A stretch of DNA of 55,330 bases from Thermoplasmata archaeon (GCA_021802055.1 JAKAAY010000012.1:1-55330); one strand, 5' to 3'; counted from the first letter of the stretch, positions 1-55,330 are shown. Program-made: numbers and translations. The notes: a model not told the origin generated them from the sequence alone.

Positions 1-1926
1 GGAAGTCCCGACATTCCAGAGTATGACGCTACCCGCCGTTGGGAATGACGCAGTTACGTCAGGCCCGTTCAGCCAGCCGCCGAACGCGTTGTTGGCTATG
101 GTAATGCCTGTTGAGTTCACTATCCACACACCAAGCTGGTTCGTTGTTGGCAGCCCAAAGAACGAAACATACAGTGCCCATATCCCGGAATACTGGACGG
201 CAAATGCGTTATTTTCGCCCGCGATCTTCACGCCGCTCACCCGGAACAGGTTGATTCCGGCAAACGCGGGGAACGTGTAATCATTCACTGCGCCGAACTC
301 CGGAAGCAGGTTGTTGGCAGATGATATGCCGGAGGCACTGGTATTGATAAGGGAGGTGCCGGACGAGAATAGATTCCCAGCTTCGGCATTTGTGTACGCA
401 TATAGCGGGGTGTAGACGCCAGTGGCTGAGTTCTTTGTCATAGCAGTAGAAAGCTTGGACGACGACAGGGACAGGTTCCACACCGGATCATATCCGCTCA
501 GTGCCAGGCTTCCCCTGTACACGCCAGGGACATTGGCAAATGTCCTGTTCACGTGCCATGGCCCGTTGAGCGTGAAGCTGTAGCTTCCAGTTCCGTAGAA
601 GGTGGGTGCCCACTGCGCGGTTGTGTTGTCAAAGGATGTGCTGTTGTCGCTCACCAGCAGGAATGCATTGGCCGGGGATACTGTGCCTGAGTAGTGTTTG
701 CTTGGCGTTGGCGATGAACCCTGCCATAGCTGATAGAGTATTGATGGTCCGGTTTCCAAGTTTGCAGTTCCAACGGATGTGGATGAAACTGCCACTCCGG
801 AAGAGGTTTCTCCGGTCTCAGATCCAAAGTCGTATGCAGACTTGGGGTTCTGGTACTTGGTTCCGTTGAGCCACTGCAACTGCATGTAACCACTGATGTT
901 TGCAATGGTAGCAGTAGATCCGCCACCTGGGCCGCCGACCATGATCTCGGCATCCATTGGGATGAATCCCAGGTCAGATACCGCGCTGCCGTTGACAACG
1001 TATGATGCTGCAGGCGCGGTGTATGTGGATGGCTGCCCGCCGACCGAGTTGTAGACGACCTCATCGTATGATCCGCTCATGTAGTGACCGCCGGTCTCCA
1101 AGGAGTAGTTGAAGAAGGTAACATCATTGCCGTTCACCGTTGTGGTGTTGAGGTAAAGCGTTACAGTGAACCCTGTCGGGGCAACTGGTATGGTTGGTCC
1201 AACTGAGTAGTAGTAAACAGGATACACAGGTGTGCCTGAGCCGGATATAATACTTCCCGGGAGGAGAGAACCAGCTGGACTGGAGAAGTTCCACACATTG
1301 TCAAGGAAGGTCAACTGTCCCACCCTTGGCGTGTAAAACAGTACATTCTGGTTCCAGAACTGGTACCCAGGCGTCCCCTGTATGGTCACTCCATTCAGGA
1401 TTGCGTTGAGCTGGAATGTCACTTCGTGGGGTCCGTCGTTGATGGCATTAAGAACCTGAAGGCTCGTTATGTTAACGACCGCCTTGAAACTGGACGTAGA
1501 GTAGTTATAAGCAACCGGTCCCTTGGACGTGTTCATGATACCATAGTCGGCCACACCCATGGGTGCAGGTGCAACAAGATATCCGGGGGAGTTATGGGAA
1601 CCCAGTGTGCTTTCAAGGCTCTGAGCTGCGAAGTTGGGCAGGTACACGTACTTCATGGGTACATGATCCTGTTTCAGCAGAGAAAGTACATGTGCGGCCC
1701 TGCTGTTGGAAGCAGCCTGGTTCGCATAAGACCCGCCGGCCGCAGTAGAGCTAACCGGACTCACACTCTTTGCTTGAGATGCTGACACCGCTGTCGATAA
1801 TGAAGATGGCGCGGTTTTCGCGTTTCCCTGGTTGCCTGCCCCAATGGGGAAAAAGGCCAGAGACGACGTGATCATCAACGCCGAGACAACGATGACTAAC
1901 GCTATTGCAATACGTTTCGAATTCAT
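1..1926 (-). CDS. Thermopsin-family (peptidase A5) secreted acid protease, 3' end cut by window
   Basis: The minus-strand frame is open from an ATG at 1926 to the window edge, 642 codons without a stop. It starts with an uncleaved-looking signal segment (MNSKRIAIALVIVVSALMIT) followed by a Ser/Ala-rich stretch typical of exported archaeal proteins. Around residues 195-230 it carries the stretch QFWNQNVLFYTPRVGQLTFL then DNVWNFSS, and later VYYYSVGP and DAEIMVGGPGGGS, all matching Sulfolobus thermopsin as I remember it. Thermopsin is a pepstatin-insensitive-type acid endopeptidase acting outside the cell at low pH. The protein is already about twice the length of Sulfolobus thermopsin (about 340 aa); the extra C-terminal part is rich in N-x-S/T sites and beta-type sequence and probably serves as a surface stalk. 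A TATA box lies 33 bases upstream. The substrate is not deducible; the family call is firm. Confidence 0.9.
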   Translation of the reverse strand, partial: MNSKRIAIALVIVVSALMITSSLAFFPIGAGNQGNAKTAPSSLSTAVSASQAKSVSPVSSTAAGGSYANQAASNSRAAHVLSLLKQDHVPMKYVYLPNFAAQSLESTLGSHNSPGYLVAPAPMGVADYGIMNTSKGPVAYNYSTSSFKAVVNITSLQVLNAINDGPHEVTFQLNAILNGVTIQGTPGYQFWNQNVLFYTPRVGQLTFLDNVWNFSSPAGSLLPGSIISGSGTPVYPVYYYSVGPTIPVAPTGFTVTLYLNTTTVNGNDVTFFNYSLETGGHYMSGSYDEVVYNSVGGQPSTYTAPAASYVVNGSAVSDLGFIPMDAEIMVGGPGGGSTATIANISGYMQLQWLNGTKYQNPKSAYDFGSETGETSSGVAVSSTSVGTANLETGPSILYQLWQGSSPTPSKHYSGTVSPANAFLLVSDNSTSFDNTTAQWAPTFYGTGSYSFTLNGPWHVNRTFANVPGVYRGSLALSGYDPVWNLSLSSSKLSTAMTKNSATGVYTPLYAYTNAEAGNLFSSGTSLINTSASGISSANNLLPEFGAVNDYTFPAFAGINLFRVSGVKIAGENNAFAVQYSGIWALYVSFFGLPTTNQLGVWIVNSTGITIANNAFGGWLNGPDVTASFPTAGSVILWNVGTS

Positions 1927-1955
1927 AGTCACCTGAAGCCTATACCTGTTAGAAC

Positions 1956-1963
1956 TATATAAA
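1956..1963 (-). promoter_or_regulatory. TATA box of the thermopsin gene
   Basis: The minus strand reads TTTATATA, centred 33 bases before the ATG at 1926. Archaeal initiation about 25-27 bases downstream of the TATA centre would give a leader of only about 7 nt. Inferred from spacing; no transcript data. Confidence 0.55.
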
Positions 1964-2068
1964 TTTTATTTGTGGCGCACATTGCGACAAACTAATAAAA
2001 ATCTATAGAATAAGGCTGTTTTTCGATGCATGTGAAAAGTATTGTATGCTCCCTTCCATACACAGAAT

Positions 2069-3982
2069 ATGGATGGAGACTTTGTCTACGTGCCTGATCA
2101 GGAGCAGGTTGCAGACACCAACCTGATGAGATTCGCTGTGAGGAGAGGGTTCAAAACGATCCATGAGCTTTATCAGTGGGCTGACGCGCACAGCGAGGAT
2201 TTCTGGAGAGAGGTAATTTCAGACTGTGATATTACATTTTACAGAGGATTCAGCAAAGTCCTCGACGGACCGGACAGTAACGGTACCTATGCCTGGTACC
2301 AGGGCGGACTCATAAATATAGTGAGAAATGCAGTAGAGAGATATGCCCTTGCCCCGGAAACGCGGGACAGGTATGCCATAAAGTTTGAAGACGAGGAAGG
2401 GGTGAGAACCCAGATCACCTATGGGGAACTTGACGGAATGGTCGGGCGGCTTGCAGGATCGCTTTCTTCAATTGGGGTTGGCAGGGGCGACAGGATCGGC
2501 ATATACCTGCCGCCCACAGTGGAAGGCGTAGTGGCACTCTACTCCATCCTGAGGATCGGTGCCGTTGCTGTCCCCATTTTCTCAGGTTATGGCCGGGAGG
2601 CAGTTGAGTCAAGGCTGAAGGATGCTGGCGCAAGATACATTTTCACCTGCCACGAATACACCAGAAGGGGCAGGAGGATAATGCAGTCGGACCCGCTGGC
2701 CAGTATTCCAGACCTGAAAATCATAATGGCAGGCGTTGATGGTCATTCAGACGGAATACTCAGCATGAAACAGTTGATTGCTGAGGGGAAGTATGTGCAG
2801 TCCGTTCCAATGAACAGCGAGGATCCTGCCATCATGCTCTACACCTCCGGAACGACCGGCAGGCCAAAAGGAACGGTGCATGTGCATGGAGGCAGTTTCA
2901 TCAACATTGTGAAGGAGGTAAAGTACTACATGGATCTGCGGTCCAGCGACACCATGTTCTGGATATCCGACCTGGGCTGGATGATGGGGGCATGGAGCAT
3001 CATAGGCACCAACTCCCTTGGAGGGACCATATTCCTGTACAGTGGAGCGGTGGACTTTCCCGACGACCATAGGATTTACAGGCTCGTGGAGGAAAACGGG
3101 GTGAGCGTTCTCGGCCTCTCACCAACGCTGATCAGGATGCTGAAGTCGAAGGGCATTGGAGATGCCATGCCGGGAGTGAGAGTCTTCGGCTCCACGGGTG
3201 AACCATGGGATACTGACAGCTGGATGCACCTCTTTCAAAATATTGGAGGAGGCCGGACACCGATCTGCAACATATCCGGCGGCACGGACATCATTGGATG
3301 CTTCCTGGCATCCACGCCTGCAATTCCACTCAAGCCCAGATGTCTTTACCGTGGCCTCGGCATGCATGTCTCGGTCTTTGATGACGAGGGCAGGGATGTT
3401 ACAGGACAGATAGGGCATCTGGTTGCGAAGGGACAGTGCCCTTCCATGACCAGGGGCATATGGAAGCAGCCTGAAAAGTACTTTGAAACCTACTGGTCCA
3501 GGTTCGGGACTGCATGGTCCCAGGGTGACTGGGCTGAGATGGATGCTGAAGGTTATTTCTTCCTTTATGGAAGATCAGACGACGTGATCAAGGTGGCTGG
3601 CAAGAGACTTGGGCCCAATGAGGTCGAAGACATCGTGAACGCAGTTCAGGGTGTGGTGGAATCCGCTGCAGTTGGGATACCTGATGAAATCAGGGGCGAA
3701 TCTCTCGCCATATTCTATACGGGTTCAGATTCAGAAGAAACCCGCGGTGCAATCCGGAAGTCTGTTGAGTCAAAGCTGGGCAAGTCCTTTGCTCCCAGCT
3801 TCACCATACACCTTCCAGCGCTTCCCAAAACAAGGAACGGAAAGATAATGCGTAGAATCGTGAAAAGTTCTTTTCTCGGGGAACCTGTGGGAGACGTGAG
3901 CAACCTGGAGGACTTTGGAGTTGTAACACTTATAGGCAGCATAGGAAAGGAGGTGGGAGGAGCCCATGGAAGAAACAATTGA
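2069..3982 (+). CDS. AMP-forming acyl-CoA synthetase (acetyl-CoA synthetase-like)
   Basis: A member of the ANL adenylate-forming superfamily, which activates a carboxylic acid with ATP to acyl-AMP and then transfers it to CoA. The P-loop-like motif YTSGTTGRPKGT is present, as are DLGWMMG in the acetyl/propionyl-CoA synthetase style, the hinge region GDWAEMDAEGYFFLYGRSDD, and the C-terminal catalytic lysine in RNGKIMRR. The length (637 aa from this start) fits ACS enzymes. The ATG at 2069 is preferred; an in-frame TTG at 2042 would add nine residues. It overlaps the following hydrolase gene by 17 bases, so the two are probably co-transcribed. The acyl substrate cannot be settled from sequence: acetate or propionate is likely, longer chains are possible. 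Confidence 0.88.
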   Translation: MDGDFVYVPDQEQVADTNLMRFAVRRGFKTIHELYQWADAHSEDFWREVISDCDITFYRGFSKVLDGPDSNGTYAWYQGGLINIVRNAVERYALAPETRDRYAIKFEDEEGVRTQITYGELDGMVGRLAGSLSSIGVGRGDRIGIYLPPTVEGVVALYSILRIGAVAVPIFSGYGREAVESRLKDAGARYIFTCHEYTRRGRRIMQSDPLASIPDLKIIMAGVDGHSDGILSMKQLIAEGKYVQSVPMNSEDPAIMLYTSGTTGRPKGTVHVHGGSFINIVKEVKYYMDLRSSDTMFWISDLGWMMGAWSIIGTNSLGGTIFLYSGAVDFPDDHRIYRLVEENGVSVLGLSPTLIRMLKSKGIGDAMPGVRVFGSTGEPWDTDSWMHLFQNIGGGRTPICNISGGTDIIGCFLASTPAIPLKPRCLYRGLGMHVSVFDDEGRDVTGQIGHLVAKGQCPSMTRGIWKQPEKYFETYWSRFGTAWSQGDWAEMDAEGYFFLYGRSDDVIKVAGKRLGPNEVEDIVNAVQGVVESAAVGIPDEIRGESLAIFYTGSDSEETRGAIRKSVESKLGKSFAPSFTIHLPALPKTRNGKIMRRIVKSSFLGEPVGDVSNLEDFGVVTLIGSIGKEVGGAHGRNN

Positions 3983-4781
3983 TCTGGGTGGTCTCAGGTT
4001 ACATGTCCTTCATGAAGGCAATTTCTCGCTGGACCCTGGAGCGGCATTTGGCATCGTTCCGATTCCCGTGTGGTCAAGGGTTGCGAAGCTGAATCCCAAC
4101 CAGAGGATCAGCATGTCGGCCATGGTTGCCGTGATTGAAAAGAACGGATACTTTGTCATGATCGATTCTGGAGTGGGGATTGGATACGATGAGAAGTTTG
4201 CATCACTGTTTGAGGTGGAACAGGTCCCCGGATTCCATAGGAAGCTCATGGACGTGACGGGCGGAAAAGGCATAGACATGGTCATCCACACTCACCTTCA
4301 CTTCGACCACTCCGGTGGCGCATTCTCAAACGATCCTGCCTTTTCCCGATCACTGGTAATCAGCCAGGATGATGAGGTTTACAACATGGAAAACCCTGAT
4401 GATCTGAGCAGGGTGAGTTACAGGATGCCTTGGGGTTTTTCAGGTCTGGTGAGGCAGATACATGGCAACTCCCGCCTCAAGGGATTCATTGAAATCATAA
4501 GAACCGGCGGACACACTTCCGGCCATGAGGCCATTATCATAAAGGGCAGTTCCGGAGAGATCATATGCCCCGGAGACCTCTTCCCCACTTCATTTAACCT
4601 TCGCCCCACATTCATAACGGCAATCGATCACTATCCACTTGATACCCTGAGGTTCAAGAAAGCGTTCATCCGGAGGGCAATTCGGAATCGATCGTACATG
4701 TTATTCAATCATGACAGCACATATACCGTTGCGAGGGTCAAGGGAGAGGAGAACAGGCCCGTAATGGACCAGCCGGCCTGA
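3966..4781 (+). CDS. Metallo-beta-lactamase-fold hydrolase
   Basis: A 271-residue MBL-fold protein. The zinc-binding signature is complete: HTHLHFDH (HxHxDH) near residue 105, a third histidine in GGHTSGHEA, the bridging aspartate in CPGDLF, and the last histidine in FNHDSTY. This single-domain layout resembles AHL lactonases and related esterases or thioesterases. A strong Shine-Dalgarno (GGAGGTGG at 3951-3958) sits inside the preceding acyl-CoA synthetase gene, whose end overlaps this start by 17 bases. The pairing suggests a thioester or lactone substrate linked to acyl-CoA chemistry, but this is inference only. Beta-lactamase or glyoxalase activity is not implied. Confidence 0.85.
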   Translation: MEETIDLGGLRLHVLHEGNFSLDPGAAFGIVPIPVWSRVAKLNPNQRISMSAMVAVIEKNGYFVMIDSGVGIGYDEKFASLFEVEQVPGFHRKLMDVTGGKGIDMVIHTHLHFDHSGGAFSNDPAFSRSLVISQDDEVYNMENPDDLSRVSYRMPWGFSGLVRQIHGNSRLKGFIEIIRTGGHTSGHEAIIIKGSSGEIICPGDLFPTSFNLRPTFITAIDHYPLDTLRFKKAFIRRAIRNRSYMLFNHDSTYTVARVKGEENRPVMDQPA

Positions 4782-4792
4782 AAACAGGCCAG

Positions 4793-5767
4793 TCAAATCT
4801 CTATCTCTTCACGGATGGACACGTATCTGTCCATGGCAAGCTCTGCTATGTCTGTGCCGTAATATCCTATCCGTATCATCTCTTCCAGCACCCTGTGCAG
4901 CAGCGAAAGCTTCGGGGTCTTGCCGATCATGGTGGAAGCCTGTTCCCTCTCCCTGGCTATCTGGATTTTTCTGTCAATGATGTCATTGAGTATGTCAAAC
5001 TGGCCGCTGTAGAAGGCACTTATTGCGTCTGAGACTGTCCTGACCGAACTTTCCATTATACTCAGAGCAACGTTGGAGAGCATATCCAGATCGGTATCCT
5101 CCTCGGTGAGCATCCTGCATATGTTCACTGAGTGGTCTGCTATCCTCTCCATTATCCTTGACAGCAGGAGATAGTAGGTGTTTTCCTTTCCACTGTCCCT
5201 TCCCCTGAAAGTTTCCCTGAATATGTACCACTGGTATCTGTCAATATCGTCGTCCCTGGGGATGACATTTCGCAGAAGTACCATATCGCGTTCCCTTATG
5301 CCCTTGATTACGTCCCGCAGCATGGATTCCACATTCAGGGACATCCTCCTGGTAGCCTTGGGGAATGGGAATGAAGATGAGTCCAGAACATTCTGCAGAA
5401 CCATCTGGCTGGATGATTCCTCGAATATTTCCACCCCCATAACCTGCTTTGCAAACTGCTTGACAGTGTTTCTGACACTTTCTGACATGTGACCAGCCGA
5501 TGAGACAATCAGTGTGTCGAAGTTTCCTATATAGACTGCGATAAGTGATCTGGTGAGCTTGCTCATGGTGATGTCTGCAGATACACCGATTCTCTTTACC
5601 ACATCATGTTTCAGGCCTGAAGGCAGGACAGTGACTGCTTCGCCATCCTCCGTTACAAGAACCTCGCTTCCCTTTCCCAGTGAATTCCTGGAAATCCACT
5701 GAGAGGGTAGAGACACGATATAGGTGGACCCTCCGGTAAGCTGGATCTTTCTGACTTTGCTCTCCAT
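4793..5767 (-). CDS. PhoU-domain regulator with N-terminal AbrB/SpoVT DNA-binding domain
   Basis: A 324-residue protein with an AbrB-like swapped-hairpin domain at residues 3-50 (VRKIQLTGGSTYIVSLPSQW, then GSEVLVTEDGEAVTVLP) followed by two helical PhoU-type repeats (about 110-210 and 215-315). Archaeal proteins of this architecture are regarded as phosphate-uptake regulators. No Pst transporter lies next to it, so a phosphate role is inferred from the family only. A TATA box is centred 25 bases before the ATG, predicting a leaderless mRNA, so the gene has its own promoter even though it lies only 32 bases after the preceding minus-strand gene. Confidence 0.85.
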   Translation of the reverse strand: MESKVRKIQLTGGSTYIVSLPSQWISRNSLGKGSEVLVTEDGEAVTVLPSGLKHDVVKRIGVSADITMSKLTRSLIAVYIGNFDTLIVSSAGHMSESVRNTVKQFAKQVMGVEIFEESSSQMVLQNVLDSSSFPFPKATRRMSLNVESMLRDVIKGIRERDMVLLRNVIPRDDDIDRYQWYIFRETFRGRDSGKENTYYLLLSRIMERIADHSVNICRMLTEEDTDLDMLSNVALSIMESSVRTVSDAISAFYSGQFDILNDIIDRKIQIAREREQASTMIGKTPKLSLLHRVLEEMIRIGYYGTDIAELAMDRYVSIREEIEI

Positions 5768-5788
5768 AATGCTAAATATTTATGCTGG

Positions 5789-5795
5789 ATATATA
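5789..5795 (-). promoter_or_regulatory. TATA box of the AbrB-PhoU gene
   Basis: ATATATA (its own near-complement) centred at 5792, 25 bases before the start codon at 5767. This spacing predicts transcription starting at or next to the ATG. It lies within the 32-base gap after the upstream membrane-protein gene. Confidence 0.55.
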
Positions 5796-5799
5796 TAGA

Positions 5800-6573
5800 T
5801 TAAGGTGTCCTGGTCCTCGGGGGGAGACGAGCCCTGGCCCGGCTGTTCTCAATGCTTTTTGCTATGAAAGTGCCCGTTATGAATACCAGATTGAACAATA
5901 TCATGTAGGATATGAACAGTGAGAGAAACTGAATCTCCAGAAGGCTGTTTATGCCCGTTATAGGCCCAGTTCCTGTGAATGTGTCGTTGACATTGCTCCT
6001 GTTGTTGACATAGAAAGTGAATTCATACACTCCCTGCGGGAGTGGTGGCGATGAATAGTAAATCAGCCTGTTGGAAGCACTCAGATTGGCCGAATGCATC
6101 ATCGTCTGGTTTACCGATATGGTGGAAAATGACTTTGACGTCAGAGATGAGATATTGAGCCCATAATGTGAGAACGAAATGTTGTTGTGGACATCGAATG
6201 AAAAATTGTAGGATGGGTGAATGCCAGAATACGGCGTAATAGACGCATCCACTGAAGTTCCGTTGCCCAGCTGGATGCCGTTGAATTGCCCGTCATAGCT
6301 GTATAATATCTGGGTGGTGCTGAGCACAACCGCAATTGAGAGAACTATGAATATGAAAAACCCGTGAATCACTCTCTTTTTGATTCCGTATAGTCCCAGG
6401 TAATGCATGATCGCGAAAACCACCACCGGGATCGCGATAAGCACAATGAGGTAGGTTCCTGAAACGTAATACACGATGTAGAATACAAGATAAATTACTG
6501 GAATTGATACAACAACAGAGAGTACTGGAGCCCAAAATATTGGGTTCTGCTTCATCTGCTCGATCAGGGTCAT
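5800..6573 (-). CDS. Membrane protein with large external domain, unknown function
   Basis: A 257-residue protein I do not recognise. Three hydrophobic helices occupy about residues 12-36, 40-58 and 70-90. They are followed by about 120 residues rich in Asn, Ser and aromatic residues with many N-x-S/T sequons, probably outside the cell. A fourth helix lies near 212-235, and the cytoplasmic tail is short and basic (RARARLPPRTRTP). A minus-strand TATA-like sequence (ACTTATATG, around 6595-6603) lies about 26 bases before the ATG, suggesting a leaderless transcript. It shares direction with the downstream AbrB-PhoU gene, which has its own promoter. Confidence 0.7.
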   Translation of the reverse strand: MTLIEQMKQNPIFWAPVLSVVVSIPVIYLVFYIVYYVSGTYLIVLIAIPVVVFAIMHYLGLYGIKKRVIHGFFIFIVLSIAVVLSTTQILYSYDGQFNGIQLGNGTSVDASITPYSGIHPSYNFSFDVHNNISFSHYGLNISSLTSKSFSTISVNQTMMHSANLSASNRLIYYSSPPLPQGVYEFTFYVNNRSNVNDTFTGTGPITGINSLLEIQFLSLFISYMILFNLVFITGTFIAKSIENSRARARLPPRTRTP

Positions 6574-6664
6574 GCATGTCCCCTATTTTCTACTCATATA
6601 AGTATTTACAAATTTTATTCTCGAGATCGGCGCAGCAAAAATATTCCGAACATTTTTTCCTTCC

Positions 6665-6712
6665 GGCGGATTCAGATCATGTGACTTATCATCACACAGC
6701 GCCTGAACCGCC
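6665..6712. repeat. Extended imperfect palindrome
   Basis: Three nested arm pairs are visible: GGCGG (6665-6669) with CCGCC (6708-6712), TTCAG (6671-6675) with CTGAA (6703-6707) after a one-base bulge, and TGTGA (6680-6684) with TCACA (6692-6696) around a 7-base loop. The whole would fold as a long hairpin. It could be an insertion-sequence end, a structured RNA or an operator; it lies next to a decayed coding segment, which favours a mobile-element relic. Confidence 0.55.
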
Positions 6713-6743
6713 ACAATAGCTGAGGCATACGGAAAGGAAATTA

Positions 6744-7218
6744 AGTCGGAACCCTTTTGGGGAACGGTTCCGGTTCCATGCCCAGCAGTTCCGCAAGGTC
6801 CAGAACTTTCTTGGGTATCTCCGTCTAGATGGATCTCCTGCCATCATATACCTTACATGTCTTTGAATGCGGGAGGATCGCGTCCTTCTTGCTCACCCGG
6901 CCGCTGATCCCATTCTCCTTCAGGAGCCTGAGGATACTGTAATACGCCGTGAAACGACGCTTTCCTTATGTTGCACAGTATTCCGGCTTCCCCATGCCCC
7001 AAATTGAGTGGCTGAATTCAAAGAACCCGGCAGAGCTTTGTGATCCTGAATTGGTATTCCCAGTCTCTGAAGAATCGTGGGTTGATCCGTCGGTGGTGAG
7101 TCATTATTGGTGAACTGTGCTTCAAACATGCGATCCATAGTTTGCAGGTGCTTTTCATTCCGTATGCAGGTTGCTTAAGAAAGCCCAATAACGCTCCTGA
7201 GAAAAAACCTTCCATCAA
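6744..7218 (-). pseudogene. Decayed minus-strand coding remnant, family not recognised
   Basis: From about 6955 down to 6753 one minus-strand frame reads convincingly like protein: TAYYSILRLLKENGISGR, then SKKDAILPHSKTCKVYDGRR, a single in-frame TAG (at 6825-6827, in a context where CAG would restore it), and EIPKKVLDLAELLGMEPEP to a TAA. Upstream, another frame (7218 to about 7018) gives a 66-codon piece beginning MMEGFFSGALLGFLKQ. The two lie in different frames, so at least one frameshift plus one nonsense change is needed. A transposase origin is possible given the palindrome beside it, but I do not recognise the family. Confidence 0.4.
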
Positions 7219-7268
7219 TAACGGGAGCTGGATGAGATGAAACCTGCAGGAGGTTTCAGGGCAATAGC

Positions 7269-7275
7269 CATATAT
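7269..7275 (+). promoter_or_regulatory. TATA box that decides the XRE-CBS start
   Basis: CATATAT centred at 7272 is 28 bases upstream of the ATG at 7300, predicting a leaderless transcript starting there. The longer in-frame ATG at 7237 would lie upstream of this promoter. Confidence 0.55.
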
Positions 7276-7299
7276 CCCAATGAAATCCCATCATGCAAA

Positions 7300-7878
7300 A
7301 TGTTCCCCACCATTGAAGAGCTCCGCAAGATGCGCAAGAACCTCGGAATCAGCCAGAAAGAGCTGGCAGCAGTAAGCGGTGTGAGCCAGTCCTATATTGC
7401 AAGACTGGAGCGGGGTGGACTCAATCCAACCTACGACAAGGTCAAGAAGATTTACGAGTACCTGAGCAAGTCTAGTTTGAGGGCGGAGCATATTGACATA
7501 AGAGCAGAAACTGTCATGTCAAGGAGTCTTCTGCTATGCCGGCCAAGCGATTCCGTTGTCAAGGTTCTCAACACTATGAGGGAGAACGGGTTTTCACAGC
7601 TTCCCGTTGTGTCTCCAGACGGGAGAGTGGTGGGTACCGTAACTGAAAATGTCATCAACGATCTGCTCATTGGCGGTTCGACCCTTGATTCCCTGAAGAA
7701 GCTCGTTACCTCGAACATTATGGTTGCTCCGCTTCCCATAGTGGACGGTTCCAGTCCCATCTCAATGATTTATCCGCTCCTCAAGTTCCACAATGCAGTG
7801 CTGATCACTGTCAGAGGAGAACTGAAGGGAATCCTCACCAAGGCCGATATACTCAAGGCCGTGGAGATGTATGGGTAA
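7300..7878 (+). CDS. XRE-type HTH regulator with paired CBS domains
   Basis: A 192-residue protein. Residues 3-57 form a Cro/C1-type helix-turn-helix (KNLGISQKELAAVSGVSQSY, then IARLERGGLNPTYDKVKKIY). Residues 65-190 form a CBS pair (VMSRSLLLCRPSDSVVKVL...VVGTVTENV, and NIMVAPLPIVDG...GILTKADILKAV). CBS pairs bind adenosyl nucleotides, so this is probably a ligand-sensing transcriptional regulator. The start is set at 7300 because of the TATA box 28 bases upstream; an in-frame ATG at 7237 would add 21 residues. It overlaps carS by 8 bases and is likely co-transcribed with carS and pth2. Ligand and targets are unknown. Confidence 0.88.
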   Translation: MFPTIEELRKMRKNLGISQKELAAVSGVSQSYIARLERGGLNPTYDKVKKIYEYLSKSSLRAEHIDIRAETVMSRSLLLCRPSDSVVKVLNTMRENGFSQLPVVSPDGRVVGTVTENVINDLLIGGSTLDSLKKLVTSNIMVAPLPIVDGSSPISMIYPLLKFHNAVLITVRGELKGILTKADILKAVEMYG

Positions 7879-8431
7879 CATTCCTTTTGAGATCGTGCAG
7901 GCCTTTGTCCTCACGCTCCCGGCTTACGCCGCAAATCCTCTTGCAGTGATAACGGGCGGACATGCCCCCATGGATTTCGGAAGAAATTTTCCTGATGGAA
8001 GGCGGATACTGGGGAAGGGGAAAACCTGGAGCGGTTTCATTGGAGGATCATTACTGGCGTCTGTTGCAGGGATCATTATTTACATTTCAAACCTCCTGCT
8101 TGGTTCACCCATGGTACCCTATGGCAGCGGATTCGCCTCAGCCTTTGCCCTGGTTCTTGTCATGGGCGTTTCTTCCCTCAGTGGTGACGCAATCGGGTCA
8201 TTCCTCAAGCGAAGAATTGGCCTGGAAAGCGGGGCAAATGCGTCTTTGCTTGACCAGCTTCCATTCATACTCTTCATGCTGCTCATAATTACAGTTTTCT
8301 TCACGCAATTTTCCATGGCAGTTTACGGCAACCTGGTGGGACTGTTCACTGTCATACTGATCACGCCTCCCATGCACCGTGCAGTAAACATCATAGGTTT
8401 CAGGATGAGGGGGAAGGATGTACCATGGTAG
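7871..8431 (+). CDS. carS: CDP-archaeol synthase
   Basis: A 186-residue polytopic membrane enzyme of the DUF46/CarS family. CarS activates 2,3-bis-O-geranylgeranylglycerol 1-phosphate with CTP to give CDP-archaeol, the branch point for archaeal phospholipid head groups. The family signature is seen as GGHAPMDFGRNFPDGRRILG then GKGKTWSGFIGG (residues about 29-62). Several hydrophobic helices follow, with SSLSGDAIGSFLKRR as the second conserved block. The start overlaps the XRE-CBS gene by 8 bases and its end overlaps pth2 by 7. The window also holds CTP synthase (pyrG), but in a distant operon. Confidence 0.92.
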   Translation: MGNIPFEIVQAFVLTLPAYAANPLAVITGGHAPMDFGRNFPDGRRILGKGKTWSGFIGGSLLASVAGIIIYISNLLLGSPMVPYGSGFASAFALVLVMGVSSLSGDAIGSFLKRRIGLESGANASLLDQLPFILFMLLIITVFFTQFSMAVYGNLVGLFTVILITPPMHRAVNIIGFRMRGKDVPW

Positions 8432-8784
8432 CGGAGGTGAAGATGGTCATAGCAGTGAGGAAGGACATAGACATTGGAAAGGGTAAAATGGCGGCACAGG
8501 TTGCGCACGCAGCAGTTGCGTGCGCCATGAGGGCCTCAAGGGAGCGCAAGAAGATTTTCCGCGAATGGATGGGGCAGGGCCAGAAGAAGATAGTGATAAG
8601 GGTGTCTGATGACCGGGAATTGCTTGAGCTCAAGAGAAAGGCTGATTCTGAAGGGTTTCTGACCGAAACCATAACCGACGCCGGGCTTACCCAGATTCCA
8701 CCCGGCACACTTACCTGCCTGGGAATAGGGCCAGACGAGTCCCCGAAGCTGGACCCGCTGACCGGCGCTTACCCCCTTTTCTGA
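8425..8784 (+). CDS. pth2: Peptidyl-tRNA hydrolase, archaeal/eukaryotic type
   Basis: A 119-residue protein of usual Pth2 length. It releases peptides from peptidyl-tRNA after premature termination. The family signature is complete: MVIAVRKDIDIGKGKMAAQV followed by AHAAVACAM, then KKIVIRVSDDRELLELKRKA and TDAGLTQIPPGTLTCLGIGP. It starts inside the end of carS (7-base overlap), so translation is probably coupled. The downstream gene is convergent. Confidence 0.95.
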   Translation: MVAEVKMVIAVRKDIDIGKGKMAAQVAHAAVACAMRASRERKKIFREWMGQGQKKIVIRVSDDRELLELKRKADSEGFLTETITDAGLTQIPPGTLTCLGIGPDESPKLDPLTGAYPLF

Positions 8785-8796
8785 CCATTCTCTGGT

Positions 8797-9978
8797 TCAT
8801 ATTGAGGAGAGCGCAGACTTGAAGTCCTCCACCAGGTCCTGGGTATCCTCAATTCCTGCAGAGAACCTGATGAGACCATCGCTTATGCCTATGGATTTCC
8901 GCTCTTCGCTGGTCAGTGACGCATGGGTGGTGTCGATAGGAAGCGTGATGAGACTTTCCACGCCACCCAGGCTGGGTGCAACTTCCGGTATCTTCAGAAG
9001 GCTCATGAATTTCCTCGCTGCCTTCTCTCCGCCTTCGAATTCAAATGACAGCATGCCTCCGTATCCCCTGAGTACGCGTTTTGCGATGGGATGGTACCTG
9101 AATCCGGTGAGCCCGGGGTAGAAGACCGACGCGACCTTCCTTTCCTCCGACAGCAGCCTGGCGAGTTCCATGGCATTCCTGTTGTGCTGCATCATCCTTA
9201 GCCCCAGTGTCTTTATGCCGCGGGCAGCAAGAAAAGTCTGGATTGGATCGGGCACAAAACCGAAGGTCTTGCGCATGTCAACAAGCCCGCGATAAAAACG
9301 CTCAGAGGTGGCAGCAAGCCCGAAGATGACGTCAGTGTGACCGGAAATGTACTTGGTCGCACTGTGCACAACTATGGAGGCACCGAAGTCAAGGGGCGTC
9401 TGGTTGTAGGGTGAGCAGAATGTTGCATCAACGATGAGTGGCACCCCGGACGCAGTGCACAGCTTTCCTATGCGCGCCAGATCGCTTATCCCCATTGTGG
9501 GGTTGACCACGGACTCTGTGTATACGGCCGAAGTTCCTTCAGGTAACTGGTCCAGGTCATTCAGCCTGTCCAGGGGGATCATGTCCGCATGGATGCCAAA
9601 CCGTTCCAGTGTGTTCTTGAAGAAGAGGTATGTTTGCCCGTACAGGTCAGATACAGAGATTATCCTTGAGCCTTTCCCCGACACGGACAAAACGGCGGCC
9701 GAGATTGCGCTCATGCCTGATGAGAATGAGATAGACCTCTCCGCCCCCTCCAGTGCCGCATATTTTTCTTCCATGAACTGCAGGGTCGGGTTTCCCCATC
9801 TTGTGTAAAGAAAAGGTTTTCCACTGGTGTTGTCCCGCATTGCGTGGGAGTCCGGATTCGGTCCCAGAAAAGTGGAATTCTCGAATATAGGCGTTGTTAC
9901 GTTTCCGTACCTGGAATCCCTGCATTCTCCCATTTTGACTGCCCTGGTGTTGAAACCCATGCTCTTGCTGCCAACCAT
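8797..9978 (-). CDS. PLP-dependent Cys/Met metabolism enzyme (cystathionine gamma-synthase/lyase family)
   Basis: A 393-residue fold-type I PLP enzyme. The Schiff-base lysine lies in HSATKYISGH near residue 210, the cofactor-phosphate motif in SFSSGMSAI, and the substrate-binding arginine region near the C terminus in LIRFSAGIED. YGQTY and SVVNPTMGISDL are family-typical. It could act as cystathionine gamma-synthase, cystathionine gamma-lyase or methionine gamma-lyase; sequence alone does not separate them reliably. An internal ATG six codons downstream (MGFNTRAVKMGE) is an alternative start. It converges with pth2 and diverges from tmk. Confidence 0.88.
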   Translation of the reverse strand: MVGSKSMGFNTRAVKMGECRDSRYGNVTTPIFENSTFLGPNPDSHAMRDNTSGKPFLYTRWGNPTLQFMEEKYAALEGAERSISFSSGMSAISAAVLSVSGKGSRIISVSDLYGQTYLFFKNTLERFGIHADMIPLDRLNDLDQLPEGTSAVYTESVVNPTMGISDLARIGKLCTASGVPLIVDATFCSPYNQTPLDFGASIVVHSATKYISGHTDVIFGLAATSERFYRGLVDMRKTFGFVPDPIQTFLAARGIKTLGLRMMQHNRNAMELARLLSEERKVASVFYPGLTGFRYHPIAKRVLRGYGGMLSFEFEGGEKAARKFMSLLKIPEVAPSLGGVESLITLPIDTTHASLTSEERKSIGISDGLIRFSAGIEDTQDLVEDFKSALSSI

Positions 9979-10064
9979 AATGTTCCATGGGTATTCCCCT
10001 GGGAGATTGATAACATTTCTATTTTCCCCTGCCTGAGAATAATTATTAGTCCATTGCCCATGCT

Positions 10065-10655
10065 TTGGCGTTGTTCATAGCTTTCGAGGGAATCGACGGA
10101 TCGGGGAAGAGCACCATATCATCATTGCTCAGGAAGTATCTGGAAGACAGGGGATGGAATGTGGTTCTCACACATGAACCTCAGGATCAGAGTCTCAGGC
10201 ATCCAAGCCATGAGGATGCCATGAACGGATTTCTCATGTTCTACAAGTTCATGGCTGACAGGGTATCTCACATGAGTTCCATGGAGAAGTCTCTGGGGGA
10301 TGGGAAAGTTGTCATTTCTGACAGATACCTGCTATCTACACTGGCCTACCAGGGGCCACTTATGGAAAGTTTCTTCGGGGATTACCAGAGAACGGTGCAG
10401 TGGATGATGGATGCTTCACGGCCTGTCAAACTGATGCCTGACGTCACATTCCTCATGGATGCCTCGCCTGCAGTGACGCTGGGCAGGATCAGAGAGAAGA
10501 AAAAGGATGCCTTCGAGAAGGAAGAATACCTGACACGGGTCAGGGAATACTACCTCCGATGCAAATGGCCAAACAAGGTAGTCATAGAAGCTACCAGAAA
10601 CCTTGAGGAGTGCTTTGCTGTTGTCACTGGCACCATAGACGCACTCATGGCCTGA
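10065..10655 (+). CDS. tmk: Thymidylate kinase
   Basis: A 196-residue P-loop kinase that phosphorylates dTMP to dTDP. It shows the Walker A FEGIDGSGKST, the DR(Y/H) motif in ISDRYLLSTLAYQG, and a basic LID segment REKKKDAFEKEEY. No ATG is available: the frame is closed by a stop at 10047-10049. The candidate starts are TTG at 10065 and TTG at 10071. The TATA box AATAATTATTA (10038-10048) is centred 28 bases before 10071, so the shorter form MFIAFEG, standard for this family, is quite possible. Its stop directly abuts the convergent map gene. Confidence 0.92.
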   Translation: MALFIAFEGIDGSGKSTISSLLRKYLEDRGWNVVLTHEPQDQSLRHPSHEDAMNGFLMFYKFMADRVSHMSSMEKSLGDGKVVISDRYLLSTLAYQGPLMESFFGDYQRTVQWMMDASRPVKLMPDVTFLMDASPAVTLGRIREKKKDAFEKEEYLTRVREYYLRCKWPNKVVIEATRNLEECFAVVTGTIDALMA

Positions 10656-11534
10656 TCACTGCGTGAGAACCCTGATCCGGTCTCCTAGGATAATGACCGT
10701 GTGCTCTGCCTGGCTTATCATTGCCCCGCGGTGTTCCTTTAGGACCGGAAACTCTGACACCTTTCGCTCCCTGATCATCTTCTTTATGTAATTTCCCGTG
10801 GAATCGACCATGCCTTCAAGCCACCTTTCCGCAAAGGGGAGCGTTCCAAAATGATCGAAGATTGGTTCTCCCGGGACGTTCCTTGTCCCGCTCAGTATGT
10901 AAATATTTCCTGCAGGGCCACTGTGTATCATCCCTGTGCCGGTGGACGCGAAGGGTTCTATGGCAATGACGCAGTCCGGCTTCAGAAGCTTTCCGTTTCC
11001 GTCGTCATAATTTGGAATGAATACTGCAGAATGCAGGTCATACTTACCTATGCCGTGCCCTCCCAGGTTTCTCACGGGTTTGAACCCGTGCTCTCCTATC
11101 TTGGAGGCGACTGCCCTGCCAATCTCGTTTATGGGAACCATGGGCCTGACAAGCTTTAAGGCGGCATTAAGCGCTTCGCGGGACGCATCGATCAGCCCGG
11201 AATGCCTACCCGTGTCGCCCACCTCAATTGTTGCAGCGTTGTCGGATGGATATCCGTCTATTTGTGCCCCGATGTCGACCTTTACGAGGTCCCCTGTCCT
11301 GAACGTCTTCTTGTCACCGGGAAATGGAGTGTAATGCGCAGCCTCGTTGTCTATGGAAAGGTTCAGTGGAAATGCAGGCAGTGCTCCGCTGTCCCGTATA
11401 AATTTCTCTGTCTGCTCTGCCACCTGTGCCAGTGTTGCGCCCGGCTCAATGAGTGTTAAGGCAAATTCAAGTGCTTTCCTGCCTATCCTGCCTGCTTCCT
11501 CGAATTTTGATATTTCTTCCTGATTCAAGTCCAT
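10656..11534 (-). CDS. map: Methionine aminopeptidase, type II
   Basis: A 292-residue dimetal peptidase that removes initiator methionine. Metal ligands are seen in VDIGAQIDGYPSDNAAT (two Asp), GHGIGKYDLH (His), IAIEPFAS (Glu) and AEHTVIIL (last Glu). The helical insertion between the His and Glu ligands and the late position of the last Glu mark the type II class. The start is placed at the ATG at 11534 (MDLNQEEISKFEEAG), which matches the usual N-terminus; an in-frame start at 11570 would add twelve unlikely residues. Divergent from the Rieske gene, tail-to-tail with tmk with no gap. Confidence 0.93.
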   Translation of the reverse strand: MDLNQEEISKFEEAGRIGRKALEFALTLIEPGATLAQVAEQTEKFIRDSGALPAFPLNLSIDNEAAHYTPFPGDKKTFRTGDLVKVDIGAQIDGYPSDNAATIEVGDTGRHSGLIDASREALNAALKLVRPMVPINEIGRAVASKIGEHGFKPVRNLGGHGIGKYDLHSAVFIPNYDDGNGKLLKPDCVIAIEPFASTGTGMIHSGPAGNIYILSGTRNVPGEPIFDHFGTLPFAERWLEGMVDSTGNYIKKMIRERKVSEFPVLKEHRGAMISQAEHTVIILGDRIRVLTQ

Positions 11535-11602
11535 GCAACCCCGCTGTCTTTCTATGGCGGATTTACACAAATGTTATTAATTGTTTGAGATTTTGGCAGA
11601 TC

Positions 11603-11920
11603 ATGGCCTGGTATAAGGTAGCCAAGGAATCTAACATGAAGGATGGCGATCTGTCAAGAGTGAAGGTCTCCGATCAGGATATTCTCCTTGTTCGGGACAA
11701 GGGCAGATTCTTTGCCACCGCAATGTTATGCACTCACGAGCAATACGACCTTTCCGAAGGATTCATCGATGAGGGAAATATCGTCTGCCCAAACCATTTC
11801 GCGATTTTCAGGCCCTCGGATGGTGCTGTCGTCCAGAACCCGGAAGGGTCCGGTTCCATTCCTCCGCTTAAGTCCTACAGGGTGAAGGTCGAGAATGGCG
11901 ATGTGCTCGTAGAAGCCTGA
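11603..11920 (+). CDS. Rieske-type [2Fe-2S] ferredoxin
   Basis: A 105-residue soluble Rieske domain with no membrane segment. The cluster ligands are C43 and H45 in MLCTHEQYDL, and C62 and H65 in CPNHFAIF, giving Cys-x-His...Cys-x2-His. This small form resembles ferredoxins of dioxygenase systems or NirD. The ATG at 11603 is chosen because homology begins at MAWYKVAKES; the frame is open further upstream but overlaps the divergent map gene. It ends in an ATGA overlap with the etfBA fusion, so the two are translationally coupled. An electron-carrier role for ETF is inferred from this coupling. Confidence 0.9.
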   Translation: MAWYKVAKESNMKDGDLSRVKVSDQDILLVRDKGRFFATAMLCTHEQYDLSEGFIDEGNIVCPNHFAIFRPSDGAVVQNPEGSGSIPPLKSYRVKVENGDVLVEA

Positions 11921-13644
11921 TGAGGATTCTGGTTTTAGTAAAGCAGATTCCAGATCTGTCAGGGATAAGGTTGGATGTTTCCACGGGCAGGATCATCAGG
12001 GAAAACGTTCCTCTGCAGATCAATTCATTCGATAAGAAAGGTATTGAGGAAGCCGTCCGGATCAAGGAAAGAAGTGGAGCGGAGGTGGTTGTTGCAACCA
12101 TGGGTCCGCCTTCGGCTGCAGAAGTGATTAACCTTGGGCTTCGGATGGGAGCAGACAGGGGCATCCTTCTAACCGACAGGAAGTTCGCCGGCGCTGACAC
12201 CCTCATTACCTCCACGGTGCTTTCTTCCCTTGTTCGCATAATAAAGCCGGATCTGGTTTTCACCGGAAAATATTCGTTAGACGGGGAAACCTCGCAGGTT
12301 CCGCCCGAGGTGGCGGTCATGTCAGGATTCAGCTACCGCTCAGCCGTGACCTCTGTTGAATTTGCTCCAGACATGAGGAGCGCCGTTGTGCAGTGTGAGC
12401 GGGAATCAGGAACGGAGAAGTCTGTGGTAACGCTTCCGGCGCTGTTCTCTGTGAGTGAGAAGCTCAACAAGGCTAGATTTGTTAGGCCCAGCGTGCCTGA
12501 CATGAGTGACAGGATCGAGACCTGGGATTCCTCTAAACTCCAGGTGAGTATTGCTGGTTCTGATTCCCCAACCGTTGTTGAGGGTACAGAAGCGGTTAAC
12601 AGCACCAGGAAGGTCATGTTCCTGAAATCCACCGAAGAGGCATTTGAGATCATCGCAAAAGCCCTTTCATCGGATAGTGGAGAAAATGAGACAATTGAGG
12701 TGGAAGAGAGCTGGGACGGCAGAGAATATGCCTGGGGAATTGCATTCTCTGACCCTGGTGTAAGCAGGGAGATCGCAGGCCGGATTTGCGAGATTTCACA
12801 TGGGAGATACAATGTGAGGATAATCGGCAACGTCGATCCTGCCCTTCTGACAGGGCTTCCGTGCCATGAATATGTGTATGTGCCGGTGCGGAGTGTCATG
12901 GCATTTGCTGATTATATTATTGAAAGGCTTAAGGAAGAGACTCCCCCGTTTATTGTGCTCCCCTCCACCGCAGAAGGAAGGGACATAGCTGGAATAGTTG
13001 CGGGCACCATGAGACTGGGTTTGACCGCGGACTGTATAGATCTGCGGATCAACAGCGGGAAGCTATTCCAGTACAAGCCGGCCTTTGGAGGCGGGATCGT
13101 TGCCAGGATTTCCTCAAAGACCATACCTGCCATGGCAACCGTGAGGAGGGGCGTGTTCAGGAAAAAGAACTCGAATGCAGCCTTGAGGGTCATAAAGGAG
13201 CACTTCGAGGACCGTTATGTCCATGAGGTCCTGGAATTTGAGCCGGTACCATCGCAGTATGACTCGCTCTTCCAGAACAGGATAGTGGTCTCCGTGGGAA
13301 AAGGCGTGGGGGACCAGCAGAATATCAGCAAGGTGCTGGAGGTCGCTGCCCTTCTGAAGGCATCATTGGGGGCCACCAGGCCGGTAGTTGACCTTGGGTG
13401 GGTGCCCAGGCAGCAGCAGGTTGGCATAACCGGATTCTCCATTTCGCCACAGGTCTACATTGCCATTGGCATTTCTGGCCATGATAACCACGTTTTCGGC
13501 ATCAGGTATGCCGGCACCGTAATATCAGTGAACAATTCCCCTGACGCTCCAATTTTCAGGTATTCGGACTATGGACTTGTCATGGATTCAATGAAGTTTG
13601 TGGAAGAACTCAAGTCGCTGGCAGAAAGGCAGAGAATTCAGTAG
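11920..13644 (+). CDS. etfBA: Electron transfer flavoprotein, beta-alpha fusion
   Basis: A 574-residue single polypeptide joining EtfB (about residues 1-245) and EtfA (about 250-570). The EtfB part begins MRILVLVKQIPDLSGI and has VVATMGPPSAAEVINLGLRM and DGETSQVPP. The EtfA part ends with the FAD-binding domain: VSVGKGVGDQQN, GWVPRQQQVGITGFSISPQV, AIGISGHDNHVFGIRYA, and VISVNNSPDAPIFRYSDYGL. ETFs carry electrons from acyl-CoA or other dehydrogenases. Fused forms occur in some archaea. The gene is coupled to the Rieske gene by an ATGA overlap; no ETF-quinone oxidoreductase or FixX is adjacent. Its end overlaps the convergent membrane-protein gene by 7 bases. Confidence 0.93.
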   Translation: MRILVLVKQIPDLSGIRLDVSTGRIIRENVPLQINSFDKKGIEEAVRIKERSGAEVVVATMGPPSAAEVINLGLRMGADRGILLTDRKFAGADTLITSTVLSSLVRIIKPDLVFTGKYSLDGETSQVPPEVAVMSGFSYRSAVTSVEFAPDMRSAVVQCERESGTEKSVVTLPALFSVSEKLNKARFVRPSVPDMSDRIETWDSSKLQVSIAGSDSPTVVEGTEAVNSTRKVMFLKSTEEAFEIIAKALSSDSGENETIEVEESWDGREYAWGIAFSDPGVSREIAGRICEISHGRYNVRIIGNVDPALLTGLPCHEYVYVPVRSVMAFADYIIERLKEETPPFIVLPSTAEGRDIAGIVAGTMRLGLTADCIDLRINSGKLFQYKPAFGGGIVARISSKTIPAMATVRRGVFRKKNSNAALRVIKEHFEDRYVHEVLEFEPVPSQYDSLFQNRIVVSVGKGVGDQQNISKVLEVAALLKASLGATRPVVDLGWVPRQQQVGITGFSISPQVYIAIGISGHDNHVFGIRYAGTVISVNNSPDAPIFRYSDYGLVMDSMKFVEELKSLAERQRIQ

Positions 13645-14342
13645 AGGTCCCAGCTGGGTTCGTCATCCACAAGGATTATCCTGTTGCCCTTGATCCTTGC
13701 CGTACGATAACCGGTGCCCTTTCTCCATGATCCTGGTGGACCGGACTGCCTCCTGATTTTTTCTTCCTTCCTCTTCTTTTCAGTTATCTGCAGGTAAATG
13801 CCTGAAACCATGAGAATCCCCGCCACAGCCTGGGCGATTATGGTATTGACCCCTAGCGCGGTGAGGCCGAACCACAGAAGGAGTGCCCCCAGTATTGCCG
13901 ACAGGAGCGACGTGATCCTCCGGTATGCGAAATAGCTGGCCGTGAATGCGACTATGCCGGCAAGCACTGCCATTGAAATATTGCCTGGGTAGGCGGAAGA
14001 TGCGATCATGAAGGCGATTATGGCGAAGAATATTGAAATGGCGTATTTGACCAGTGCCCGGAAAACTATGCCCCCTATGACTGCACCTATGAGCAGTATG
14101 AGGTACAGGGGCATGCTGCCGAAGTTCACGAGTGTGCTGATATAGAGTGCAAAGACAAACCCGTAGTATGCGCCAATGGAGATCATCAGCGCTTCCCATG
14201 CCCTGTATCCATAAAAGATAAGGAACACAGAGACTGAGACCAGCAATATGCTGCTCAGATAGAGGTACTGCGGCGGGAGTATATCAAGAAGAGAAAGAAG
14301 GGAAGACAGGTAACCTCCAGAGGCATAACTGGTGTAACTCAT
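13638..14342 (-). CDS. Multi-pass membrane protein, TMEM198/DUF4203-like
   Basis: A 234-residue protein with about seven hydrophobic helices between residues 25 and 185 (for example LSSILLVSVSVFLIFYGYRA and LYLILLIGAVIGGIVF). A basic, Pro/Gly-rich cytoplasmic tail ends in DDEPSWDLY. The pattern of closely packed Gly/Ala-rich helices resembles DUF4203 proteins, but I am not certain. The minus-strand TATA-like sequence TTTATTTATAC lies about 25-35 bases before the ATG. Function unknown. Confidence 0.65.
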   Translation of the reverse strand: MSYTSYASGGYLSSLLSLLDILPPQYLYLSSILLVSVSVFLIFYGYRAWEALMISIGAYYGFVFALYISTLVNFGSMPLYLILLIGAVIGGIVFRALVKYAISIFFAIIAFMIASSAYPGNISMAVLAGIVAFTASYFAYRRITSLLSAILGALLLWFGLTALGVNTIIAQAVAGILMVSGIYLQITEKKRKEEKIRRQSGPPGSWRKGTGYRTARIKGNRIILVDDEPSWDLY

Positions 14343-14455
14343 GATGTGTCTGACATACTACTAGAAAGTATAAATAAATTTTGCTCACTGTTTCTCGTTG
14401 TTTTCACAAAAGTGTCTGAAACGCATAAATAACAGAATATGTTAATTGTATGACA

Positions 14456-14962
14456 TCACGACTTTTTCTTTCTCGCCGGGTTCTTTCTGCTCACCCTTTT
14501 CACTTCGTGCCCGCACACTGAGCATATAGCCACGGGTTCGCTGTAAATTTTTCTGCATCCCGTGCACCTGTATGTCCAGCTTATTTCCTCACGTATGCCG
14601 GTACCTGTGGCAGACTCCATGGCTATTCCCAGAGATCTGCACACGTTCTGTATTGCAAAGTCGTCCGTGACAACTGTTCCCCCGGATTGGAGGCCCAGGG
14701 CGATCACGTCAATGTCAGTGCTGCTTAGCACGGGATCATCCCCCGTTCTGGCCGCTGCGGAATGAGCAGCATTTCGGGATTCTTCAGAGGGGGCAATCAC
14801 CTTCAGACGTGAAATGACGTTGTCCAGATCGCGCTTGAGTTTTCCAAGCTTGATCTCGTCGATTACAGAGGGAGGTATGCAGCATTCTGCTCCCCACAGA
14901 TCAATGTTCCTGGCCATTATTGCTGACGTATCCAGTACAAGGAGCGATGGGGGGTTTTTCAT
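14456..14962 (-). CDS. nob1: rRNA maturation endonuclease Nob1
   Basis: A 168-residue protein: a PIN nuclease domain (LVLDTSAIMARN near residue 10, later SSTDIDVIALGL and TDDFAIQNV, supplying the acidic metal ligands) followed by a zinc ribbon with CTGC and CSVC pairs and a Lys/Arg-rich tail. Nob1 cleaves precursor rRNA at the 3' end of the small-subunit rRNA. The start overlaps the end of nnr by 4 bases (ATGA), making it the last gene of the sod-ogg2-nnr-nob1 operon. Confidence 0.92.
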   Translation of the reverse strand: MKNPPSLLVLDTSAIMARNIDLWGAECCIPPSVIDEIKLGKLKRDLDNVISRLKVIAPSEESRNAAHSAAARTGDDPVLSSTDIDVIALGLQSGGTVVTDDFAIQNVCRSLGIAMESATGTGIREEISWTYRCTGCRKIYSEPVAICSVCGHEVKRVSRKNPARKKKS

Positions 14963-16356
14963 TTCCTGATTTCATACCTCAAAAATACCTGGGGAATTGA
15001 GGCGATCAGATCGTCAAGGGAGTACCAGTAACGTTTCGACTCAAACGCTATCTCCCCGGCCTTCTTGACCACAAATGAGCCGAGTCTTGCGGCGGCTGCG
15101 GCTCCCATGCCCTTTGAAAGGAGGGCGGAAATAACCCCTGCCAGGGAGTCGCCAGTGCCCCCCATGGTCATCCTGGCATTACCTCCGCGGGTGCGCCACG
15201 CCTCTTTGCCGTCTGTGATCAGGTCTTCAGGACCCTTTAGGACGGCTACCGTGCTGTACTCTGAGGCGAAAAACTTCAGGTTGGCTTCACCTGCCTCAAG
15301 ACCCGAAAGTTCCATGAACTCATGGCTGTGTGGCGTTATGATTGTCTTCCTTCCTCTGAGAAGATCTGGTTGGCTGCCCAGCTGGTTGAGTCCGTCTGCA
15401 TCTATCACCAGTGGTCCGTTGAAGTTCTTCAGGACGTATTTCAGCGCCTCAAAGCTTTCATTGGTCCTTCCCATGCCTGAGCCCACCAGCATGGAGGTGA
15501 ATCTTGGCATGAAGGAACTAAGGGTTGCCGTGGTGTATTTCCTCACGATGTGGTTTGGAGTGAATGACGAAACGATCCCCACCTTGTCTTCTGACGTGAG
15601 CAGGAATACCAGGTCCACGCCGGTTGCCATGGCTGATCTTGAGGCTATTACAGCCGATCCATAGTATTCCCAGCCTCCGACGATTCCAATCACTCCATTC
15701 ATGCCCTTATGGGAATTTGGCTCGGGGATGGGAAGATAAACGAAATCTCCCGGGCCAGAATATGTATCGCATTCCTCGCCAATACCTATTGATCTGACGG
15801 ATATCTTTCCGCTATTATTTTCAGTCATTCCCGGTTTAAGATCGGTAAAACATACAGTACTATGGGGCTTTACCTGAAGGCCTGTACCGAGTCCACTTGG
15901 GACGTCGACTGAGACGATGTCCTTATTGCTTCCATTAATTGCGCTAATGGCGGTCTCATACTGGGGCTTGGGCCTCCCTGAAAGCCCTGTTCCGAGAAGA
16001 CCGTCAAGTATGAGGTTAGTCCACCTGATTCCTTCGTCTAGACCGGAGAGATCCTTCTTCTCTCCGGTGTATCTGGAGAGAGCCTCCTTTGCTTCCTTTG
16101 AGGTAATTGAGCCTTCTCCGTCCACGAAGATTGCCCTGACCTCTTTGCCCTTTGACTTGAGAATTTCCATGGCAAGGAGGGTGTCGCCTCCGTTGTTTCC
16201 CTTTCCGCATATGCCGAGAATCCTCTTTTTATCAGGGTAATTTCCCAGAACAAAGTCAGCCACAGCATTGCCTGCGTTCTCCATCAGAGGCATCACTGTG
16301 CCGTTTATATACCTGTAATTCAGTTCCAGTCGGGTAAATTCCTTTAGATCCTTCAT
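14959..16356 (-). CDS. nnr: Bifunctional NAD(P)HX epimerase/dehydratase
   Basis: A 465-residue fusion. The N-terminal YjeF_N domain (about 1-210), with GICGKGNNGGDTLLAMEIL, epimerises damaged hydrated NAD(P)H. The C-terminal ribokinase-like domain (about 215-465), with VIDADGLNQLG, TPHSHEFMELSG, KGPEDLI and the phosphate loop GGTGDSLAGVISALL, dehydrates it back to NAD(P)H with a nucleotide. This is a metabolite-repair enzyme. It starts 4 bases after the ogg2 stop and overlaps nob1 by 4 bases, so the operon is tight. Confidence 0.93.
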   Translation of the reverse strand: MKDLKEFTRLELNYRYINGTVMPLMENAGNAVADFVLGNYPDKKRILGICGKGNNGGDTLLAMEILKSKGKEVRAIFVDGEGSITSKEAKEALSRYTGEKKDLSGLDEGIRWTNLILDGLLGTGLSGRPKPQYETAISAINGSNKDIVSVDVPSGLGTGLQVKPHSTVCFTDLKPGMTENNSGKISVRSIGIGEECDTYSGPGDFVYLPIPEPNSHKGMNGVIGIVGGWEYYGSAVIASRSAMATGVDLVFLLTSEDKVGIVSSFTPNHIVRKYTTATLSSFMPRFTSMLVGSGMGRTNESFEALKYVLKNFNGPLVIDADGLNQLGSQPDLLRGRKTIITPHSHEFMELSGLEAGEANLKFFASEYSTVAVLKGPEDLITDGKEAWRTRGGNARMTMGGTGDSLAGVISALLSKGMGAAAAARLGSFVVKKAGEIAFESKRYWYSLDDLIASIPQVFLRYEIRK

Positions 16357-16360
16357 TTAA

Positions 16361-16990
16361 TCACTTCAGAATTCTGCCGGTTGCGTGCTTCCACATGAAC
16401 AGATCAAGGATCCCTGGTTCCACACCAAGCTCACCAGCCATGACGATGAAAGCCCCTTCTAACTCAAAATACTTCTTCTTTGAAATTGGTTTACCGGGAT
16501 CAAAGTTAATCACAGACGACATCATTCTCAATATGTGCTTATCCAGAATGGCACATGAGAAATGCCCGATATTTCTCAGGAAATGCGATGCCTCCTTGTA
16601 TCCCACCCCCGTAAGATTCTCGGCGAGATATTCTCTGTTTCTCATGACACTGGAGGTTCCGGAATCATTCGCGATGCCCGGGAGCCTGTCGATTATCCAC
16701 CTTGACTCCACTATGAACCTGCTCCTCGTGTTAAAGAACCTGCAACCAACTCTGTGAAGTTCTTCCCGGAGTCGTTCCTGCTCTGAATAGAGGAAGTGAT
16801 CCAGGTCAACCGCGTTCATCACCCTGATGCCCATCTGGGCCGAAGTGTTTGCTGCGAGGATGCAGAAACACAGTTCTCCGAAGAGGTCCTCCTTTGATTT
16901 TGACCTCATGGACCTGAATTCTTCCACTTTCTGTTCAATCTCAGGGTCGCCCTTCCCGACGAGTCCGGAGATAAGTGGAAGAAGATCCAT
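16361..16990 (-). CDS. ogg: 8-oxoguanine DNA glycosylase/AP lyase, Ogg2 type
   Basis: A 209-residue helix-hairpin-helix glycosylase of archaeal Ogg2 type. It excises 8-oxoguanine and nicks the abasic site. The hairpin and catalytic pair are seen in LTGVGYKEASHFLRNIG then FSCAILDKHILRMM: K132 is the predicted nucleophile and D150 the catalytic aspartate. ILAANTSAQMGIRVMN near residue 45 is also family-typical. It lacks the Fe-S cluster loop of endonuclease III, as expected for Ogg2. It is placed 16 bases after sod and 4 bases before nnr in the same operon. Confidence 0.9.
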   Translation of the reverse strand: MDLLPLISGLVGKGDPEIEQKVEEFRSMRSKSKEDLFGELCFCILAANTSAQMGIRVMNAVDLDHFLYSEQERLREELHRVGCRFFNTRSRFIVESRWIIDRLPGIANDSGTSSVMRNREYLAENLTGVGYKEASHFLRNIGHFSCAILDKHILRMMSSVINFDPGKPISKKKYFELEGAFIVMAGELGVEPGILDLFMWKHATGRILK

Positions 16991-17006
16991 ATACCTCTAG
17001 AAATGC

Positions 17007-17621
17007 CTATTTGAAGGCTTCGTAAGCCTTCCTAGCCTTGTGCAGCCTTTCCAGGACATCCTTCCAGCTCACGTTCTTCATGAATGCATCAAGATATCCT
17101 GCTCTCTTTGGCCCAAAGTCCACATAATATGCATGCTCGTACACATCAAGGGCCAGGATCACAATTGCATTCCAAATGCCGTTGGTGTTATGCACGTCGG
17201 CACCAATGTTTCTGAGCTTGCCCGTGTTGAGATCAAGTACCAGGAGAGACCATCCCCTGAACGCTGTTCCAGTTGCCCTGAAGTCCTCAACCCACTTTTC
17301 GTAGCTGCCGAAGTCCTTTTCCACCGCTTTTCTGAACTCCTCAGGCACTGCACCGGGCTGTGCATGGAGACTTTCGAAATACAGTTCGTGAAGAAGGGCG
17401 CCGTCGTAGTTGAATGTCTCTTCCAGCTTTAGTTCCCTGAACTCACTGTAATTCTGATTTGCCTTGCTTCTGTCCGCCTTTTCCAGGGATGTCCATACCT
17501 CGTTCAGCTTGTTCACGTACCCCTTGTAGTGGGTATCAAAGTGGTAGTCAATCTGCTGGTTTGAAATCCCTTCTAGATCTTTTGGTCTCAGTCTGTCTTT
17601 TGCTTGCCATGTTTCTGCCAT
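17007..17621 (-). CDS. sod: Superoxide dismutase, Fe/Mn family
   Basis: A 204-residue enzyme that converts superoxide to peroxide and oxygen in the cytoplasm. Predicted metal ligands are H27 (IDYHFDTHYKGYV), H78 (ALLHELYF), D159 and H163 (LALDVYEHAYYVDFG). The gateway residues H31 and Y35 are present. The usual Trp two residues after the aspartate is Tyr, comparable to the Phe in Sulfolobus SOD. Iron versus manganese cannot be decided. First gene of the sod-ogg2-nnr-nob1 operon; the TATA box AATATATT (17651-17658) is 33 bases upstream and AGGTGAT precedes the ATG. Confidence 0.95.
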   Translation of the reverse strand: MAETWQAKDRLRPKDLEGISNQQIDYHFDTHYKGYVNKLNEVWTSLEKADRSKANQNYSEFRELKLEETFNYDGALLHELYFESLHAQPGAVPEEFRKAVEKDFGSYEKWVEDFRATGTAFRGWSLLVLDLNTGKLRNIGADVHNTNGIWNAIVILALDVYEHAYYVDFGPKRAGYLDAFMKNVSWKDVLERLHKARKAYEAFK

Positions 17622-17650
17622 GTTATCACCTGGGTAGTATTATCAGATGC

Positions 17651-17658
17651 AATATATT
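17651..17658 (-). promoter_or_regulatory. TATA box of the sod-ogg2-nnr-nob1 operon
   Basis: AATATATT centred 33 bases before the sod ATG. This predicts a leader of about 7 nt. No other convincing promoter is seen before the following three closely packed genes. Confidence 0.5.
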
Positions 17659-17985
17659 CTTAACTGATTGGAAAACCTCATCACCTGATATCTGAGTTTC
17701 CTTTTTATCATTAGAAAGACCGTTTATAAACCCATAGCCTGATGCCTGAATGTGCCATGACACTATGCGGTGCGTTGGAGGGCACGTACACGATCTGGCA
17801 GGAGCTTTAAACCAGTTACCGGGGTTCCTTGTAGAAGCGGGCCTTTGCTTAATATGTCTTAAGGCACCTGGCAGGCGGGCCTCAGCGCCATGGATAAGCT
17901 CATTTTATGCTTGCTGCTCCAACCCCTTTCGCAACACTCGAAGGGTTGAAGATATAAGTATGCACATGTGATGATAGCGGCAACT
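17659..17985. other. Intergenic stretch with two plus-strand TATA boxes, no supported gene
   Basis: About 330 bases. A plus-strand TATA box GTTTATAAAC (17722-17731) is followed 25 bases later by an ATG at 17750 opening a 73-codon frame to 17971, and by a 17-codon frame at 17757-17810. Neither looks convincingly protein-coding: rare CGC/CGA codons are used and the longer frame is Cys-rich and irregular. The octamer GCGGGCCT occurs twice (17837-17844, 17875-17882). A second TATA (GATATAAG, 17951-17958) serves the next gene. A short transcript of unknown kind is possible. Confidence 0.45.
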
Positions 17986-18840
17986 ATGCGTCGATCCACC
18001 ACAAAACTACTCATTGTTGCCATTGCAATAATCCTGATTGTCCCATCCGTGATTGTCATATTCAATGCACTGGAATCTCCTTCTGCGGCAAAACCTGCTT
18101 CTGCTTACGTTCCCGCAGGATCGTCGGTCTCCGGCCACGTTCTCTTCAACAACACATCCCTCTATTATTTCATCTTCAGGGGAAGTCCCGGCATAATCCT
18201 TGACATTGGCGCATTCGGAAGGTTTACCGACCTTAACCTGTCGGGAAACCTGAATGCTTCTGGTGGAAACTTGTCAGGCCACAGGTATTATTTGAGCACT
18301 GAGTTCAGTGGCATACCTATCTTCAACACGACGGTGAATCTGAAGCAGATCGGCGGAAATTTCAGCTTTTTCCCCGCGTTGGGTCAGCTAAACCTGACGT
18401 CAATTGTCCCGGGAGGTCTCAACTTCAACGCTTTCAATTTCTTTTTTGCGGTGCCATCGTCAAACATAGTTGTAGCGGGGCTCCAATCTTCCGTTGAGTA
18501 TTCGATCCTTGCATCACTTGGTCAGCAGGGACTGACAAGTTCCACCTTCAACCTTGACAGAGGGGCAAACTTTTCTCTTGAAGCGATTGCCTCCAACGGA
18601 ACCACGGTCTACAATGTTTCCCTATTTGCGTATAGGTCAAACGCCACGCTCGAACTGTCTCCAGTCACCAACATCTCCTCCTACGGTTTCCAGAGCGTTT
18701 TTGACCAGGTCAGTTCCAGCTTTAATGCAAGCATCATCTACAGGGACTCCATTGCACGTTTGAGCGTTCAGAGCGGGGTAAATGACAGCAACTTTTTGAC
18801 CCTGCTGAAATATGTGTTACAGATCATAGTGGTAACATGA
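17986..18840 (+). CDS. Membrane-anchored extracellular protein of an ABC-2 exporter operon
   Basis: About 284 residues: an N-terminal signal anchor (MRRSTTKLLIVAIAIILIVP) then an external domain of beta-type sequence with many N-x-S/T sites and a weakly hydrophobic C-terminal end (LLKYVLQIIVVT). I do not recognise a family. The ATG at 17986 fits the TATA box GATATAAG, centred about 31 bases upstream; GTG 17968 or ATG 17971 are longer alternatives. The stop overlaps the permease start (ATGA), so it belongs to the transporter unit, perhaps as an accessory or sensor subunit. Confidence 0.75.
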   Translation: MRRSTTKLLIVAIAIILIVPSVIVIFNALESPSAAKPASAYVPAGSSVSGHVLFNNTSLYYFIFRGSPGIILDIGAFGRFTDLNLSGNLNASGGNLSGHRYYLSTEFSGIPIFNTTVNLKQIGGNFSFFPALGQLNLTSIVPGGLNFNAFNFFFAVPSSNIVVAGLQSSVEYSILASLGQQGLTSSTFNLDRGANFSLEAIASNGTTVYNVSLFAYRSNATLELSPVTNISSYGFQSVFDQVSSSFNASIIYRDSIARLSVQSGVNDSNFLTLLKYVLQIIVVT

Positions 18841-19679
18841 ACTGGGGATTTTTCAGAACTGGGCTCGTATTTTCTCATTATTTCAGGAATTACTACAGAT
18901 CCCGCAGCTTCTACCTCATGCTCTTCATTGTCGTTCTAGTGGTATCTCTGCTTACATACCTTTCATTCAAGTATTTTGCATACAATGCAGACCTGCCAAA
19001 CTTCCTCAGGACCGGGATTGTCATATCAGGCAGCCTTAAGAGAAGCGAATTCCTCTTCATTTGGGAATTTGCCGGCAACTATCTTCCCGTCTTTGCAGGG
19101 GTATTCTTCGGGTCTCCAGCAATCTCCAGCGAGATCGAGTCCAGGACTGCCTTCCACACGTTCACCCTCCCTGTGCCACGGTTCGTTCTTTACTCTGGCA
19201 AATTTCTGGCTGCCTTTTCTGTATCAGCCATCATAATGTCGTTCTTCTATGCAGGTCAGTTGATAAATTATGTTTTGCTCTACAGCAGGCTTCCGGGAGT
19301 GGAATTTCTTCAGTCCTACGGGGCAATGCTGTTCTTTGCACTTGCGATAATAGCAATAACTTTTCTGGTCAGTACAGTATTCAACAAGAACACGTATGCA
19401 TACATATCTGTCTTTATTCTCTATTTCCTGATTCTCAGCACTGCATCGCTTGTGATTACCTTCCTGTATGGCGTCACCCCGTATTATCTCCTGAATGTTG
19501 CATCTTCCATAGACTATGAGGTGTACATAAACTTCAATCCGTTCGACTTCTCCTCACTCCCTTCCTTATCCCCAGCTCCTTTGTCCCAGATTATCACCTA
19601 TGTTATGGTCATGGTCATATACGCCGTTTCAACATTTTTGGCAGGCGCATATGTCTTTGAAAACAAGGAGGTTAACTAG
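18837..19679 (+). CDS. ABC-2 type transporter permease
   Basis: A 280-residue membrane protein with about six helices: one near residues 25-45 (FYLMLFIVVLVVSLLTYLSF) and clusters near 75-95, 115-140, 160-180, 185-215 and 250-270. The sequence GSPAISSEIESRTAFHTFTL after the second helix is the conserved coupling region of ABC-2 permeases. It sits between the anchored external protein (4-base overlap) and the ATPase, which begins directly after its stop. The substrate is unknown. Confidence 0.85.
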   Translation: MNWGFFRTGLVFSHYFRNYYRSRSFYLMLFIVVLVVSLLTYLSFKYFAYNADLPNFLRTGIVISGSLKRSEFLFIWEFAGNYLPVFAGVFFGSPAISSEIESRTAFHTFTLPVPRFVLYSGKFLAAFSVSAIIMSFFYAGQLINYVLLYSRLPGVEFLQSYGAMLFFALAIIAITFLVSTVFNKNTYAYISVFILYFLILSTASLVITFLYGVTPYYLLNVASSIDYEVYINFNPFDFSSLPSLSPAPLSQIITYVMVMVIYAVSTFLAGAYVFENKEVN

Positions 19680-20573
19680 TTGCCGCCTTCCGTAGAGATA
19701 CGCAACCTGACCAAGACTTTCGGTCGCATAGTGGCGGTCAGGGATGTTAACCTGACGCTGGATACTCCTGGCATTGTAACTATACTCGGACCAAACGGTG
19801 CAGGGAAGACGACGCTTATGAAGATCATGACGGGCATCTCCAGGGCAACCTCTGGAAGCATCCTGGTCAATACCCTTCCCATAACAGACAATCTGGCAAA
19901 GGTGCTTGGATACATGGGCACTCTCGTGGAGCAGCCTGAATTTTATCCCTACCTGAAGGGCCAGGAGATCCTGGAGTTCATATGCAGGATAAGGGGGATG
20001 TCCATGGAAGCGGCAAGGATCAGGATAAAGGAGATAGGAGAACTTACAGGATGCTCAGCCTACCTGGACAGAAAAGCCGGAGGGTACTCCCGGGGGATGA
20101 AACAGAGGCTGGGTCTTGCTGCCGCACTTGTCCATGATCCGGAGATCATTATTCTCGATGAGCCCACGTTCGGTCTTGACCCCAGAGGCATGTTCGAGAT
20201 AAGAAACATCCTCAAGGAACTGAACCGGAGGCGAGAAAAGATCATCCTGCTGAGCACCCACCTCATTCAGGAAGCAAAAGAGATCTCGGACAGGGTCATT
20301 ATAATGAACAATGGTTCTGTGGTGAAGGATATGAGAAACGAGGAAAAAAATCTCCTGAAGATAAGAATCATCGGTGGGGCCTCTTCACTGAACCCGTCTG
20401 TTATTCCTGCCGGTTTCAGGGTGGATGATGAATACATCATCTCCGAAAGCGTTGATGATGTTCCTGCGATCCTGAAGCGTCTTATGGATGCAGGGATCAA
20501 GTTCGACAGGGTTCAGGAATACAACGACCTTGAGGAGATATACCTGAAGAATGTGAACGTATCAGTAAGGTAA
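19680..20573 (+). CDS. ABC transporter ATP-binding protein
   Basis: A 297-residue ABC ATPase of the CcmA/DrrA export type. Walker A is GPNGAGKTT (37-45), the Q-loop glutamine is in LVEQPEF (about 85), the signature is the variant YSRGMKQR (136-143), Walker B is IIILDEP (156-162), and the switch histidine is in LLSTHLIQ. The start is a TTG at 19680, immediately after the permease stop. It is supported by a strong Shine-Dalgarno, AGGAGGT at 19664-19670, at ideal spacing. The substrate is unknown. Confidence 0.9.
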   Translation: MPPSVEIRNLTKTFGRIVAVRDVNLTLDTPGIVTILGPNGAGKTTLMKIMTGISRATSGSILVNTLPITDNLAKVLGYMGTLVEQPEFYPYLKGQEILEFICRIRGMSMEAARIRIKEIGELTGCSAYLDRKAGGYSRGMKQRLGLAAALVHDPEIIILDEPTFGLDPRGMFEIRNILKELNRRREKIILLSTHLIQEAKEISDRVIIMNNGSVVKDMRNEEKNLLKIRIIGGASSLNPSVIPAGFRVDDEYIISESVDDVPAILKRLMDAGIKFDRVQEYNDLEEIYLKNVNVSVR

Positions 20574-20582
20574 TTCTACACA

Positions 20583-20813
20583 TCACAGCTGGAATGCAGT
20601 TTCGCCCACCACTTTCGCAGAAAAGGAATAAAGGTTTCTGCCTCCAGATTCCACAATGTTGTCCCATGAACCAGACCTGGACCTCTCAAGCCACTCGTGA
20701 AATGATTCCTCGTTGAAGTACCTGCTGCGGTTCATCTCAACGGAGCAGGTTGAACAGTATATTCCACAGCATATCAGGGAAGAACATATCAGACAGTGGT
20801 GTTTGAGGCTCAT
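20583..20813 (-). CDS. Small cysteine-rich protein, unknown
   Basis: A 76-residue frame starting MSLKHHCLICSSLICCG, with seven Cys in the first 24 residues (spacing like a zinc-binding knuckle or membrane-inserted segment), then a plausible helical acidic/basic part (NEESFHEWLERSRSGSWDNI). A minus-strand TATA-like sequence (TTTTAATC, near 20840) lies about 28 bases before the ATG, predicting a leaderless mRNA. It converges with the ABC ATPase gene. I do not recognise the family; existence is likely but unproven. Confidence 0.5.
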   Translation of the reverse strand: MSLKHHCLICSSLICCGIYCSTCSVEMNRSRYFNEESFHEWLERSRSGSWDNIVESGGRNLYSFSAKVVGETAFQL

Positions 20814-20881
20814 GGAATGATGCTATTTTGGAGTTGATTAAAAGCCTTTGTTATTCCGGCCTGCAAAAAACGGTCATAAAT

Positions 20882-20914
20882 ACCCGTTTCGAAAGTGGCT
20901 TTTAAGCAACGGGT
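20882..20914. repeat. Inverted repeat with nested hairpin
   Basis: ACCCGTT (20882-20888) and AACGGGT (20908-20914) form a perfect 7-base inverted repeat. The 19-base interior can itself pair AAAG (20892-20895) with CTTT (20899-20902). It lies in the 174-base gap between the small Cys-rich gene and the end of the GPN GTPase gene. A T-run follows on the plus strand at about 20932-20938, so it may be a plus-strand terminator structure or an operator. Confidence 0.4.
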
Positions 20915-20987
20915 GTGTTTGACAGTTGTATGCTTTTTTATTCATTATTCAATACTTCACTGATGGCATATTATCCCCATGCCTGAG

Positions 20988-21767
20988 TCATTCGTCCCTG
21001 TACATGGTGTCGGTATCCTCGCCGCCTGTGAAGAAATTGGACAACTCCGAATAAACCTCTTCAATGCCGGTTCGGTCCACGGAAGAGACGGGTATTATCT
21101 TGCTGATGAGTTCGCTGTCCGCAAATGCCTTGATGATCCCTGCATAATACTGCTTCACTATCTGCTGCTTTTCACCGAGAAGATCATCGGAAAGCTTTCC
21201 CGGATCATGCTCCCATTCGCCTATTCTTGAAATGTCCTCGGTTGTGATCAGGTCGGACTTGTTGATTATGAACATGGTGGGCTTGAAGAACCGGTAAAAT
21301 ATGGAACCAAACAGCATCTTCTGGGCTATGAATCCGGATGGGGATGACGCAACCACCGAGTCTGCCAGATAAGCAATCATGGCCTTGCTATCTGTCAGGG
21401 CATCAACAAGATGGGTGCTTCCCTGCCTGAAAGTGAAGAGCTCCACCTGCCCTGGAGTATCAAAGATGACATAGTGATCCTGAAAGTCCTCCAGTAGTGC
21501 CTTCAGCTGCGGGATGTACTCAACCATGAGATCTGCGGCGACCACCTGTGCTCCGTTTGGCCCCAGGGAGTAGTCCTGCATTATCCTTGATAGCGATATG
21601 TAGTCCCTTATGTCAACATCCACTTCATAAGGAACAAAGTCTGCTCCGGGATCCAGATTGACCGTTGCTGATTCCATTTGCTGTTCCTGCAGCCATTCAC
21701 TGAGAGTTCCGCAGAAAGTGGATTTCCCTGTTCCAGCTGGTCCCGTGACAAATAAGGAGCCTATCAT
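20988..21767 (-). CDS. GPN-loop GTPase
   Basis: A 259-residue archaeal member of the GPN1/XAB1 family. Walker A is GPAGTGKST (9-17), the GPN tripeptide is in YSLGPNGAQ (69-71), Walker B/G3 is in VIFDTPGQVELF, and the guanine-specificity motif is NKSD. GPN GTPases form dimers; eukaryotic relatives assist RNA polymerase assembly, while the archaeal role is less clear. The start overlaps the DP2 stop by 4 bases, so it is co-translated with the replicative polymerase subunit. Confidence 0.92.
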   Translation of the reverse strand: MIGSLFVTGPAGTGKSTFCGTLSEWLQEQQMESATVNLDPGADFVPYEVDVDIRDYISLSRIMQDYSLGPNGAQVVAADLMVEYIPQLKALLEDFQDHYVIFDTPGQVELFTFRQGSTHLVDALTDSKAMIAYLADSVVASSPSGFIAQKMLFGSIFYRFFKPTMFIINKSDLITTEDISRIGEWEHDPGKLSDDLLGEKQQIVKQYYAGIIKAFADSELISKIIPVSSVDRTGIEEVYSELSNFFTGGEDTDTMYRDE

Positions 21768-24700
21768 GTGCCGTCATCTGAGAAGCTCTCTAAAACATTC
21801 TCTTCTTCCTGCTCCGGTTCATCGGCGAATGTTCCCCGTATGGTCTTTTCAATGTTGTCAATCCTTGCAATGAGATACTCCGGTATTTTGAACTCCCGCG
21901 AGATCTTGATGGTTTCCTCCAGGTACTTCACTATTCCGCCTCTGTGAACGGTCAGTATGATTGAGGCATTGCCGCAGCGGAAACAGCGGCCGGAGATGGG
22001 GACGCGCCTGTACTTTGCGTTGCATTTTGTGCACCGGAACGTCTGGGAGAAGAATCCGCGGAAGTTCCCGTAGATGTCTGGCAGGAAGTGTGATGAAAGC
22101 ACCCTGGCAGCCACGTCATTCTCATCTACTGCCCTGATCTTCCTTGCGAGGCCGAGCTGTCTCTCTATCTTTTCCTCCATGCTCCCGATGGTCTTGTATG
22201 AAGAGACCCTGACGCCATCGCTAATGTCTGTGGCGGGTATGTTATACCTGAAGCCCGTGTATGAGCCATTTAAAGTCATGAATTTCTTCATGGGTTTCAT
22301 GATATCCTCTATCTCTGAGGGATGCGCCATCTTTAGGGAGGCCTCGTAAAATTCCATAGGGTATTCATCAAGCGTATCCACATTCATGGCCTCTTTATCC
22401 ACCTCGTCCGGCACAAGCCTTACCGTCAGGACCAGAGGTGCGTCCATCAAACCTCCCCTTGTGGATGGAAGGAATTCATGGGAAAAGTTAAGGAAGCCGT
22501 CCATGAGAAGCATTATGCTGTCCTCGTCGCCATCGCAGTTTCTCCTCTTTGCTGCATGGAAGAAATGGTGAGCATAGCAGCCGGAAACATTGCAGAAACC
22601 TATGATCCTGCCGACTATTCCCCCGGAGGTGTGTGGGGCCAGACCAATCACCAGTTGTCCGATGAGATCCTCCTGGGTCTTGCATGAGTAGAATGGTGGC
22701 CTGTTGTAGTATCTTACCAGCAGGTCGTCAATGAAGCTGGCAACCTTAAGCAAGTACTGGGCAGCATCAACCGGGATGATGATATCCTGGACAAAGAGTT
22801 CATTGATCTTCCCTGGTGCATAACCCAGCTCGATAGCCTTCTCATCGCTGAGTCCGATTTCTTCGGGCCGGAAATGGCTCACAGGAATGTCCGAGATGTC
22901 ATAGCGGCAGGTACCGTCCTTGTTTATGGTTATTCCATGCACCGATCTGAGTATCCCCTTCTCTACAGGCTCACACGCCTTGTTCTTCGACATGAGCTTC
23001 TTGACGCCTTTAAGTTCGACGCTGTCCGGAAGATCGTTGCCCACCCTTTTCCTGGCTGCCTCCATGATCCTGGAAAAGTTGATCTTTATCTTTTCCGTGC
23101 GGCCTGTTGGGGCTGTAGGCTTTCCACACTCTTCACACAGGGGTTCTGGTGTGATTGACTGGCAGCCATTGCATATTCTGGACTGGCACTCGATCTCAAA
23201 GGTCCCTCCGCTGTTCTTCTCCGCATTGGCCAGAAGCCTGCGGGAGTCCCCAAAATTTTCAACTGGAAAGAGGAGGTGGACCTTGGGTTTCATCTTACGA
23301 TCCCCGGATTTCTCGGGCCTCCCCATTCTCGCACCTATCCTGGTCGGGGCTCTCTGCATGACCTTAAGCCCTGAAAGCTCTGATACAAGCTCATGCGGTT
23401 CAACGGGTTTGAGGAATGAATCATCCGTGACCAGAGGATTTTCCATCCCAAGACACCTCATGAGGGCCTTGTATGATCTCATGATGATCCGACCGTGATC
23501 GACCTCAAATTCCTTGCCAATGTCCACCAGGATTCCAGAGGCCTTCGCGGACGTCTCCATGGAAAACGAGTCGCCGGCTATGTTGCCAGACTCCATCATT
23601 TTCCTCAGGGCAAGCAGTTCTTCCCCCGTCACGTCGTGGTAGAGATATGTGTATTCCGGATGGAGCGGTATGCCATACCTCTCAGAAATGTAGATAGCTT
23701 CTTCTTCCGAAGGCGTGGAGTCTGAGTATTTCCTGAGTTCCGGGAATTTCTTTGCATACAGGTACCACCACTCACTGACAAACGGTGATTTTTCAAGTTT
23801 TTTGTTGTTCTCAAGGAACTCACCATAGGAAATCAGTATCTCACCCACGTCGGTTATCTGCTCTATCTGGTCATAGTACTTCTGAAGATCTTCCCTGTTC
23901 CGGACCTTTAGGTGAGCCCCAGATTTCAGAAGAACCATGGGGCCATCAATGTAATCGCATGGGGTTATGGCTGCAGCCTTTCCCGGGAGCTCGATCTTTA
24001 TCTGCGAGCCCACGGCGATAAACCTGTCAAGTACTTCCATTGTCATTGGGTTGATCCCTGCAGCAGCAAGCCCGGACGCCCTTGACCTTCCGTACCTGAG
24101 CCTGAAGCCGCCTGGCCTGCCTGGGTGACTGAAAACAGGACGGCCTGCAATAATGTCCTTAAGGAATTTCTCTGACTTGGCACTGCCCTTTTCCTCGCTG
24201 CCATCGGAGGCATTGAGCTTGGATAGAAACTCCCAGTCATTTAGCCCCAGGGACGACGTATACTTAAGAACCTTTTTCGATTTCTGAATCAGTCCCTCGC
24301 CAATCACCAGACACATTCCACCGCGGATCCTGTTGGTCCTGATCCGCTTCATGTCCCGGTGTCCGGAGACTTCAACTTCCTCACTCCCCTCGCCGTCGAT
24401 CATCACGGGACAGTTCTTCAGGACCAGCCTGATCTCATCAGGCGTCGGCAGGTACTGCAGATGCTTGATCCTGTTGTAGGACTCGATCTCCTCTATATAC
24501 CTCTCTATCTCCTCATCCGTGGCCACGTATCTGCCTATGCCCAGGTCCCTTCTGACCACGTCTGCGATCAGTACGCTCAGGGCCTGTGCCGTACCTCCTG
24601 CACCCCTTATGGGGCCAGAATAGACCACGCTGACGTAGCCTTCTTCTCCCTGCCCCGATATTTCAATATCGGCTATCCCCTCGAGAGGAGCGACCAGAAT

Positions 24701-25051
24701 ACCTTCCGTGAGGATGGCCAGCCCGACTCTCACGGCCTTGTCTATCGCCGTTTTCCTGTCAGCCATGCCAATGCCTGCCGCTACGCTCCTGGATATGTTT
24801 ATGGCTACTTCCTCCCTGCTCAACTTCCCTGATAGTTCCCTTATCCTCGCGGCAATACCCGGAAGCCCGATTAGTTCCTCTATCCTGTCTGCCATATCGG
24901 TTGCGAGCGGTATTTCCACTTTCCTTGTTACGTCACGCCCGATAGAGCGTATATCCTGGGCAATGGCGTAGCATCTCCTGACCTGGGAGTCTATCATCCT
25001 GTGGTACTCTGCCACGATTTCAGGGTTGAGACTGTTGATCTGGTCCTTCAT
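21764..25051 (-). CDS. polC: Family D DNA polymerase large subunit DP2
   Basis: 1095 residues, the catalytic subunit of the euryarchaeal replicative polymerase PolD. The catalytic acidic cluster is near residue 840 (RRNCDGDEDSIMLLMDGF), with GGLMDAPLVLTVR after it. Cysteine clusters for zinc lie near 640-665 (CNGCQSITPEPLCEECG) and near the C terminus (CTKCNAKYRRVP then CFRCGN), where the small subunit DP1 would be contacted. No intein interrupts the catalytic blocks, although DP2 genes are frequent intein sites. DP1 is not in the window. It is placed 12 bases after the SCP2-like gene and overlaps the GPN GTPase by 4 bases. Confidence 0.97.
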   Translation of the reverse strand: MKDQINSLNPEIVAEYHRMIDSQVRRCYAIAQDIRSIGRDVTRKVEIPLATDMADRIEELIGLPGIAARIRELSGKLSREEVAINISRSVAAGIGMADRKTAIDKAVRVGLAILTEGILVAPLEGIADIEISGQGEEGYVSVVYSGPIRGAGGTAQALSVLIADVVRRDLGIGRYVATDEEIERYIEEIESYNRIKHLQYLPTPDEIRLVLKNCPVMIDGEGSEEVEVSGHRDMKRIRTNRIRGGMCLVIGEGLIQKSKKVLKYTSSLGLNDWEFLSKLNASDGSEEKGSAKSEKFLKDIIAGRPVFSHPGRPGGFRLRYGRSRASGLAAAGINPMTMEVLDRFIAVGSQIKIELPGKAAAITPCDYIDGPMVLLKSGAHLKVRNREDLQKYYDQIEQITDVGEILISYGEFLENNKKLEKSPFVSEWWYLYAKKFPELRKYSDSTPSEEEAIYISERYGIPLHPEYTYLYHDVTGEELLALRKMMESGNIAGDSFSMETSAKASGILVDIGKEFEVDHGRIIMRSYKALMRCLGMENPLVTDDSFLKPVEPHELVSELSGLKVMQRAPTRIGARMGRPEKSGDRKMKPKVHLLFPVENFGDSRRLLANAEKNSGGTFEIECQSRICNGCQSITPEPLCEECGKPTAPTGRTEKIKINFSRIMEAARKRVGNDLPDSVELKGVKKLMSKNKACEPVEKGILRSVHGITINKDGTCRYDISDIPVSHFRPEEIGLSDEKAIELGYAPGKINELFVQDIIIPVDAAQYLLKVASFIDDLLVRYYNRPPFYSCKTQEDLIGQLVIGLAPHTSGGIVGRIIGFCNVSGCYAHHFFHAAKRRNCDGDEDSIMLLMDGFLNFSHEFLPSTRGGLMDAPLVLTVRLVPDEVDKEAMNVDTLDEYPMEFYEASLKMAHPSEIEDIMKPMKKFMTLNGSYTGFRYNIPATDISDGVRVSSYKTIGSMEEKIERQLGLARKIRAVDENDVAARVLSSHFLPDIYGNFRGFFSQTFRCTKCNAKYRRVPISGRCFRCGNASIILTVHRGGIVKYLEETIKISREFKIPEYLIARIDNIEKTIRGTFADEPEQEEENVLESFSDDGT

Positions 25052-25063
25052 TGACCGGCTGCC

Positions 25064-25423
25064 TCACTTGAAGAGTTCTGTCAGGAAAAGTTTGTCCAGA
25101 AGCGAGGCCTTAACGCGTATCTTTTTCTCGAAGTATGCTTCCATGGGATCAAGCTCTTTTGCAAGAATTTTCCTGAATACCTCCGACTCAACTGATATGC
25201 TTATGTCTCCGTCTTCCTTGCCGTCCATGATCTCGCTAATATGTCCATTGGAGATTGAGAAATGATAGAAGATGGAGCCATCGAAGTCCACCGAGAACTT
25301 CTTGTCGATCTTCTCAAGTTTTGACCTGAACTTCTCATCCTTGTTCATCCTCTCAATAACATTATTCCTCAGTTGTTCCAGTATATCCTTAATTTCTCTC
25401 ACCCCGCTTGTACTTTGAGGCAT
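25064..25423 (-). CDS. SCP2-like domain protein
   Basis: A 119-residue protein resembling the sterol-carrier SCP-2 fold: a helix, then short strands ([40 protein letters not shown]), ending in the typical helix pattern [23 protein letters not shown]2 domains bind lipids or acyl-CoA; the role here is unknown. The ATG at 25423 overlaps the end of pyrG by 35 bases; GTG at 25402 would shorten the overlap to 14. It lies between pyrG and the DP2 gene in one operon. Confidence 0.75.
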
Positions 25424-26990
25424 TCATAACAAAGTGCATATAGAGATATGCCGGTCTGAGTGGCCTTGACTTGAATTCAGCATGGTACTGGGATGCCATG
25501 AAATTATGCCTGTCCTTCAACTCAAGTATCTCCATGCGTATCATGTCCTCATCCTTGCCTGAAAATTTCATGCCACCCTCAGTCAGTCTTTGTATGTATT
25601 TAGGGTTGACCTCGTACCTGTGCCGATGTCTTTCGAATATCTGCTTCTGGCCGTAGATGCTCATGGCTTCGGAGTTCTCCTCTATGAGAACTTTTCTGGA
25701 ACCCAGCCTCATTGTCCCTCCCTTATCACTGACACCTTCCTGTTCCGGAAGAAGGTCAATTACGGGATCTGCGGTCGAACTGTCGAATTCTGTGCTGTTT
25801 GCTCCCGTGAGTCCAAGGACGTTTCTGGCAAAATCTATAACGGCAACCTGGAATCCCATGCAGATGCCCAGATATGGTATCCTGTTCTCTCTTGCATATT
25901 TTGCAGCCTGGACCTTTCCTTCCACTCCCCTGTATCCGAAGCCTCCCGGAACAAGTATACCGTGCACACCGGACAGGGGTTCAGCGGAAGTTTTCAGCAG
26001 ATCCGAGTTGACCCACTTTATGTTGACCTTAACTCCTGTGAGCCCCGTAACGTGCGAAAATGCTTCCTTGTGACTGAAATAAGCATCAGTAAGTTCGGTA
26101 TATTTGCCCACCAGTGCGATTACCACCTCGTCCCTGGGTGATGACAGGTTCTTCCTGATCCCCGCCCACTTGTCTGAGAAACTGCCATTGGACAAACCTA
26201 GTCTCTGGACAACATAGCTGGCAAGGCCCTGCTCATGCATTATGTGGGGGAGAGTATATACGTTCTGGACGTCATTGATGCTTATTACTCCCTCTTCCGG
26301 CACGTCCGTGAACAGGGAGATCTTTTTCCTTGACTCGATGCTTAGGGGGTTCTTTGACCTGGCGAATATTATGTCAGGCTGTATTCCTATGCTGCGGAGA
26401 GAGCTTACGCTGTGCTGGGTCGGCTTGGTCTTCTGCTCCATGGACTGCCCTATCTCAGGGATCATGGTCACATGGCAGAAGAGAAACGTAGATTCAGGCT
26501 CTTCCCTCTTCATCTCCCTGAGGGCTTCGAGGAAAGGCATGGATTCTATGTCTCCCACGGTTCCCCCGACCTCTATGAGCAGGACGTCGTCCCTGTCGTG
26601 CTGCGCGACCTTCCTGATCCTCCTCTTTATCTCGTTGGTAACGTGTGGTATGATCTGGACTGTATTTCCCAGATACTCGCCTCTTCTTTCTTTTTCTATT
26701 ACTTCCCTGTATACCTTTCCGGTGGTTATGTTGTTGTCTCCGGTCAGGTCCCTGTCTATGAACCTCTCATAATTCCCCAGGTCCAGGTCCACTTCGCTGC
26801 CGTCGTCCAGAACGAAGACCTCTCCGTGCTGATATGGGTTCATTGTGCCAGCGTCATAGTTCAGGTAAGGATCGATCTTGAGCGCGGAGACCTGCAGTCC
26901 GCTGTTGACTAGAAGATGTGCCAGGCTGGAAGTTATTGTCCCTTTCCCAAGGCCAGATATCACTCCACCCGTGATTGCAACGTAATGCAT
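25389..26990 (-). CDS. pyrG: CTP synthase
   Basis: A 533-residue enzyme making CTP from UTP, ATP and glutamine. The N-terminal synthase domain begins with [20 protein letters not shown]. The C-terminal class I amidotransferase has its nucleophilic Cys in LGICMGFQ (about residue 380) and the His/Glu pair in QYHAEF. Length and order are standard. A TATA-like GTAATTAAG region at 27011-27019 (read on the minus strand) is centred 25 bases before the ATG, predicting a leaderless mRNA heading the pyrG-SCP2-DP2-GPN unit. Confidence 0.97.
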
Positions 26991-27155
26991 TCTAGTATAG
27001 CAAATATCCAGTAATTAAGTTTCTTTTGCTGTATTCCTGTTGTCGTATAATTCCTACTTCTGCAAGGAAAAGTGATCGGAGTTGAAGATTGACAGTGTCG
27101 TAACCAAGTATATCCAGTTTATCAATGCAGTAAACATGTCCTCAATGGATTTAGC

Positions 27156-27674
27156 ATGGCCAGAGAGGATAGACACTCCCGGATCAGGATCATGTTTGTG
27201 GACTTCAGCATGGATGATCCCAAGAGGGCAACCATGAGAAAGCTTGAGAGGTTTGGCCTTGCACGACGGATCTCACCGGATTTTATCAGGGGAGCATACA
27301 CACTGACACCTTTCGCCCAGGCCTATCTCATGAGAGCGGATCGAAATCAATGCATTCGGAACGGGATGTGCGTCCTTGAGGCTTCGTGGAACAGGATTGA
27401 AGAGACGGGCAATATCAGGGCTCGCAACGCCAGGAAACTCCCCCTCCTGTTGCCGGTGAATCCCGTAAATTATGGTAAGCCCGGAAAGCTGAGTTCAGTT
27501 GAGGCGGTTGCTGGGGCATTGGCAATCATCGGCCTGGAAGATGATGCAAGAATGCTGCTGTCTAAATTCAGCTGGGCCCAGTCGTTTCTTGAAACCAACA
27601 AACTGCCGCTGATGGAATACAGCCAAGCAGAGACCGATGATGAAATTAGGGTTATGGAGCATGAATTTTTCTGA
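27156..27674 (+). CDS. tsr3: Ribosome biogenesis protein Tsr3 (rRNA aminocarboxypropyltransferase)
   Basis: 172 residues of the DUF367/Tsr3 family, which transfers the 3-amino-3-carboxypropyl group of SAM to an N1-methylpseudouridine in small-subunit rRNA. Seen: FVDFSMDDPKRATMRKLERF, CVLEASWNRIEE, RKLPLLLPVNPVNYGKPGKL followed by SSVEAVAGALAIIG, and LLSKFSWAQSFLE. The start at 27156 precedes the conserved RIMFVD strand. It converges with the PP-loop gene. With Nob1, the window holds two small-subunit rRNA maturation factors. Confidence 0.9.
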   Translation: MAREDRHSRIRIMFVDFSMDDPKRATMRKLERFGLARRISPDFIRGAYTLTPFAQAYLMRADRNQCIRNGMCVLEASWNRIEETGNIRARNARKLPLLLPVNPVNYGKPGKLSSVEAVAGALAIIGLEDDARMLLSKFSWAQSFLETNKLPLMEYSQAETDDEIRVMEHEFF

Positions 27675-27687
27675 TGATCGATGGATT

Positions 27688-29115
27688 TCAATCCGGATTG
27701 TCTGTCCTTATCCAGTGGTTTTCCTTCAGCGCATAGATACCGTCTGAATACTGTGAGATGATTTTCTGTATTTTGCTCCTGAATATCTCCGGTACCCTGA
27801 AAAATGGGGTAGACTCACCATCAAGGAGATGAATGCCTGTGACGTGGTTCAGATCCTGTTGCGAAGCCGGGTTGTGAATCCTGTCCAGCAGGAACCTTGA
27901 CTCGTCAGGATCCAGCCTCATTCTTCCGCTTTTAACACTTTCCATGACATCCTCCATGGATGTGTGCGTGTAGCCGATTTCTGCAGGATTTCCCCCCTGT
28001 GCGGATATGAAGAGGTAAATCCCGTAGCACTTGGTGCACTTTCCGCATGGGAGTATGTCGCCGTTGCTGAAATGGCAGCTGTGACACGACCTCTGCTGCA
28101 GGAAGAGGTCATGGTAACGGAGCATAAGCGCCTTCTCCACAACATTACCGGCAATGGGATATACAGCGGACCAGAGTCTTATTTCGTGGCTCTTCCTATC
28201 CATGTATCTGTTTACCATCGTTGCGAAGTCTTCGCTCTGGTCAAAGACGCCATAGTAGTGTTTGATCCCCCTGTACGGCCCCATCTCTCTGGGATCATCA
28301 AACTCGTTCCCCAGAAGTATCCCCGAGATGCCGTATTTCAGGAGGAGAGGAGCGGCAGCAAAGACATAAACCGGGAATATGAAGAGCTGTACCGGATATG
28401 TGTCTGCGCGTTTCCGGATAGTCTCCCTGTCAAGTATCTCTATGAAGTCCAGGGCCCATGCATAGAACCTGTCAACGTTTGTCCACACCCTCCTTACATT
28501 TGGAAAGTGTTCGCTGAAGTAGCGGTAAGACTTGAGCGCAGTTCTCCAGTGCCCACCTGATTCGTTTATGAATACAGGATATACATCGGCGCCAGTCTCC
28601 CTGAGCATGCCGTATGAGAGGAGGCTTTCCTTGCCCCCCGATGAAAGTACTGCCACCCTGTTTTGGAGAGAGTGGTGAAATCCCCAGTCCGATTCAGTGA
28701 CATTGCCTGTGATTCTGCAGGCTCCCCTGGCATTATAAGCTGTGACCTCAGCGTCTGACGGAACATATTCCCTCTTTATGAATTCATATCTCCGCCTGCA
28801 GATCTTGTTGATGAATACCTCTACTGAATTGATCTCTGAAAATTCACGGAGAAGTTCCAGGTCAACGCTGGAAACAGCACCCTCGATATTAACCTCCCGC
28901 GCAAAATAGGAGAAATTCAGCACAGGCATGGCGAGGATCATGGAGGCCAGTGAATCCGGTATCTCAACAGTCTCTCCAAAGTTGAATTCCAGTTTAAATT
29001 CACTTCTCCCGGCCCGGGTAAAAAATTCTATCTTCCCCGTCAGACGGTTTTCATGGAGGTCGGGCTTTCCAACTACAATGCGATCAATTGATGCTATTCT
29101 GTCCCAGTAATTCAT
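27688..29115 (-). CDS. PP-loop ATPase with Cys cluster, MurL-like
   Basis: About 475 residues. The N-terminal ~145 residues are strand-rich and include LNFSYFAREVNIEG and SVEVFINKICRRRYEF. A PP-loop (SSGGKESLLSY, near residue 160) follows, as in enzymes that adenylate a substrate. Five cysteines sit in SCHSCHFSNGDILPCGKCTK and the next C (about 344-363), probably zinc-binding. This order resembles MurL, the ATP-dependent epimerase of UDP-MurNAc-L-Ala-L-Glu, and more distantly QueC; from memory, not a search. The ATG at 29115 follows the DUF1611 stop by 2 bases; TTG at 29121 would overlap it. Last gene of a three-gene unit. Confidence 0.65.
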   Translation of the reverse strand: MNYWDRIASIDRIVVGKPDLHENRLTGKIEFFTRAGRSEFKLEFNFGETVEIPDSLASMILAMPVLNFSYFAREVNIEGAVSSVDLELLREFSEINSVEVFINKICRRRYEFIKREYVPSDAEVTAYNARGACRITGNVTESDWGFHHSLQNRVAVLSSGGKESLLSYGMLRETGADVYPVFINESGGHWRTALKSYRYFSEHFPNVRRVWTNVDRFYAWALDFIEILDRETIRKRADTYPVQLFIFPVYVFAAAPLLLKYGISGILLGNEFDDPREMGPYRGIKHYYGVFDQSEDFATMVNRYMDRKSHEIRLWSAVYPIAGNVVEKALMLRYHDLFLQQRSCHSCHFSNGDILPCGKCTKCYGIYLFISAQGGNPAEIGYTHTSMEDVMESVKSGRMRLDPDESRFLLDRIHNPASQQDLNHVTGIHLLDGESTPFFRVPEIFRSKIQKIISQYSDGIYALKENHWIRTDNPD

Positions 29116-29117
29116 GC

Positions 29118-30185
29118 TCAATTACCAAGATCTGAGATATATTCTGCAATGTCAGTCAGGTCTGAAAGGGGATCGAACACCGGTAGCGCTGTTTCTGAGT
29201 GTATACTCTCAATGCTTTCCGGAATCTCTTCCTTCTTCATCCCCTCACTGTTTAATGACACGGCGATTACCTTTGTTTCTGCAAGTAACTCTATGGCCCT
29301 TATGTACCTTGAAAGCTCAGGAATCCTGAACTGCTCAAATCCATCGTAGAAGAGTCTTTTGGGGGCATGCTGAAGCACCACATATTTAGGTCTGCACGCA
29401 CCGAGAATCTCAAAGCTGCCGGCGTATGCCGGGTGTATGATCGATCCCTGCCCCTCTATGAACATGAAGTCAGGTTTTTCCTCGTTCCACGCTTTTACGG
29501 TGATTGATTCCAGATTCCCGGAAATGAAGTCGTTGATCATTGCGTCTGTGACAACGGTGTACTTGAAACCCTGCATCCATGCGGTCTGACCGGTTCCTAT
29601 CATCACGGATTTCCTGCCAATACGGTTCATTGCTTCGTTAAGGAACACTGCGGTAGTGCGCTTCCCAATTGCACTGTCGGTTCCCAGCACTGCAATTCTG
29701 GTCGCACCCACCTTCCCTATTTCTCCCGTGAAAGGATTCCTCATGTCACGGAACATCTTTCTCACGTCGGTGATCGTTATGCCCTTCCTTGCTGCAATAG
29801 ACGCAAATTCTCTGTCTTCTCCCAGAAATTCATGCAGCCCGCTGACTACGTTCAGTCCGGATTCCAGTGCATCCTTTATAAATGGACGGAAGTTCCCGGG
29901 AAGAAACCCTCCGTCGGTGGCAACTCCCACAACTATGGTATTAGCATGATGATCTATGGCTTCCTTCACACTGGAGGCAACGGGTATGCCATTTGGGCTT
30001 CCCGTGAGAATCCAGCCGGCATCCTGGCCGGAATACCTGGAATCTATAACGGAGGTGATCCGGTATCTCCTGCTGAATCTCACAAGGCCATTCGCGGTTT
30101 TTCCGTAAGTACTTCCGAATACGCCTTCAGCAAGCACTACTGCGTTGTCCAGACCATGCCACTTCCGGTTATTACTATTACGCAC
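29118..30185 (-). CDS. DUF1611 / DgcN-family protein
   Basis: 355 residues. The N-terminal Rossmann-like domain begins NAVVLAEGVFGSTYGKTANG; the C-terminal P-loop domain has VLGTDSAIGKRTTAVFLNEA (about 166-185), GTGQTAWMQG and FIEGQGSIIHPAYAG. In bacteria DgcN N-acetylates D-glutamate in a catabolic route, and relatives often sit beside dipeptide epimerases. The GTG start at 30185 overlaps the PLP gene by 49 bases; a GTG at 30137 forms a TAGTG stop-start overlap but would remove the first strand, so 30185 is kept. Middle gene of the unit with the PP-loop protein. Confidence 0.82.
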   Translation of the reverse strand: MRNSNNRKWHGLDNAVVLAEGVFGSTYGKTANGLVRFSRRYRITSVIDSRYSGQDAGWILTGSPNGIPVASSVKEAIDHHANTIVVGVATDGGFLPGNFRPFIKDALESGLNVVSGLHEFLGEDREFASIAARKGITITDVRKMFRDMRNPFTGEIGKVGATRIAVLGTDSAIGKRTTAVFLNEAMNRIGRKSVMIGTGQTAWMQGFKYTVVTDAMINDFISGNLESITVKAWNEEKPDFMFIEGQGSIIHPAYAGSFEILGACRPKYVVLQHAPKRLFYDGFEQFRIPELSRYIRAIELLAETKVIAVSLNSEGMKKEEIPESIESIHSETALPVFDPLSDLTDIAEYISDLGN

Positions 30186-31102
30186 TCCTGGTTGCTTCCG
30201 AGCCTGGATAACACCCTTGTAGCTGCGGCCAGTGCCGATGAAGAAGCTGGAAGCGATTTGATTCCCTCGGTCTTTTCAATGATGCTTGTATAACTGAGCA
30301 TTTCATCGTCTGTTACATACTCGCCAAATCCTCTTGTGGAATAGAGAGAGTCAAGTGCTTTCTGACCGTCCAGCGCCTTATAAGATACCAGTGGTTCGTT
30401 GAGGTGCGTTTCCGATATTGCGGATGGGTGCAGGTTCACAAGTTTCCTTAGTCCCAGCTTCCATGAGTGTATCACGGGGTTTCCTCCCGCGGTACTGGCA
30501 GCAATGAATCTGGGGATCGTGTCTATGAGCCCGCCTGACTTCAGCCTCCTGAAGCCGGAATAAATACCGGAAAGCGTTGTTCCGTTGCCCACAGGCACCG
30601 AGATGAGTTTTGGTGCGTGTCCCAACTGTTCCACAATCTCCTGAGCTATCTTTTCGTAACCATATATGTCAAGATCGGAGTTTGGTGATCCCGGAGTACA
30701 GTTATACCAGGCATTGTCGTTTGCCAAGTCCCTGACATAGTCCACTGCTTCCTCATATTTCATGGGAACGCTAAGGATGTCTGCCCCGTTCTGCACCATT
30801 TCTCCTGTTCTTCCGTTTGAGTAAAAGGACGGCACGGCAGCAACCGTTCTCAGGCCTGACTCCCGTGCATAATATGAAATGGATGCCCCATAGTTTCCGC
30901 ACGTAGCCAGGCATACGGTATCGTAGCCTTTTTCAATGGCACGCATCATGTGGAGTTTGGAAATCCTGTCCTTCTGAGTTCCAGTTTGGCTAGCCCCCTC
31001 AAACTTTATAAAAAATTTCTTCAGTCTAAGGGATTTTTCCAGATTCCTCGCCCTTATGAGGGGAGTACTACCTGGTGGTTCCTCTTCGCTGACCTCTTCC
31101 AT
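30137..31102 (-). CDS. Threonine synthase-like PLP enzyme (fold type II)
   Basis: 321 residues, short for threonine synthase. The PLP lysine is K44 in GTQKDRISK; the Asn loop is TCGNYGASISYYARESGL, the phosphate-binding glycine loop VPVGNGTTLSG, and the C-terminal serine region PASSSALAAATR. The usual SFKDRG is QKDRIS here and SSGNTGAA is TCGNYGAS, so it diverges from canonical ThrC. Other reactions of this fold (threonine or diaminopropionate lyase, cysteate synthase, racemase) are open. A minus-strand T/A-rich TATA candidate lies near 31125, about 25 bases upstream. First gene of the unit with DUF1611 and the PP-loop protein. Confidence 0.8.
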   Translation of the reverse strand: MEEVSEEEPPGSTPLIRARNLEKSLRLKKFFIKFEGASQTGTQKDRISKLHMMRAIEKGYDTVCLATCGNYGASISYYARESGLRTVAAVPSFYSNGRTGEMVQNGADILSVPMKYEEAVDYVRDLANDNAWYNCTPGSPNSDLDIYGYEKIAQEIVEQLGHAPKLISVPVGNGTTLSGIYSGFRRLKSGGLIDTIPRFIAASTAGGNPVIHSWKLGLRKLVNLHPSAISETHLNEPLVSYKALDGQKALDSLYSTRGFGEYVTDDEMLSYTSIIEKTEGIKSLPASSSALAAATRVLSRLGSNQECVIVITGSGMVWTTQ

Positions 31103-31259
31103 CTATTCTACCTCAAGGGTATACTTTAAAAAAGTGAGTGAAAGTTAGTATAAAAACATTTTTTATCGAAACCAGCGAAAATAAACCTGGAGACTCCGTG
31201 AAATCCTATGTCCAACAAAATTGCATAAATAGTATACAAACAGCTGCATATACATATAA

Positions 31260-32063
31260 TTATATTAATATTGTTTCCATACCGGATTCAGACATGAATG
31301 CACGCACCATATCCCTGACCCGTCCCCTGGTACCCTTCTTGTCCACGATGAGCCCCCTGCAGCCTCTAGTCTTGTTTACCGCTTCCATAATTTGCGAACT
31401 GGTGATACTCTCGTGAATATGCTTGGAAATCAGGTGCCCCACATTCATATTGTTCTGCATGACATATTCCGTGATCTTTGGCATATAGTGGCCTCCTCCG
31501 ATCCCGACATAATTTGGGAGGGCATTTCCTCTGTTTTCCATTACCGCTGATGTGACTGAATCCAGAGCAGAATCATCCTCCCAGTCAGCGCTCGTTGTTC
31601 CTATCTCTATATAGAAGTTCTCCGCCTCAAGATATGGGCCATGATGGGTCGCCTCAAAGGTTACCATAAAATGATCTCCAGTATATGATTCCCTCATGAT
31701 CCTGAGTGCCTGGCTCATCATTTCCGGGGCCGAAGGGGTAATGGTCATGGGTAGCCCCCCCAGTTCATTGGATCCGTAGTTGCCAGTTGGATGTACAGTG
31801 AGTGAACTGATCTGTGCTGAAGAAGAATGTTTGGAGAGGAAAACCACGGTCCCTATGTTCAGATTTTTCAGCTTGGGGTCTCCATTTATATTGTCATGAT
31901 TCAAATGTATTGAATCTATATAAGTAAGAATAAAATTATCCCTGCTGTAGAAACCGTCCTGCATTGTGAACTTCCACTTTTCCTGTATGCGGCCTGCGAT
32001 GCTTTTGCTGGCCGGATCCTTCGTCGATGCAACTATCAGGATCTTAGGTTCAGGGTCTGACAT
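31260..32063 (-). CDS. dtdA: D-aminoacyl-tRNA deacylase, archaeal type
   Basis: 267 residues of the DTD2/GEK1 family, which hydrolyses D-aminoacyl-tRNAs as chirality proofreading. Family motifs seen: IVASTKDPASKSIAGRI, the central LTVHPTGNYG, VTFEATHHGPYLEAENFYIE, and VGIGGGHYMPKITEYVMQ. The length is standard. It starts 3 bases after the stop of the helical protein gene. The following gap (31103-31259) is very A+T-rich and includes the promoter of the PLP-enzyme unit. Confidence 0.93.
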   Translation of the reverse strand: MSDPEPKILIVASTKDPASKSIAGRIQEKWKFTMQDGFYSRDNFILTYIDSIHLNHDNINGDPKLKNLNIGTVVFLSKHSSSAQISSLTVHPTGNYGSNELGGLPMTITPSAPEMMSQALRIMRESYTGDHFMVTFEATHHGPYLEAENFYIEIGTTSADWEDDSALDSVTSAVMENRGNALPNYVGIGGGHYMPKITEYVMQNNMNVGHLISKHIHESITSSQIMEAVNKTRGCRGLIVDKKGTRGRVRDMVRAFMSESGMETILI

Positions 32064-32066
32064 TGC

Positions 32067-32525
32067 TCAGTATGATCCCTGAATTAAGTCATTGTACAAC
32101 CTGTCGGCCCTTGCCATCATCTTCTCCTTTTCCCTCATTATCCCTTCGAATCTCTCAATTGTAGAGGAGTCGGAGAGCTGTGGTTTCAGCTGTTTAAGAT
32201 CGTCCATGGATCTTCTCTCCATGGTGGAAATGAAAAGAAGGAGATCACGAAGGCTCGAAACATCCACATTCTCTTCCTGGTGAAGATGTTCACTTGAATG
32301 GAGATAAACCAGTTCCTCGCCAGGATTCCCCAGGTCACCTGTTGTATGGTCTTTCATTCTGCTGAGTTCGTTTTTGAGTGCTTCATTGCCCTTGATGAAT
32401 CGCCCCAGAAATTCCCGAAGGTTCTGAAGCCGTACAGTGCCTCTAGTCTCCCTGTACTGGGCTATAAGTTCTTCTTCAACTTCAACAGCTCTGCGGATGG
32501 CATTTGTTTCTGTGATATCTTCCAT
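32067..32525 (-). CDS. Small all-helical protein, ferritin-like bundle possible
   Basis: 152 residues, strongly charged and helical throughout: AVEVEEELIAQYRE, FLGRFIKGNEALKNELSRMK, LRDLLLFISTMERRSMDDL, FEGIMREKEKMMARADRLY. The four-helix spacing recalls rubrerythrin-like bundles, but clear ExxH metal motifs are missing, so a non-metal or degenerate version is more likely. I do not recognise the family. It precedes dtdA by 3 bases and so is probably co-transcribed with it. Confidence 0.7.
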   Translation of the reverse strand: MEDITETNAIRRAVEVEEELIAQYRETRGTVRLQNLREFLGRFIKGNEALKNELSRMKDHTTGDLGNPGEELVYLHSSEHLHQEENVDVSSLRDLLLFISTMERRSMDDLKQLKPQLSDSSTIERFEGIMREKEKMMARADRLYNDLIQGSY

Positions 32526-32907
32526 CTCTTATGGCAATAGTGGTACAGCCGATATTAACATAACTAAACGAAGCCCGGTCAATGGAACTGCATTTCAATT
32601 ACTGCAGTTTTTCAGTCGGAAATGGCAGCATCCTTCATATACTGGAAGACAGAGACTGGCAAAAGGCTCATGGAAATTCCTCCTGATACTGGCCTAGAAG
32701 GTCCTGATCACTCCAGGAGTCTTCTGTGCAGTGCGACGGCCATCAACTGCCGTTTACCCGACAGACACTGAACCTCGATTATTGTAAAATTGAAAAGGAG
32801 CCTAGATCAACAGATCACTATGTTATCCATATAGGATAGCTGGTAACAAGTGCTCCCTCTGACGCTGGCTATAAAAGACTTAATAAACGCTTCAAAAATC
32901 CTCGCTT
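32526..32907. other. Intergenic stretch with valS promoter, no supported gene
   Basis: About 380 bases between divergent genes. Plus-strand TATA candidates for valS are CTATAAAAG (32869-32877) and TAATAAAC (32881-32888), 35 and 23 bases before the valS ATG. A 34-codon frame (32582-32686, MELHFNYCSFSVGNGS...) lies 27 bases after a weak TATA-like GATATTAA, but nothing else supports it. No RNA gene recognised. Confidence 0.5.
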
Positions 32908-35289
32908 ATGGAGCTTGATCTTGGCGCAATAGAGAGGAAATGGAGGGAATACTGGGACAATAACAGGGTTTATTCCTTCAAGTACAGCAGCCACAGCAAC
33001 CTGTACTCCATCGATACTCCCCCTCCCACTGTGAGTGGAGCCATGCACATGGGTCATGCGTACTCCTACCCTCATCAGGACATAATTGCAAGATACAAGA
33101 GAATGAGGGGGTTTGACGTTTTCTACCCGTTCGGTTTGGATGATAATGGACTTCCGACTGAACGCTACACAGAGAAGGTTAACGGCGTTCGCGGAAGATC
33201 GATGCCCATAGCGGAATTCCAGAAGCTCTGCTCTGATACCAGCCTTAAGCTGGAAGAGGAGATGCTGGAGTCGTGGAAAGCCATAGGGTTGAGCTCAGAT
33301 TTTCAAAACTATTACAGGACGATCTCCCCCGAGGTCATGAAAATTTCGCAGACATACTTCCTGGACATGTACGAAAAGAACATGGTATACAGGAATGAGG
33401 GGACTTCCCTCTTCTGTCCTGTTTGCGGAACTTCGATCTCACAGATAGACCTTGCTGACAGGGAAATGAGTGGAAATTTCTATTTCATCCCTTTTTCTGG
33501 TGAAGAAGGAGAGCATGTTACAATAGCAACCACCAGACCCGAGATGCTCTGGGCCTGCGTGGCGCTATTCGCGAACCCTTCAGACAAGCGATATGCCGGC
33601 CTTAAGGGAAAGAAATTTGCGGTTCCTCTTTCAGGGCACTCCGTGCAGGTAATTCTTGATGGTTCCGTGGATCCGGATAAAGGTACTGGCATTGAGATGG
33701 TCTGCACCTTTGGCGATCAGAATGACGCCATGCTTTGGAAGAAATACGGTCTGCCAATCAGGGCGGTCCTTGGAACAGATGGAAGGCTGAATTCTGTTGC
33801 CGGCCCACTAAACGGCCTGCTTCCTCAGGAGGCAAGAAAAGAGGCGGAGAGACTGCTGAAAGAAGGCGGCATAGTGACGGATATCAGGAAAACACAGAGA
33901 TCTGTCAATGTCCATGAAAGATGCGGGACCCCTGCAGAGATAACCGTGAGCAAGCAGTGGTTTGTGAAATGCCTTGACCTGAAACCAAGACTGATTGACA
34001 CCGGACGTCAGATTAAGTGGCACCCTGACCATATGCGGATAAGGTATGAAAACTGGGTATCGAACCTGAGATGGGACTGGTGTATATCCAGGCAGCGATA
34101 TTATGGAATACCTTTTCCGGTTTGGTATTGCCAGGAATGCGGCCATATAATCACTGCCGACGGGTCTTCACTGCCCGTTGACCCGAGAATCACCCCCATT
34201 GAGAGCTGCCCAAAATGCAGGTCTCACCACATCGTGCCTGAGAGTGATGTAATGGACACCTGGGCTACGTCCTCTCTTTCACCCGTAATAGCAGCTGAAA
34301 AGCACGGGTTGTCAAGTATCGTCCCCCCGTACACAGCAAGGTTCCAGGCGCACGATATCATTTCAACCTGGGCGTTCACCACCATTTTGAGAAGTATCAT
34401 CCACAGGGGAGAACCCCCATGGAAAGAGGCTTTCATCAGCGGTAATGTGAAAGATCCGACGGGATCAAAGCTGTCAAAGAGCAAGGGAAATGCCGTCAGT
34501 CCGATGGATTTCATCACCAAGTACGGGGCGGATGCAGTGAGGTACTGGGCGAGCGGCGCCGCAGCTGGAGAAGACATCAGCATCAGCGAACAGGAGTTCG
34601 TGAGGGGACGCAGAACCGTAATCAAGTTACTTAACTCATTTCGGCTCCTTGAGATACTTTCCGGAGGATCACAGATAGACCCGGTATGGAAGGCCGTCCA
34701 TCCCGTGAATATGTGGATACTTGCAAAAGTCAGCGGCATTATCGAAGAGGTTACTGCTTTCATGGATGCCTATGAGTTTTCAAAAGGCAGGTCATCCATT
34801 GACAACTTCTTCTGGAATATATTCTGCGATAACTACCTGGAAATCATCAAGTCCATGATCAGGATTGGAACAGAGTCCGGGAACGCCCGGATGAAGAATG
34901 AAACGCTGGGTACTGCTTTTGGAGTCTTTATTTCATTGATAAAGATGTATGCCCCATTCCTTCCGTTCATCACAGAGGAGATATACTCACTGTTAAGACT
35001 GAATGAAAAGAAGAAGAGCGTCCACCTTGAACGGTGGCCTGTTTTCTCGTTTAGAGGGGATAGTGCGCTCATGAGTGACGTGGACTGCATGATAGAGGTC
35101 ATAGGCTCCATCAGGGCACTGAAGAGCGGCCTTAAGATCTCCATGAGTGCTGGGATCCCTGCCATAAAACTGGTTCTCCCAGATTGTGGTTTTGAACAGC
35201 TCTCACCCATAGTGTGCGACATGCTCAGGGTGGGCAGGATTGACATTGAAAATGGAGAAAAGATTGAGGCTTCTCTGCTGACAGGTTAG
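32908..35289 (+). CDS. valS: Valyl-tRNA synthetase
   Basis: A 793-residue class I synthetase. The HIGH-type motif is HMGH at residues 47-50 within PPPTVSGAMHMGHAYSY, the SG-x-x-H-x-GH form typical of ValRS. The editing domain contains TTRPEMLWACVALFANPSD. KMSKS appears as GSKLSKSKGN (about residue 520). FCPVCGTSIS and the CQECG...CPKC segments suggest zinc-binding insertions. The C-terminal anticodon-binding helices are present; the coiled-coil tail of bacterial ValRS is absent, as expected in archaea. Confidence 0.96.
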   Translation: MELDLGAIERKWREYWDNNRVYSFKYSSHSNLYSIDTPPPTVSGAMHMGHAYSYPHQDIIARYKRMRGFDVFYPFGLDDNGLPTERYTEKVNGVRGRSMPIAEFQKLCSDTSLKLEEEMLESWKAIGLSSDFQNYYRTISPEVMKISQTYFLDMYEKNMVYRNEGTSLFCPVCGTSISQIDLADREMSGNFYFIPFSGEEGEHVTIATTRPEMLWACVALFANPSDKRYAGLKGKKFAVPLSGHSVQVILDGSVDPDKGTGIEMVCTFGDQNDAMLWKKYGLPIRAVLGTDGRLNSVAGPLNGLLPQEARKEAERLLKEGGIVTDIRKTQRSVNVHERCGTPAEITVSKQWFVKCLDLKPRLIDTGRQIKWHPDHMRIRYENWVSNLRWDWCISRQRYYGIPFPVWYCQECGHIITADGSSLPVDPRITPIESCPKCRSHHIVPESDVMDTWATSSLSPVIAAEKHGLSSIVPPYTARFQAHDIISTWAFTTILRSIIHRGEPPWKEAFISGNVKDPTGSKLSKSKGNAVSPMDFITKYGADAVRYWASGAAAGEDISISEQEFVRGRRTVIKLLNSFRLLEILSGGSQIDPVWKAVHPVNMWILAKVSGIIEEVTAFMDAYEFSKGRSSIDNFFWNIFCDNYLEIIKSMIRIGTESGNARMKNETLGTAFGVFISLIKMYAPFLPFITEEIYSLLRLNEKKKSVHLERWPVFSFRGDSALMSDVDCMIEVIGSIRALKSGLKISMSAGIPAIKLVLPDCGFEQLSPIVCDMLRVGRIDIENGEKIEASLLTG

Positions 35290-35352
35290 TTTCTCCGGTT
35301 TTCCTGACCGTTTCGTGGATGCGCAGTCGAAAGTCTCTTTCCGTCAGGCTCA

Positions 35353-35373
35353 AGCCTCATGGTGGGTGAGGCT
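35353..35373 (+). terminator. Hairpin after valS
   Basis: AGCCTCA (35353-35359) and TGAGGCT (35367-35373) form a perfect 7-base stem around a 7-base loop, 64 bases after the valS stop. No long T-run follows directly, so a factor-independent terminator in the bacterial sense is not certain. The remainder of the 300-base gap shows no gene; the TATA/A+T-rich promoter of the next gene is at 35560-35583. Confidence 0.4.
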
Positions 35374-35594
35374 GCAGGTCATAAAAGCTCTCCTGGTCTG
35401 CCCCATAAATGCATTCCAGTCAGGATGATGAATAACATGTACACCGCCGGGATATGGTCTGCACCAGCGGACTTCTGTGAATACCCGTTTGCATCAGCTA
35501 TATACATCTGTTACTTTCTGGGAATCAAACCTCAATGATTTACGGTTTTCAGGATCAAAACTGTTAAAAACTATATTTAAATGGTATTAACCGA

Positions 35595-36110
35595 ATGGTA
35601 TCTTTCAACACAAAGTGGACAATGCGAACCGGACTGATTCTTATTGCCGTTTCAGTGGTCCTGCTTGGCATATCAGGCTACGGCATCTTATCGACAAATA
35701 ACAACCAGTTCACCAAGGTAATTCCAGAAGGAGGCTACATAACTGTCAATACCACAACAGGTGTGAGTCAGGGGGATGAGATAGCATATACTGTATCAAC
35801 CACGGGGAATGTTTCTGTTGAGCTGATTGGCCCTTCCGGAATAGTTTCTTCTAACTATACCGTGAGCCCAGCCACACCCCTGAACAAGGTCGTTGTCTCA
35901 AACGCTTCCGGAGTCTGGGCTGTGAAGATCTACAATACACAGGCCGGGCAGAGCTATGTCCATGGTTCCCTGGGCTACATAGCAGTGGCCGATACAGCCA
36001 TGCTCTACCTTGGGCTTGCACTGCTCCCCTCTGGCGTTGTGCTACTGATGCTTTACTTTTCCATAAGAAGGAGGGAGAAAAAACTCTCAGACTTCAACCG
36101 AAGCATATGA
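35595..36110 (+). CDS. Membrane-anchored beta-domain protein, unknown
   Basis: 171 residues: one N-terminal helix (TGLILIAVSVVLLGISGYGI, about 12-31), an external domain of about 95 residues of beta-type sequence with N-x-S/T sites, then a second helix (about 133-155) and a basic tail (RRREKKLSDFNRSI). Two-helix topology places both ends in the cytoplasm. TATA-like sequences (GTTAAAAAC at 35561-35569, CTATATTTAAA at 35572-35582) lie just upstream; an internal ATG at 35622 is an alternative start. No family recognised. Confidence 0.7.
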   Translation: MVSFNTKWTMRTGLILIAVSVVLLGISGYGILSTNNNQFTKVIPEGGYITVNTTTGVSQGDEIAYTVSTTGNVSVELIGPSGIVSSNYTVSPATPLNKVVVSNASGVWAVKIYNTQAGQSYVHGSLGYIAVADTAMLYLGLALLPSGVVLLMLYFSIRRREKKLSDFNRSI

Positions 36111-36126
36111 TCGGTTCCGCCAATAT

Positions 36127-37935
36127 TCAGGAATTCCTCATGCGATACGCTACCCGCATTATTCCTATATGAGTGAGTGCCTGCGGAAAGTTGCCTATCA
36201 TCTCCATGGTTGACAGGTCGATCTCCTCCGAGAAGAGACCCAGGTGATTCCCCATTTTCAGCAGCGATTCGAATACTTCTCTCGCGCGCTCCTTCTCACC
36301 CATTGCCATAAGGCATTCCGCATACCAGAAAGAAAGCAGTGTGAAGGGGTTGTCCTGGCAGTTCAGCCCATCATAGTTGTTGTACCGGCGGAATAAATAA
36401 TTCTTGCTCATCAGATCTTTCTCGATCCTTCTTACTGTGCCTACGCACATGGGATCTGAGGGATCAAGGATTCCTGTAAGAGGTATTCTCAGCAGAGAAC
36501 CGTCCGTTTCGGTTGCGCCGTAATACTGTACAAAGGAGCCAAGCTCGCTGCTGAACCCCTTTGAGATCACCTCCTGCTTTATTGCGTCTGCAGTGGTCTG
36601 CCATTTCTCATAGGGTGCACTATATCCCAGAAGCTTTCCCAGTTTAATGCCCCGGTCAATTCCAATCCAGGCCATCACCTTTGAGTAGACGTAATGCCTG
36701 GGTTCTGTCCTGAACTCCCAGATGCTTGAGTCCGGATTACGCCATATATTCCCGATAGAATCCACTATGCCAATGACAAAATGCCACATGTATGAACTGA
36801 TCGTTCCCCCGATGAGGGCGACATGGTAGACGGCGTTGATGATTGATCCAAACTCGTCTATCTGGAGCTGGTCCCTGGCCAGGTTCCCCATCCTCACGGG
36901 ACGGGATTTCATGTACCCCTCATAATCCACCTCATACTCATCCGGCTGGTCATCCCCGGTTATGGGGTATAATGTCTTCAGGGACCCGCTTTTTTTCACA
37001 ATCTCCATGATATCATACAGGAATCTTATGGCTTCCCTTCTGTATCCTGCTTCAGACAGGGCCTCCACAACGTATGAGGTGTCACGCACCCAGGCATATC
37101 TGTAATCCCAGTTCCTTTCCCCCCCGATGCATTCGGGAAGACTGGAGGTTGGGGCAGCCACCATGAGACCCGTTGGCTGGTAAAAGAGACCCTTCAAGGT
37201 GAGTGCAGTCCTTACGACCATATCCCTGTAGACTTTGGGGAAGTCTCCCTGTTTTACCCAGCTTTTCCAATAATCCAGAGTTTCCCTGAGCCGGAGATCA
37301 GACTTGCAGTCTCCAACCGGGTTTACAACGGTGGTTCCATGCTGGATAATGAGCCATCTCGATTCACCTCTTTGTAGCCTTGCGGAACCCGTGATTAACC
37401 CACCATCAATTTCACCGGGAATATCTGTGGATAATGTTATGGTACCTGAGTCGGCTGCGAAAAGGAATCCTCCATCGATCTTTTGAACCTGCGGAATGCT
37501 TTTTCCGAAATTGAAATTGGGCTTAAGCGCAAAGAAAACCTCAACAGGCGAATGGGCGTCTATCCTTCTGTGTATCTCCGGAAAGTCGATCTTTTCGTAC
37601 TCAGATGCGGGAATGAAATCTGTGAGTCTAAACAGTTCCGTTTCTCCCCTGCGGAATGTGGTTACCAGGACGTTGGTATCCTCCATGTAGGCCTGCGATG
37701 ACGTGATGCCGGATGTTTCGTACGGCCTTATGCTGAAGTATCCTCCCTTGCTGGCGTCAAGCAGGGAGTCGAATAAGGGATTATCCTGAAAAGTCGGCAG
37801 GCATGCCCAGTCAATTGTACCTCCTGTACTCACAAGGGCTGCAGTTCTGTTGCTGGCTATCATGCCATGATGAGAGATCTTTGGATACTTGCCTGAAGAT
37901 TGTATTTCCATCGGGAATCTATCGCCCCTGTCCAT
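36127..37935 (-). CDS. Glycoside hydrolase family 15 (glucoamylase/trehalase type)
   Basis: 602 residues with the GH15 layout: N-terminal beta-sandwich (about 15-230) and an (alpha/alpha)6 barrel (about 240-600). Seen: GGERNWDYRYAWVRDTSYVV (271-290), the predicted general acid E407 in SSIWEFRTEPRHYVYSK, and the predicted general base in FSEEIDLSTMEMIGNFPQA (E570 or E571). No signal peptide, so a cytoplasmic enzyme acting on stored glucan or trehalose; Thermoplasma GH15 members have been reported as trehalases. The usual YGE in the barrel is FGS here. Promoter CTAAAAAAG on the minus strand near 37970, divergent from aroB. Confidence 0.9.
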   Translation of the reverse strand: MDRGDRFPMEIQSSGKYPKISHHGMIASNRTAALVSTGGTIDWACLPTFQDNPLFDSLLDASKGGYFSIRPYETSGITSSQAYMEDTNVLVTTFRRGETELFRLTDFIPASEYEKIDFPEIHRRIDAHSPVEVFFALKPNFNFGKSIPQVQKIDGGFLFAADSGTITLSTDIPGEIDGGLITGSARLQRGESRWLIIQHGTTVVNPVGDCKSDLRLRETLDYWKSWVKQGDFPKVYRDMVVRTALTLKGLFYQPTGLMVAAPTSSLPECIGGERNWDYRYAWVRDTSYVVEALSEAGYRREAIRFLYDIMEIVKKSGSLKTLYPITGDDQPDEYEVDYEGYMKSRPVRMGNLARDQLQIDEFGSIINAVYHVALIGGTISSYMWHFVIGIVDSIGNIWRNPDSSIWEFRTEPRHYVYSKVMAWIGIDRGIKLGKLLGYSAPYEKWQTTADAIKQEVISKGFSSELGSFVQYYGATETDGSLLRIPLTGILDPSDPMCVGTVRRIEKDLMSKNYLFRRYNNYDGLNCQDNPFTLLSFWYAECLMAMGEKERAREVFESLLKMGNHLGLFSEEIDLSTMEMIGNFPQALTHIGIMRVAYRMRNS

Positions 37936-37984
37936 AATGAGGAAGAAGGTAACATCCTGCTTAACCTTTTTTTAGTCCCTATTG

Positions 37985-39094
37985 ATGCGATCCCAACAAG
38001 AAATGTGCTCCTCGGATTCTGTTTTCAGCCTTTCAGACTACGGCATAGACACAACGGTAAGGATCGGTTCCGGGACAGTAATGGATGAGCTTGAGGTACT
38101 AAAAGGACAGAAAATCTATCTCGCAGTTAGCCGGAGGGTTTTTTCCCTGCGCAGCGATCTTGCAGAAAGGTTGCCCAGAGATGGCAGTATCATAATTTAC
38201 CTAGTGGACGATGGCGAGAGTTGCAAGTCTTTGTCCGGCTATGGAGCCATGATAGGTGATCTACTTCTTCATGATTTCCCGCGTGGAGGCATTATTGCTT
38301 ACATTGGCGGTGGAACCCTTGGGGACCTTTCAGGATTTGTTTCTTCCACGTACAAAAGAGGGACAGGGTTTGCAGCATTTCCCACCACCCTGCTCTCAAT
38401 GGTGGACAGTTCCATCGGAGGAAAAAATGCCCTGGACTATGACTCCCTCAAAAATGCTGTGGGAACCATATGGAACCCTTCCAGAGTGGTCATTGACCTT
38501 GATTTCCTTGATACCCTTCCACGGGATGAGCTATACAATGGGATCTCAGAGATCGTGAAATATTCCATACTGGCAGATCCAGATCTCATAAGCAGTGCTG
38601 GATTCAGAAAACTTGCCCAGCGGGATGTCTCTGCCAGCGCTGACATAATTGAGAGAAGCATCCACATCAAGTCCATGTTCCTGAAGGGAGATGTGGACGA
38701 CAGGAAAGGAGGCAGGATATTTCTCAACTTTGGCCACACGTTTGGGCATGCTCTCGAGGCTGTCACGCATAATGCCATTTCACACGGCCGCAGCGTTGCC
38801 GCAGGTATGATATTCGAAACCCAGTTAGCCTTTGACCTTGGATTGTGCAGTGAAACTAACAAAAACAAGGTTGTTTCCATGGTTGTCAGTTCAGGCATAG
38901 ATCTTCCCGGCTTGCATGGTATTGATCCCTCGTTGATGATGAAATACGTGCTCAACGACAAAAAGTCAAAGGAAGGAAAACTGATTATCCCTTTTGCCGT
39001 GAGACCTGGCAAGGTGGATCTTGCAATGGTCAGCCCCCTTGAGTTTGAGAAATCGCTTATGGAGTTCATGGTGAGTGGATATGAGCAACGCTGA
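37985..39094 (+). CDS. aroB: 3-dehydroquinate synthase
   Basis: About 369 residues of the classical NAD- and metal-dependent family that cyclises DAHP to 3-dehydroquinate, not the archaeal AroB' type. Seen: GGGTLGDLSGFVSSTYKRGT, FPTTLLSMVDSSIGGKNALD, NAVGTIWNPSRVVID, and the metal ligands in NFGHTFGHALEA plus the later SHGRSVAAGM. ATG 37985 is preferred to TTG 37982; an internal ATG at 38003 is also possible. First gene of aroB-E-K-A; its end overlaps aroE by 14 bases. The divergent GH15 promoter shares the 50-base gap. Confidence 0.95.
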   Translation: MRSQQEMCSSDSVFSLSDYGIDTTVRIGSGTVMDELEVLKGQKIYLAVSRRVFSLRSDLAERLPRDGSIIIYLVDDGESCKSLSGYGAMIGDLLLHDFPRGGIIAYIGGGTLGDLSGFVSSTYKRGTGFAAFPTTLLSMVDSSIGGKNALDYDSLKNAVGTIWNPSRVVIDLDFLDTLPRDELYNGISEIVKYSILADPDLISSAGFRKLAQRDVSASADIIERSIHIKSMFLKGDVDDRKGGRIFLNFGHTFGHALEAVTHNAISHGRSVAAGMIFETQLAFDLGLCSETNKNKVVSMVVSSGIDLPGLHGIDPSLMMKYVLNDKKSKEGKLIIPFAVRPGKVDLAMVSPLEFEKSLMEFMVSGYEQR

Positions 39095-39917
39095 CCTCAC
39101 AGGCCTCATCGGACATCCCGTTTCACACTCCTGGAGCCCGTTGTTATGGAACGCTCTGTACCGGAGCCGGGCGATGCATCACCTCTATGTGGCCATAGAC
39201 CTTGAACCTCATGACCTGGGCAGGTTTGTATTGATTTCCAGATCATCTCTCCTGGGATTCAATGTTACTGCTCCTTACAAGAGAAGCGTCATGGAACATC
39301 TTGATTCCATAGATAGAGAGGCTGCACGCATTGGCTCCGTAAATGTCGTTGTCGCCCGCGATCACGGGCTGGTAGGAGGCAATACAGATTATTCCGGATT
39401 TGGAAACCTGCTTGAGACGCACGAATTTGACCTCCATTCGACGCGCATCTGCATAAGGGGCACTGGAGGCTCATTCAGGAGCGTATATGCCTATATCGCG
39501 GACCACTTCGGGGGGGTCGACATCAGCGTTATATCCCGAACTCCGGGGAATTTTACAGCAAAAGACCCTCTCTTTGCTAATGGGCCGCTTCCCGTTTTCC
39601 TCGATTATTATGCAGCAAAGGATGCAAAATTCGATTTTCTGATAAACTGCTCTCCACTTGGAATGCTAGATGAAAGGCAGCTCCCTTTCCCCATTGAGAC
39701 ACTCCAAAATGCGGAAGCAGGGATAGACCTGATCTATAATCCAGCCAAGACTCCATTTGTGAAGTGCATGGAGAGCCTGGGAAAAGCCTGCGCCAATGGG
39801 CTAGCCATGTTTGCCGGGCAGGCGCGTGAGTCATTTGAGCGCATACACGGATTTGATCCCGGGAAAGAGGCTGTTGACCGGATACTTTCTGGCATTGATG
39901 GAGGTGGCAGCCGGTGA
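39081..39917 (+). CDS. aroE: Shikimate dehydrogenase
   Basis: About 278 residues; reduces 3-dehydroshikimate to shikimate with NADPH. Seen: LIGHPVSHSWSPLLWNALYR, FNVTAPYKRSVM (substrate lysine), GGNTDYSGFGNLL, the dinucleotide loop IRGTGGSFRSVYAYI, and INCSPLGML. The glycine-rich loop is GTGGSFR rather than the common GAGGAAR. ATG 39081 is chosen with GGTGAG about 6 bases upstream inside aroB; GTG 39075 is an alternative. It overlaps aroK by 4 bases (GTGA). Confidence 0.95.
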   Translation: MSNADLTGLIGHPVSHSWSPLLWNALYRSRAMHHLYVAIDLEPHDLGRFVLISRSSLLGFNVTAPYKRSVMEHLDSIDREAARIGSVNVVVARDHGLVGGNTDYSGFGNLLETHEFDLHSTRICIRGTGGSFRSVYAYIADHFGGVDISVISRTPGNFTAKDPLFANGPLPVFLDYYAAKDAKFDFLINCSPLGMLDERQLPFPIETLQNAEAGIDLIYNPAKTPFVKCMESLGKACANGLAMFAGQARESFERIHGFDPGKEAVDRILSGIDGGGSR

Positions 39918-40732
39918 GATCAGTTACCGTAAAATCCAATGGAGGGCTGTCGGTCCTTTCAGCGTTTGCCACGGGAAAGGGAGGGGCCTGCTCGGTAGAT
40001 CTCCCGATGGAAGTATCTGTGAGCAGCGGAAAGGGCATGAAAACGTCTGAACCCATAGAGAGGGTCCTTGCATTCCTCACGTCAAAAAAAATGGCCAGCG
40101 GCGAATATACCATTTCTGTCAGGAGCACAATACCCGAGGCAAACGGCTTGAAGAGCAGCAGTGCACTTGTGCTCTCGGTGATAGTCGGCATATTAAGGCT
40201 TGAAGGGATCGCCATGAATGATGCGGATCTTCTGAGAACTGCTGCGGAGGCTTCGCTGGCCAGCGGGACTTCATCAACGGGTGCAATGGACGATCTTGCA
40301 GCATGTTTTTACGGTGGATACTGTCTGACAGACAACCGGCAGCAGGCTGTCCTGAAAAGAGGAAGGGCCGGAAGCGAGTCGGTTCTCATAGTCCCCAGCA
40401 GGAAGAGGAAGATGCTTTCATCGCAGATGCTGATTCCTCCCGAGAGGGATCTGCATGACTGCTTCAATCGGGCATTGTTGATGGCAGAGCAGGGAAACAT
40501 ATATGGCGCGATGGAACTGAACGGATTCATAATGGCATCCTACACGGGAATTGACTTTCAGACTGTAGGGCTATTGATCAGGAATGGAGCCTCCTATGCT
40601 TCACAGTCCGGCAAGGGACCAGCACTGTTCGGCATCTTCCCGTCATCATCGATTGCAGGAAATATGGGTCTTGAAGACTGCATCTTCACCCATTTCACGG
40701 ATGAGGGGATCAGGGTGGTCGAGGAACCTTGA
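39914..40732 (+). CDS. aroK: Shikimate kinase, archaeal GHMP type
   Basis: 272 residues of the GHMP kinase superfamily, the archaeal replacement for the bacterial P-loop shikimate kinase. The ATP-binding loop is PEANGLKSSSALVLSVIVG (about 73-91); the catalytic-region acid is in SSTGAMDDLAACFYGG, and the C-terminal glycine motif in GASYASQSGKGPALFGIF. The start is GTG, overlapping the aroE stop (GTGA), and the stop overlaps aroA (TTGA). This places translation of the four genes in tight coupling. Confidence 0.94.
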   Translation: MRSVTVKSNGGLSVLSAFATGKGGACSVDLPMEVSVSSGKGMKTSEPIERVLAFLTSKKMASGEYTISVRSTIPEANGLKSSSALVLSVIVGILRLEGIAMNDADLLRTAAEASLASGTSSTGAMDDLAACFYGGYCLTDNRQQAVLKRGRAGSESVLIVPSRKRKMLSSQMLIPPERDLHDCFNRALLMAEQGNIYGAMELNGFIMASYTGIDFQTVGLLIRNGASYASQSGKGPALFGIFPSSSIAGNMGLEDCIFTHFTDEGIRVVEEP

Positions 40733-41997
40733 TAGTGCTTGTTAAACCGGGGAGTGTTCATGGAGTGGTAGAAATCCCATCTTCCAAGAGCTATACCCAG
40801 AGGCTTTTCCTGTTGTCTTCGTTCCTCGGGGTCCCATTGCGATTGCAAGACGTCGGGTTTTCTGAGGATGAGAATGTCGCACTGGATATTGCAAGAAAAG
40901 TTGGGGCAAGAGTCACGGTCAAAGGCAGCACGGTGGACATTGAGCCCGCATTTGCTTGCCCTGAAGAGATCGATGCCATTGAGTCTGGAACCTCCGCAAG
41001 GCTTTCCATTGCACTCCTTGCAGGAAACAGGTGCCGGACAAAGGTTTTTGGCAGGCCTGGGCTATTAAGAAGACCTTTCGGGGAACTGGCTGATTTTCTT
41101 AGTGCAAACGGTGCAGAACTGGAGTTTTCTCATGACGCCATATCCGTTGATGGCTCCAATGTAAACATCGCCAGGACGATTATTCCAGGAAATACAAGTT
41201 CACAATTCGTCTCTGCAGCATTGCTCTTTCTCGCTTCTGCAGGTGGAGAGCATGAAGAGCTTACTGTAACTGGGGATATTGTTTCAAAAAGTTACATTGA
41301 TATTACTATGGACTGCCTGCGGATGATCGGGGTATCTTGCGGATGGAAAGGCCGTAAAATATGGGTGGAAAAACATGTTCAACACAGATCAGTGCTGGAG
41401 GTGTCTGTTGAACCTGATTTTTCATCTGCCTCATTCCTCTATCTGCTTTCACTGTTCAAGGCATCTGGAGTTGTAGAACTCAGAGGTTTGAGAGGAGGTA
41501 GCATTCAACCAGACAGTGCGATTCTTGAGATTCTTGATTCCTGTAAAGCGCGCATGCTGGGTGAAACCTTGATCATCGACGGACCCGGTCACATAAAGAT
41601 CCGGGAGAATGTTGATATTGAGCAGTCTCCCGATCTGGCACCAGTACTCGCCGTTGCCGGGTTGTTTTTGCATGATGGCATTTCCATATGGGGGGTTTCC
41701 AGGTTGCGTCACAAGGAATCGGACAGGTTGATCGAGATCCAGAGACTGGTTTCTGCATTCGGAGGGAACGCTATTCTTTCAGGGGAAACACTCCGCATAG
41801 TCCCTCCTGCAAAGGTCTTGAACCCAGGTTCGCTGGACTTCACCGATCACAGGATGATTATGGCCGGGATTGTTGCAGGGATAGTGTCCGGCTATTCTGT
41901 AAAGCACCATAATGTGGAGAGGATAGCAAAAAGTTATCCAAAATTCCTTCAGCACCTTTCCATGCTGGGAATCAACTTTGAGCTATTGGATCACTGA
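40729..41997 (+). CDS. aroA: 3-phosphoshikimate 1-carboxyvinyltransferase (EPSP synthase)
   Basis: 422 residues; condenses shikimate 3-phosphate with PEP. Seen: PSSKSYTQRLFLLSS, ESGTSARLSIALLAGNR, GNTSSQFVSAALLFLAS, RLRHKESDRLIEIQRLVSAF and DFTDHRMIMAGIVAGI. The start is TTG at 40729, overlapping the aroK stop; GTG at 40735 is an alternative. Last gene of the cluster. DAHP synthase, 3-dehydroquinate dehydratase and chorismate synthase are not in this window. Confidence 0.95.
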   Translation: MIVLVKPGSVHGVVEIPSSKSYTQRLFLLSSFLGVPLRLQDVGFSEDENVALDIARKVGARVTVKGSTVDIEPAFACPEEIDAIESGTSARLSIALLAGNRCRTKVFGRPGLLRRPFGELADFLSANGAELEFSHDAISVDGSNVNIARTIIPGNTSSQFVSAALLFLASAGGEHEELTVTGDIVSKSYIDITMDCLRMIGVSCGWKGRKIWVEKHVQHRSVLEVSVEPDFSSASFLYLLSLFKASGVVELRGLRGGSIQPDSAILEILDSCKARMLGETLIIDGPGHIKIRENVDIEQSPDLAPVLAVAGLFLHDGISIWGVSRLRHKESDRLIEIQRLVSAFGGNAILSGETLRIVPPAKVLNPGSLDFTDHRMIMAGIVAGIVSGYSVKHHNVERIAKSYPKFLQHLSMLGINFELLDH

Positions 41998-42048
41998 CTA
42001 TTCTGTTTATCAAATGTTAGACCACTCCATCATGAAGGATTGGTGCTT

Positions 42049-42058
42049 GTTCGCGAAC
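42049..42058. promoter_or_regulatory. Perfect 10-base palindrome upstream of argS
   Basis: GTTCGCGAAC is its own reverse complement. It lies in the 163-base gap between aroA and argS, about 75 bases before the argS TATA box. It could be a protein-binding site; no partner regulator is evident. Confidence 0.3.
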
Positions 42059-42132
42059 GGGTATGAGAAATTGTCGTTTCATCTCTTTCAATGCCTTGCA
42101 AACTGAATTCAAAACGATGTTTATCAGTCAAT

Positions 42133-42141
42133 AATTTATAT
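42133..42141 (+). promoter_or_regulatory. TATA box that decides the argS GTG start
   Basis: AATTTATAT centred 24 bases before the GTG at 42161. The spacing predicts transcription starting at or next to the GTG, i.e. a leaderless mRNA with a non-ATG start. Confidence 0.5.
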
Positions 42142-42160
42142 GCTTCTTCCATAGAGCACT

Positions 42161-43825
42161 GTGCTGTTATTTCCGGACTACCTGGGCAAGGTGAGAGTAG
42201 CTGTAAAATCAGTCCTCCCGCAGATTACAGATAATGATATTATAGTGGATGAGAGCGGGTTTTCCGATATAGTGATCAGGACTTTTGCGGCGTCAAAGAA
42301 AACTGGAGCCGATTTTGCAGCCATTGCTTCTCAGGTCCAACCCCTTATAAGCAAGTTAGAGTTCGTCGATAGAATTGAAGCCAGGAACGGGTATATCAAC
42401 GTCTTCCTTAAATCGTCTGTCCTGATTGTTCCTGTACTGGAATCCCTGGAGAGAACGGGCACATATCCAGACAATTTCCAGGATCCGGAGAGAGTGTGTG
42501 TGGAGCACACCAGCACAAACCCTACTGGCCCCATTCACATTGGGAGAGCCAGGAATTCAATAATTGGAGATTCTGTTGCGAGAATTCTATCAAGATACGG
42601 GTACAGAGTCACCACACAGTATTACGTCAACGATGCGGGTAAGCAGGTAATCGCCCTCCATGAAGGTTTTAGGAGATATTTTGAAGGAAAGGACCGGAAT
42701 GTTAGCAACCTGCTTGCAGGATATCAGAAGATATACCAGGAAATGGAATCTCTGGGTGGAGAGTCAAAGATTCTTGGTCCTGTGATCAAGCGGTATGAGA
42801 GTAATGATGAGGAACTAATAGAGAGTGTGAAGTCCGCTGCAGCCATCGTTCTAAAATCCATAAAGGAGTCACTTGAAAGAGTGGGCATTAGGATAGATGA
42901 TTTCGTCTGGGAGTCCGGTTTTCTCCACGGGACGGATCTTGATCATGTGTTCGAGGGGCTTGAAGAGCACCTTAAAGACGAGAATGGTGCGAAATATCTC
43001 GATCTTCCAAATGGCAGGAAACTGTTCTTGCAGAGGTCCGATGGCACGTCCCTTTATCCCGCGCGTGACCTTGCCTATCATCTCTTCAAAGCATTGAATG
43101 CGGACTGGCTCATAGACGTCCTTGGGGAAGACCATAAGGACCATGGAACCGCTATCAGGTATGTTCTTATGACCTTACTGGACTTCAAGCAGAGACTTGA
43201 TTTTATTTTCTATGGATTTGTTTCCCTGGACTCTGGAAAGCTGTCCACAAGAAAGGGGAACATCATAACGCTGGATGAGCTCGTTGAGAGAACCACAGCA
43301 GAGACTCACTCCATAGTCGCAGAAAAGAGAAAGGACCTGGAACCGGAAAGGCTGAAGACCATTGCAGAGGCGGTTGCTGTCTCTTCCATCCGATTCAGCA
43401 TTGCAAAGGTTAACGCGGACAAGCACATGATATTCAGGTGGAGCGAAGCGCTGAATTTCGAGGGAGACTCTGCTCCGTTCATAATGTACGCCTATTCCAG
43501 GGCTACTACCCTCTTTAAGGATTACGGGACCGGGTCCTGGCCCGCAGGCGAAGTCGATCTTGTTCAGCATGAGAGAAAACTTGCCAGAACTGTTTTTCTC
43601 TATCCCTATTATCTCACAGATGCTGCAAAAAGCCTCAGGCCAGACGTGATTTGCTCTTACCTGCTGAGCCTCGTAAAGGCTTACAACGACTTTTACTCCA
43701 CCTGCCGGATCAAGGGTGAGAACCAGGAGGTTCAGGCAAGAAGACTTTCCTTGAACCGTGCATTCAGATCGGTCATTTTCGATGCTGCCAGCCTGGTCGG
43801 AATAAGACTTCTCGAAGAGATGTAA
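42161..43825 (+). CDS. argS: Arginyl-tRNA synthetase
   Basis: 554-residue class I synthetase. Seen: the N-terminal Add-1 type domain (about 1-105), HTSTNPTGPIHIGRARNSII (HIGH motif near 126), QYYVNDAGKQV, DGTSLYPARDLAYHLFK, and the KMSKS-equivalent LSTRKGNIITLDEL. The DALR-type anticodon-binding helices form the last ~120 residues. The start is GTG, supported by the TATA box 24 bases upstream. Its stop codon directly abuts an IS605-like structured segment. Confidence 0.95.
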   Translation: MLLFPDYLGKVRVAVKSVLPQITDNDIIVDESGFSDIVIRTFAASKKTGADFAAIASQVQPLISKLEFVDRIEARNGYINVFLKSSVLIVPVLESLERTGTYPDNFQDPERVCVEHTSTNPTGPIHIGRARNSIIGDSVARILSRYGYRVTTQYYVNDAGKQVIALHEGFRRYFEGKDRNVSNLLAGYQKIYQEMESLGGESKILGPVIKRYESNDEELIESVKSAAAIVLKSIKESLERVGIRIDDFVWESGFLHGTDLDHVFEGLEEHLKDENGAKYLDLPNGRKLFLQRSDGTSLYPARDLAYHLFKALNADWLIDVLGEDHKDHGTAIRYVLMTLLDFKQRLDFIFYGFVSLDSGKLSTRKGNIITLDELVERTTAETHSIVAEKRKDLEPERLKTIAEAVAVSSIRFSIAKVNADKHMIFRWSEALNFEGDSAPFIMYAYSRATTLFKDYGTGSWPAGEVDLVQHERKLARTVFLYPYYLTDAAKSLRPDVICSYLLSLVKAYNDFYSTCRIKGENQEVQARRLSLNRAFRSVIFDAASLVGIRLLEEM

Positions 43826-43975
43826 TGACATCCTCCCACAGCCAACGCAGTGGGCTTCACTCTTCAGCAACCCAAGTTGCTATTGACGGAACAACAATCA
43901 CGACTGACTTAAAATTATAGGCAAGTGTCAAAAAGATGTAGTTGGAATCCCTTAAATGGGATTCTTCAACTTAAA
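43826..43975 (-). mobile_element. IS200/IS605-type end relic or orphan guide-RNA-like segment
   Basis: Read on the minus strand, 43826-43858 ends in the series GAAGCCCAC...GTGGGAGGATGTCA, the form I know from right ends of IS605/TnpB elements. Three hairpins are visible: CCCAC/GTGGG (43835-43854), a perfect AGCAAC/GTTGCT with 4-base loop (43866-43881), and a perfect GAATCCC/GGGATTC with 6-base loop (43945-43964). No tnpA or tnpB frame is present. This fits a palindrome-associated non-autonomous element or a solo end. It abuts the argS stop codon exactly. Outer limits are estimated. Confidence 0.5.
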
Positions 43976-43991
43976 ATAAAAGGTGGAGGCT

Positions 43992-46922
43992 TCACTTCTT
44001 CTTTTCCAGCTTCTTCTGCTCCAGAAGGGACTTCTTCTCAGTGCCTTCCTCCTTCTTCCTCGTGCCTATTCCCCTGGTGCTCACATACCAGTAAGCCACA
44101 GCCACCACTACAACGATCGCGACTATGGCCCCTATGACCAGTGGCGTTGTGTAGGATGGTGCCTTAATGCTGGTGGTAAGAGTTGTAGACCCAAGGGTTG
44201 AGAAGAACGCAGGCTCATTATGTGTGCTTCCCTGTATCACAAGGGTTATACTGCTACCGGAAAGAGATGGGGTCCAGCTGATATTCACCTGCTTCTGCTG
44301 CGACACATTGAGGTAATACAGCTGGTATGGTCCGCCCTGCAGCTGGTTGTTGATGAGAATTGAGACATTGTAAGCGTAGGCATTCTTTGTTCCCACATTG
44401 GTTACAGTGAGTGAGATGGTAACAGGGCTGCCTTCTGTCGGTGTCCCCTGGACAGTCGCACTGACTATCTCAATCCTCGGGGTATTTACTATTATGGTGA
44501 GATTGACCTCCTTGTGCCCGCTGAGGTTGGTGATCGGGTTTGTCACATTAAGGGATACCCTCATGTTTTCCAGTGTCAGGAATTTGATTCCAATCGCGGA
44601 GGAGTTAAGGCTCCCTGAGGTGATGTTATAGGTTGTTGGACCTGCAGAAACAACTGTTCCATTGGAGGCAAACATGACCTTCCAACTGTACTTGAACTGG
44701 GCGTTGCTGTAGTAGGGGTCATATGAGGGACTCTTTGAATAGTTGGCCCAGAAAACAACGGTTGAATTAGCAGTCGGGTTTGCAACGCTTGAGCCGGTTG
44801 CATTGGTCATTGTTATCCTCGCTACGGGAGGCGTTGTGTCTGTAACATTAACCTTGAAGGTAAGGTTTCTGTATGCTCCGGTAACTCCCTGGACCGATAT
44901 GTTCACATACTGTAAACCGGTCTTTATTGTCGGAACAGTGAAGATGTGAGTGACATTCACGGATGTTGCCACGCTGTCATTGAATTTCCACTTGTAGAGC
45001 AGTGGCACCTTGTAGTTAGTCGATGGAACTGTGAGGGACGTATTATAGACGCTGAACCTGATGGTTGTGGACTGAGGAATAGTGATCGCGTAGGTGCTGG
45101 AAGAGGTCTGGTTGCTTATCTTCTTACCTGAATAAAGGATGGTAAAGTTTAGTGAGGGCACTCCATTGAAGGCACTCACGTTGAATGTCGTTGAGTTCTG
45201 TCCTCCCGAGGGACTGGTGGAGTTAATGTATATCTCGTAATTTGCAGCCTTTAAAAAGGTATACGTCAGATTATACTTTCCAAATCCACTGAGCACCGTA
45301 GTGCCATTAACCTTCCAGAGGAAGTACGCGTTCTGGTAGTCGTTAGATCCCGTAACCGGGTTGAAGTAAGCCCTGGAGATGTTGATGGACACGGGTAAGT
45401 TTACTGGAGCAATAAATGCTGTATTATTCAGCGAGCTGTTTAAAACATAGTTGGTAGAGTTCAGGTTTTTCCAGTAAAAGGTGGTGAGTGGGTCCTGGAA
45501 CGTGGGGCTCGAGACTTTTGAGAACTTTAGCGAGACCATCTGCGGTGAGGTTACGGGTGAAATGATGATAGGACTCTTGAATGTAACAGCTCCCACACTT
45601 GATGAGGACAGTCCTATAGAGGTATTCTTGTATGCTACTGAGTATGTATAGTTGAGGTTTCCTGGGGTTTTAGCCTGGCCAAGATCGTAGACGCTGAGGG
45701 AAAGCCCTGAACTGTAGAGAGAGGCTGGAATTGCTGAATTAACGTAGGTTGCATTGACGTATGCAAGGAGCGAAGCGGGGCTGGTTGTGGTCAGTGAAGC
45801 CACCTTCACGGACAGTGTTGTCCTGTTATAGTTGAACCCGTTGGTTAGAAATGTCGTGTTTGTATAGGTTGGCAGTATTGCTCCAAGATAAGAACTTATG
45901 TTTGAGCTGGTGAGCGAGTCAATTGAAATTTGCCAGTAAAGAGACCCGATGGACGAATTGGAAAAGTAGGGTATAGCGGTTGAGTCCCCTATGACATACG
46001 TGACGTTGGCGTAGAGCGTCTGAAGGTCCGACGAAAGCGTATAGTTATAGTATACATTGCTTGAAGCTGGAGCGAGGGTTATTGAGGAAATCTGACCGCC
46101 ACTTGCTGGTGGAACTACTATATCTGACTTGTATCCAGGTGAAGATATTATCACAGTCTTGCTTGAAAATGTCTGTGAGTAGATGCTGAAATAATCGCCG
46201 CTAAATGTCTCCTGGGTATAGTTGTAAGGCGTTGCAGTAGTATTTATGAGAGAAACAGTAACTGTGTTTATCCTTTGTCCGTTGGCAGAATCAACGAAAC
46301 CATAAATGTTGTGCGTTGAAGTAACTGGCACGGTAAGCGTGGAACCGGTAGAAGAGTAGTAGTAGGAGTAAACTGCACTGGAGTAGTTCACGTTGACATA
46401 AACTGAAGATGTGAGGTTGGCAGTGAATGTCCCTGTTGTCACCTTGTATGTCTGATAAGTGAAGCCGGATGGAGTCTGGAGGCTAACGTAAGCGGTAGAC
46501 CCGCTCTGGAACCCACTCAGTGTAACAGTGCTGCTGTGTGTTGGGAGCACGAAGTCATTCACTGAAACGGTATTCGGCGTCACTGGGATCGAAAGTTGCT
46601 TGCTGTATCCTGAGGCAACGTAGAAGTTCCCGCCGATCATTACGAATTCAGGTGCAATGGACACAAGGTAACTCCCGTAGTTCAGTGTAAACGAAGGTGT
46701 GGCTCCGGTTTGTGAAGAAGCCGCATGAACACCATCAGCATAGCTGACAGTGGTTGTCGCGTTAAAAGCCGGTCCCAAGCCGGTTACTCCGTTGTTGTAC
46801 GATATCTGAAGGTTCAGTGTCCCCTGCTGCGGGGTTATTGCTTCTATGTTTCCGGCAAAGGTTAGTACACCGGATAAAATCACCAGTGCGACCAGAAACG
46901 CTGCCAAATAGCCTCTTTTCAA
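43992..46922 (-). CDS. Large secreted surface protein with C-terminal membrane anchor
   Basis: 976 residues. N-terminal signal segment GYLAAFLVALVILSGVLTF; then a very long Ser/Thr/Asn/Tyr-rich beta-type ectodomain with dozens of N-x-S/T sites, PKD-like units near 680-790 (e.g. YKWKFNDSVATSVNVTHIF, WKVMF), and a CARDB-like domain near 835-925 (SPVTISLTVTNVGTKNAYAY). A single helix (about 927-948, PLVIGAIVAIVVVVAVAYWY) and a Lys/Glu-rich cytoplasmic tail follow. Start is TTG at 46922 with AGAGGA 8 bases upstream. An S-layer or adhesin-like role is plausible; exact function unknown. Confidence 0.8.
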   Translation of the reverse strand: MKRGYLAAFLVALVILSGVLTFAGNIEAITPQQGTLNLQISYNNGVTGLGPAFNATTTVSYADGVHAASSQTGATPSFTLNYGSYLVSIAPEFVMIGGNFYVASGYSKQLSIPVTPNTVSVNDFVLPTHSSTVTLSGFQSGSTAYVSLQTPSGFTYQTYKVTTGTFTANLTSSVYVNVNYSSAVYSYYYSSTGSTLTVPVTSTHNIYGFVDSANGQRINTVTVSLINTTATPYNYTQETFSGDYFSIYSQTFSSKTVIISSPGYKSDIVVPPASGGQISSITLAPASSNVYYNYTLSSDLQTLYANVTYVIGDSTAIPYFSNSSIGSLYWQISIDSLTSSNISSYLGAILPTYTNTTFLTNGFNYNRTTLSVKVASLTTTSPASLLAYVNATYVNSAIPASLYSSGLSLSVYDLGQAKTPGNLNYTYSVAYKNTSIGLSSSSVGAVTFKSPIIISPVTSPQMVSLKFSKVSSPTFQDPLTTFYWKNLNSTNYVLNSSLNNTAFIAPVNLPVSINISRAYFNPVTGSNDYQNAYFLWKVNGTTVLSGFGKYNLTYTFLKAANYEIYINSTSPSGGQNSTTFNVSAFNGVPSLNFTILYSGKKISNQTSSSTYAITIPQSTTIRFSVYNTSLTVPSTNYKVPLLYKWKFNDSVATSVNVTHIFTVPTIKTGLQYVNISVQGVTGAYRNLTFKVNVTDTTPPVARITMTNATGSSVANPTANSTVVFWANYSKSPSYDPYYSNAQFKYSWKVMFASNGTVVSAGPTTYNITSGSLNSSAIGIKFLTLENMRVSLNVTNPITNLSGHKEVNLTIIVNTPRIEIVSATVQGTPTEGSPVTISLTVTNVGTKNAYAYNVSILINNQLQGGPYQLYYLNVSQQKQVNISWTPSLSGSSITLVIQGSTHNEPAFFSTLGSTTLTTSIKAPSYTTPLVIGAIVAIVVVVAVAYWYVSTRGIGTRKKEEGTEKKSLLEQKKLEKKK

Positions 46923-47041
46923 AGTAATCGTCCTCTTAATCCGCGGTTAAAGTAATCACCTGATATAAAATTTCTCCTGATTTTCCATACGGCCGTATAT
47001 CCCCAATGGAGGGATTCAAGAAGTCCCGCAACAAGCCCCGG

Positions 47042-48487
47042 TTACCCTTTTACTACCCCAATGGGTGAAAGCCTGACAACTTTGCGGGCAAGCCCTGCTC
47101 CAGCCGTGATGCCTGCAACAGTGTCAATGTTCTTGTAGCTCCCCGGTGCCTCTTCTATGACAGCATTTCTTGTGGAGGCCCTGAGGTAAATGCCCTTGGA
47201 CTCAAGACTTCTCTTAACCGTATTCTCATTGAAAGTTTCAGATGAGGCTTTCCTGCTCATCATTCTCCCCGCCCCATGGCTGGAACTGCAGAAAGATTTC
47301 GTTGCATTTCTCACATCGCCTACCATGATGAAGGAGGCCGTCCCCATGTCGCCGGGAACAAGAACGGGGTGACCCGTGCTGGAAAATTCCGTTCCGTTCT
47401 CAGTCCTGCCCGGCGGCATTGCCCTGGTTGCTCCCTTGCGGTGCACTATGAGTTTCATGCGCTTCCCTTCCACCTCATGCTCCTCCACCTTGGCTATGTT
47501 ATGAGCTATGCTGTAGACCAGCCTTATGCTATCTGTCGAAACTCCCGTCTCCCTGTGGAACGCGTTTCTGACCATTGAGGCTATAACTTCCCTGTTACAG
47601 AAGGCAAAATTGGCTGCGGCATTCATGGCTCCCAGATAGTCAACCGCAGACCTGTCCTTTATATGGGAAAACGCAAGCTGCCGGTCATGGAGCCTAAGAA
47701 GATCGTTTCCCATGGCCAGGGAAATGGATTTTATATAATCCGTAGCGACCTGATGACCAAAACCCCTGGATCCTGTATGAATCATAATGCATATCTGGTC
47801 CTCCTCCACAATCCCAAACTTCTTTGCAACCCCAGAGTCGTAGATCTGGTCAACACGCTGGATTTCCAGAAAATGATTGCCTGCACCTAGAGAACCTAAC
47901 TGGTTCTTCCCCCTCTGAATTGCGGCGTTTGATACCCTGGGAGATGCTTCTGTATTCATCCTTCCTTCTGACTCTGTTCGGGAAGCATCCTCTGGCATGC
48001 CATAACCGTGTTCTATTGCCCACTGGATGCCCTGACTCATTATGCGGTCCATTTGGGTCTTGTCAAGCTGAATTAGTCCCTTATGCCCGAGCCCTGAAGG
48101 AACCATATCAAAGATCCGGTCCACGATGGCCTTTACCTTTCCTCTTATGTCGGAAAACACGAGTTCTGTTGCAAGGATGCTTACACCGCAGTTTATGTCG
48201 TAACCAACCCCTCCTGGTGAAATGAGCCCTTCGTCACTGTCAAAGGCAGCAACTCCACCTATTGGAAAACCGTAACCGCTGTGTATGTCTGGCATTGCAA
48301 GTGACTTTCCCACTATCCCTGGAAGTTTCGCCACGTTTATGACCTGCTGGAAAGATCTGTCCTTCTCTATGGAGGGCAGCATGGATTCGTCCGTAAAAAT
48401 CAATCCGGGGACCAACATTCCCTGCTCTGTGTCTATGGGTATTTCGAACTCAAAGTCGGCAATTTTCCTGAACACTGAACCTGACAA
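47042..48487 (-). CDS. rtcB: RNA-splicing ligase RtcB
   Basis: 481 residues. RtcB joins tRNA exons after intron removal, using GTP and Mn2+. Seen: MPDIHSGYGFPIGGVAAFDS, SPGGVGYDINCGV (metal-binding Cys at 100), GAGNHFLEIQ, HTGSRGFGHQV, the guanylylated-histidine segment CSSSHGAGRMMSR, and the conserved end ASTRNAVIEEAPGSYKNIDT. Start is TTG at 48487 (GTG 48475 is an alternative). No archease gene is adjacent. It is divergent from the 79-residue gene and shares an A+T-rich promoter core with it. Confidence 0.96.
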   Translation of the reverse strand: MSGSVFRKIADFEFEIPIDTEQGMLVPGLIFTDESMLPSIEKDRSFQQVINVAKLPGIVGKSLAMPDIHSGYGFPIGGVAAFDSDEGLISPGGVGYDINCGVSILATELVFSDIRGKVKAIVDRIFDMVPSGLGHKGLIQLDKTQMDRIMSQGIQWAIEHGYGMPEDASRTESEGRMNTEASPRVSNAAIQRGKNQLGSLGAGNHFLEIQRVDQIYDSGVAKKFGIVEEDQICIMIHTGSRGFGHQVATDYIKSISLAMGNDLLRLHDRQLAFSHIKDRSAVDYLGAMNAAANFAFCNREVIASMVRNAFHRETGVSTDSIRLVYSIAHNIAKVEEHEVEGKRMKLIVHRKGATRAMPPGRTENGTEFSSTGHPVLVPGDMGTASFIMVGDVRNATKSFCSSSHGAGRMMSRKASSETFNENTVKRSLESKGIYLRASTRNAVIEEAPGSYKNIDTVAGITAGAGLARKVVRLSPIGVVKG

Positions 48488-48520
48488 TACGATCTTACCT
48501 GAGTGGTTGAGGCGATCTCC

Positions 48521-48530
48521 ATATTTTTAT
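48521..48530. promoter_or_regulatory. Shared divergent TATA region of rtcB and the 79-aa gene
   Basis: ATATTTTTAT is centred 27 bases before the plus-strand ATG at 48553 (leaderless) and 38 bases before the minus-strand TTG of rtcB at 48487. One A+T core may therefore serve both directions, which would make their transcription compete. Confidence 0.4.
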
Positions 48531-48552
48531 TCTACCCACTGATTATGCTTTA

Positions 48553-48792
48553 ATGCGTTCAATCGCACTGGAGGACCTTGATCGGGAAAAACAGTTCCAG
48601 TTGAGGCTCCAGGTCTCGCTTCTCACCAATGCCATAGAAATCAGCAGGCTTTACAGCGATCCACACCGATTCGAACCTTACATCAGAAAGAGGATCAGGA
48701 GGATAAATGAACTTGTGGGCCTGAATGGAGATTTCACGCTGAAGTATGACGGAAGGGTAATCTATCCCATGGATGAATCGCCGGATGCCTGA
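48553..48792 (+). CDS. Small basic protein, unknown
   Basis: 79 residues, MRSIALEDLDREKQFQLRLQ..., amphipathic helices followed by a short strand pair (GDFTLKYDGRVIYPMDES). Leaderless start predicted by the TATA region at 48521-48530. It lies directly before an HTH regulator and divergent from rtcB. The even codon use and charged, well-mixed composition make it look real; no family recognised. Confidence 0.6.
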   Translation: MRSIALEDLDREKQFQLRLQVSLLTNAIEISRLYSDPHRFEPYIRKRIRRINELVGLNGDFTLKYDGRVIYPMDESPDA

Positions 48793-48828
48793 GCAAAGTA
48801 AATTATCCTCGCCGGCTTTTAGAATCAG

Positions 48829-49152
48829 ATGAGCAGTCAACAGTGCGCCATTTTCAGTGAACTTGAAAATGCACTCTCCACCATTGAGAGGCATATCTCC
48901 ATACTCAAGATACTCCTGAATGAACAGCCTGTGGGCATAGTCCGTATTTCCAGGGAAACAGGCTTACCTGAACATAAGGTCAGATATTCACTCAAGATAC
49001 TGGAAAGGGAGAGAGTTGTTGAGGCTTCTTCACAGGGCGCCCTCATAAGTCCAGAATTCATAGATAACAGGTCAGCTATTATGGATGAGGGTAAGCGGCT
49101 CATGAAGAAGCTGTCATCGATGCTGGAAGCTCTTAAGCAGGTAACTGGATAG
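48829..49152 (+). CDS. Winged-helix transcriptional regulator
   Basis: 107 residues. After a short helix (IFSELENALSTIERHISILK) comes a winged HTH: LLNEQPVGIVRISRETGLPE then HKVRYSLKILERERVVEASS. This arrangement is recognisable from conserved archaeal small HTH proteins (similar sequences occur in haloarchaea, from memory). The C-terminal helix could mediate dimerisation. It precedes the GNAT gene by 8 bases, so the two probably share a transcript. Target unknown. Confidence 0.8.
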   Translation: MSSQQCAIFSELENALSTIERHISILKILLNEQPVGIVRISRETGLPEHKVRYSLKILERERVVEASSQGALISPEFIDNRSAIMDEGKRLMKKLSSMLEALKQVTG

Positions 49153-49160
49153 GGTCTGGA

Positions 49161-49685
49161 ATGATCTTCAGACACGCAGAACCCGGAGAGCATCTGAAAT
49201 ATGACATCAGGGAGGCCAGACCATCAGATGCCAGGGGAATTATAAGCTGTATGCAGGGCGTCATGGATGAGCGGGTCTTCCTCGTTGGCGAATACTACAT
49301 GTGGACCGAGAAGGGTGAGCAGGACAGGATAAGGAATCCTGACGATCTAACCCTGGTTTGTCAGTACGGGGATAGAATTGTGGGAGTTCTCACACTTCAG
49401 AGAGGTTACTACAGGAAGAACAGGCACACGGCCCAGCTTGGCATTGCAGTGGGGGCCGGGCACCGCCATAATGGTGTCGGAACCAGGATGATTTCATATG
49501 CAATAGACTGGTCGAGATCCAGGGGAATCAGGAAGGTAAATCTTGAGGTGTTTTCCACAAACAAGAACGCCATCGAGGCTTACAGGAAACTCGGCTTCAT
49601 GGTGGAAGGTGTAAGGAAAAACCAGTTCATTATCGAGGGCATGTACGTGGACGATATCCTCATGTCACTGGATCTAAACCAGTAG
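49161..49685 (+). CDS. GNAT-family N-acetyltransferase
   Basis: 174 residues. The acetyl-CoA-binding segment AQLGIAVGAGHRHNGVGTRM has the (R/Q)xxGxG/A pattern as HRHNGVG; the following helix and NLEVFSTNKNAIEAYRKLGF (motif B) match RimI/PhnO-like GNATs. The N-terminal 20 residues precede the fold. Substrate (protein N terminus, amino acid or polyamine) cannot be assigned. Its stop lies 2 bases from the convergent membrane-protein gene. Confidence 0.88.
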   Translation: MIFRHAEPGEHLKYDIREARPSDARGIISCMQGVMDERVFLVGEYYMWTEKGEQDRIRNPDDLTLVCQYGDRIVGVLTLQRGYYRKNRHTAQLGIAVGAGHRHNGVGTRMISYAIDWSRSRGIRKVNLEVFSTNKNAIEAYRKLGFMVEGVRKNQFIIEGMYVDDILMSLDLNQ

Positions 49686-49687
49686 AT

Positions 49688-50086
49688 TCAGGACGCTTTT
49701 TTTCTTTCCAGAACTCTAATAATAAAGTCTTCCTCAACGGATTTCCTGAACTTTTTAACATATACCAGGAATTCTAGATATAAAATCGCAACCAGCACAA
49801 GTCCATTGATCATGAAAAAGAGAACCGTGAAAGCATTAAACCCCCCGTAATAGGCGGAATATATGATCATTGTTGCCTGAACATTTGGGATGAAGAGATA
49901 CAACTGAGCAACAACCAGGGCATCGATGAACAGGCAGAAAATAACGAATGACCACCGGAGGAACGGGAAAAATATGTAATGAAAAAGCTCAGACCGGCTA
50001 AGATCTGAGGAAGTGATCTCTGATGGGGAAATATCCGTCAGAGACTTACTGACTATCTGTATAGGTTTCCTGGGCTGCTGCTGCAT
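49688..50086 (-). CDS. Small membrane protein at the end of the opp operon
   Basis: 132 residues: a hydrophilic N-terminal third, two hydrophobic helices (FLRWSFVIFCLFIDALVVAQ around 42-66, and AFTVLFFMINGLVLVAILYL around 83-105), and a basic tail (RVLERKKAS). The ATG at 50086 overlaps the end of oppF by 41 bases; no downstream start preserves both helices. An accessory role for the peptide transporter is suggested only by position. Confidence 0.65.
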   Translation of the reverse strand: MQQQPRKPIQIVSKSLTDISPSEITSSDLSRSELFHYIFFPFLRWSFVIFCLFIDALVVAQLYLFIPNVQATMIIYSAYYGGFNAFTVLFFMINGLVLVAILYLEFLVYVKKFRKSVEEDFIIRVLERKKAS

Positions 50087-51599
50087 AGGCCTCTCCCTGC
50101 TGCTCCTGCTCGTCGAAGTAGTTATAGTCGTATATCAGACAGGATACGAAGTGACCTGGCCTTACCTCCTTGAGGTGTGGAGTGTCTGGCGCAATCATCT
50201 GTATCTGGATAGAATTGCCTGGCGGGGAGAGCGTAACAGAGTCTATGGCTTTGAAAACTATTCCTTCCTGAAGGAAAGACTCCTTTTCTATCAGATCCTT
50301 TACAAGCTGCAGAGTCTGCTCGTTTGGAGGCGATTCATCCTCGAAGATTATCTCCAGCTTGAAATCATCTTCCTCTATTGCTATCTCCCTGACGCCTTTT
50401 ATGGAGTCAGCCTCCGGGTTTCTTATTGGATCCAGCATTGCCTTAGCGGGCTCTGCCAAGTTTCTTGGAGACCAGCCACAGTTCTTCATCGCTACTGGAC
50501 ATCTGGGGTGGAAATGACAGCCCTTTGGAGGGTCAGACGGGTTTGGTATCTCTCCCTTGAGGATCGTTCTTACCGTTTTGGCTTCAGGATCGGGGATAGG
50601 GATTGCTGAGAGAAGCGCTTTGGTGTATGGGTGAAGCATGTCTGTAAACAATACCTCTGTCTCAGTGAGTTCGACAATCTTGCCAAGATACATAACTGCA
50701 ACCCTATCAGCCATCATCCTGATGACATTGAGGTGGTGGGAGATGAATATGTACGTCAGGCCCTTTCTGTTCTGGAGATCCCTGAGGATATTCAGGATCT
50801 GCGCCTGCACAGACACGTCGAGAGCCGAGGTCGGCTCGTCAAGAACAAGAAGTCTTGGTTCTATGGATATCGCCCTTGCAATACCTATTCTCTGCCGCTG
50901 GCCTCCGCTGAACTCATGAGGGTACCTGTAGAGGTGATCTTCGCTGAGTCCGATTTCCTCAATGATTTCCCTCTCCTTCTTCATTATTTCTTCGTTCGAC
51001 ATCTTGAGGAGAACCTTCATAGGCTCTGCAATGACATTCTTGATAAGCATCCTGGGATCCAGAGAGCTAAAGGGGTCCTGAAAAACAGGCTGCATGGACT
51101 TTCTGACCCGGGTCATTTCCCTGGCTGAAACATGCGGCAGAGAATACTTCCTGCGATACTTGTTGAGTTCTGCGATCATATCTCTCAACGTCGGATTTGC
51201 ATTTTCAGCTTCCCTGACAGAGTCATACTTGCCCAGCTGGTCCTTCACAACGTAGTCCAGATGTATGACTGTCGAGAAGTCTTCCTTTGGTACATCGAAG
51301 TATACATCTCCCTCCGTTGCGGGGAGCAGGTTCAGTATTGTTCTCCCAAGAGTTGTCTTTCCGCAACCTGTCTCTCCCACAACACCAAGAGATTCTCCCT
51401 CCCTCAGCGAAAACGTGACGTCATCAAGCGCCTTGACGTAGCCCTTTGTGCCTCTCAGTCCTTTGGTTATTGGAAAGTATTTCTTGAGATCTGACGCATA
51501 GAGCAGGACGTCCTCTCCCTTTCTCCTGTGAGCTGCGCATCTGCACTGCGTATCGTTTGGATCAAACCTGAAACGCGCGGATTTAGACTCTGCTTCCAT
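50046..51599 (-). CDS. oppF: Oligopeptide ABC transporter ATP-binding protein OppF-like
   Basis: 517 residues, long for OppF (usually about 330). Walker A GETGCGKTT (75-83), Q-loop Q174 (VFQDP), signature SGGQR (231-235), Walker B LLVLDEP (250-256), switch His in ISHHL. About 70 residues between Walker A and the Q-loop form an extra charged segment. The C-terminal Fe-S type cysteines are C361, C367, C374 and C487: the last is displaced by about 95 inserted residues. N-terminal CRCAAH is unusual. The start touches the oppD stop (ATG sharing a base). Confidence 0.9.
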   Translation of the reverse strand: MEAESKSARFRFDPNDTQCRCAAHRRKGEDVLLYASDLKKYFPITKGLRGTKGYVKALDDVTFSLREGESLGVVGETGCGKTTLGRTILNLLPATEGDVYFDVPKEDFSTVIHLDYVVKDQLGKYDSVREAENANPTLRDMIAELNKYRRKYSLPHVSAREMTRVRKSMQPVFQDPFSSLDPRMLIKNVIAEPMKVLLKMSNEEIMKKEREIIEEIGLSEDHLYRYPHEFSGGQRQRIGIARAISIEPRLLVLDEPTSALDVSVQAQILNILRDLQNRKGLTYIFISHHLNVIRMMADRVAVMYLGKIVELTETEVLFTDMLHPYTKALLSAIPIPDPEAKTVRTILKGEIPNPSDPPKGCHFHPRCPVAMKNCGWSPRNLAEPAKAMLDPIRNPEADSIKGVREIAIEEDDFKLEIIFEDESPPNEQTLQLVKDLIEKESFLQEGIVFKAIDSVTLSPPGNSIQIQMIAPDTPHLKEVRPGHFVSCLIYDYNYFDEQEQQGEAYAAAAQETYTDSQ

Positions 51600-53134
51600 T
51601 AAGGAACTTCCTCCTTTGGCTCCTCTTCTACCTCATCGGAATAAAGGAAGCACGCGACCCTGTGATCTTTCTCGATCTCTATAAGCTTTGGCTTCTTTTC
51701 GCTGCAGACATCCATTTTGAATTTACACCGGGGGTGGAATCTGCATCCTGAAGGCGGGGTAATAAGATTGGGTACGGTTCCAGGGATAGACTCCAATCTC
51801 GCCGATTTTTCGAATCTCCTTTCGGCGCGAGGAATAGAGTTGAGCAAACCTGTTGTATAGGGGTGCTTTGCATCCTTGAATATCTCCCTTACAGGTGCCT
51901 CTTCTACCAGATTCCCTCCATACATAACGCCGACCCTGTCGCACATTTCAGCGATGACTGCCAGGTCATGTGTTATGAAGAGTACTGAAGTTCTACTTCT
52001 CTTGTTCACATCCCTAATCAGGTCGAGTATCTGTGCCTGGGTTGTAACGTCCAGCGCTGTGGTAGGTTCATCCGCTATGAGGATCTTGGGGGTTGATGAG
52101 AGTGCCATTGCTATCATGGCCCTCTGCTGCATTCCTCCGCTGAGTTCATGTGGGTATGAATCCAGTACCCTTTCCGCGCCTGCAATGTTGACCTGCCTAA
52201 GAAGCTCCAAGGCCTTTCTCTGGGCAACCGTTTCGAATGGTTTTTCGAGCCTTTTCTTCATGATCTTGAGTCTCAGCCGATAGTTGAAGAATTCAGACCT
52301 GAGTATTGCCTCCAGATCGCTGATCTTCGCGTCAACATGTGCTAGCTCTGACTCATTTCCACTGGATTCAAGCTCGAGCTTGAGGAGGTTGAGTTCATGC
52401 AAGTCGTCTATGGCCTTATAATAGTCCCTCGCAGTCAGCATTTCGTCAATGTTGAGATCCTCCTTCTCCGCGAAAGCCATTTCAGCTGCTTCCCTAATAA
52501 TAAAATCACGGTCCGTGGAGTTATTAATAAGATCATTGACAGGAGTTTCAAGGTCTGGAATACCACGGTCCAGGCACCAGTCATGGATCAATGACTGCCT
52601 GGTCTGTATATCAGGCTGTGACATGATATTGTCTATCATCTTCTCGACGTCTTCCTTGTTGAGTGTTTCCCTCTTAATGAGAGACTCAGCAATTGAACGT
52701 CTGCTATGGAGCAGGATCGCCTCCTTGATCTGATCTCCTATTGTAATGACAGGATTAAGGGAAAGGTAAGGTTCCTGAAAGACCATCGCCACCTTGCTCC
52801 CTCTTATGCCCGAAAGCACATATCCATGTTTCTTGATGGCCCTCTTATTCCTCTTTATGATGACGTCTTTCTCTGACCTGACCCTGATCTTCACAAGCTT
52901 CGGGAGATCGCTCAGTATGTTGAATCCGTCTATAAACACTGAGCCATGTACTATTCTGCCAGGTGGATCTGGTATAAGATCCATTATGGAGGTGGCAGTC
53001 ACGCTTTTTCCGCTTCCGCTCTCCCCAACCAGTCCAAATGTCTCACCTGTCTTAATGCTCAGCGAGAGGTTGTCAATGGCTTTCACTATTCCATTTGCGG
53101 TGAAGAACCGTGTCTTGAGTCCTACCACGCGCAA
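51599..53134 (-). CDS. oppD: Oligopeptide ABC transporter ATP-binding protein OppD-like
   Basis: 511 residues from the TTG at 53134. Walker A GESGSGKS (37-44), Q-loop Q120 (MVFQEP), signature LSGGMQQ (331-337), Walker B ILIADEP (351-357), switch H389, C-terminal Cys C464, C470, C477, C495 with normal spacing. Between Q-loop and signature about 210 residues replace the usual 50 or so: a long charged helical insertion (about 142-305). A CTG at 53179, 5 bases after the oppC stop and with AGGAGG at ideal spacing, would extend the N-terminus by 15 residues and may be the true start. Confidence 0.9.
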   Translation of the reverse strand: MRVVGLKTRFFTANGIVKAIDNLSLSIKTGETFGLVGESGSGKSVTATSIMDLIPDPPGRIVHGSVFIDGFNILSDLPKLVKIRVRSEKDVIIKRNKRAIKKHGYVLSGIRGSKVAMVFQEPYLSLNPVITIGDQIKEAILLHSRRSIAESLIKRETLNKEDVEKMIDNIMSQPDIQTRQSLIHDWCLDRGIPDLETPVNDLINNSTDRDFIIREAAEMAFAEKEDLNIDEMLTARDYYKAIDDLHELNLLKLELESSGNESELAHVDAKISDLEAILRSEFFNYRLRLKIMKKRLEKPFETVAQRKALELLRQVNIAGAERVLDSYPHELSGGMQQRAMIAMALSSTPKILIADEPTTALDVTTQAQILDLIRDVNKRSRTSVLFITHDLAVIAEMCDRVGVMYGGNLVEEAPVREIFKDAKHPYTTGLLNSIPRAERRFEKSARLESIPGTVPNLITPPSGCRFHPRCKFKMDVCSEKKPKLIEIEKDHRVACFLYSDEVEEEPKEEVP

Positions 53135-53184
53135 CGATTCATCTCTTTTCCTTTCTTCTTCTATGATCTGTTCTGTCAGAAATA

Positions 53185-54180
53185 TTACCTCCTAAGTTTT
53201 GGGTCCAGTATATCCCTCAGGCCGTCGCCAAAAAGATTGGCTGCAACTGTAAATACCAGCAGGAATAGTCCCGGGAAGAGGAACGTCCACCAGAATCCTA
53301 GGAAGAACAGGTTTGACGCATATCCTGCCTGTCCCACTGAATAGTTAATAAGGACTCCAAGTTCAGGCGGGGCTGAAAGAGCGCTGATCGGTATGATACC
53401 AAGGAAAAACAGAGTTGCAAAGATCAGTACAACAGTTCCTATATCCAAGGACATCTGCACAAATGCAGGAGAAAGGACATTGGGGATTACGTGCACAAAT
53501 ATGTTTCTCGTTTTAGAAGAACCTGCAGCCTTTGCCGCTTCCACGAAATTCAAGGACTTTGTTGAAAGTGCAAGGCTCCTCGAAAGTCTTGCGTATATTG
53601 GCCACCAGACAATAATCAGAGCAATGATCAGTCCGTTCATCCCCCCACCAGCACCCTTTTCAACCAGAGCTGTCACCGCAACCGCAAGTACAAGGAAAGG
53701 AATTGAGAAGAATATGTCGGTAACCCTCATCATGACCTCGTCTACAGCCCCTCCGAGGTAAGCGGAGACTGTGCCCACTGTAATGCCAACTGTGGCGCCT
53801 ATGGCAACCACCAATGTAGATACGCCAAGGTCGAATCTCAGAGCGCCCAGCATTGCTGGAAGCAACGCAATATTATACTGGGTTCCGCCAAGAAGATATG
53901 CGATACCATTTGAGAAGCCGGGTGAAATTGGAGTCTGGACTATTCCAAAGGTTCTGGTGAATACATATATGTGATTCAGGTTGCTCACACCGAGCCAAGG
54001 CGGATACGCGAAATCCAGTACCATTATGAAATAATAAAAGGCCACGATAACGAGACCCACCAATGCAAGTTTGTTCTTGTAGAGCAGCCGGAGTGTCGAT
54101 TTCAACTCCTCTATTCTCGGATTTATTCGCTTTTCCTGTTTTATTCCCAATTCTGCAGGATTTACATTTATTTCAGCCAT
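53185..54180 (-). CDS. oppC: Oligopeptide ABC transporter permease OppC-like
   Basis: 331 residues. N-terminal cytoplasmic segment, first helix near 40-58 (KLALVGLVIVAFYYFIMVLD), a long external loop, then the transport domain with the coupling motif EAAKAAGSSKTRNIFVHVIP and final helices near 255-275 and 295-320. DppC/OppC family: inner-membrane half-channel for peptides. It starts 17 bases after the oppB stop. Its last two codons (AGGAGG) double as the Shine-Dalgarno for oppD. Confidence 0.92.
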   Translation of the reverse strand: MAEINVNPAELGIKQEKRINPRIEELKSTLRLLYKNKLALVGLVIVAFYYFIMVLDFAYPPWLGVSNLNHIYVFTRTFGIVQTPISPGFSNGIAYLLGGTQYNIALLPAMLGALRFDLGVSTLVVAIGATVGITVGTVSAYLGGAVDEVMMRVTDIFFSIPFLVLAVAVTALVEKGAGGGMNGLIIALIIVWWPIYARLSRSLALSTKSLNFVEAAKAAGSSKTRNIFVHVIPNVLSPAFVQMSLDIGTVVLIFATLFFLGIIPISALSAPPELGVLINYSVGQAGYASNLFFLGFWWTFLFPGLFLLVFTVAANLFGDGLRDILDPKLRR

Positions 54181-54197
54181 ATGTTACCATCCTTCTT

Positions 54198-55277
54198 TCA
54201 GTACCTTATCCTTGGGTCCATATATGCGTACAGAACGTCCACTATTAGGTTTGTCATCACAAGTATGAGGGCAAATACCAGGGTCCCGCCCATTACGAGC
54301 CATACTTCAAAGGAGCGGGGGTTGATAGCCTGAATGAGAAGATATCCTATTCCATAATAGGTGAAAACTATTTCCACTACCACGACTCCGCCAAGCAGTC
54401 CTGATATCAGCAATCCCACCACCGTAATCGTGGGAAGGAGTGCGTTCCTTCTGATGTGCTTTTTGATGATGATCTTCTCCGGAACTCCTTTTGCTCTTGC
54501 TGTCTTGACGTACTCCTGGTTTGCTGAATCGACCATTCCAGCCCGGATAAATCTCAGTATACCTGCGAGTATACCATAGGTTATGGTTATCACAGGCAGT
54601 ATGAGGTAATCCAGTGCTCTAACAAACATGGCTGGATCGCCGTTGAGCAGGGAGTCGATGAGAAGTATGTGAGTTGGATTTGAAAGAAGGGTTGTTGTGC
54701 TGACCCAGCCGGGCAAGGACTGATGGTAATTCACGAGCCCGTTTCCGACAAATCCAAATACATTGGTTGGAAATGAGGAAACGCCCTTTCCAAAGAAGAA
54801 TATGAGCAGATATCCCAGCCAGAAGGTGGGCATTGCGTAGCCTGAAAGTGAAAAGATTCTTCCAATGTGATCGGCTGCAGAGTTTGGCTTTGACCCGATG
54901 TATGTCCCCAGCGGTATTGCAATGAGCAGTGAGAGAACAGTAGCTGACAGAGCAAGCTGTATAGTGTTGGGGAAGAATATGGATATGTAATAGAGAACGG
55001 GCCCCTGTGGCAGGAAGAACCCTGAACCGCCAACAATTCCCCAGTTACCCGTTATAAGGTGCTCAACGTATGTCAGGTACGTAAGTACCGGGTCATTCAG
55101 ATAGATTCCTACCTGGGGTGCAATTACAGCGCAGTTGTGCTGCCTCACGGTGTAGTAAACTGATACGAGGTTGCATGGTCCGTAGGCCCACATTAGCAGG
55201 AACAGGAATATGGATAGGCCGATGAGCGTGGGTATCAGGACAAGCAGTCTCCTGATTATGAAATACCTAAGTTCCAT
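54198..55277 (-). CDS. oppB: Oligopeptide ABC transporter permease OppB-like
   Basis: 359 residues. First helix LLVLIPTLIGLSIFLFLLMW (about 10-30), an external loop with two cysteines (PCNLVSVYY...HNCAVIAP), then the permease domain with the EAA-type motif TARAKGVPEKIIIKKHIRRN and terminal helices. First gene of the operon: the TATA-like CATATTTAAT (55305-55314, read on the minus strand) is 33 bases before the ATG. The peptide-binding protein is not in the operon as seen and would lie elsewhere. Confidence 0.92.
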   Translation of the reverse strand: MELRYFIIRRLLVLIPTLIGLSIFLFLLMWAYGPCNLVSVYYTVRQHNCAVIAPQVGIYLNDPVLTYLTYVEHLITGNWGIVGGSGFFLPQGPVLYYISIFFPNTIQLALSATVLSLLIAIPLGTYIGSKPNSAADHIGRIFSLSGYAMPTFWLGYLLIFFFGKGVSSFPTNVFGFVGNGLVNYHQSLPGWVSTTTLLSNPTHILLIDSLLNGDPAMFVRALDYLILPVITITYGILAGILRFIRAGMVDSANQEYVKTARAKGVPEKIIIKKHIRRNALLPTITVVGLLISGLLGGVVVVEIVFTYYGIGYLLIQAINPRSFEVWLVMGGTLVFALILVMTNLIVDVLYAYMDPRIRY

Positions 55278-55304
55278 AGGATCGAGTTACTTGAACTGAA
55301 CCTA

Positions 55305-55314
55305 CATATTTAAT
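55305..55314 (-). promoter_or_regulatory. TATA box of the opp operon
   Basis: The minus strand reads ATTAAATATG, centred 33 bases before the oppB ATG at 55277. Predicted leader of only a few bases. This indicates that oppB heads its transcript. Confidence 0.45.
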
Positions 55315-55330
55315 CTTTGTCAGAGTGGGT

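Follow-up and report, generated by a model that had tools for sequence, protein, structure and literature searches.

We show that a three-gene operon encoding, in this order, a threonine-synthase-like PLP enzyme (TS-like), a DUF1611 protein and a PP-loop protein (PPL) is kept far beyond the genus of the Thermoplasmata archaeon whose 55,330-nt stretch of DNA (hereafter the window) we analysed. The best explanation of the whole, to which we give about an even chance of being right, is that the DUF1611 protein acylates an amino acid, PPL inverts the resulting N-acyl amino acid with ATP, and TS-like handles the free amino acid. The unit looks like a DgcN-type module with a new variant partner, and like a previously undescribed pathway.

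All genes of the unit were present where the sequence-only reading had placed them, on the minus strand of the window. PPL (27688..29121, 477 aa), a MurL/QueC-type PP-loop ATP pyrophosphatase with a cysteine cluster and a predicted ATP-dependent epimerase, overlaps by 4 bp the gene of the DUF1611 protein (29118..30185, 355 aa), a member of the DgcN superfamily and candidate N-acyltransferase. The latter overlaps by 49 bp the gene of TS-like (30137..31102, 321 aa), a fold-type II PLP enzyme of the PRK06381 group. These overlaps, computed with the longest starts, agree with the tight packing described earlier. A gap of 157 bp separates TS-like from the D-aminoacyl-tRNA deacylase gene dtdA (31260..32063, minus strand; Pfam tRNA_deacylase 195.9 bits for a cut-off of 33.6), beyond which lies a gene for a 152-aa protein (32067-32525, minus strand). 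On the other side, the gene of the Tsr3/DUF367 rRNA aminocarboxypropyltransferase (27156..27674, plus strand) is convergent to PPL and outside the unit.

PPL is encoded in 91 of the 117 genomes of the window organism's order and, in a phylum-wide sample, recurs in further families. A scan of contigs gave 301 relatives, 80 of which were kept; 102 PPL loci remained once near-identical ones had been removed, and our counts of upstream genes use those with enough upstream sequence. The DUF1611 gene directly precedes PPL, in the same orientation, in 92 of the 98 distinct loci with room for it, an arrangement far beyond chance that holds down to about 35% PPL identity. TS-like is also in place in 80 of 92 loci, and DtdA in 38 of 81. 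Hence the unit comprises TS-like, DUF1611 and PPL. DtdA does lie directly upstream in the same direction in the window, as had been noted, but it is a family-level neighbour, and we rejected it as a core member because its linkage is confined to one family. The hosts of PPL are Thermoplasmatota, Bathyarchaeota, one Methanomassiliicoccales MAG and one bacterial (Myxococcales) MAG; the three-gene linkage expected from the window extends across phyla.

Some genomes depart from this organisation. TS-like is relocated in two genomes of family f5, in one of which (L236:6179-7755) it follows the gene of a small FtsZ-like (GVGGAGVN) protein. It was not found in genomes G002 (f2) and G230, the latter having PPL without DUF1611 as well. 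The Myxococcales MAG (G375, Myxococcota) carries TS-like and DUF1611 at one locus, adjoining DnaN/RecF-like genes (L290:4755-7481), and PPL plus a GNAT gene at another, on a separate contig among cytochrome genes (L187:5941-8071). Since this MAG has both loci, the three genes are passed on as a set even where they are not linked, and we take it as a transfer of the gene set into or from a bacterium. We found no PPL on plasmids or phages. Second, unlinked copies of PPL occur in genomes G143 and G341 (L103:178-1641 and L104:3488-4876). In Thermogymnomonas acidicola (L173) each of the three genes of the unit matches as two fragments read in different frames, which likely reflects frameshifts or assembly errors. 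Convergent to the 3' end of PPL, 55 loci have Tsr3 and 24 a RimI-like GNAT (e.g. L171:7269-7760), a swap that tracks lineage. Outside the order, the GNAT adjoining PPL is RimI-like with a score of 79.5, just under the cut-off of 86.4, and in L171 and L187 PPL and GNAT stand together without an adjoining DUF1611. We left the GNAT out of the model, as its gene could be a neighbour with a housekeeping role.

PPL itself matches no Pfam or NCBIfam family. Its PP-loop, SSGGKESLL (residues 160-168; 28618..28644, minus strand), has G163, K164 and L167 invariant among 63 relatives. The five clustered cysteines reported earlier are C346, C349, C359, C362 and C365, in the stretch QRSCHSCH...PCGKCTKCYG (residues 343-367; 28021..28095, minus strand), where C346, C359, C362, K364 and C365 are invariant. 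AlphaFold predicts the structure with confidence (pLDDT 94), and the nearest solved folds are QatC, QueC and Cap9, with QatC aligning over the full length at a TM-score of only 0.42-0.45; no MurL structure is among the structural matches. Profile comparisons by hhalign gave E 6.8e-9 (prob 95.8, 196 columns, from the PP-loop to the cysteine cluster) against two uncharacterised Myxococcota MurL-like proteins (which score 109-121 bits on the MurL model; neither is XOO_1319), and E 2.8e-5 against nine QueC proteins. With the broader set of 63 PPL sequences these values became 1.1e-11 and 6.3e-6. PPL and the MurL-like proteins have in common the lysines in GK(D/E)S and CxKC, which QueC lacks. The PP-loop of QueC is SGGxDS and that of PPL SGGKES, or SGGKDS in some relatives. 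The spacing of the cysteines is similar in PPL (C349-x9-CxxCxxC) and QueC (C(x)8CxxCxxC), the invariant first cysteine of PPL being C346. The E-values, lysine motifs and fold matches together place PPL in the QueC/MurL superfamily, nearest to MurL among the families tested.

The resemblance to MurL put forward from the window alone thus stands as remote homology, but does not extend to the curated MurL model (NF041275, cut-off 700 bits), which the window PPL does not match and which 4 of 29 PPL relatives match with a best E of 3.8e-4. PPL is a distant relative of MurL, similar in size, and not a MurL by the curated model. It also differs from MurL in its linkage to DUF1611, in having no recognised Mur ligase (MurD2) adjoining it in the surveyed loci, and in its archaeal hosts, where murein is not expected. 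With this similarity to MurL and a linkage kept across phyla, we saw neither of the two outcomes at odds with the sequence-only reading, namely a clear best match to a tRNA or 7-deazaguanine enzyme with no MurL similarity, or genes unlinked in relatives. PP-loop paralogues from two archaeal genomes (L107:2916-4151 and L108:437-1855) match MurL at 5e-6 and 4.8e-4 and are closer to MurL than PPL is; they carry a CNCx..WCHxCNKC motif and have no DUF1611 nearby. The predicted structure of one MurL-like protein (pLDDT 49) was too poor for use.

Given its fold and cysteine cluster, one might suppose that PPL is a 7-deazaguanine enzyme, acting in the archaeosine path or in the deazaguanylation of a partner. 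At the position of the QueC motif YPDC, PPL carries an invariant Q295 preceded by a near-invariant D294, and PADLOC returns a QueC match (0.001), which covers only the P-loop. Yet, PPL lacks the QueC substrate motifs VPxRN and YPDC (PMC13329287), its operon has no queuosine or archaeosine gene, and the window organism's genome encodes a separate canonical QueC (230 bits, with VPARN and YPDC). The NCBIfam QueC model was matched by none of the 29 PPL relatives, and the Pfam models DUF6395 and QueC by 11 and 6 of them, all weakly. We consider a 7-deazaguanine role very improbable. The separate QueC led us to discard PPL as the archaeosine QueC, and the restriction of the PADLOC match to the P-loop to discard it as a Qat defence component.

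The same folds bring up another kind of chemistry. QueC and Cap9 use ATP to activate a carboxylate (PMC13279940), from which they form amide bonds, and the QueC superfamily has often been repurposed (PMC13329287). PPL might thus be an ATP-dependent ligase that passes an adenylated N-acyl amino acid to an amine, yielding an amide or capped dipeptide that could serve as osmolyte, cofactor or protein modification. Such a ligase fits the presence of amide-forming enzymes in the superfamily, which counts against an epimerase, and the best structural matches, QatC, QueC and Cap9, speak for it. However, the sequence profile is nearer to MurL-like proteins than to QueC, and where DUF1611 has partners in other genomes, these are racemases or epimerases rather than ligases. 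We find a ligase conceivable, if on the unlikely side.

These partners form part of the case for PPL as an epimerase. The DUF1611 protein of the window, whose P-loop is GTDSAIGKRTT (residues 168-178; 29652..29684, minus strand), has both domains above their Pfam cut-offs (DUF1611, 210 bits for a cut-off of 25; DUF1611_N, 89 bits), which confirms its identity. In the DgcN-DgcA D-glutamate pathway, a DUF1611 N-acetyltransferase acts with an enolase-superfamily N-acetyl-D-Glu racemase (PMC10845958). The unit resembles this pathway in having a DUF1611 superfamily protein next to a predicted stereo-inverting enzyme. It differs in that the putative epimerase is an ATP enzyme of the MurL/QueC type, in the addition of a TS-like PLP enzyme, and in a DUF1611 score far below the cut-off of the NCBIfam DgcN equivalog (163 vs 480 bits). 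In a small sample of annotated plasmids, DUF1611 adjoins dgcA in Pseudoalteromonas, a dipeptide epimerase in Halorussus, where peptidoglycan genes lie around it, and an Orr-like (alanine/ornithine-racemase-like) PLP enzyme in Phaeobacter and Vibrio; the Streptomyces and Haladaptatus loci have no obvious epimerase neighbour. Within the order, the sister family f3 is without PPL and retains DUF1611, and in 2 of the 5 genomes examined from this family an epimerase of the L-Ala-D/L-Glu type (254 bits, and 203 to DgcA) is encoded one gene away from it. The DUF1611s linked to PPL group in a tree as a single clade (100/96), apart from those of f3 and haloarchaea and next to a PLP-racemase-linked pair. 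The window organism's genome has no L-Ala-D/L-Glu-type epimerase at E <= 1e-10, and so no partner of the DgcA type at this threshold; matches to the epimerase model in the Thermoplasma-group genome G097 and in Ferroplasma are weak, of sugar-dehydratase strength. The epimerase and racemase partners of DUF1611 in other genomes support the earlier interpretation. On genomic grounds, partners are exchanged around DUF1611, with PPL filling the epimerase slot. Since DUF1611 is repeatedly paired with stereo-inverting enzymes, PPL most likely replaces the epimerase. This is not always so, because genes for an M14 peptidase and an L-Ala-D/L-Glu-type epimerase flank PPL in 8 of 77 loci.

TS-like was described from the window as a fold-type II PLP enzyme with altered threonine-synthase motifs, and this was confirmed. 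It matches PALP (185 bits), keeps the PLP lysine (K44 in TGTQKDR) and the overall fold of threonine synthase, and passes the NCBIfam PRK06381 threonine synthase model (409.5 vs 266 bits), but falls below the general ThrC model TIGR00260 (84.8 vs 167 bits). It could accordingly be a true second threonine synthase, with DUF1611 and PPL working on phospho- or acyl-homoserine intermediates in the biosynthesis of threonine or another amino acid. Yet, its canonical SxNPxRxEGQKT stretch and TGNG end are replaced, and it has an extra NEPL..DGQ segment. The three genomes checked (the window organism, G097 and Ferroplasma) each encode a separate PRK06450 threonine synthase (417-568 bits), so that TS-like is not the cell's only one, and PPL and DUF1611 are kept together where TS-like is absent. 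Biosynthesis of this kind is thus an improbable role for the unit. The substrate-side motifs of TS-like are conserved from Thermoplasmatota to Bathyarchaeota, and it forms a distinct subfamily. Its role is the weakest part of the pathway model, in which we assume that the free amino acid is its product or its substrate.

In the MurL reaction a glutamyl residue is epimerised at the expense of ATP, with AMP as a product, and those who discovered the enzyme propose that the alpha-carboxylate is adenylated (PMC8788868). As the substrate for chemistry of this type is an N-acyl amino acid, and PPL adjoins an N-acyltransferase homologue, we favour PPL as an epimerase. Gene linkage, homology, motifs and partner exchange lead us to infer the following steps. 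DUF1611 would N-acylate an amino acid, glutamate or another acidic one being the most likely, and PPL would adenylate the carboxylate of the product with ATP. The activated ester would acidify the alpha-proton, through an oxazolone-like or enolate state of the kind suggested by how activated N-acyl amino acids behave, and the centre would be inverted. Hydrolysis would then free the epimer, AMP and PPi. PPL would stand in for the enolase-superfamily epimerase (DgcA) or PLP racemase that accompanies DUF1611 in other genomes, and TS-like would probably make or consume the free amino acid. The choice of glutamate is ours by inference. The M14 peptidase and epimerase genes at eight loci recall murein-peptide breakdown, suggesting a glutamyl substrate and a D to L direction. 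But the window organism's genome lacks this type of epimerase, and the evidence on direction conflicts, since MurL works only from L to D and DgcN is described in D-amino-acid catabolism.

Taken as a whole, the earlier interpretation is partly supported. Its most ambitious extension, a dedicated archaeal route present in at least two phyla, in which a MurL cousin working outside murein would supply some cell component with a D-amino acid or an epimerised acyl-amino acid by an ATP-driven, one-way reaction, seems doubtful to us. We know of no activity for any relative of PPL, and among the papers searched we found none combining MurL, archaea, epimerase and peptidoglycan. To our knowledge, ATP-driven epimerisation has been described so far only for MurL, in some bacteria; if our model is true, it operates in archaea too. 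DUF1611 N-acyltransferases would then make up a general module in which epimerases of unrelated folds replace one another, and sister lineages would do the same job with an unrelated enzyme. By the title of a 2001 report by Long et al. (cited in PMC6047364), Thermoplasma acidophilum is said to have D-amino acids and a PLP-dependent aspartate racemase activity. The operon would offer genes with which the D-amino-acid metabolism of Thermoplasmatota could be tested.
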